A stretch of DNA of 23,626 nt from a virus. The DNA is taken from positions 1 to 23,626 of IMG/VR virus record IMGVR_UViG_3300005613_000418, one strand, 5' to 3'. The notes beneath the pieces are model-generated. The model worked only from the letters and a program-made list of their open reading frames with translations, searched no databases and was not told where the DNA came from. The position numbers and the translations under genes were made by a program. Shown here piece after piece: positions 1-23,626 of the stretch (its first letter is position 1; the number at the start of each line of letters is the position of its first letter).

Positions 1-228
1 CAGGAGTTCCGAGACGGCCGGCAAGATCGAGACCAGACCCGAGCCGCCTTCGAGGCGCTCTCGCCCGAGCTCCACCAAAATCTCCTAGCCTGGCTCGAAG
101 ACCACGGCCCCGAGCACGCCGAGGACATGCGGAAGACCGTCCGCCAGGTCGAAGCCCAGATCCGACACGAACGAGGCCAGCGCGAGGATGCGGCCAAGCT
201 CCAAGCCCGAAAGAAGGTGACCCAGTGA
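1..228 (+). CDS. Hypothetical protein, C-terminal 75 residues (5' end outside window)
   Basis: Frame 1 is open from the first base to a TGA at 226-228, giving 75 residues without a visible start, so the gene begins upstream of the window. The visible part is highly charged and probably helical, and it ends in a basic stretch rich in Arg, Lys, Gln and Glu (from about MRKTVRQVEAQ onward). I see no catalytic motif. Its stop overlaps the GTG start of the helicase gene by four bases (GTGA at 225-228), so the two are probably translationally coupled. That position suggests a replication-associated role, but this is inference from context only. Confidence 0.6.
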   Translation, partial: QEFRDGRQDRDQTRAAFEALSPELHQNLLAWLEDHGPEHAEDMRKTVRQVEAQIRHERGQREDAAKLQARKKVTQ

Positions 229-1598
229 ACTACCAGGAACTCGACCAAGGACCCTCGCTCCCCGTCAGTCAGCTGATCGGGATCATCTGCGCCAAGCCTG
301 AGCTGTCCATCGAGGCGAGGCAGCTCCTCCCGTGGAAGTGGGCTGGCCGCTATCAGATCATCCCCGAGGCCGTCGAAGCCCTCTACATCGAAGAGCGAGA
401 GGTCTCGGCTGCATCGGTTCTCGCTGAGCTCGGAGGCAAGGAGGCCCCCGACTTCATCCTCGACAAGCTCGCCTGGCTCCAGTCCAGGTTCTTCGTCAAC
501 TCCGGGTTCTTCCGATCGACCGTCAAGGAGGTGCGGAACGAGCGGATCCGCGAGAAGCTCCGACAGGCGAAGCAGCGACTCGAGGCCGCAGATGCATCCG
601 TTGACGCAATAGACCTCGCGAACGAGCTGCGGACGATGCTCGATGACGCCCTGGTCGAATACTCCTCCCAGACGACCAAGCCCCAGACCGTAATCGAGAT
701 CATCGAGAAGCCCGAAGGCATCATCGAGAAGATGCTCGCAGACCCGGCCGAAGCCAAAGGCGATCGGATCGCGAGCGGCTTGCCGGCGCTCGACGACAAG
801 CTAGGCGGCGGAACCCGCCCAGGCCAGCTCATCGTCCTCGCAGCTAGGCCGAACATCGGCAAATCGGTGCTGGGCTTCCAGCTCGCAGCCGCGTCGAGTC
901 TGAGCGACAACGACCGATGCGCGCTGTTCTTCTCCCTTGAGATGAACGAAGACGAGGTGGCCGAGCGAGCACTCATCCACGGCGGCTTCGTCATGCCCGA
1001 CAGAAGCCGCAGCCTCGTCGGCTGGGCGCACGGACACCACAACCGAATCCAGGAGGCCCGAGAAGCCGCGCGCGAGTTCCCGAACCTCCTGATCGAGACG
1101 CCGATCAAGCCCACGATCGACTTCATCCGAGCACGGTGCCAGCAGGTCAAAGCCAAGCGCGGACTGTCGTGCGTCGTCATCGACTACGTTTCCGCAGATC
1201 TGCTCGCGATGCCCAGGATGGGCTCAAGGTATGAACAGGTGAGCTACGCCACCGGAGCCCTGAAGGTGCTCGCGCGCCAGCTCCAGGTGCCGCTTTTCGC
1301 GATCACCCAGCTGAACCGCGAAGCCGAGGGCTCGACGCCGACCCTCAGGAACCTGCGCGAGTCTGGATCCTTCGAGCAGGACGCCGACGTCGTGCTCCTG
1401 CTTCACCGCGACCGAGGCAAGGACATGACCGAGCTCCACGTAGCCAAGAACCGGGCCGGCAAGGTCACCACTAGCGAGCAGCCGCTCCCGATGACCTTCA
1501 ACGCAGGCAGGCTCCGGTTCGACCCCGAGGGCCACAAGTTCGAGGTGGCCGTCTCCTGGCAGAGCGGAGGCGTGACCGGATATGATCCGTCAGCATGA
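225..1598 (+). CDS. DnaB-family replicative DNA helicase
   Basis: This 457-residue protein is a RecA-fold (SF4) hexameric helicase that would unwind phage DNA at the replication fork using ATP. The N-terminal ~140 residues are helical, as in the DnaB N-terminal domain. The C-terminal ATPase domain carries the family signatures in order: Walker A ARPNIGKS (about 207-214), FFSLEM with the conserved Glu (about 235-240), Walker B VVIDY (317-321), TQLNRE (361-366) and the block LRESGSFEQDAD (377-388), followed by AKNRAGK (about 407-413), where DnaB proteins have their basic DNA/nucleotide loop. Length is close to the usual 450-470. The start is GTG at 225, overlapping the preceding stop; the next gene overlaps its stop (ATGA at 1595-1598). 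No primase domain is present. Family assignment is firm; that it serves phage rather than host replication is inferred from context. Confidence 0.95.
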   Translation: MNYQELDQGPSLPVSQLIGIICAKPELSIEARQLLPWKWAGRYQIIPEAVEALYIEEREVSAASVLAELGGKEAPDFILDKLAWLQSRFFVNSGFFRSTVKEVRNERIREKLRQAKQRLEAADASVDAIDLANELRTMLDDALVEYSSQTTKPQTVIEIIEKPEGIIEKMLADPAEAKGDRIASGLPALDDKLGGGTRPGQLIVLAARPNIGKSVLGFQLAAASSLSDNDRCALFFSLEMNEDEVAERALIHGGFVMPDRSRSLVGWAHGHHNRIQEAREAAREFPNLLIETPIKPTIDFIRARCQQVKAKRGLSCVVIDYVSADLLAMPRMGSRYEQVSYATGALKVLARQLQVPLFAITQLNREAEGSTPTLRNLRESGSFEQDADVVLLLHRDRGKDMTELHVAKNRAGKVTTSEQPLPMTFNAGRLRFDPEGHKFEVAVSWQSGGVTGYDPSA

Positions 1599-1852
1599 GG
1601 ACCCGGCAAGCCAACAATGAGGAACGGCTTAGACGAGTCCTCGAGCACCTACTCACCGGAGCAGCCCAGCCGCCCAAGCTCGGGCCGGGGGATGATCGCG
1701 GCTTCGCCAACCTGCGACGGCCCCCGGTCGAAATCCCGCGAGCGACCAAGAACGCGCTGCGCCGGCGGGGCTGGGCTGTCGATGGACCCGAAGGCCGGCT
1801 GGTGATCACCGAAGCCGGTCGCGACGAGCTCGAGGCCGGATGGGAGGTGTGA
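1595..1852 (+). CDS. Small hypothetical protein, possible winged-helix fragment
   Basis: The 85-residue product starts with ATG at 1595, overlapping the helicase stop by four bases. The C-terminal half (ATKNALRRRGWAV, then EGRLVITEAGRDEL) has the helix, beta-hairpin and 'ITxxGRxxL' pattern common at the end of winged-helix DNA-binding domains. The N-terminal half is basic and Pro/Gly-rich with no recognisable motif. The winged-helix reading rests on pattern only. A DNA-binding helper of the adjacent helicase would fit the position, but there is no direct evidence. Confidence 0.6.
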   Translation: MRTRQANNEERLRRVLEHLLTGAAQPPKLGPGDDRGFANLRRPPVEIPRATKNALRRRGWAVDGPEGRLVITEAGRDELEAGWEV

Positions 1853-2052
1853 GGCGCAGGCTTGAAGTTCTCGTCCTCGCCGTCGTCACGCTCGCCGTTA
1901 TCGGCAGCACCGGCTGGCTCGTGCTCGAACTCCGGCGCGCCGAGCGCCTGGTCACCGAGCGGGGCGAGCTCCTCCGGCTCCTCGATCCCACATCGGGCAC
2001 ATTGTCGCCCGGCCGGGGCTTGACTTCCCCGGTGGGGGCGTTCCTAGGCTAG
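1840..2052 (+). CDS. Small single-span membrane protein, unknown function
   Basis: The 70-residue protein has a basic N-terminus (GGVRRR) followed by one hydrophobic segment of about 22 residues (VLVLAVVTLAVIGSTGWLVL, roughly 10-29). A charged, probably helical segment (ELRRAERLVTERGELLRLL) comes next, then a Gly/Pro-rich tail. This looks like a signal anchor or single-pass inner-membrane protein with N-in topology. ATG at 1840 overlaps the previous gene by 13 bases. GTG at 1849 would instead give a four-base overlap and a protein three residues shorter; GAGG at 1832-1835 slightly favours the ATG. It is not an obvious holin or spanin. The last codons overlap the predicted promoter for the next gene. 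Confidence 0.55.
   Translation: MGGVRRRLEVLVLAVVTLAVIGSTGWLVLELRRAERLVTERGELLRLLDPTSGTLSPGRGLTSPVGAFLG
2013..2032 (+). repeat. Perfect inverted repeat around a -35-like element
   Basis: CCGGGG (2013-2018) and CCCCGG (2027-2032) form perfect 6-bp arms separated by the 8-base loop CTTGACTT. The loop contains the TTGACT proposed as a -35 box. It lies inside the 3' end of the small membrane protein gene, just before the terminase-side cassette. It could be a repressor operator or an RNA hairpin ending upstream transcripts. There is no T tract, which argues against a classical terminator. Confidence 0.4.
2020..2050 (+). promoter_or_regulatory. Candidate sigma70-type promoter, leaderless for the gene at 2057
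   Basis: TTGACT at 2020-2025 (5 of 6 to TTGACA) and TAGGCT at 2045-2050 (fits the TAnnnT -10 pattern) are separated by 19 bp. The expected transcription start, about 7 bases after the -10, falls on the ATG at 2057. No Shine-Dalgarno is visible before that ATG, so the message would be leaderless. The 19-bp spacer is long and the -10 is only 3 of 6 to TATAAT, so this is tentative. Confidence 0.4.
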
Positions 2053-2056
2053 GGCC

Positions 2057-2422
2057 ATGGTTTCCGCAGACCCGGTAGCGAATCGGGATAGCTCGGGCCG
2101 CTTCGGGCCGGGCAACCGTGCCAACCCTGGAGGGCGTCCCAAGTCCCTGGTCCGACCGCTCGTGCGCGAGTACCTCGGCAAGATCGCCGAGACCAGCGAC
2201 CCCGACGAGCGGCGCATCTGGGCGGAGGTGCTCGTCGAGGCCATGCTGGAGATCCTGATCGACCGCGACGCCAAGCCCTCCGACCGCATCAAGGCCGCCG
2301 AGTGGCTCACGCTCCAGGCGGATGGCCACCTGCCCCGCGAGGTCGAGCTCAACGACGGGGCCGGCGGCATCACGATCAAGTTTGCCGAGCACAAGCCAGC
2401 CGAGGACGAGCCGGACTCGTGA
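2057..2422 (+). CDS. DUF5681-like protein, possible small terminase-associated protein
   Basis: This 121-residue protein has, near its N-terminus, RFGPGNRANPGGRPKSL, the 'FxxGNxxNPGGRPK' signature of DUF5681 proteins. These are common in phage genomes close to terminase genes. A helical middle follows (RPLVREYLGKIAE to AAEWLTLQADGH), then an acidic C-terminus. By known association such proteins may be small-terminase or DNA-binding partners, but no activity is proved by the motif. Here it sits about 5 kb upstream of the large terminase. The start is ATG at 2057, four bases after the preceding TAG. There is no Shine-Dalgarno, consistent with a leaderless message from the promoter predicted just upstream. 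Confidence 0.75.
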   Translation: MVSADPVANRDSSGRFGPGNRANPGGRPKSLVRPLVREYLGKIAETSDPDERRIWAEVLVEAMLEILIDRDAKPSDRIKAAEWLTLQADGHLPREVELNDGAGGITIKFAEHKPAEDEPDS

Positions 2423-2697
2423 AGCCCGCCGACCGACTCTCCCGCGCGCTCAAGCAGCACCCGCCGAAGCAGCACAACGCCGGGCGGTCGGTCCTCGATC
2501 GGCCGGACGTGCTCGAGGTGATCCGCCTCTACCTTGAAGGCCGGGCCGCCGGCGAGAACTACGGATCCTGGCAATGGTTTCGGAACCGGGTGATCTTCGC
2601 GCAGTACGAGATCGACACGACCACCGGCAACGTCAAGCGGTTCGCGCAGACGCGATACCCCGACCTCTACGAGCGGGCCTCGAGGCCAGGGCGATGA
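2419..2697 (+). CDS. Small hypothetical protein
   Basis: The 92-residue product starts at GTG 2419, overlapping the preceding stop by four bases (GTGA). It has a basic N-terminus, then a helical core (DVLEVIRLYLEGRAAG) and an aromatic-rich segment (NYGSWQWFRNRVIF). I recognise no family. The position between a DUF5681-like gene and a phosphoesterase, and the basic character, would allow a small DNA-binding protein such as a small terminase subunit. That is a guess from context and not supported by a motif. Confidence 0.6.
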   Translation: MKPADRLSRALKQHPPKQHNAGRSVLDRPDVLEVIRLYLEGRAAGENYGSWQWFRNRVIFAQYEIDTTTGNVKRFAQTRYPDLYERASRPGR

Positions 2698-2903
2698 GGC
2701 CCAGCCGCTGGAGACTCGAGCAGGAGCACCAGGCGGCGCTCGACATCATCGGCGAGCTGCTCGGGATCATGGCCGACCTCGAGCGGATCGGCCGGCTACC
2801 GCGCGACCTCGAGGGCTCGCCCGGCTACGACCACGAGCGGGTTCGGTGGCTCGTCGCTGAGCGCGTCGTCGACCCGCTGTTCTCGATCGAGGAAATCCTG
2901 TGA
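2694..2903 (+). CDS. Small hypothetical helical protein
   Basis: The 69-residue protein starts at ATG 2694, overlapping the preceding stop by four bases (ATGA). It reads as amphipathic helices with alternating charged and leucine/isoleucine residues (QAALDIIGELLGIMADLERIG, then VRWLVAERVVDPLF). No Cys, transmembrane segment or catalytic motif is present. The ORF is accepted because the overlaps at both ends fit the coupled gene array; function is unknown. Confidence 0.55.
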   Translation: MRPSRWRLEQEHQAALDIIGELLGIMADLERIGRLPRDLEGSPGYDHERVRWLVAERVVDPLFSIEEIL

Positions 2904-3976
2904 CCGACGCCAAGCGCAGGCTGACCAAGGCCGCCAAGAAGACCGAGCAGGAGCGCGCGGCGCGGCGGGACGAGCAGCCGATCGACCCGGTGAAGCTCCG
3001 CCGGCGGATCCGCAAGGGCGCGGCCCTGGGCGACCTCTGCGAGCAGTTCGACGCCAGCCCCCGCCGGGTCCGCGAGGCGATCAAGGCGCTCGAGGCCGCC
3101 GGCGTGATGATCGCGCGCAACGGCGACCACTACAACATCGCCGACCGGCCGCAGGTGCCGCAGCGGTTCACGCTCGAGAGCGACGCGGAGGGCGTCTACC
3201 GCATCGGCCTCATCAGCGACACGCACCTAGGCTCGACCTCGTGCCGCTACGACGTGCTCGAGGACGCCTACGACTGGTTCGCGGCGGAGGGGATCGAGAC
3301 GGTCTACGGCGCTGGCAACTGGATCGAGGGCATCGCCCGGTTCAACCGGACCGAGCTCGAGCCCGGCTGCGCGACCTGGGACGGGCAGCTTCGGAACTTC
3401 CTCGACCGCTACCCGAGGCGGGAGGGCATCACGTCGTACTGGGTCAGCGGCGACGACCACGAGGGCTGGCTCCAGCAGCGGGAGGGGATCGACGTGGGGC
3501 GCTGGATGGAGGACGCGGCGCGCGAGGCCGGCCGGGACGACCTCGTGTCGCTCGGCTACGTCGAGGCCTTCATCCGGCTCCAGCGCAAGGGCAAGCCGCG
3601 CGCGTCGGCCAAGATGCTCGTGCAGCACCCAGGCGGCGGCTCGAGCTACGCGATCAGCTACCTGCCTCAGAAGCTCGTCGAGTCGCTCCAGCCCGGAGAG
3701 AAGCCGGCGGTGCTCGCGCTCGGGCACGTCCACAAGTCGGGCTACTTCAACGTGCGCGGCGTTCACGTCGTCCTGGTGCCCTCGACGAAGGACCAGGACA
3801 CTTTCCACCGGAAGAAGCGCCTGGACTCGCACATCGGCTGCGTGATCCTGGAGCTCCGCCAGGACGAGCGCGGCGCGATCTACGAGGTCCTGCCCCGGTT
3901 CCGCCGCTACTTCGATCGTGCTTACTACTCGCGGCAGTTCGAGCTCCCTTCCGGGCATGGGCGAGAGCAAGTCTAG
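2900..3976 (+). CDS. Winged-helix/calcineurin-like metallophosphoesterase fusion
   Basis: This 358-residue protein starts at GTG 2900 (GTGA overlap). Residues ~30-80 form a helix-turn-helix/winged-helix unit (GDLCEQFDASPRRVREAIKALEAAG, then a wing). From ~100 follows a calcineurin-like phosphoesterase: SDTH (D107, H109), GAGNWIEG (137-144), GDDHEG (184-189), QHPGG (H243) and GHVH (275-278). The canonical motifs would read GDxxDG and GNH(D/E). Here the bridging Asp position is Asn140, and the position before the catalytic His is Asp186, an apparent D/N exchange. The fold assignment is strong. The substrate is unknown; phosphodiester or nucleic-acid end processing is typical of the superfamily. 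The HTH suggests it is directed to DNA. It overlaps the next gene by 20 bases. Confidence 0.85.
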   Translation: MTDAKRRLTKAAKKTEQERAARRDEQPIDPVKLRRRIRKGAALGDLCEQFDASPRRVREAIKALEAAGVMIARNGDHYNIADRPQVPQRFTLESDAEGVYRIGLISDTHLGSTSCRYDVLEDAYDWFAAEGIETVYGAGNWIEGIARFNRTELEPGCATWDGQLRNFLDRYPRREGITSYWVSGDDHEGWLQQREGIDVGRWMEDAAREAGRDDLVSLGYVEAFIRLQRKGKPRASAKMLVQHPGGGSSYAISYLPQKLVESLQPGEKPAVLALGHVHKSGYFNVRGVHVVLVPSTKDQDTFHRKKRLDSHIGCVILELRQDERGAIYEVLPRFRRYFDRAYYSRQFELPSGHGREQV

Positions 3977-4298
3977 CCGGACCTCGAGCAGCCTGCGCGA
4001 GTGGTCGCGCGAGCTGCGCCGAGAGCTGCCGCCGATCCTCCCGATCGAGGTGAGGCGCTCGAGGATGAGGCCGAAGGACCACGGGGACTGCGACGTGCTC
4101 CGCCGGGCCGATGGCACCCCGTACAAGTTCCGCGTGAGGATCAACTCGAGGCTTGACGCCGAGGCCGCGCTGCATGTGCTCGCTCACGAGTGGGCGCACG
4201 CGCTCTCATGGTCGAGCGACTCTACGCGGATCGCCGAGCACTCGCCCGAGTGGGGCCTTGCGATGGCGCACGTCTGGAACGTCCTAGGAGGAGAATGA
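3957..4298 (+). CDS. Small HExxH metallopeptidase-like protein (SprT/minigluzincin type)
   Basis: The 113-residue protein carries HEWAH at 77-81, the zinc-binding HExxH motif. A further His in EHSPEWG (H95) is the likely third ligand. This 'HExxH plus downstream H/E-PEWG' arrangement resembles SprT-like or minigluzincin proteases. The N-terminus is Ser/Arg-rich. ATG at 3957 was chosen because it is the first methionine before the conserved region that keeps a modest 20-base overlap; an earlier in-frame start at 3918 would deepen the overlap. No signal peptide is seen, so it would act in the cytoplasm or virion. The natural substrate is unknown. Phage proteins of this type are often left unannotated; proteolysis is inferred, not shown. 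Confidence 0.7.
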   Translation: MGESKSSRTSSSLREWSRELRRELPPILPIEVRRSRMRPKDHGDCDVLRRADGTPYKFRVRINSRLDAEAALHVLAHEWAHALSWSSDSTRIAEHSPEWGLAMAHVWNVLGGE

Positions 4299-6460
4299 TG
4301 CAACCGACAGCCCGCGCACACTGGAACCCGATCAAGCCCGACGAGCCCGTCCCCGTGATCGGCGTCGTGCCGGTGATCGCCTCGACCGTCCGGCAGGCGA
4401 TCAAGATCGACAGCCTGCATCGGATCGAAAGCGAACCCTGGAAGATCTCCCTCGGCAAGATCCACAGCTACCGAGTCTGCGGCCTGGCCTACAACGAGCT
4501 CGACGGCCTGCTCACGATCGACGGCAGCGCGAGGCACGGCGCGCCGGCGGAGCTGCACCCGGACGTAGCGCACCTGCTCGAGCGGTCGGATGAGGTGCGC
4601 GTGACCTTCTCGGACATTCACGGCCGGCGCTACTCGTCGCCGCTGCGCGTGAACGAGCGCGAGGTGCGCTGGGGCTCCTGCGAGGTGTCCGCGACCTACG
4701 GCGGGCCGCTGCTGAACACGGACGGCGATCGCCGGACCTCCTTCGTCGCGGTGGCCTCGACCTACCATTCGGTGCCCTATTTCGTGGTCGACCTGCTCTG
4801 GCACAACGCCGACTGGGAGCACGTCATCGGGGACATCTACCACACCGGGCTGGAGCTCGAGCTGCCCCCCGGCTTCCACGCGGTCGAGCTGCACCCGTCG
4901 CTGGCGCCGGACTCGGGCGACTGGGACATCTTGCCGATGCAGGGCGGCCGGCTCCGGCGCTGGCTCGTGGCGCGGGTCGGGCAGAGCTGGAACCCGCCGG
5001 CGGTGCTCGAGCTCGATTCGGACTGCGACCGGATCTCGTGGGCGAACCCGATCTGCCAGGGCTACCTTCCGCAAGGGGTCCCGATCGAGGCCGACCGCGC
5101 TCGAGCGGACCACCGGAGCTCAGAGATCATCCTGGCCGGCCTGAGCGGCGACCCGCTGGACGACTGGAGCCAGGGCGAGGTCAACGGCTGGCAGGCCGAG
5201 GGGACCCCCTACGGGGCTGCCACGTCGTCGGAAGGGGTCGAGTACTTGGGCGAGTACGGCCTCGCGCTGCACGGACACGCGGACGCGCTGAGGACGATGC
5301 AGGCGGCGACGCTGAACCGGCTGCCGGCGCTGCTGCTCGACAAGCTCGGCGAGCCGATCAACGCCGAGGCCTACGCCGACTCGCTCGACCGGCTCCCGTT
5401 CCGGCTCCGCATCGACCCGATGGGGCGTGGGGTCGAGGGGCACCGCGCCGGCCGGGTGCTGAACTGGAAGCCGGGCCGCGACGCCTTCGGCTTCCGCACG
5501 GCACCGACCACCGACGAGGACCGGGCGATCGAGCTCGGCGTCCACCCGGAGCACCGGACGGCGCTCTACTCGTTCGGCCCGTACGATCGCCAACACTGGA
5601 TGCGGGCCATCCGGGCGACGCTGCCGCTGGCCTACATCTGCGGCGACCGGCTCTCGGTCCACCTGCTGCGCGAGCACGCGGGGACGGCTCGAGCGGAGTT
5701 CTGGGAGGGCAACGGCTCGAGCGAGTACGACAACCGCGTCGGGCACCTCTGGGACACGGTGAGGGCTCAGCCGCAGGTCGGTGCCGAGATCGGGCGCGAG
5801 GACGTTTGGGCGATCCAGACGGTGCTTGCGGCCTGCCAGCTGTCGCGCGGGATGGACAACGTCCGGTTAGGCCGCTGGCTGGCGCGGTACTCGGTCGCGA
5901 TTGCCGGTGCCCAGTGGAACTACACCACGGGCGGCGAGGTGCGTCCGGGGCTGATCCAGGCGCGCAGGAGCGGCAAAGAGGTCGTGTTCCCCGAGGGCGA
6001 CTTCGCCGTCAACCAGGGGTACCAGGAGTCGATGCTCGCCTGGTCGGCGCTCGGCCTGGCGCGGCACTTCCGCAACGAGCACGGCTGCACGGCGGCGGAC
6101 CAGGCGCGAGCGGTGCGGCTGTTCCACGGCGAGCGGCCGGCCTACCGCATCGGCGTCATCGACCTCGACACCGGCGACCTGCTGACCGACAAGGCGCAGC
6201 AGCTCGCGCACCCGTTCCCGGTCGACGCTCAGGTCCAGTCGAGCTACGTGCCGACGCTGGCGGCGATGGCGCTGATGCTGGACTGGATGAAGCCGCCGGC
6301 ACGGTCGGAGATGCTCGAGTGGTTGGCGGTGACGCTGAACTGTTCCTCGACGGCCGCGCTGTCGGAGTGGCGACCGGCGGACGCGGCCGAGGAGCGGCAG
6401 AGCGGCTGCGTTGCGCCGGTGCTGGAGTGGCTGCGGCGTCACGGTATGCTGATCGGATGA
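4298..6460 (+). CDS. Large beta-domain + alpha/alpha-toroid protein, tentatively PcRGLX/YetA-like (polysaccharide-lyase-like)
   Basis: This 720-residue protein has AGGAGG at 4286-4291, placed 6 bases before ATG 4298 (ATG 4295 is also in frame). The N-terminal ~250 residues are beta-rich. Residues ~148-191 (FVAVASTYHSVPYFVVDLLW, then GDIYHTGLELELPPG) resemble the 'aritfyaGxPxvrv...igLxL' segment of exo-rhamnogalacturonan-lyase-like (PcRGLX/YetA) proteins with RIFT-barrel and beta-sandwich domains. The C-terminal ~350 residues are helical with repeated patterns such as WMRAIRATLPLAYICGD and NQGYQESMLAWSALGLARHF, as in alpha/alpha toroid lyases and hydrolases. No signal peptide is visible. Its place between a metallopeptidase and a methyltransferase, away from tail genes, does not show whether it is a virion component. 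Family placement is from memory of pattern only and could be wrong. Confidence 0.4.
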   Translation: MQPTARAHWNPIKPDEPVPVIGVVPVIASTVRQAIKIDSLHRIESEPWKISLGKIHSYRVCGLAYNELDGLLTIDGSARHGAPAELHPDVAHLLERSDEVRVTFSDIHGRRYSSPLRVNEREVRWGSCEVSATYGGPLLNTDGDRRTSFVAVASTYHSVPYFVVDLLWHNADWEHVIGDIYHTGLELELPPGFHAVELHPSLAPDSGDWDILPMQGGRLRRWLVARVGQSWNPPAVLELDSDCDRISWANPICQGYLPQGVPIEADRARADHRSSEIILAGLSGDPLDDWSQGEVNGWQAEGTPYGAATSSEGVEYLGEYGLALHGHADALRTMQAATLNRLPALLLDKLGEPINAEAYADSLDRLPFRLRIDPMGRGVEGHRAGRVLNWKPGRDAFGFRTAPTTDEDRAIELGVHPEHRTALYSFGPYDRQHWMRAIRATLPLAYICGDRLSVHLLREHAGTARAEFWEGNGSSEYDNRVGHLWDTVRAQPQVGAEIGREDVWAIQTVLAACQLSRGMDNVRLGRWLARYSVAIAGAQWNYTTGGEVRPGLIQARRSGKEVVFPEGDFAVNQGYQESMLAWSALGLARHFRNEHGCTAADQARAVRLFHGERPAYRIGVIDLDTGDLLTDKAQQLAHPFPVDAQVQSSYVPTLAAMALMLDWMKPPARSEMLEWLAVTLNCSSTAALSEWRPADAAEERQSGCVAPVLEWLRRHGMLIG

Positions 6461-7491
6461 GCTGGGAGATCCGGGAAGGAGACTGCCTCGAGGTCATGGC
6501 CTCGATGGCAGACAACAGCGTCGACGCGATCGTTACCGACCCACCCTACTTCAAGGTCAAGGGCGAGGAGTGGGATCGCCAATGGGATAAGCCGGAGGCG
6601 TTCCTCGGCTGGCTTGATCAGGTCGCCGAACAGTGGCACCGGATCCTGAGGCCCAACGGCTCGCTGTACTGCTTCGCATCGCCGAAGATGGCGGCGCGTG
6701 TTGAGGTGATGTTGGGCGAGCGGTTTGAGGTGTTGAACCGGATTCGGTGGACCAAATCGGTGGGGTGGCACAATAAGACCCGGCCCGAGGATTTGCGGTC
6801 GTGGCTTTCGCCGTGGGAAGAGATCATCTTCGCCGACCACTTCGGCTCAGACAACATCGCAAAGGGCGAGGCCGGGTATGTCGCCAAGTGTGACGAGTTG
6901 CGGGGGTTCTTGTTCGAGCCGTTGCGTGCGTACCTTGAGGGCGAATGGTCGCGGGCGGGGTTGACACCAGAGGACGCGAACAGGGCGTGCGGGCATCGGC
7001 TTGCGGGCGGCATGGCTGGGCGAAAGTACTTCAGTGCGTCCCAATGGTGCCTTCCCACCCGCGAGAACTACACCAAACTCCAAGCGTGGGCGGGCTCGGG
7101 ATACCTTCGCCGCGAATGGGACGAACTCAAGACCGAGTACGACGAACTCAAGACCGAGTACGACGAACTCAAGACCGAGTACGAACACCTACGCCGACCG
7201 TTCAGCGTCACCGCCGAAGTCCCGTGTACCGATGTATGGTCGTTCCCGATCGTGCAGCACTACCCCGGCAAGCACCCGTGCGAGAAGCCGCAGGAACTGC
7301 TCCGCCACATTCTGAAAGCAAGCACGCGGCCGGGCGCGATCGTCCTCGATAGCTTCGCCGGTTCGGGCGCGACCGTGCTGGCTGCACGCGACCTTGGGCG
7401 ATCGGCCATCGGCATCGAGCGCGATGCCAGCTGGGCCAACTACGCGCGCGAACGCCTGGAACGTCAGCCCGAGCCGACCCTTTTCGAGTGA
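6457..7491 (+). CDS. Beta-class DNA methyltransferase (N6-adenine or N4-cytosine)
   Basis: The 344-residue protein starts at ATG 6457 (ATGA overlap). Motif order is IV then I: DPPY at 28-31 near the N-terminus and SFAGSG (299-304) near the C-terminus, preceded by KHPCEKP (272-278). This order is that of beta-class amino-methyltransferases that methylate adenine N6 or cytosine N4 using S-adenosylmethionine. The region between is the expected target-recognition domain and contains three perfect DELKTEY heptads (222-242) followed by EHLRRPF. No restriction endonuclease is adjacent, so it is probably an orphan, perhaps protecting phage DNA from host restriction. The stretch around 6690-6970 uses TTG leucine codons repeatedly, unlike its neighbours, suggesting a different origin for the recognition region. 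Confidence 0.9.
   Translation: MSWEIREGDCLEVMASMADNSVDAIVTDPPYFKVKGEEWDRQWDKPEAFLGWLDQVAEQWHRILRPNGSLYCFASPKMAARVEVMLGERFEVLNRIRWTKSVGWHNKTRPEDLRSWLSPWEEIIFADHFGSDNIAKGEAGYVAKCDELRGFLFEPLRAYLEGEWSRAGLTPEDANRACGHRLAGGMAGRKYFSASQWCLPTRENYTKLQAWAGSGYLRREWDELKTEYDELKTEYDELKTEYEHLRRPFSVTAEVPCTDVWSFPIVQHYPGKHPCEKPQELLRHILKASTRPGAIVLDSFAGSGATVLAARDLGRSAIGIERDASWANYARERLERQPEPTLFE
7120..7182 (+). repeat. Three perfect tandem copies of a 21-bp unit
   Basis: The unit gacgaactcaagaccgagta plus c occurs at 7120-7140, 7141-7161 and 7162-7182 with no mismatch. It encodes DELKTEY three times inside the methyltransferase. Because the unit is 7 codons, copy-number changes by slippage would stay in frame. A heptad of this kind would form a short helix or coiled coil of adjustable length. 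Confidence 0.97.
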
Positions 7492-8732
7492 GCGAAGTCC
7501 TCGTCAACCTGCTGCCCAAGCAGCTCGACTTCATGCGCTCGACCGCGCGCGAGGTCGGCTACTCCGGGGCCTTCGGCGCTGGCAAGACACGCGCGCTCTG
7601 CTACCGCGCAGTCGCTCGAGCCTCGCTGCCCGGATCGCGTGAGGCGCTCGTGCGAAAGCACCTGACCGCGCTGAAGGCGACCACGCTCAAGACCCTCCTC
7701 GAGCCGGAGGGCGATCTGCCGCCGGTGCTGCCCGCCGGCAGCTACGAGCACAACAAGGCCGACAAGACCATCCGCATCCGAGGCGGCGGCGAGATCGTCT
7801 ACTTCGCCCTCGACGACCCGGACAAGGTGGGCTCGTTCAACCTGAGCGGCTGCGGCATTGACGAGGTGGTCGAGCTCGCGGAGCGGGACTACACCCAGCT
7901 CCGAGGCCGCATCCGTCTCCAGATCGAGGGCCTGCCGAACCAGATCTACTGGGCCTGCAACCCTGGCCCGCCGACGCACTTCATCGCGCAGCGGTTCGGC
8001 CTGGCGCTCGGTGCCAAGCCCGCAGACGGCTGCGCGGCGATTCAGACCTCGAGCCGAGAGAACACCTTTCTGCCCGCCGACTACCTCGCGGACCTCGAGA
8101 CGTTCTCGGGCGTCGCGCACAAGCGGTACGTCCTCGGCCTCTGGGTCGGGTCCGAGGGGCTGGTCTATGACTCGTGGGATCGATCGATCCACGTCCGGCG
8201 GCGCGAGCCCTCGGAGCTCCGGCGCTGGTTGATCGGCGTCGATGACGGCTACACGAACCCGATGGCGGCGCTGCTGCTCGGCCTCGACGGGGACGACCGG
8301 ATCCACGTCCTCGAGGAGCGGTATCGGTCAGGGCTGGCGATGTCGGAGAAGGTGCGCCACGTCGCCGAGCTCGCCGCGCGGGCGACCAAGCTCGGCGGCC
8401 GGTTGGAGATGATCATCGCGGATCCGGCGGCGGCCCAGCTGATCCGCGAGATCCGCGACGCCGGCCTCCCGGTCACGGACAAGGTGGACAAGTCGATCTT
8501 CGACGGGATCCAGCAGGTGCAGCAGCGCCTTCGAGTCGCCGGCGATGGTCTGCCCCGGCTGACGGTCGACCCGAGCTGCTCGAACGTTCAGCGCGAGTTC
8601 GAGACCTACGAGTGGCGCGAGCGGTCCGGCGTCCGCACCGACGAGCCGAGGAAGGCGCACGACCACGCGCTCGACGCCCTGCGCTACGCGACCCGATACG
8701 TGGACGGCAAGCGCGGCGGGCTGCGGCTCTGA
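7488..8732 (+). CDS. terL: Terminase large subunit (DNA packaging ATPase/nuclease)
   Basis: The 414-residue protein starts at GTG 7488 (GTGA overlap). The N-terminal ATPase has Walker A GAFGAGKT (27-34), Walker B GCGIDEV (121-127, catalytic Glu in IDE) and the ACNPG coupling motif (156-160). The C-terminal RNase H-like nuclease has Asp residues in GVDDGYTNP (about 252), IIADP (312) and the final HDHALDALRY (about 392-396). These are the acidic metal ligands that cut concatemers. It would dock on the portal and pump DNA into the prohead. Length is typical for compact terminases. A separate small terminase next to it is not evident; the DUF5681-like gene further upstream is a candidate. The stop is followed at once by a promoter. 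Confidence 0.95.
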   Translation: MSEVLVNLLPKQLDFMRSTAREVGYSGAFGAGKTRALCYRAVARASLPGSREALVRKHLTALKATTLKTLLEPEGDLPPVLPAGSYEHNKADKTIRIRGGGEIVYFALDDPDKVGSFNLSGCGIDEVVELAERDYTQLRGRIRLQIEGLPNQIYWACNPGPPTHFIAQRFGLALGAKPADGCAAIQTSSRENTFLPADYLADLETFSGVAHKRYVLGLWVGSEGLVYDSWDRSIHVRRREPSELRRWLIGVDDGYTNPMAALLLGLDGDDRIHVLEERYRSGLAMSEKVRHVAELAARATKLGGRLEMIIADPAAAQLIREIRDAGLPVTDKVDKSIFDGIQQVQQRLRVAGDGLPRLTVDPSCSNVQREFETYEWRERSGVRTDEPRKAHDHALDALRYATRYVDGKRGGLRL

Positions 8733-8761
8733 TTGAAACGGAGTCCCGAATATGGTATACG
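8733..8761 (+). promoter_or_regulatory. Strong sigma70-type promoter with extended -10, before the portal gene
   Basis: TTGAAA at 8733-8738 (5 of 6) and TATACG at 8756-8761 (4 of 6) are separated by exactly 17 bp. TGG at 8753-8755 supplies the TGn extended -10. Predicted start of transcription is about 8768, leaving a leader of roughly 28 bases before the portal ATG at 8796. It occupies the only sizeable gap (63 bases) between terminase and portal, and probably drives the head and tail genes. Confidence 0.7.
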
Positions 8762-8795
8762 CGACGATGCCCACCAGTCTTGGCACGGCGAACGC

Positions 8796-10979
8796 ATGAC
8801 GACTAACAAGTCCTGGGGCGTCCCTGACGACAGCCTCGCCGGCTTCCAGAGCGGCACCCTTCTCCAGCTTCTGCGCGCTGCCGGTCAGGACTCGACGGAG
8901 CTGACCGACCCGTTCACGCAGCACGTCTACGTCTACGCCTGCGTCCGAGCTCGAGCCCAGGCGATCAGCTCGGTCCCGCTGCGGCTCTGGGCGAGCGGTG
9001 CCGAGGACGCGGCCGAGGTCACGCGCGGCCCGATGTTCGAGGTGCTCGACAAGCCGCACCCGCTCCTCGACTCGTGGCGGTTGTGGCAGATGACCAGCAT
9101 CTACCGCGACCTGTACGGCGAGGCCTACTGGCTCCTGCACGAGCGCCAGGGGGACCGGATCGTCCCGCTCTCGGCTGGGCTGAACGCGCCGATCAGAACG
9201 CCCGTCGAGATCTTCCCCGTGCCCGGTCGCGCGGTGCAGATCGTCACCGACCCCCAGACGGGGATGCCAACGGTCTACCGCTACCAGGTCGGCCGGCGGC
9301 ACGTCGAGTACGAGCCTGGCGCGGTCGTGCCGTTCCTGGACGTGAGCCACACCAGCCCGCTGCGTGGCGTCGGCGGGACCGAGGCGCTCCGCCGCCGGCT
9401 CGAGGCCGACTTCCACGCCGAGGGCCTGGACATCTCGGCCGCGCGCAACGGCGGCTTCCCCTCGTACTGGCTCTCGACGAACGAGCAGCTGTCGGATCCG
9501 CAGCTCGATCAGCTCGAGGCCCGCCTCGAGGCCCGGCAGAACGCGCCGAACCGGCACCAGAAGCCGGCGATCCTTCACGGCGGGTTCAAGCTGGAGAACT
9601 CCGGATGGTCTCCGCGCGACATGGAGAACCTGGAGATGCGCACTTGGTCGCGTGACGCGATCATGGCGGTCTTCGGTGTGACGAAGCCGATCCTCGGGAT
9701 CACCGACGACGTGAACCGCGCGAACGCGCGCGAGGCGAAGGCCGTCTTCTGGGAGGAGACGATCTTGCCGGAGCTGTCGCGGATGGAGCGCACGGTGCAG
9801 AGGCACCTCCTCGATCGAGTCACGGACCAGCGCGGCCTGGTGTGCTCGTTCAACGTCGAGGGCGTCGACGCGCTCTCGGAGAACCTCGACGACAAGATCC
9901 AACGGACGAAGCTCCTGGTCGACATGGGCGTCCCGTTCAACGAGGCGGCCCGGCTGGCGGAGTGGGAGATCGACCCGGTGGTCATGGACGCGCCGGCCCC
10001 GGAGCCGTCGCCGGATGACGCCGCCGTCTCGCCCTCGACCCGGAAGGTGCCTGAGATCCTTCAGGAGAGCCCCGGCACGGATCAGGCCCAAGCAGTCGCG
10101 ATCGCCGCCAGCCTCAGCGAGACGGCCTGTGAGAGCCGCTCACAGGACGAGGGCTACGAGCGCCGCCGGATCTACTCCAGGCAGTACGAGGACGTGATCG
10201 TGCCGCATGAGCGCGCGATCGAGCGCGCGGTGACGCCGGTCATGCGGGACTACCTCGAGGCCGTGAAGACCAAGCTGCGCCAGGTCGGCTCGCGCGAGCT
10301 CTCGTGGCTCAAGGGCGAGGCCAGGGCGATGTTCGACGAGATCGACCCCGCCGCGCTCGCGGCGCTGGATCGCCTGATCCTCCCGACGCTGACCGCCTGG
10401 CAGAGCCGCTTCGGCGGGGCCATCCGGCCGGTGCTCGACGAGATCTACCTGGACGCAGCGGGACGCCTGATCGCCGAGGTCGGCGCGGACCAGGTGCCGG
10501 ATGAGCAGATCCTGGACGTGGTGTTCCTGTCCGACCGCTCGGTCTGGCTCGCCGAGGGCGCGATGACGACGCTCGCCAGCGACGTTCGCGACACGGTGGC
10601 GCGGCAGATGCTCGAGCTCGGGCCGTGGACGATCTCCGACATGACCGACCGCATCGAGGAGACGCTCGAGCAGAACCTCGAGGCCGTGACCGAGATGGCG
10701 AACAACCTGCCCGCTCGAGCTCAGCGCATCGCGAGGACCGAGGCCGGTGCGACCGCGAACAAGGCGCGCACGGCCGAGATGGCCCGCGCCGGCATCCAGC
10801 GCCACGAGTGGAGCAGCGCGAACGACGAGCACGTCCGCGCGAGCCACGCCAGCGCCGACGGTCAGGTACAGGCCGTCGGAGCCCCCTTCCCGAATGGCCT
10901 GCGGTGGCCGAACGACCCCCTGGCTCCGGCCGGCGAGGTCGTGAACTGCCGCTGCGTCACCATCCCTGTAATCGACTGA
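8796..10979 (+). CDS. Portal protein fused to MuF/SPP1 gp7-type head morphogenesis domain
   Basis: The 727-residue protein combines two normally separate head proteins. Residues ~1-400 match HK97-type portal proteins (early YVYACVRARAQAISSVPL; IMAVFGVTKPILGI near 290; then NRANAREAKAVFWEETILPEL). These form the dodecameric ring through which DNA enters. After a Pro/Ser-rich linker (~405-440) and a long helical stretch, the last ~80 residues carry the MuF C-terminal signature: RTEAG (~646), HEWSSANDEHVRASH, DGQ, and NCRC close to the end. ATG 8796 is chosen because an upstream TTG at 8733 coincides with the promoter's -35 box. The stop overlaps the protease ATG (TGATG at 10977-10981). Fused MuF domains are thought to enter the capsid with the portal. 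Both assignments are from conserved motifs. Confidence 0.92.
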   Translation: MTTNKSWGVPDDSLAGFQSGTLLQLLRAAGQDSTELTDPFTQHVYVYACVRARAQAISSVPLRLWASGAEDAAEVTRGPMFEVLDKPHPLLDSWRLWQMTSIYRDLYGEAYWLLHERQGDRIVPLSAGLNAPIRTPVEIFPVPGRAVQIVTDPQTGMPTVYRYQVGRRHVEYEPGAVVPFLDVSHTSPLRGVGGTEALRRRLEADFHAEGLDISAARNGGFPSYWLSTNEQLSDPQLDQLEARLEARQNAPNRHQKPAILHGGFKLENSGWSPRDMENLEMRTWSRDAIMAVFGVTKPILGITDDVNRANAREAKAVFWEETILPELSRMERTVQRHLLDRVTDQRGLVCSFNVEGVDALSENLDDKIQRTKLLVDMGVPFNEAARLAEWEIDPVVMDAPAPEPSPDDAAVSPSTRKVPEILQESPGTDQAQAVAIAASLSETACESRSQDEGYERRRIYSRQYEDVIVPHERAIERAVTPVMRDYLEAVKTKLRQVGSRELSWLKGEARAMFDEIDPAALAALDRLILPTLTAWQSRFGGAIRPVLDEIYLDAAGRLIAEVGADQVPDEQILDVVFLSDRSVWLAEGAMTTLASDVRDTVARQMLELGPWTISDMTDRIEETLEQNLEAVTEMANNLPARAQRIARTEAGATANKARTAEMARAGIQRHEWSSANDEHVRASHASADGQVQAVGAPFPNGLRWPNDPLAPAGEVVNCRCVTIPVID

Positions 10980-11809
10980 TGGACAAGCGAACCGCCGATC
11001 TCCTCTGCTGCGACGCCCTGGGCTGCCGCGTTCCTGACCTCGAGTTCGACGCCGTGGCCGCGCGCAAGGCGAGCGACGTACAGATCCGCAGCGTGACCAG
11101 CGACGCCGTGAACGTCGAGGGCCGCCGGATCCGCTACGTCTGGAGCACCGAGACCGTCGACCGCGCCGGCGACATCGTGCGGCAGAACTGGGACCTCGGG
11201 CCGTTCTCGCGGAACCCGATCTCGCTCTGGAACCACGACCACGACAAGGTGCTCGGCCGCGCGCACTCGTTCGGCGTCGAGTTCACCGACGCTCGTCGGC
11301 TCGTGGGCGACATCGAGTTCGCGCCGGAGGGCGCCGACCCGTTCGCCGACGCCAAGTTCAAGCTCGCCGCCGCCGGCTACCTGCCGGCCACCTCCGTCGG
11401 CTTCATGCCGCTCGAGGTCGATACCGTCCGCGACTCCGAGCGGCGAGCGGCTCTTGGCCTGGGCGACTACGGCGTAGTGTTCGAGCGCAACCAGCTCCTG
11501 GAGATCTCGGTCGTGAGCGTGCCGATGAACCCGGAGGCCTTGCGCGAAGACCTGGCCGAGCAGGTCGGCCGCGGCATCATCTCGACCGACGAGGCCGAGA
11601 TCGTCGCGCGCTGCTCGAGCCCCACCGAACGCGACTGGAGCAAGCGCCTCGAGCGCCTGCGCCAGCTCGTCCCAACCGCTCGTCGGAGTGACGATGCGAC
11701 CTGCGGCTGCCGGAAGGCCGACAGGAGCGCCGATCGCGACGAGGACCCTGCGCGGGTGCTGGAGGTGTTCGCCGAGTTGGCGGCCCAGCGCGTGCGCTCC
11801 ACCCGATGA
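10979..11809 (+). CDS. HK97-type prohead maturation protease
   Basis: The 276-residue protein shows the family blocks in order: VDRAGDIV (60-67), NPISLWNHDH (79-88, catalytic His86), GYLPATSVGF (133-142, catalytic Ser139) and LLEISVVSVPMNPEAL (173-188). It is the serine protease that trims the capsid delta domain and itself before DNA packaging. It starts at ATG 10979, overlapping the portal stop by one base. The C-terminal ~90 residues, beyond the protease fold, form a charged tail with CGC at 242-244. The N-terminus also has CC at 10-11 and C16. Such tails are often removed during maturation; that is inference here. Confidence 0.93.
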   Translation: MDKRTADLLCCDALGCRVPDLEFDAVAARKASDVQIRSVTSDAVNVEGRRIRYVWSTETVDRAGDIVRQNWDLGPFSRNPISLWNHDHDKVLGRAHSFGVEFTDARRLVGDIEFAPEGADPFADAKFKLAAAGYLPATSVGFMPLEVDTVRDSERRAALGLGDYGVVFERNQLLEISVVSVPMNPEALREDLAEQVGRGIISTDEAEIVARCSSPTERDWSKRLERLRQLVPTARRSDDATCGCRKADRSADRDEDPARVLEVFAELAAQRVRSTR

Positions 11810-11822
11810 CGACACGACTCCG

Positions 11823-13079
11823 ATGACTGAGATCGACATCACCAAACTGCTCGGCGACTCCGCCGACCGCATGGCGAGTGAAGTCCACTCGCTGCTCGCT
11901 CAGCGCGATGCCGCCGAGGCGGCCCAGCGCGACGCGATCGACGCCCGTATCAAGAACCTCGAGGACAAGTCCGCCGAGCTGGATTCGCAGCTCGAGGCCC
12001 AGGCCAAGCGCGTCAGCCTCCCCGGCCTGACGCACGACGCCGACCACAGCGGCAACGGCTTCTCGATCATGCGCGCGGCTCAGCTCGCCGCCGCCCAGGC
12101 CAACCCGCACGGCCCCTTCCGTTCGGCCCTCACCGACAAGTCGCACGGCCTCGAGCGTGAGGTCCAGGCGCACTTCGAGGAGCGGACGTACAACGTCGGC
12201 ACCGACTCCGCCGGCGGCATCTTCGTTCCGCAAGAGGTCCTGATGGACTCGATCATCCCGCAGCTCGAGGCTCAGGCCGTCGTGCGTCGCGCGGGTGCGA
12301 CCGTCCTGACCGGCCTGCGTGGCGACATCACCTTCCCGGTGGAAAACGGCACCTCGACGGCGTACTACGTCGACACCGAAGGCGAGGAGCCGATCACCGA
12401 GTCGGTGGAGACCTTCGAGTCGAAGAAGGCCCGGCCGCGCACCCTCGCGGCGATGCAGAAGCTGTCGCACAAGATGATGCTCCAGAGCTCGATCGGGCTC
12501 GAGAGCTGGATCAACGGGCGCTTCGCCAAGATCTTCGCGCTGCGCGAGGACCTGTCGGCGATCGAGGGCTCCGGCGCTGCCGGCCAGCCCCTCGGCCTGA
12601 CGCTGACGACCGGCGTGCAGTCCACGGGCGACCTGGACACCATCGCCACGGCCCAGGCCGCCACGTCGGCGGTCTCGTCCTTCGTCTACGCCCTCCAGGC
12701 GCAGAACGCCTACGACCCGGCCGGCAACTACGCCTGGATCATGACCCCCGACGTCGCTGAGGAGTACCACGGCCTCAGCGGTGCCGAGGGCGTCCCGGTG
12801 TTCGCCCAGCCGCAGACCGCTCTCCTCGAGCGCCTGGCCGGTTACCCGCTGCTGACCTCGACGCAGTTCAACAGCGGCGCGACGTTCGCCCTCTTCGGCG
12901 ACTTCTCGAAGCTCTACCTCTGCAACTGGGGCGGCATGACCATCCGCGCCACCGAGGAGGGCGACGACGCCAAGCGGCTCCGCATGTCGGTCATCGCCTA
13001 CATGGATCACGACGTCGTCGTGGCCCAGCCCAAGGCGTTCAACTTCACCACGAGCGCAGACGTCGCTCTGCTCAGCTGA
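11823..13079 (+). CDS. HK97-fold major capsid protein with N-terminal delta domain
   Basis: The 418-residue protein starts at ATG 11823. An upstream in-frame start at 11688 would overlap the protease by 120 bases and adds Pro/Arg-rich residues unlike the family. Residues ~1-65 form a coiled coil (VHSLLAQRDAAEAAQRDAIDARIKNLEDK), the scaffold-like delta domain. From about 125 the shell domain begins (TDSAGGIFVPQEV), with features typical of HK97 capsid proteins: GDITFPV, the ITESVETFESKKARPRTLAAMQKLS spine region, EGSGAAGQPLGL, and a C-terminal KRLRMSVIAYMDHDVVVAQPKAF. Protease cleavage is expected between about residues 65 and 125, position not determinable by eye. No separate scaffold gene is needed or seen. 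No strong Shine-Dalgarno precedes the ATG; coupling to the protease stop 14 bases upstream is likely. Confidence 0.93.
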   Translation: MTEIDITKLLGDSADRMASEVHSLLAQRDAAEAAQRDAIDARIKNLEDKSAELDSQLEAQAKRVSLPGLTHDADHSGNGFSIMRAAQLAAAQANPHGPFRSALTDKSHGLEREVQAHFEERTYNVGTDSAGGIFVPQEVLMDSIIPQLEAQAVVRRAGATVLTGLRGDITFPVENGTSTAYYVDTEGEEPITESVETFESKKARPRTLAAMQKLSHKMMLQSSIGLESWINGRFAKIFALREDLSAIEGSGAAGQPLGLTLTTGVQSTGDLDTIATAQAATSAVSSFVYALQAQNAYDPAGNYAWIMTPDVAEEYHGLSGAEGVPVFAQPQTALLERLAGYPLLTSTQFNSGATFALFGDFSKLYLCNWGGMTIRATEEGDDAKRLRMSVIAYMDHDVVVAQPKAFNFTTSADVALLS

Positions 13080-13094
13080 TAGGAGCCTACACCA

Positions 13095-13502
13095 ATGAAG
13101 AACGACGGAAGTCTGACCAGCAAAGTGGCGAGCGCGATCGCTCCGGCGACGTACACCGCCACCGAGACCGGGACCGGGTTCGACACGCAGGGCTTCGAGT
13201 TCTGCGAGATCGTGCTGCACGCCGGAACCTTCACCGGTGACGAGACCATGACCCTGACCGTGGAAACCTCCACGGCCATCGGCTCGGGTTACTCCGCGAT
13301 CTCCGGCGCGGCGTTCACGGCCATCAGCACCGCCAATGACGCGGCGATCTACCGTGGCATCGTGCGCCTCGACGGCGCGGAGCGGTACGTCCGCTGCGTC
13401 GGAACCAACACCGGCACCGGAAACGCGGTCTACGGGATCGTCGCGATCCTGAAGAACGCGGTGGACTCCGCTGACGCGAGCGCCGTGGCGTTCAGCGTCT
13501 GA
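13095..13502 (+). CDS. Probable capsid decoration (head-associated beta) protein A
   Basis: The 135-residue Thr/Gly/Ala-rich, beta-strand-rich protein is encoded directly after the capsid gene. It has a good Shine-Dalgarno (AGGAG 13081-13085, 9 bases before ATG), which implies high expression. No catalytic motif is present. It resembles the next gene's product: shared D-T-x-GFE, an (E)-T/D-S-A-x-G-x-x-x-x-I-S/T-GA-x-F/W block, RY/WVRC followed by TxTG, and a C-terminal V-A-F-S-V/A-V-S-I end. Position, size and composition fit a decoration or cement protein that binds the expanded capsid. The assignment rests on context and composition, not on a recognised family. Confidence 0.65.
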   Translation: MKNDGSLTSKVASAIAPATYTATETGTGFDTQGFEFCEIVLHAGTFTGDETMTLTVETSTAIGSGYSAISGAAFTAISTANDAAIYRGIVRLDGAERYVRCVGTNTGTGNAVYGIVAILKNAVDSADASAVAFSV

Positions 13503-13519
13503 CCTCTCTTCCTCCTCTC

Positions 13520-13555
13520 GGGCGGGTCGTGTTCATTCCCTGACGCGGCCCGCCC
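13520..13555 (+). terminator. GC-rich stem-loop between decoration genes (attenuator or processing hairpin)
   Basis: GGGCGGG (13520-13526) pairs perfectly with CCCGCCC (13549-13555). The stem can extend to about 14 bp with three G-U pairs, down to an 8-base loop CATTCCCT (13534-13541). There is no downstream T tract, so it is not a canonical intrinsic terminator. It may partially stop transcription or protect the 3' end of the highly expressed capsid messages. It occupies the 98-base gap 13503-13600, the largest in the window. Confidence 0.5.
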
Positions 13556-13600
13556 ACCTCGCACCACAAGAACAGCCGACTCGCTCGCCTTCTCTGTCTG

Positions 13601-14020
13601 ATGCCCTTCTCGCTCGAAGCCGACGCCAAGCGCGTCGTCTGCATCCCGCCGCACAAATCCACCAGCGGTCATGGCGGGATCGACGACGGCGTGGCAATGG
13701 ACACGCTCGGCTTCGAGTGGGCGCTCTTCATGCCCGCGCTTTGGGCCGACGACTCGAACGGCACGAGCCAGTTCTACCTTCAGGAAGCCGACTCGGCATC
13801 CGGCCCGTGGACGACGATCACGGGCGCAAGTTGGAGCGCGGACAACACGGTCGACGACCAGGCCATGGCCCATGTCCGGCTCACCCCCCGCAAGCGGTGG
13901 CTGCGGTGCTCCGTGTTGACTACCGGCGGCAACCACAACCACATCAGCGTTGTCGCGCTCCTCTACAACGTCTCCAGCGAGCGGCTCCTGGAGGTCGGCG
14001 CTTTCGCCGTGTCGATCTGA
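13601..14020 (+). CDS. Decoration-like protein B, divergent paralogue of the preceding gene product
   Basis: This 139-residue protein is predicted to be rich in beta-strands (DTLGFEWALFMPALW, then FYLQEADSASGPWTTITGASW and RWLRCSVLTTGG). It aligns along most of its length with the product of 13095-13502 at low identity, including the Arg-aromatic-x-Arg-Cys strand and the closing A-F-A-V-S-I. The blocks resemble those of phage beta-sandwich proteins with 'xxExSDDGxxW' patterns. ATG 13601 has no clear Shine-Dalgarno, and the preceding 40 bases are pyrimidine-rich, so expression may be weaker than for gene A. A role as second decoration or head-fibre protein is inferred. The stop overlaps the next start (TGATG). 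Confidence 0.6.
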   Translation: MPFSLEADAKRVVCIPPHKSTSGHGGIDDGVAMDTLGFEWALFMPALWADDSNGTSQFYLQEADSASGPWTTITGASWSADNTVDDQAMAHVRLTPRKRWLRCSVLTTGGNHNHISVVALLYNVSSERLLEVGAFAVSI

Positions 14021-14220
14021 TGCGCTACCAGGTGAAGCCCGGCTCGAGCGTATGGCGGCACGGTGAGCACCTGCCCGCCGGCTCGATCGTGGAGCTCGAC
14101 CAGGAGAGCCCGCGCGATCTCGTCTGGCTCGACTACTTCTTTGAGCACGTCCAGCCCGCCCCCGCGCCGGGGCGTGGCAGCACCTACCAGGACCGCGCCA
14201 TGCGGCACTCCACCCGATGA
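14020..14220 (+). CDS. Small hypothetical protein in the neck gene cluster
   Basis: The 66-residue protein starts at ATG 14020, sharing one base with the previous stop. It begins MRYQVKPGSSVWRHGEHLPAG with a hydrophobic LVWLDYFFEHV segment and a Pro/Arg-rich end. The pattern (a short beta-barrel-like 'G...hGe...AGs.veL' segment) is common in small proteins between capsid and connector genes, but I recognise no named family. The next gene overlaps its stop by four bases (ATGA at 14217-14220). Confidence 0.6.
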   Translation: MRYQVKPGSSVWRHGEHLPAGSIVELDQESPRDLVWLDYFFEHVQPAPAPGRGSTYQDRAMRHSTR

Positions 14221-14804
14221 CGCTCCTCGACCTCTGCGAGCTGGCCGACGTGAAGGCCCGCCTGGACATCACCGACTCGAGCAAGGACGCTCTGCTCGGC
14301 GACATCATCACGGCCGTCTCGCGCGCGATCGAGCAGTACTGCCAGCGCGAGTTCTACCAGGAGAGCCGCACCCGTGTCTTCGACACTCGGCGGAAGGACG
14401 AGGCCCTCGCGCTGCCGGCCTACCCGGTGAGCTCGATCACCTCGGTCAAGACCTCGACCGACTTCGACTTCTCCACGGCGACGGCGATCGACTCCGGCGA
14501 CTACGACGTGGACGACGAGACGGGGCTCCTCTTCTACCTCGGCGCCTGGCCGGTCGGCCGTCGGACGGTGCAGGTGGTCTACACCGGCGGCATCGCGACG
14601 GCGGCCAGCGCGGTCTCGAGCAACTACCCCGACCTGGCGGCTGCGACTCAGATGCAGGTGGTGGAGGAGTACATGCGGAAGGAGGCCCAGGGCTCGGTGC
14701 AGTACAGCCTCAGCGACGGCGGTGGCGCGCTGAACCGCGAGGCCCTCAAGCTCCTGCCGGCCGTCCGCCAGCGCCTGGCCTACTACCGTCACCTGGTGTT
14801 CTAG
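14217..14804 (+). CDS. Head-tail connector (adaptor) protein, HK97 gp6-like
   Basis: The 195-residue protein has the typical adaptor layout. An N-terminal helical part (LCELADVKARLDITDSSKDALLGDIITAVSRAIEQYCQREF) is followed by a beta segment (ALALPAYPVSSITSVK) and VQVVYTGGIA. A helix-rich end follows (AAATQMQVVEEYMRKEAQG). The 'LxxVKxxLxI...D..L...I..A...IE.Yc.R.F' start is characteristic of phage gp6-like connectors, which form a ring below the portal. It starts at ATG 14217 within the upstream stop, and the next gene starts at the base following its own stop. Family assignment is confident; the exact position in the neck is inferred. Confidence 0.85.
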   Translation: MTLLDLCELADVKARLDITDSSKDALLGDIITAVSRAIEQYCQREFYQESRTRVFDTRRKDEALALPAYPVSSITSVKTSTDFDFSTATAIDSGDYDVDDETGLLFYLGAWPVGRRTVQVVYTGGIATAASAVSSNYPDLAAATQMQVVEEYMRKEAQGSVQYSLSDGGGALNREALKLLPAVRQRLAYYRHLVF

Positions 14805-15437
14805 GTGGTCGAGTTCTCCGGCAAGATCGAGACGCTCGACCTCGAGAAGCGCATCGGCAAGATCACGGCCGACATGGTGCCCGGTGTCGTGAGGCTGGCG
14901 AACGACATGATCGGCCAGCACCAGTCGGAGATGACTCGCCGTCTGTCGAATCGCGTCCTCAAGCGCAGGACGGGCGCGCTCGTGAGGTCGCTGCGGCCGA
15001 GCTACGCCACGCCCGAGCGGCCGACCGCGACGACGAACGTCGGCCGAGGCGCACCCTACGCCAGGGCGCACGAGTTCGGGGCGACGATCAGGCCGCGCAA
15101 TCGGCAGTTCCTGACCGTCCCGCTCCGCAACGCGAAGACCGCCGCCGGCGTCACCAGGCAGCAGGCGCAGCTCCGGCGATCCGGGCGGGGCTTCGAGACC
15201 GCCTCGCTCGTGCCCGGCGCGGAGGACACCCGCACCTTCATCTTCACCTCGGTCGGGAACCGGAAGATCATCGCGGTCGCGAAGCGCGGGGGCGGCGTGC
15301 TGCCGCTGTACGTCCTGCGGAAGTCAGTCCGCATCCCCGAGCGGCTTGGGTTCCGCGACACCTGGGGCAACCAGAAGCGGTGGCTCAAGACCACCGGCGC
15401 GGCGCGGCTTCGGAAGATCATCGGAGGCCGGTCGTGA
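14805..15437 (+). CDS. Neck/tail-completion protein, HK97 gp10-like (gpZ-like position)
   Basis: The 210-residue basic protein starts at GTG 14805, immediately after TAG. It carries the gp10-type pattern RTGALVRSLRPS (near 55-66), then YARAHEFGATIRPR (near 86-99) and, at the C-terminus, PLYVLRKSVRIPERLGFRDTW. These proteins join the connector to the tail, in the place held by gpZ of lambda. The middle insertion (about 105-155) is longer than in small gp10 proteins. No Shine-Dalgarno is evident, so translation probably depends on termination of the previous gene. The family call is good, the functional subtype less so. Confidence 0.78.
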   Translation: MVEFSGKIETLDLEKRIGKITADMVPGVVRLANDMIGQHQSEMTRRLSNRVLKRRTGALVRSLRPSYATPERPTATTNVGRGAPYARAHEFGATIRPRNRQFLTVPLRNAKTAAGVTRQQAQLRRSGRGFETASLVPGAEDTRTFIFTSVGNRKIIAVAKRGGGVLPLYVLRKSVRIPERLGFRDTWGNQKRWLKTTGAARLRKIIGGRS

Positions 15438-15790
15438 TCGCCTGGGCGGTCGATCCCGAGACCTACGCCGAGACCACCGTCCGGCGCACCCTCTCGACGC
15501 CGGCCGCCGGGGGGCGTGTCCACCGTCGCCAGGTGCACAGCTCCTCGAGCCCGTACTCGAACGAGTACGACCGGCGGGTCTTCACCCTGGCGTGGGAGTA
15601 CGCCAGCGCGACCGACCGAGACACGATCGAGGGCTACCTGACCTCGACCGGCGGCGGAGCTCTCCCGATGGAGTTCACGCCGCCGCAAGCCGTCTCGGCG
15701 ATCCGATGCCGGCTGATATCATTCGAGGCTGAGTCGGCGCACCCGTTCGGCGGAGTTCGGATGCGGGCCGTGCTCGAGGAGGTGATCTGA
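15434..15790 (+). CDS. Stand-alone gpM-like small tail protein
   Basis: The 118-residue protein starts at GTG 15434 (GTGA overlap). Its C-terminal ~58 residues (DRDTIEGYLTSTGGGALPM, then FTPP and a final RAVLEEVI) align almost without gaps to the C-terminus of the tail protein ending at 22524. Both resemble lambda gpM (an 'F...GG...F.WT.P' block). It therefore looks like a small phage minor-tail domain placed, unexpectedly, between the gp10-like and terminator genes. Its last codons (GAG GAG GTG ATC) form the ribosome-binding site of the next gene. The role is uncertain: tail closure is possible. Confidence 0.6.
   Translation: MIAWAVDPETYAETTVRRTLSTPAAGGRVHRRQVHSSSSPYSNEYDRRVFTLAWEYASATDRDTIEGYLTSTGGGALPMEFTPPQAVSAIRCRLISFEAESAHPFGGVRMRAVLEEVI
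15777..15787 (+). promoter_or_regulatory. Near-maximal Shine-Dalgarno for the tail terminator gene
   Basis: AGGAGGTGATC is an 11-base run matching the known 3' end of bacterial 16S rRNA (complement AAGGAGGTGATC). The GGAGG core lies 7 bases before ATG 15790. It is embedded in codons for the conserved LEEVI C-terminus of the upstream protein. Most other genes in the window have weak or no such site, so this gene seems set for efficient initiation. Confidence 0.8.
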
Positions 15791-16272
15791 TGCCCACGAC
15801 GCCCGTAACCGAAAGGATCCTCGCCAACCTGGTCTCCACGCTCTCCGGCGTGTCGGCCGGCGTGGACTACTTCCACACCTTCCGCCACGTTGCGGTGATC
15901 GACGGCGCAGTCGTCGCCGAGCACAAGATGCCCGCCGCCTTCATCCGGCCGCTGTACACGGACATGGACGGCGAGGGGCAGACGCTCACGAACGCGATCC
16001 GCCACGAGATGCGCTGCTCGATCACGCTCGCGATCGAGAGCCGCACGGGGGGCGCGACGAAGCTCGAGGAGGTGACGCGCGACGCGATCCGCGCGCTCTA
16101 TCTGGATCCGCAGCGGGGCACCTACCTCGGCACAGCGAACGCCGTCAACACGATCGTTGATCAGGTCGAGCGCGCATACCCTGACGGGACTCAGCTCGAC
16201 GTCTACCTCGCCACCCTCATCGTGAGGGTGATCTTCCGCACCCGAGCCGACGACCTCGGCGTCTCTCTCTGA
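15790..16272 (+). CDS. Tail terminator-like protein (gpU position)
   Basis: The 160-residue protein starts at ATG 15790, one base overlapping the previous stop. It has an alpha/beta pattern: an N-terminal helix (VTERILANLVSTLSGV), a strand region (HEMRCSITLAIESR), a helix (LEEVTRDAIRALYLD) and a final strand (YLATLIVRVIF). This layout matches tail terminator proteins such as lambda gpU, which cap the tail tube and bind the neck. It lies just before the tube gene, as in lambda (Z-U-V). Sequence identity to named members cannot be judged by eye, so the call rests on topology and synteny. Confidence 0.7.
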   Translation: MPTTPVTERILANLVSTLSGVSAGVDYFHTFRHVAVIDGAVVAEHKMPAAFIRPLYTDMDGEGQTLTNAIRHEMRCSITLAIESRTGGATKLEEVTRDAIRALYLDPQRGTYLGTANAVNTIVDQVERAYPDGTQLDVYLATLIVRVIFRTRADDLGVSL

Positions 16273-16273
16273 T

Positions 16274-17500
16274 ATGACCAAACTGCACCACATCCGACAG
16301 TTGGCGGCGAAGAAGGAGTCGTCGCCGGGAACCGAAATCACCACGCACGGCGTTGCCGACCTGGTGCGCGTTCGCGAGCTCACGCTCGAGGTCGCGCCGC
16401 AGTACTTCGAGCGGCCAGTCCACACGCGCTCGTTCGGCTACACGCCGCGGATCAACGGCAACAGCTCCGCCACGGTGAGCTTCGCAGTCGAGCTCGCCGG
16501 CCACTCGGGCAACAGCGGTAGCTTCGCGCTGCTCAACGTGCCGACCTGGGGCCGTCTGCTCCAGGCCTGCGGCTTCGCTCAGTCGCCGGTTTACTTCGTG
16601 ACGGTGCCGCTCGGCGGCCTGTCCGGCGGCCCGATTCAGCACGGGGAACTTCTCGACGATGCGTCCACGGCGACCGGAACGGCGGTCGGCACTTGGGAGG
16701 ACGACTCACCGGCGATCGAGGTGCCGGTGCGCGACATCACCGGCGGCCCGTACACGGGCACGGTCACGGGTCAAACCTCCGGCGCGTCGTTCACTGCTGG
16801 CGCAAACAAAGGAGGCACGCTCAGCGGCTTCGGCTGGTATCCCGACACCGACTCGACCGACACCGTGACGCTGCGCCTCTACAATGACGGCGACCTGATC
16901 ATCGTCTATGGCGCTCGCGGCGACGTCACGATCGACTGCCAGAGCCAGGACATCGCGCTGTTGCGTTTCACGTTCCAGGGCATCTACAAGTCCACCGCCG
17001 CTGCGTCGATGCTCAACGACACGCTGACGGGGGCCTATCCCGAGCACGTCCCGCCGACCTTCGTCGGCACCAACGCTCTTTCGCTCTGGGACGGGACGAC
17101 CGACTACGAGCCGCCCTTCACGAACCTCCAGTTCACGATGGGCAACAACGTCGTGATGCGGCAGAACTCGAACAGCGCGACCGGCTGGAGCACCGCGCAC
17201 CTGTCCAACCGCACGCCGAACGGCACGATCAACCCGGACGACGAGGGCGCGAGCACCTTCGACTGGCGCGACAACATCGTCGCGAACACTCGCTATCAGC
17301 TTGATTCGGTCTGGGGCTCGACGGTGGGTAACAAGTTCCACCTCCAGGCCCCGGCGATCGAGTTCGACAACGTGGGCGACGGCGAGCGTGATGAGGTCGA
17401 GACGATCGACATGAACTTCCGCTGCACTCGAGGTTTCGAGTCCGGCGCGGATCAGAACGGCGTCGGCGACGACAACGAGCTGATCATCTTCAACTTCTGA
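16274..17500 (+). CDS. Major tail tube protein with an inserted beta domain
   Basis: The 408-residue protein starts at ATG 16274, two bases after the preceding stop. The N-terminus follows the phage tail tube pattern (IRQLAAKKESSPGTEITTHGVADLV, ATVSFAVELAG, WGRLLQACGF). After an interruption the pattern resumes (GWYPDTDSTDTVTLRLYNDGDLIIVYGARGDVTID, LLRFTFQGIY, FTMGNNVVMRQN). The interruption, about residues 111-183, is a Gly/Thr-rich beta insert ending in TGGPYTGTVTGQTSGASFTAG, a motif seen in exposed beta domains of phage structural proteins. It would stack as hexameric rings forming the tube, with the insert decorating the outside. The family call is good; the boundary and role of the insert are inferred. 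Confidence 0.85.
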   Translation: MTKLHHIRQLAAKKESSPGTEITTHGVADLVRVRELTLEVAPQYFERPVHTRSFGYTPRINGNSSATVSFAVELAGHSGNSGSFALLNVPTWGRLLQACGFAQSPVYFVTVPLGGLSGGPIQHGELLDDASTATGTAVGTWEDDSPAIEVPVRDITGGPYTGTVTGQTSGASFTAGANKGGTLSGFGWYPDTDSTDTVTLRLYNDGDLIIVYGARGDVTIDCQSQDIALLRFTFQGIYKSTAAASMLNDTLTGAYPEHVPPTFVGTNALSLWDGTTDYEPPFTNLQFTMGNNVVMRQNSNSATGWSTAHLSNRTPNGTINPDDEGASTFDWRDNIVANTRYQLDSVWGSTVGNKFHLQAPAIEFDNVGDGERDEVETIDMNFRCTRGFESGADQNGVGDDNELIIFNF

Positions 17501-17523
17501 TCCACCAACGAGAGGAGACCCGT

Positions 17524-17898
17524 ATGGTTATCGCAATCGACCCCGCCTCGACCTTCGAGTATGTCCTGCGGTGTGACCGCGAGCTCGAGCCCGAGGCGCA
17601 GACCGTCTGGACGCTTCGAGGGCTTCGGCACAAGGAGCGCGCTGAGGTGGAGGACGCCATCGCCCAGAGCGACGGCGAAGGCAACCTCAGCCTGAGGGTG
17701 GGCTCGCAGCGCACCCGGATCCTGATGGCCGGCATCGTCAGCGTGTCGAACTTCCAGGACGAGAAAGGCCGCGAGATCCAGGTGCCGAAAGGCGGCTGCT
17801 CGGGCGTGTTCCTCGACCACCTGGACGACGCCTGGGCGACCGAGCTCGCGAACGCGATCACCAACCGGGGGCGACTCTCGGCGGCGGACTCGGACTGA
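17524..17898 (+). CDS. Tail assembly chaperone (gpG-like)
   Basis: The 124-residue protein has a good Shine-Dalgarno (AGAGGAG 17511-17517, 6 bases before ATG). The start MVIAIDPASTFEYVLRCDRELEPEAQTVWTLRGL is typical of small cytoplasmic proteins between tube and tape measure genes that coat the tape measure during assembly. It holds the G position in a V-G-T-H order. The frame one base back (-1) is open from 17646 through the end of the next gene, so a programmed -1 shift could make a G-T fusion as in lambda. A CGGGGGC run at 17866-17872 near its end is the only G-run candidate I find. Function is by synteny. Confidence 0.72.
   Translation: MVIAIDPASTFEYVLRCDRELEPEAQTVWTLRGLRHKERAEVEDAIAQSDGEGNLSLRVGSQRTRILMAGIVSVSNFQDEKGREIQVPKGGCSGVFLDHLDDAWATELANAITNRGRLSAADSD
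17866..17872 (+). promoter_or_regulatory. Weak candidate -1 ribosomal frameshift site
   Basis: Codons CGG GGG (17866-17871) contain five G in a row. A glycyl-tRNA on GGG can move back one base and still pair with GGG, entering the downstream Cys-rich reading frame through GCG ACT CTC. The CGG codon would mispair after such a move, so this is not a canonical X XXY YYZ heptamer. It is recorded because lambda-like tail chaperones usually use a frameshift here. Confidence 0.2.
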
Positions 17899-17912
17899 TC
17901 AGGGCGGCAGTC

Positions 17913-18359
17913 GTGCGAGCCTACGCCAAGGACATCCCCGACTGCCGCCTCTGCCATCGGCCTGGGAACGAAACCCTGCGCCGCGAGTGGGGCTGCGATG
18001 GCGAGGCCCGGCGCGACCTCTACGAGATCGGCTGCTCGCGGTGCGACGGGACGGATCCGGGCTGCTCGAGCTGCAAGGGCCGGGGCGAGGTCGGGGTGCG
18101 GAGGTGCCCCGGCCGGCTCCTGTCCAAGCGGCCCGACGTGGCTCGGCTCGTGCAGGCCTACATGCAGCTCGACGGCCGCTCGGTCCTCCCAGTTGCGGGA
18201 GGCTGGTGCGACCAGGCGGCGAGCTTCGTGGACGCCTGCGCGATCATCGAGGACGAGCGGAACAGGATCAGGGAGGGCGAGGAGAAGGCCCGCGAGCGCA
18301 GTAACGACGCGGTGCTCAGTCAGGCGGCGGCACGAACGGCGAAGTACCAGGGGCGGTAA
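17913..18359 (+). CDS. Cys-rich second tail chaperone-like protein (gpT position)
   Basis: With GTG 17913 the product is 148 residues; AGGG at 17901-17904 may serve as its ribosome site. Alternatively it is translated as the -1 frameshift extension of the preceding gene. Eight Cys lie in the first ~65 residues: CRLC (11, 14), C28, CSRC (41, 44), CSSC (51, 54) and C65, spaced like one or two zinc-ribbon sites. The second half (RLVQAYMQLDGRSVLPVAGGWCDQAASFVDACAIIEDE) resembles the C-terminal part of tail assembly chaperones. It sits three bases before the tape measure gene. A zinc-binding chaperone extension is the best reading; metal binding is inferred from spacing. Confidence 0.65.
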   Translation: MRAYAKDIPDCRLCHRPGNETLRREWGCDGEARRDLYEIGCSRCDGTDPGCSSCKGRGEVGVRRCPGRLLSKRPDVARLVQAYMQLDGRSVLPVAGGWCDQAASFVDACAIIEDERNRIREGEEKARERSNDAVLSQAAARTAKYQGR

Positions 18360-18361
18360 CG

Positions 18362-20548
18362 ATGGCAACGGTTGAAGAGCTGACGATTGTCGCGAAGGTC
18401 AAGGACCTGGCGACGCAGGCGCTCGACAAGGTGGGCGGCAAGATCAAGAAGCTGAGGGTTGAGGGCGTCCTCGACTTCAAGAAGCTCGGCAACGCCGCGC
18501 GCGATCTCCGCTCGGGCTTCATGGCCGGCGTGGGGGCCGCGACCAAACTCGCCGCCAGCATGGCCGCGCTCGTGACTGGCTCCGTTTACCTGTCCAAAGG
18601 GTTCAGCGACGCAGCCGCCGACGCCGAGGAGCTCAGCAGCAAGTTCGACGCGCTGTTCGGTGATAACGCGGCGGACGCTCGAGCCTGGGCGGACACCTAC
18701 CGCGCTGCGGTCAACCGAGGCGAGCAGGCTACGCTCGAGGCGCTGGCGGCCATGCGCGGCTTCACTGAGGGTCTCGGCCTGGCGGCGGAGGATGCGGACG
18801 CCCTGGCGATGGAGCTCACCCAGCTCGGGGTCGACCTGTCCTCGTTCTACAACGTCGCGCAGGATGACGCGATGCAGCGGCTCCGGTCGGGCCTCATCGG
18901 CAACGCCGAGGCGCTGGACGCCTTTGCCGCGCGGATCAGCGAAACGCAGCTCAAGGAGTACGCCGAGTCGAATGGCATCCTGTACACCAGCCTGACCGAC
19001 ACCGAGAAGGTCCTGCTGCGCCTCGAGGTCCTCTACGGCAAGGTAAACAAGGCCGTCGGCGACGCCGAGCGAACGTCCGGCTCGTTCCAGAACCAGATGC
19101 GCGGGCTGTTCCAGGGGCTCGCGGATGTCCGCGCCGAGCTCGGGACGCGAATCAACCCGGCGATCCAGAACGTGATCGCGAGCATGGGCGGTCCCCAGGG
19201 CGTGATCGACCTGTTCAAAGTCTTCGGCGCGACGGTCGCGGAGGTCGCGATCGCGACGGCCGAGCTGGCCGGCCTCATCGGCGTCGACCTGCTAAACAAG
19301 ATCAACGCGCTCGGTGGCGCTGAGATCGTGGTCGCCAAAATCAGGCTGGCCTTCGCGGAGTTGAAGCGCGACGTGATGGCCTTCTCTCTGGAGTGGCAGA
19401 AGTCACTGTCGAACATCGCCAAAGGCTTCCAGATCTTCGGCAAGTTGACGCTGAAAAATTGGGGCCCGCTTCTCGAGCCGCTGACGATCAGCAAGATGGA
19501 AGAGGGGGTGATGGAGCACGTGCTCGGTTTGATGGACAAGGGCCTCGCCAAGGGCCGCGAGGCGATTGCCCTTCGCGAGAAGCAGATCGCGCTGTATGGA
19601 CCCGGCCCGCTGCCGCTGCCCTCGATACCGGAGGGGGCGGTGGGTCCCATGATCGGTCCCGCTGCGCCGCCCGAGCAGCAGACCAGCGCGGTCCAGGCCT
19701 ACACCGCAGCCAAACAGGCCGCCGTGGCGGCAGAGCGCGCCCACGCGCAGGCGATCGCCGAACAGGGCAGGGCCTACGCGCCCTTGGTCGCTGCGGGCCT
19801 CCAGGCGGCCTCGGCCGTCTTCAGCTACTACAATGAGCGCCAGGCGGCGTTCAACGAGGAGCAGGCCCGCCTGGCGGCTGAAGCCGAGAGCTGGCGCAAG
19901 GGCAACGAGGAGATTGAGCGCCGACGCGAGCTCGCGGCCAACCTGTTCCCGACGCTCCAGATGGGCTGGATGGCGGCCGGCAAGGCGGCGAAGAAGTACG
20001 CCAACGAGGTCCAGCAGACCAGCCTGGTCGAGGCCCAGCTCACCTCGACGGCGAACGCCATCGTGTCCGCGTTTCAGCTCATGGTCACGCAGACCGAGAA
20101 CCTCAGCGACGCGCTGAAGAACCTGGTGAAATCGCTCGCCGCCGACCTGCTCGGGGCTCAGCTCCGGGCGTCAATCTTCCCGATGCTCGGCCTGAGCGCC
20201 TTCGCCAAGGGTGGCGTGATCCCCGGCGGTACGGGCGATGCGATGCCGGTGAAGGGCTACGCCACCGGCGGCCCGATCATGCGGTCGCCTCACGTCGCGC
20301 TGATCGGCGAGGGCCAGTACAACGAGGCCGTGGTCCCGCTGCCGGATGGGCGCTCGATCCCGGTGCAGATGCAGGGCGGAGCCGGCGACGGCGGCTCGAC
20401 CTCGGTCGAGTTCACCGTCAACGCGCTCGACGCGGCCTCGGTCGCGCAACTCTTCGCCCGGAACGGCAAGGAGCTCGCGGACATCGTGGCGAGCAGGTTC
20501 CAGCGATCGCGGAACCTCCAGGCCTCGCTCGGGGGTGGGCTGGTCTGA
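18362..20548 (+). CDS. Tape measure protein
   Basis: The 728-residue, Ala-rich, mostly helical protein starts at ATG 18362 with AGGGG 8 bases upstream. A hydrophobic stretch near 57-78 (TKLAASMAALVTGSVYLSKGF) is followed by long helices, including QAAVAAERAHAQAIAEQGRAY. The C-terminal ~115 residues have the tell-tale FAKGGVIPGG, YATGGPI, SPHVALIGEGQYNEAVVPLPDG and PVQM blocks shared by many tape measure proteins. Its length sets tail length: at about 0.15 nm per residue, roughly 110 nm would be expected, and the protein is later ejected towards the host membrane. No lysozyme or peptidase domain is seen within it. It is flanked by the chaperones and tail-tip genes, as expected. Confidence 0.92.
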   Translation: MATVEELTIVAKVKDLATQALDKVGGKIKKLRVEGVLDFKKLGNAARDLRSGFMAGVGAATKLAASMAALVTGSVYLSKGFSDAAADAEELSSKFDALFGDNAADARAWADTYRAAVNRGEQATLEALAAMRGFTEGLGLAAEDADALAMELTQLGVDLSSFYNVAQDDAMQRLRSGLIGNAEALDAFAARISETQLKEYAESNGILYTSLTDTEKVLLRLEVLYGKVNKAVGDAERTSGSFQNQMRGLFQGLADVRAELGTRINPAIQNVIASMGGPQGVIDLFKVFGATVAEVAIATAELAGLIGVDLLNKINALGGAEIVVAKIRLAFAELKRDVMAFSLEWQKSLSNIAKGFQIFGKLTLKNWGPLLEPLTISKMEEGVMEHVLGLMDKGLAKGREAIALREKQIALYGPGPLPLPSIPEGAVGPMIGPAAPPEQQTSAVQAYTAAKQAAVAAERAHAQAIAEQGRAYAPLVAAGLQAASAVFSYYNERQAAFNEEQARLAAEAESWRKGNEEIERRRELAANLFPTLQMGWMAAGKAAKKYANEVQQTSLVEAQLTSTANAIVSAFQLMVTQTENLSDALKNLVKSLAADLLGAQLRASIFPMLGLSAFAKGGVIPGGTGDAMPVKGYATGGPIMRSPHVALIGEGQYNEAVVPLPDGRSIPVQMQGGAGDGGSTSVEFTVNALDAASVAQLFARNGKELADIVASRFQRSRNLQASLGGGLV

Positions 20549-22524
20549 TGACTCAGCTCTGGCCGCGCACCGACGACTTTGACAACGCGCTGACGACGCA
20601 CGATCGCCTGGCGTCGTGGATCAACTGCCGGCCGCTCACGGCTGGCTTCGTCGCGGCGTACTGGACTCGAGGCGCTACCGATACGACGGCGATCCCGGTC
20701 TCGACCACGACGACGAACAACGCGACGGCCTACCTGTACCGGCAGTCGAACTACGACGACGTGAGCGTGCGTCACTCGACCTCGCTCCGCATCGACGGCA
20801 TACCGCCGGAGCCGAGCTACATCACGACGGTTGGCTGCCTGGCCCGCGTCACGGGCGGCACCCTCGCGTCGGGCGGCACGCTGATTCAGTACGTTCAGAA
20901 CATCTACGGCTACGCCTTCACGATGGAGGGCAGCTCGGGGGCCGCGCTGGTGAGCTGGAAGCTCCTGCGCTACGACGGCGGCACCGTGACGACGCTCGCG
21001 CAGTTCCCGGGCTTCTCGCTGACCGCGGCGCAGTTCGATGCCGCCCTGCCCTTCGATCTGCGACTCCAGGCGCGGAACGTCGGCGGCAACGTGGAGCTGA
21101 AGGCCTACATCGGCAACTTCTACTCGCCGACTCCAGGCGGCACCGCCCTTGTGCCGCAGGAGATCCAGCTGTTCAGCTACACCGACAGCTCGGCGGGCAA
21201 GCTCACCGGGCCGGGCCGGTGCGGCGTGATCACCACCAAGCTCGGGCAGCTCCTCGGAATCAACAACGGGCAGCGGACGCACTCGGTGACGCTCCAGGCG
21301 CTGACGGCTGGCGCGCCGACCACGGTTCTCATGCGCGACGAGTTCTCGCGCACCCTTGCCCTCGAGTCGTACAAGGTCACCTACTCGCCACTGTCCGAGC
21401 CGCGCTACTGCATCGACTCGAGCTTCATGGGCGACCTGCGCGGGTGCCAGCCCGGCGGCTATCCGAGTGCGCGCATCGAGAACAGCCCGACGAGCGGGGC
21501 GGTGCGGCTAACCCACGTCAACGCCAACCGCTACTGGGCGTTCAGCTCTCAGCGGCCCGTCGATTCGACGACGCACCAGCACCCAGAGGCCACCTTCGAG
21601 TTCACCGCGACGAGTACCGGGCCGCCCTTCTTCCCCAACGCCTTCCCAGGCGTGCTGGGGTACGGTGCGCCCAACTCGTCCGCGAATCAGATCTACTCGT
21701 CCTTCGGCCTGCCGATTCGCGGCTACGCGGCCTGGCTCGACTTTGACGCGCAAAAGGTCCTCATCCGCCGGCACTCGATCGTAGCGGCCCCGACCGAGCT
21801 GGCCGAGTACCCGATGACGATCAGCGTCGGGACTCAGTACCGACTGGGCCTCCAGTGTGTCCCGGTCGATGTCGTCGGGGGTCCGGTCGGCCTAACGGCC
21901 TACGTCAACGGCTCCCCGATCATCCCCACGTTGGCGGCAGGAGCCCCGGCCGGCGTCTCGGTCGTCGGAGCGAGCGGCCAGGTGATCGACAGCTCGAGCG
22001 GACGCTACACCGACGGGCAGCTCGAGGCCCTGGTCTTCTACGAGGCCAGCAACAGCGGGACCAAGCTGACGACGATCGACGTTCACCGGTGGACCGAGGG
22101 CACGCTAACTCCGCCGACGGCGAGCAAGGACATGACCTCGATCGTCTTCGCCGACGAGGGCACGCCCACCGCCACCTTCCAGCTGTCCTCGAACCGTCCG
22201 GTGCCGCTGCGGTCCCCGGTCAGCTACGAGCACGGCCACGAGGTCCTTACCACGACCTTCGACTCAGGCCACATCCACGCGCGCACCCTCAGGCCGCCGC
22301 GCAAGCTCTGGGACAAGCTCCAAACGGTGCCGGTGGACCGGAGCGACCGCGACGAGCTGCGGACCTTCTGGCGAGCTCGAGGCGGCGGCGTCGAGCCGTT
22401 CTTCTGGACCTCGCCCGATGACGGCGTGACCTACACCGTCCGCTTCCTGCCCGACTCCTGGGAGGAGGTCGAGCTGTTCCGCGACATCTGGCAGGTCAGC
22501 TTCGGGCTTGAGGAGGTGCTATGA
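20548..22524 (+). CDS. Tail-tip protein: two lectin-like beta-sandwich modules fused to a gpM-like domain
   Basis: The 658-residue protein starts at ATG 20548 (TGATG overlap). Two modules each begin with an Asp-acidic-Phe motif, as in phage LamG/concanavalin-like domains: RTDDFDNAL near residue 7, and RDEFSRTLALESY near 262. Each is followed by beta-rich Thr/Gly/Ser sequence (e.g. LPFDLRLQARNVGGNVELKAYIG). From about 557 to the end lies a ~100-residue domain (DRDELRTFWRARGGGVEPFFW, then LEEVL) resembling lambda gpM, in the correct gpM slot before a gpL-like gene. The fused modules would project from the tail tip and could bind surface carbohydrate. Carbohydrate binding is inference; the gpM-like assignment is supported by motif and synteny. 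Confidence 0.72.
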   Translation: MTQLWPRTDDFDNALTTHDRLASWINCRPLTAGFVAAYWTRGATDTTAIPVSTTTTNNATAYLYRQSNYDDVSVRHSTSLRIDGIPPEPSYITTVGCLARVTGGTLASGGTLIQYVQNIYGYAFTMEGSSGAALVSWKLLRYDGGTVTTLAQFPGFSLTAAQFDAALPFDLRLQARNVGGNVELKAYIGNFYSPTPGGTALVPQEIQLFSYTDSSAGKLTGPGRCGVITTKLGQLLGINNGQRTHSVTLQALTAGAPTTVLMRDEFSRTLALESYKVTYSPLSEPRYCIDSSFMGDLRGCQPGGYPSARIENSPTSGAVRLTHVNANRYWAFSSQRPVDSTTHQHPEATFEFTATSTGPPFFPNAFPGVLGYGAPNSSANQIYSSFGLPIRGYAAWLDFDAQKVLIRRHSIVAAPTELAEYPMTISVGTQYRLGLQCVPVDVVGGPVGLTAYVNGSPIIPTLAAGAPAGVSVVGASGQVIDSSSGRYTDGQLEALVFYEASNSGTKLTTIDVHRWTEGTLTPPTASKDMTSIVFADEGTPTATFQLSSNRPVPLRSPVSYEHGHEVLTTTFDSGHIHARTLRPPRKLWDKLQTVPVDRSDRDELRTFWRARGGGVEPFFWTSPDDGVTYTVRFLPDSWEEVELFRDIWQVSFGLEEVL

Positions 22525-23156
22525 GCTGGAACACGAGCGACGCGGACAACGCGCTCCTGAATGCGAACTCGCTGAACTTTCCGTTCGTCTGGCTGTTCGA
22601 GGTCGAGGTTCCGACCGTGCCGCCGTCTCGAGCTCGCCTCTGCCGGTACTCGGAGGCGATCGAGTACGGGGTCAACTCCGCCGGCGCGCCGATCAACTAC
22701 GAGCCATTCCCGTTCTCGGTAGAGAAGATCGACGAGGACTCGGAGGCGACGCTGCCCTCGATCGCCATCTCGGTCTCCAACGTCACCCGCGAGATCCAGG
22801 CGCTCCTCGAGGCCTACGGCGGGCTGATCGGTCAGGCCACGCGCCTCCAGCTCGTGAACACGACGGCGCTCGGATCGCCGCCGCTGCTCATGTACGACGG
22901 CGAGGTGGTGAGCCTCACCGCAAGCGAGGCGGCGGTCGTCTTCGAGGTCGCGGCCTTCCGACTGGCGCGGCAGCCGGTCCCCTCGAAGCGCGCCCTGTCG
23001 GACTTCTGCCGCTTCAAGTACAAGGGCGGCCGGTGCGGCTACACCGGCGCGCTCCCGACGTGCGACAAGGTGCTCGGGGGCGAGAACGGCTGCGAGGCCC
23101 ACAGCAACCAGGAGCGGTTCGGCGGCTTCCCCTCCATGCCCAGGCGTCTGACGTGA
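22521..23156 (+). CDS. Minor tail protein, gpL-like with Fe-S-type cysteine set
   Basis: The 211-residue protein starts at ATG 22521 with AGGAGG at 22511-22516. The N-terminal beta domain (VWLFEVEV, ATLPSIAISVSN, LLMYDGEVVSL) is followed by a Cys-containing end: FCRFKYKGGRCGY, TCDK, GCEAH and ERFGGFPSMP. The four Cys (163, 172, 181, 191) and the H-x-N-x-x-RFGGFP ending match lambda gpL-type proteins, whose C-terminal domain binds a [4Fe-4S] cluster. It forms part of the tail-tip ring between the gpM-like and J-like proteins. All four ligands are present. Cluster binding is known for the lambda protein and inferred here. Confidence 0.87.
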   Translation: MSWNTSDADNALLNANSLNFPFVWLFEVEVPTVPPSRARLCRYSEAIEYGVNSAGAPINYEPFPFSVEKIDEDSEATLPSIAISVSNVTREIQALLEAYGGLIGQATRLQLVNTTALGSPPLLMYDGEVVSLTASEAAVVFEVAAFRLARQPVPSKRALSDFCRFKYKGGRCGYTGALPTCDKVLGGENGCEAHSNQERFGGFPSMPRRLT

Positions 23157-23509
23157 TCGAGCCTCACCTCAAGTTCATCGGCGCGGACTACGAGCCCGGA
23201 GCGACCGGCCCCGAGCGGTACGACTGCTCCGGCGTCTGCGGGGCCTACCTCGAGGCCCTGGGGCTCAAGGTGCCGGCCGGGGCGTTCCAGGGCATCGACG
23301 GGGACGTCTGGAAGCTGCGCGGCTCGCTCGATGAGGTGGAGCTCGAGCGCGGCGACGTGGTGCTCTCAATCCAGCCCGACGGCCAGCTCCACGTAGACGT
23401 CGCGATCAACCCTCGCCGGGTCCTGACTGCGCTCAAGGGGCGCGGCGTCGCGATCCGCCGGACCTACTCGATCTCCAACCCGCTCGGCGTCTACCGTCTC
23501 CGCAGATGA
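23153..23509 (+). CDS. NlpC/P60-type peptidase, short gpK-like tail protein
   Basis: The 118-residue protein starts at GTG 23153 (GTGA overlap). It has the NlpC/P60 nucleophile motif YDCSG (Cys25) and the His in GQLHVDVAI (His80), preceded by ELERGDVVL. These enzymes cut peptidoglycan stem peptides; in phages the domain sits at the tail tip to open a path for DNA entry. Lambda gpK also has an N-terminal JAB/MPN domain, which is absent here, so this is a minimal K. The N-terminal LKFIGADYEPGATGPE replaces the usual 'YxwGGxxP' run. It is placed directly after the gpL-like gene, as in lambda. Confidence 0.85.
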   Translation: MIEPHLKFIGADYEPGATGPERYDCSGVCGAYLEALGLKVPAGAFQGIDGDVWKLRGSLDEVELERGDVVLSIQPDGQLHVDVAINPRRVLTALKGRGVAIRRTYSISNPLGVYRLRR

Positions 23510-23626
23510 TTCGACTCGACCTGATCCGCAACCCGTTCGAGCCGCACCACCGCGAGCGCCAGGTGATCGAGTGGGACGGGGAGACGACCGTGCGCGACCT
23601 CGTGCCGGATGGGGGGGGGGGGCGCG
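23506..23626 (+). CDS. N-terminal fragment of next tail-tip protein (possibly gpJ/gpI-like), cut by window end
   Basis: ATG 23506 overlaps the previous stop by four bases and opens a frame to the window end, about 40 residues. MIRLDLIRNPFEPHHRERQ, then a strand and helix (VIEWDGETTVRDLVPD), is consistent with the N-terminal beta domain of central tail or host-specificity (J-like) proteins, or a beta-grasp I-like protein. Too little is present to choose. The last residues are encoded by a 12-G tract (23611-23622) that may not be real sequence. Confidence 0.5.
   Translation, partial: MIRLDLIRNPFEPHHRERQVIEWDGETTVRDLVPDGGGGR

Follow-up and report, generated by a model that had tools for sequence, protein, structure and literature searches.

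The window analyzed here is a 23,626-nucleotide stretch of viral DNA (positions 1 to 23,626 of IMG/VR record IMGVR_UViG_3300005613_000418). It contains a gene for a 344-aa protein, which is joined by 4-bp overlaps to a 756-aa ORF upstream and to the gene of the terminase large subunit downstream. The upstream ORF (window 4190-6460, + strand) overlaps the start of the 344-aa gene through ATGA and had no Pfam or PHROG match. The terminase large subunit (window 7488-8732, + strand) follows directly after the gene, with a GTGA overlap. The 344-aa protein matched Pfam N6_N4_Mtase (E = 6.9e-42) and was assigned to PHROG 67, DNA methyltransferase. Its fold matched those of M.MboIIA (Z 28.6) and CcrM (Z 28.3), with rmsd of 1.7-2.1 over 204-224 residues. 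The motifs occur in the order IV (DPPY), variable target-recognition domain (TRD) region, and I (FAGSG). As motif I comes after the TRD, this is the beta-class order, and M.MboIIA, CcrM, M.RsrI, and M.BceJIV have the same catalytic fold and motif order. The nearest solved enzymes were mostly adenine methyltransferases, and adenine N6 specificity is predicted for the window enzyme. Judging from these matches, the gene is an orphan phage beta-class adenine methyltransferase. Its features are listed in Table 1.

Table 1. Features of the predicted methyltransferase gene in the window.
Feature	Position	Strand	Basis
Predicted beta-class DNA adenine-type methyltransferase, 344 aa	6457..7491	+	ATG at 6457, TGA at 7489-7491; Pfam, PHROG, fold
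Catalytic motif IV, DPPY (residues 28-31)	6538..6549	+	Invariant in 23 aligned relatives
Target-recognition segment (residues ~136-216), helical	6862..7104	+	AlphaFold2; most divergent part of the family
Heptad stalk, LRREWDE LKTEYDE LKTEYDE LKTEYEH, then LRRPF	7105..7188	+	Translation; model helix 221-245
Three exact 21-bp copies of GACGAACTCAAGACCGAGTAC (DELKTEY)	7120..7182	+	Direct reading, Tandem Repeats Finder, simulations
LRRPF anchor, downstream array border	7189..7203	+	Near-invariant in the family
KHPCEKP (residues 272-278), where the C-terminal catalytic half starts	7270..7290	+	Near-invariant
SAM-binding motif I, FAGSGA (residues 300-305)	7354..7371	+	Conserved

The gene carries a 21-bp unit three times in tandem. 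A preliminary description had claimed three nucleotide-identical copies that encode in-frame DELKTEY heptads in the methyltransferase. Both points were confirmed: the copies contain no mismatch, and the translation reads as stated, at residues 222-242. Tandem Repeats Finder reported the array at 7120-7184 (3.1 copies, 100% match, score 130). The runner-up array in the window scored 46, and in order-2 Markov simulations of the window (n = 100) top scores had a mean of 51 and did not go above 88. The array was also the sole perfect triplicate of 12-40 bp units within the window. Given the protein repeat and the codon usage of the window, three DNA-identical units would be expected with p ~0.006. 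The exact repeat is part of a longer heptad run, which begins with LRREWDE and ends with LKTEYEH.

The same description had placed the repeat in the target-recognition region. This was wrong, as alignment and AlphaFold2 modeling located it downstream of the TRD, in a linker helix. The modeled TRD of the window protein has helices at residues 141-166, 171-178, and 202-212. The TRDs of relatives gave weak HTH_3/HTH_31 matches, and no HTH-type domain match was found in the window's own TRD. The repeat lies in the next helix, which ends at LRRPF and connects to the C-terminal catalytic half. It was modeled as one continuous helix both in the window protein (221-245) and in the five-heptad relative L019 (215-251), with middling confidence in the monomer models (pLDDT roughly 55-90 in the relevant blocks). 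As far as its published description goes, the non-specific enzyme M.EcoGII has a similar layout: a long, flexible linker, highly charged and in part helical, connects its catalytic domain to an HTH-type helical TRD, and the authors report no such linker in the site-specific M.PflMI (PMC11551740). M.EcoGII is 349 aa long and its catalytic part resumes at residue 260 (PMC11551740), which fits SfV orf48, a 350-aa protein with LRRYF near residue 256. Solved beta-class enzymes aligned with the window protein over the catalytic core only (~200-225 of 344 residues), and none of the structural matches offered a solved counterpart for the TRD plus heptad stalk. From the family alignment, the model, the M.EcoGII layout, and this core-only alignment, we assigned the repeat to an interdomain linker rather than to the TRD. 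The array is an in-frame 21-bp minisatellite; each unit codes for one full heptad of the helix between the TRD and the C-terminal half.

Relatives were collected by searching viral contigs, bacterial genomes, phages, and plasmids. The searches yielded 260 locus entries, 180 of them distinct; some loci came from an array-biased pattern search, and the other searches were mostly not array-based. Heptads precede LRRPF in nearly all relatives, and they exist in two states. In one clade, mainly of environmental contigs, they are near-identical: identity within arrays is 0.92, the consensus is LRREYED, and 1-5 copies occur. The enterobacterial/Vibrio clade (relatives of N15, SfV, phiKO2, and VHML) keeps the a/d pattern in its 2-5 heptads, but these have diverged (identity 0.31). 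The SfV, N15, phiKO2, and VHML proteins were 43-47% identical to the window protein over 91-95% of the length. The window protein falls within this N15/SfV/VHML prophage family, sharing the TRD-linker-LRRPF-KHPCEKP layout, one alignment, and one tree. SfV orf48, N15 gp52, phiKO2, and VHML orf17 thus have the domain order of the window enzyme but not its homogenised heptads.

At the DNA level, the same heptad was spelled differently in different lineages and alike throughout one array. For units with the same amino acids, DNA identity was 98.8% inside an array and 84.2% across arrays. For LRREYED, 27 spellings were found overall, yet 20 of the 26 arrays with at least two such units used a single one. 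Summed over arrays, there were 33 distinct spellings against 74 when units were shuffled between arrays, and none of 2000 shuffles gave a value as low. L002, the nearest relative of the window protein at 80% identity, also has three copies, and every one of them shows the same ACC/GCC difference from the window. Between L019 and L144, a GAC/GAA difference runs through all five units, and L043 is intermediate, two of its units having YEY and two YEE. One spelling throughout each array that differs by lineage indicates concerted evolution. The preliminary description had read the identity of the copies as very recent duplication or ongoing slippage. Ongoing in-frame turnover of whole heptads was supported; a single recent event is not marked by identity alone, because a relative only 80% identical also has three copies with the same substitution in each. 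The substitution shared by all copies points to recurrent homogenisation in the window and L002 arrays.

The copy number changed frequently. The 59 distinct homogenised arrays had two (20 arrays), three (11), four (21), or five (7) heptads. No arrays of at least six heptads (pattern L[RK-like][RK-like][ED]Yxx) and no two tandem copies of the window's exact unit were found in viral contigs. On a tree of 46 arrays that was built without the array itself, at least 20 copy-number changes were required. Shuffled labels required 23.9 on average (20-28), so there is almost no copy-number memory beyond close kin. L010 (three copies) and L017 (two) were 95.6% identical in amino acids and 98% identical in upstream DNA, and L062 (three) and L355 (one) were 94.8% identical; in both pairs, the copy number was altered and the TRD and flanks were unchanged. 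In differing pairs, array length was always a whole number of heptads, and all arrays were in frame. These data bear out the earlier proposal that copy number varies among phage lineages in a helix, with relatives having 1-5 copies. A copy number fixed across all relatives had been named beforehand as the outcome that would speak against it; instead, pairs 94-96% identical outside the array differed.

We then assigned the heptad register with Leu at d and Tyr at a. Position a was Tyr in 98%, d was Leu in 99%, e was Arg/Lys in 96%, and g was Glu/Asp in 98%. With parallel in-register pairing, 98% of g-e' contacts were attractive and none repulsive, whereas antiparallel pairing made 98% of g-g contacts repulsive; since the copies are homogenised, such charge counts, like the spelling counts above, are not independent. 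This chemistry fits a parallel coiled coil, probably between two chains. An antiparallel hairpin was considered and rejected, because its g-g/e-e pairs would repel and because copy numbers may be odd or even. The array could also stand as a single, unpaired helix; salt bridges of the b-f, e-b, and f-c types are abundant in the heptads. M.EcoGII is described as eluting as a dimer (PMC11551740).

We propose that the array is probably a length-adjustable helical stalk that links a swappable TRD to the fixed catalytic core of a one-chain enzyme. Slippage or unequal (out-of-register) recombination would drive heptad turnover and keep the array young. Selection would maintain the frame, the helix, the coiled-coil register, and the pattern of Tyr at a, Leu at d, Arg/Lys at e, and Glu/Asp at g. 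One copy corresponds to exactly one heptad (~1 nm), so length could change without breaking frame or register. The helix would pair with that of a second subunit as a parallel coiled coil, and the stalk would set the distance between TRD and core.

The data on turnover also fit a simpler account, which we regard as somewhat improbable. The linker may be a slippage-prone spacer whose length is irrelevant, with mutational homogenisation and with selection only removing frameshifts and register breaks. The near absence of phylogenetic signal in copy number and the wide copy-number range agree with such neutrality, as does the success of the enterobacterial/Vibrio clade with diverged heptads. The heptad residues, however, are tightly kept (96-99%) while synonymous sites vary, indicating that the helix is under selection, and length stays within 1-5 heptads and changes by whole heptads only. 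Taken together, these points limit the sequence more strongly than the length.

TRD replacement was observed next to the array. In several pairs of relatives (L260/L313, L260/L261, L043/L053, L062/L080, and L037 vs L010-L024), the N-terminal and C-terminal halves were 72-98% identical and the TRDs only 19-32%. For L260/L313, the identities of the N half, TRD, and C half were 98%, 27%, and 92%, respectively; for L043/L053, they were 84%, 26%, and 82%. The unlike block begins after the conserved FAE region (IIFAE stretch) and stops at the array, where identity resumes. Foreign TRDs join at varied points inside a heptad, such as ...IAGEYED, ...DSFREYED, and ...KKSYED. We grouped enzymes alike in both catalytic halves into clusters. 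At least two TRD types were present in 5 of 10 clusters with homogenised arrays and in 0 of 9 with diverged heptads, although the latter clusters were larger (one-sided Fisher ~0.02, calculated by hand on few clusters). No TRD replacement was seen among enterobacterial/Vibrio relatives in this cluster comparison. The sequences are suggestive of an association between TRD replacement and homogenised arrays.

These borders raise the alternative that the array is chiefly a homology tract for joining TRD cassettes and that copy-number change is a crossover by-product. TRD replacements stopping at the array with varied join points inside a heptad, and high TRD diversity only where arrays are homogenised, are what it would predict. 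We nevertheless consider it unlikely. The upstream border near IIFAE is equally sharp without any repeat, copy number changes while TRD and flanks stay constant (L010/L017 and L062/L355), and codon-level selection for recombination would not explain the kept amino-acid chemistry. In the breakpoint test, no mosaics split exactly at the array (N half and TRD alike, C half unlike) were found, indicating that the array is a border of the TRD cassette and not a general crossover point. This explanation and the neutral one are both live and are compatible with each other.

For the adjustable stalk, the most likely use would be as a tolerant joint, with which different TRDs could work on one catalytic core and the target geometry could shift. 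As a result, phages would diversify their methylation and so evade host restriction.

A smaller TRD difference was seen between the window protein and L002. At residues ~170-200, they differ in sequence and length (NRACGHRLAGGMAGRKYFSASQW vs NTATGTQMAGHYFTQSQW), and the remaining TRD is nearly alike. This mid-TRD difference is perhaps a change in the recognition helix.

The closest parallel is found in Type IC HsdS subunits. In this group (EcoR124I, EcoDXXI, NgoAV), the recognised site has a spacer of 6 bp when the subunit carries two TAEL/LEAT repeats and of 7 bp when it carries three (PMC10030836; PMC6789123). In HsdS as in the phage enzymes, a conserved helical spacer next to exchangeable TRDs contains tandem repeats, and their number varies in frame. 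HsdS, however, has no catalytic role; it is a subunit of its own that holds two TRDs and has repeats of 4 residues in its central helix, whereas the window enzyme is one catalytic chain with one TRD and 7-residue heptads. Repeat number sets the site spacer in HsdS; the heptad enzyme resembles it in sequence architecture. By this analogy, copy number may tune methylation specificity as the TAEL repeats do. A stricter version, in which the array is a molecular ruler, appears doubtful to us. Each heptad would move the TRD ~1 nm away from the catalytic pocket, or alter the spacing of two TRDs in a dimer, and would retune the methylated sites alongside TRD swapping. Against a length effect, M.EcoGII, with its long charged linker, shows no specificity (PMC11551740), and specificity may therefore be independent of linker length.

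Type III Mod proteins are beta-class methyltransferases in which alleles that are otherwise alike differ by exchange of a central recognition domain. Their repeats act in on/off switching by frameshift, whereas the 21-bp units here keep the frame. Phase variation of that kind needs a unit that is not a multiple of 3; the unit here is 21 bp, and no array was out of frame.

M.EcoGII also suggests a DNA-binding arm, in which the stalk would contact nucleic acid and aid non-specific binding, as proposed for the M.EcoGII linker. The M.EcoGII model has a positively charged surface over the TRD and linker (PMC11551740), and a corresponding linker is present in SfV orf48 and N15 gp52. However, the net charge of a homogenised heptad averages -0.94 and the window's heptads are more acidic, which is poor for DNA binding and makes such a role very improbable. 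An assembly artefact (a collapsed or expanded repeat) is hardly credible: although the window and its relatives are metagenome contigs, the 63-bp array is below the usual short-read length, this architecture is also seen in isolate genomes and in independent contigs, and L002 has an equal copy number with a linked substitution in every copy.

Specificity-retuning tandem repeats and TRD exchange are already known, separately and together in HsdS. No description of heptad or heptad-repeat phage methyltransferases was found in open-licence papers. Within that literature, a concerted heptad minisatellite abutting a swappable TRD in a stand-alone phage methyltransferase appears to be new. If the stalk reading is true, these enzymes would form a large, widespread class of orphan phage methyltransferases with its own diversity engine, an exchangeable TRD combined with a stepwise stalk. 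If each heptad also acted as a ruler step, phages would evade restriction with a single-gene equivalent of the HsdS TAEL system that stays in frame. The natural length variants (n = 1 to 5) provide material for studying how methylation specificity depends on the distance separating recognition from catalysis, and heptad-stalk enzymes could be a scaffold for engineered adenine methyltransferases.

The gene neighborhood was also compared. The terminase gene also follows the methyltransferase gene in L010, L012, L018, L021, and L032, with terminases from differing PHROGs (2, 38, 15, and 9); the pairing may have arisen, or been retained, more than once. A generally conserved neighbor was considered and rejected, since the terminase is present in the window and these five relatives and replication genes flank others. 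Further upstream in the window, an ORF of the SprT-like metalloprotease type (3918-4298, + strand) scored just below the Pfam cut-off (E = 2.4e-5). SfV orf48 lies between the antiterminator Q and the holin, and a relative of its diverged-heptad type was present in 1955 of 5426 complete E. coli genomes, in up to six places per genome.
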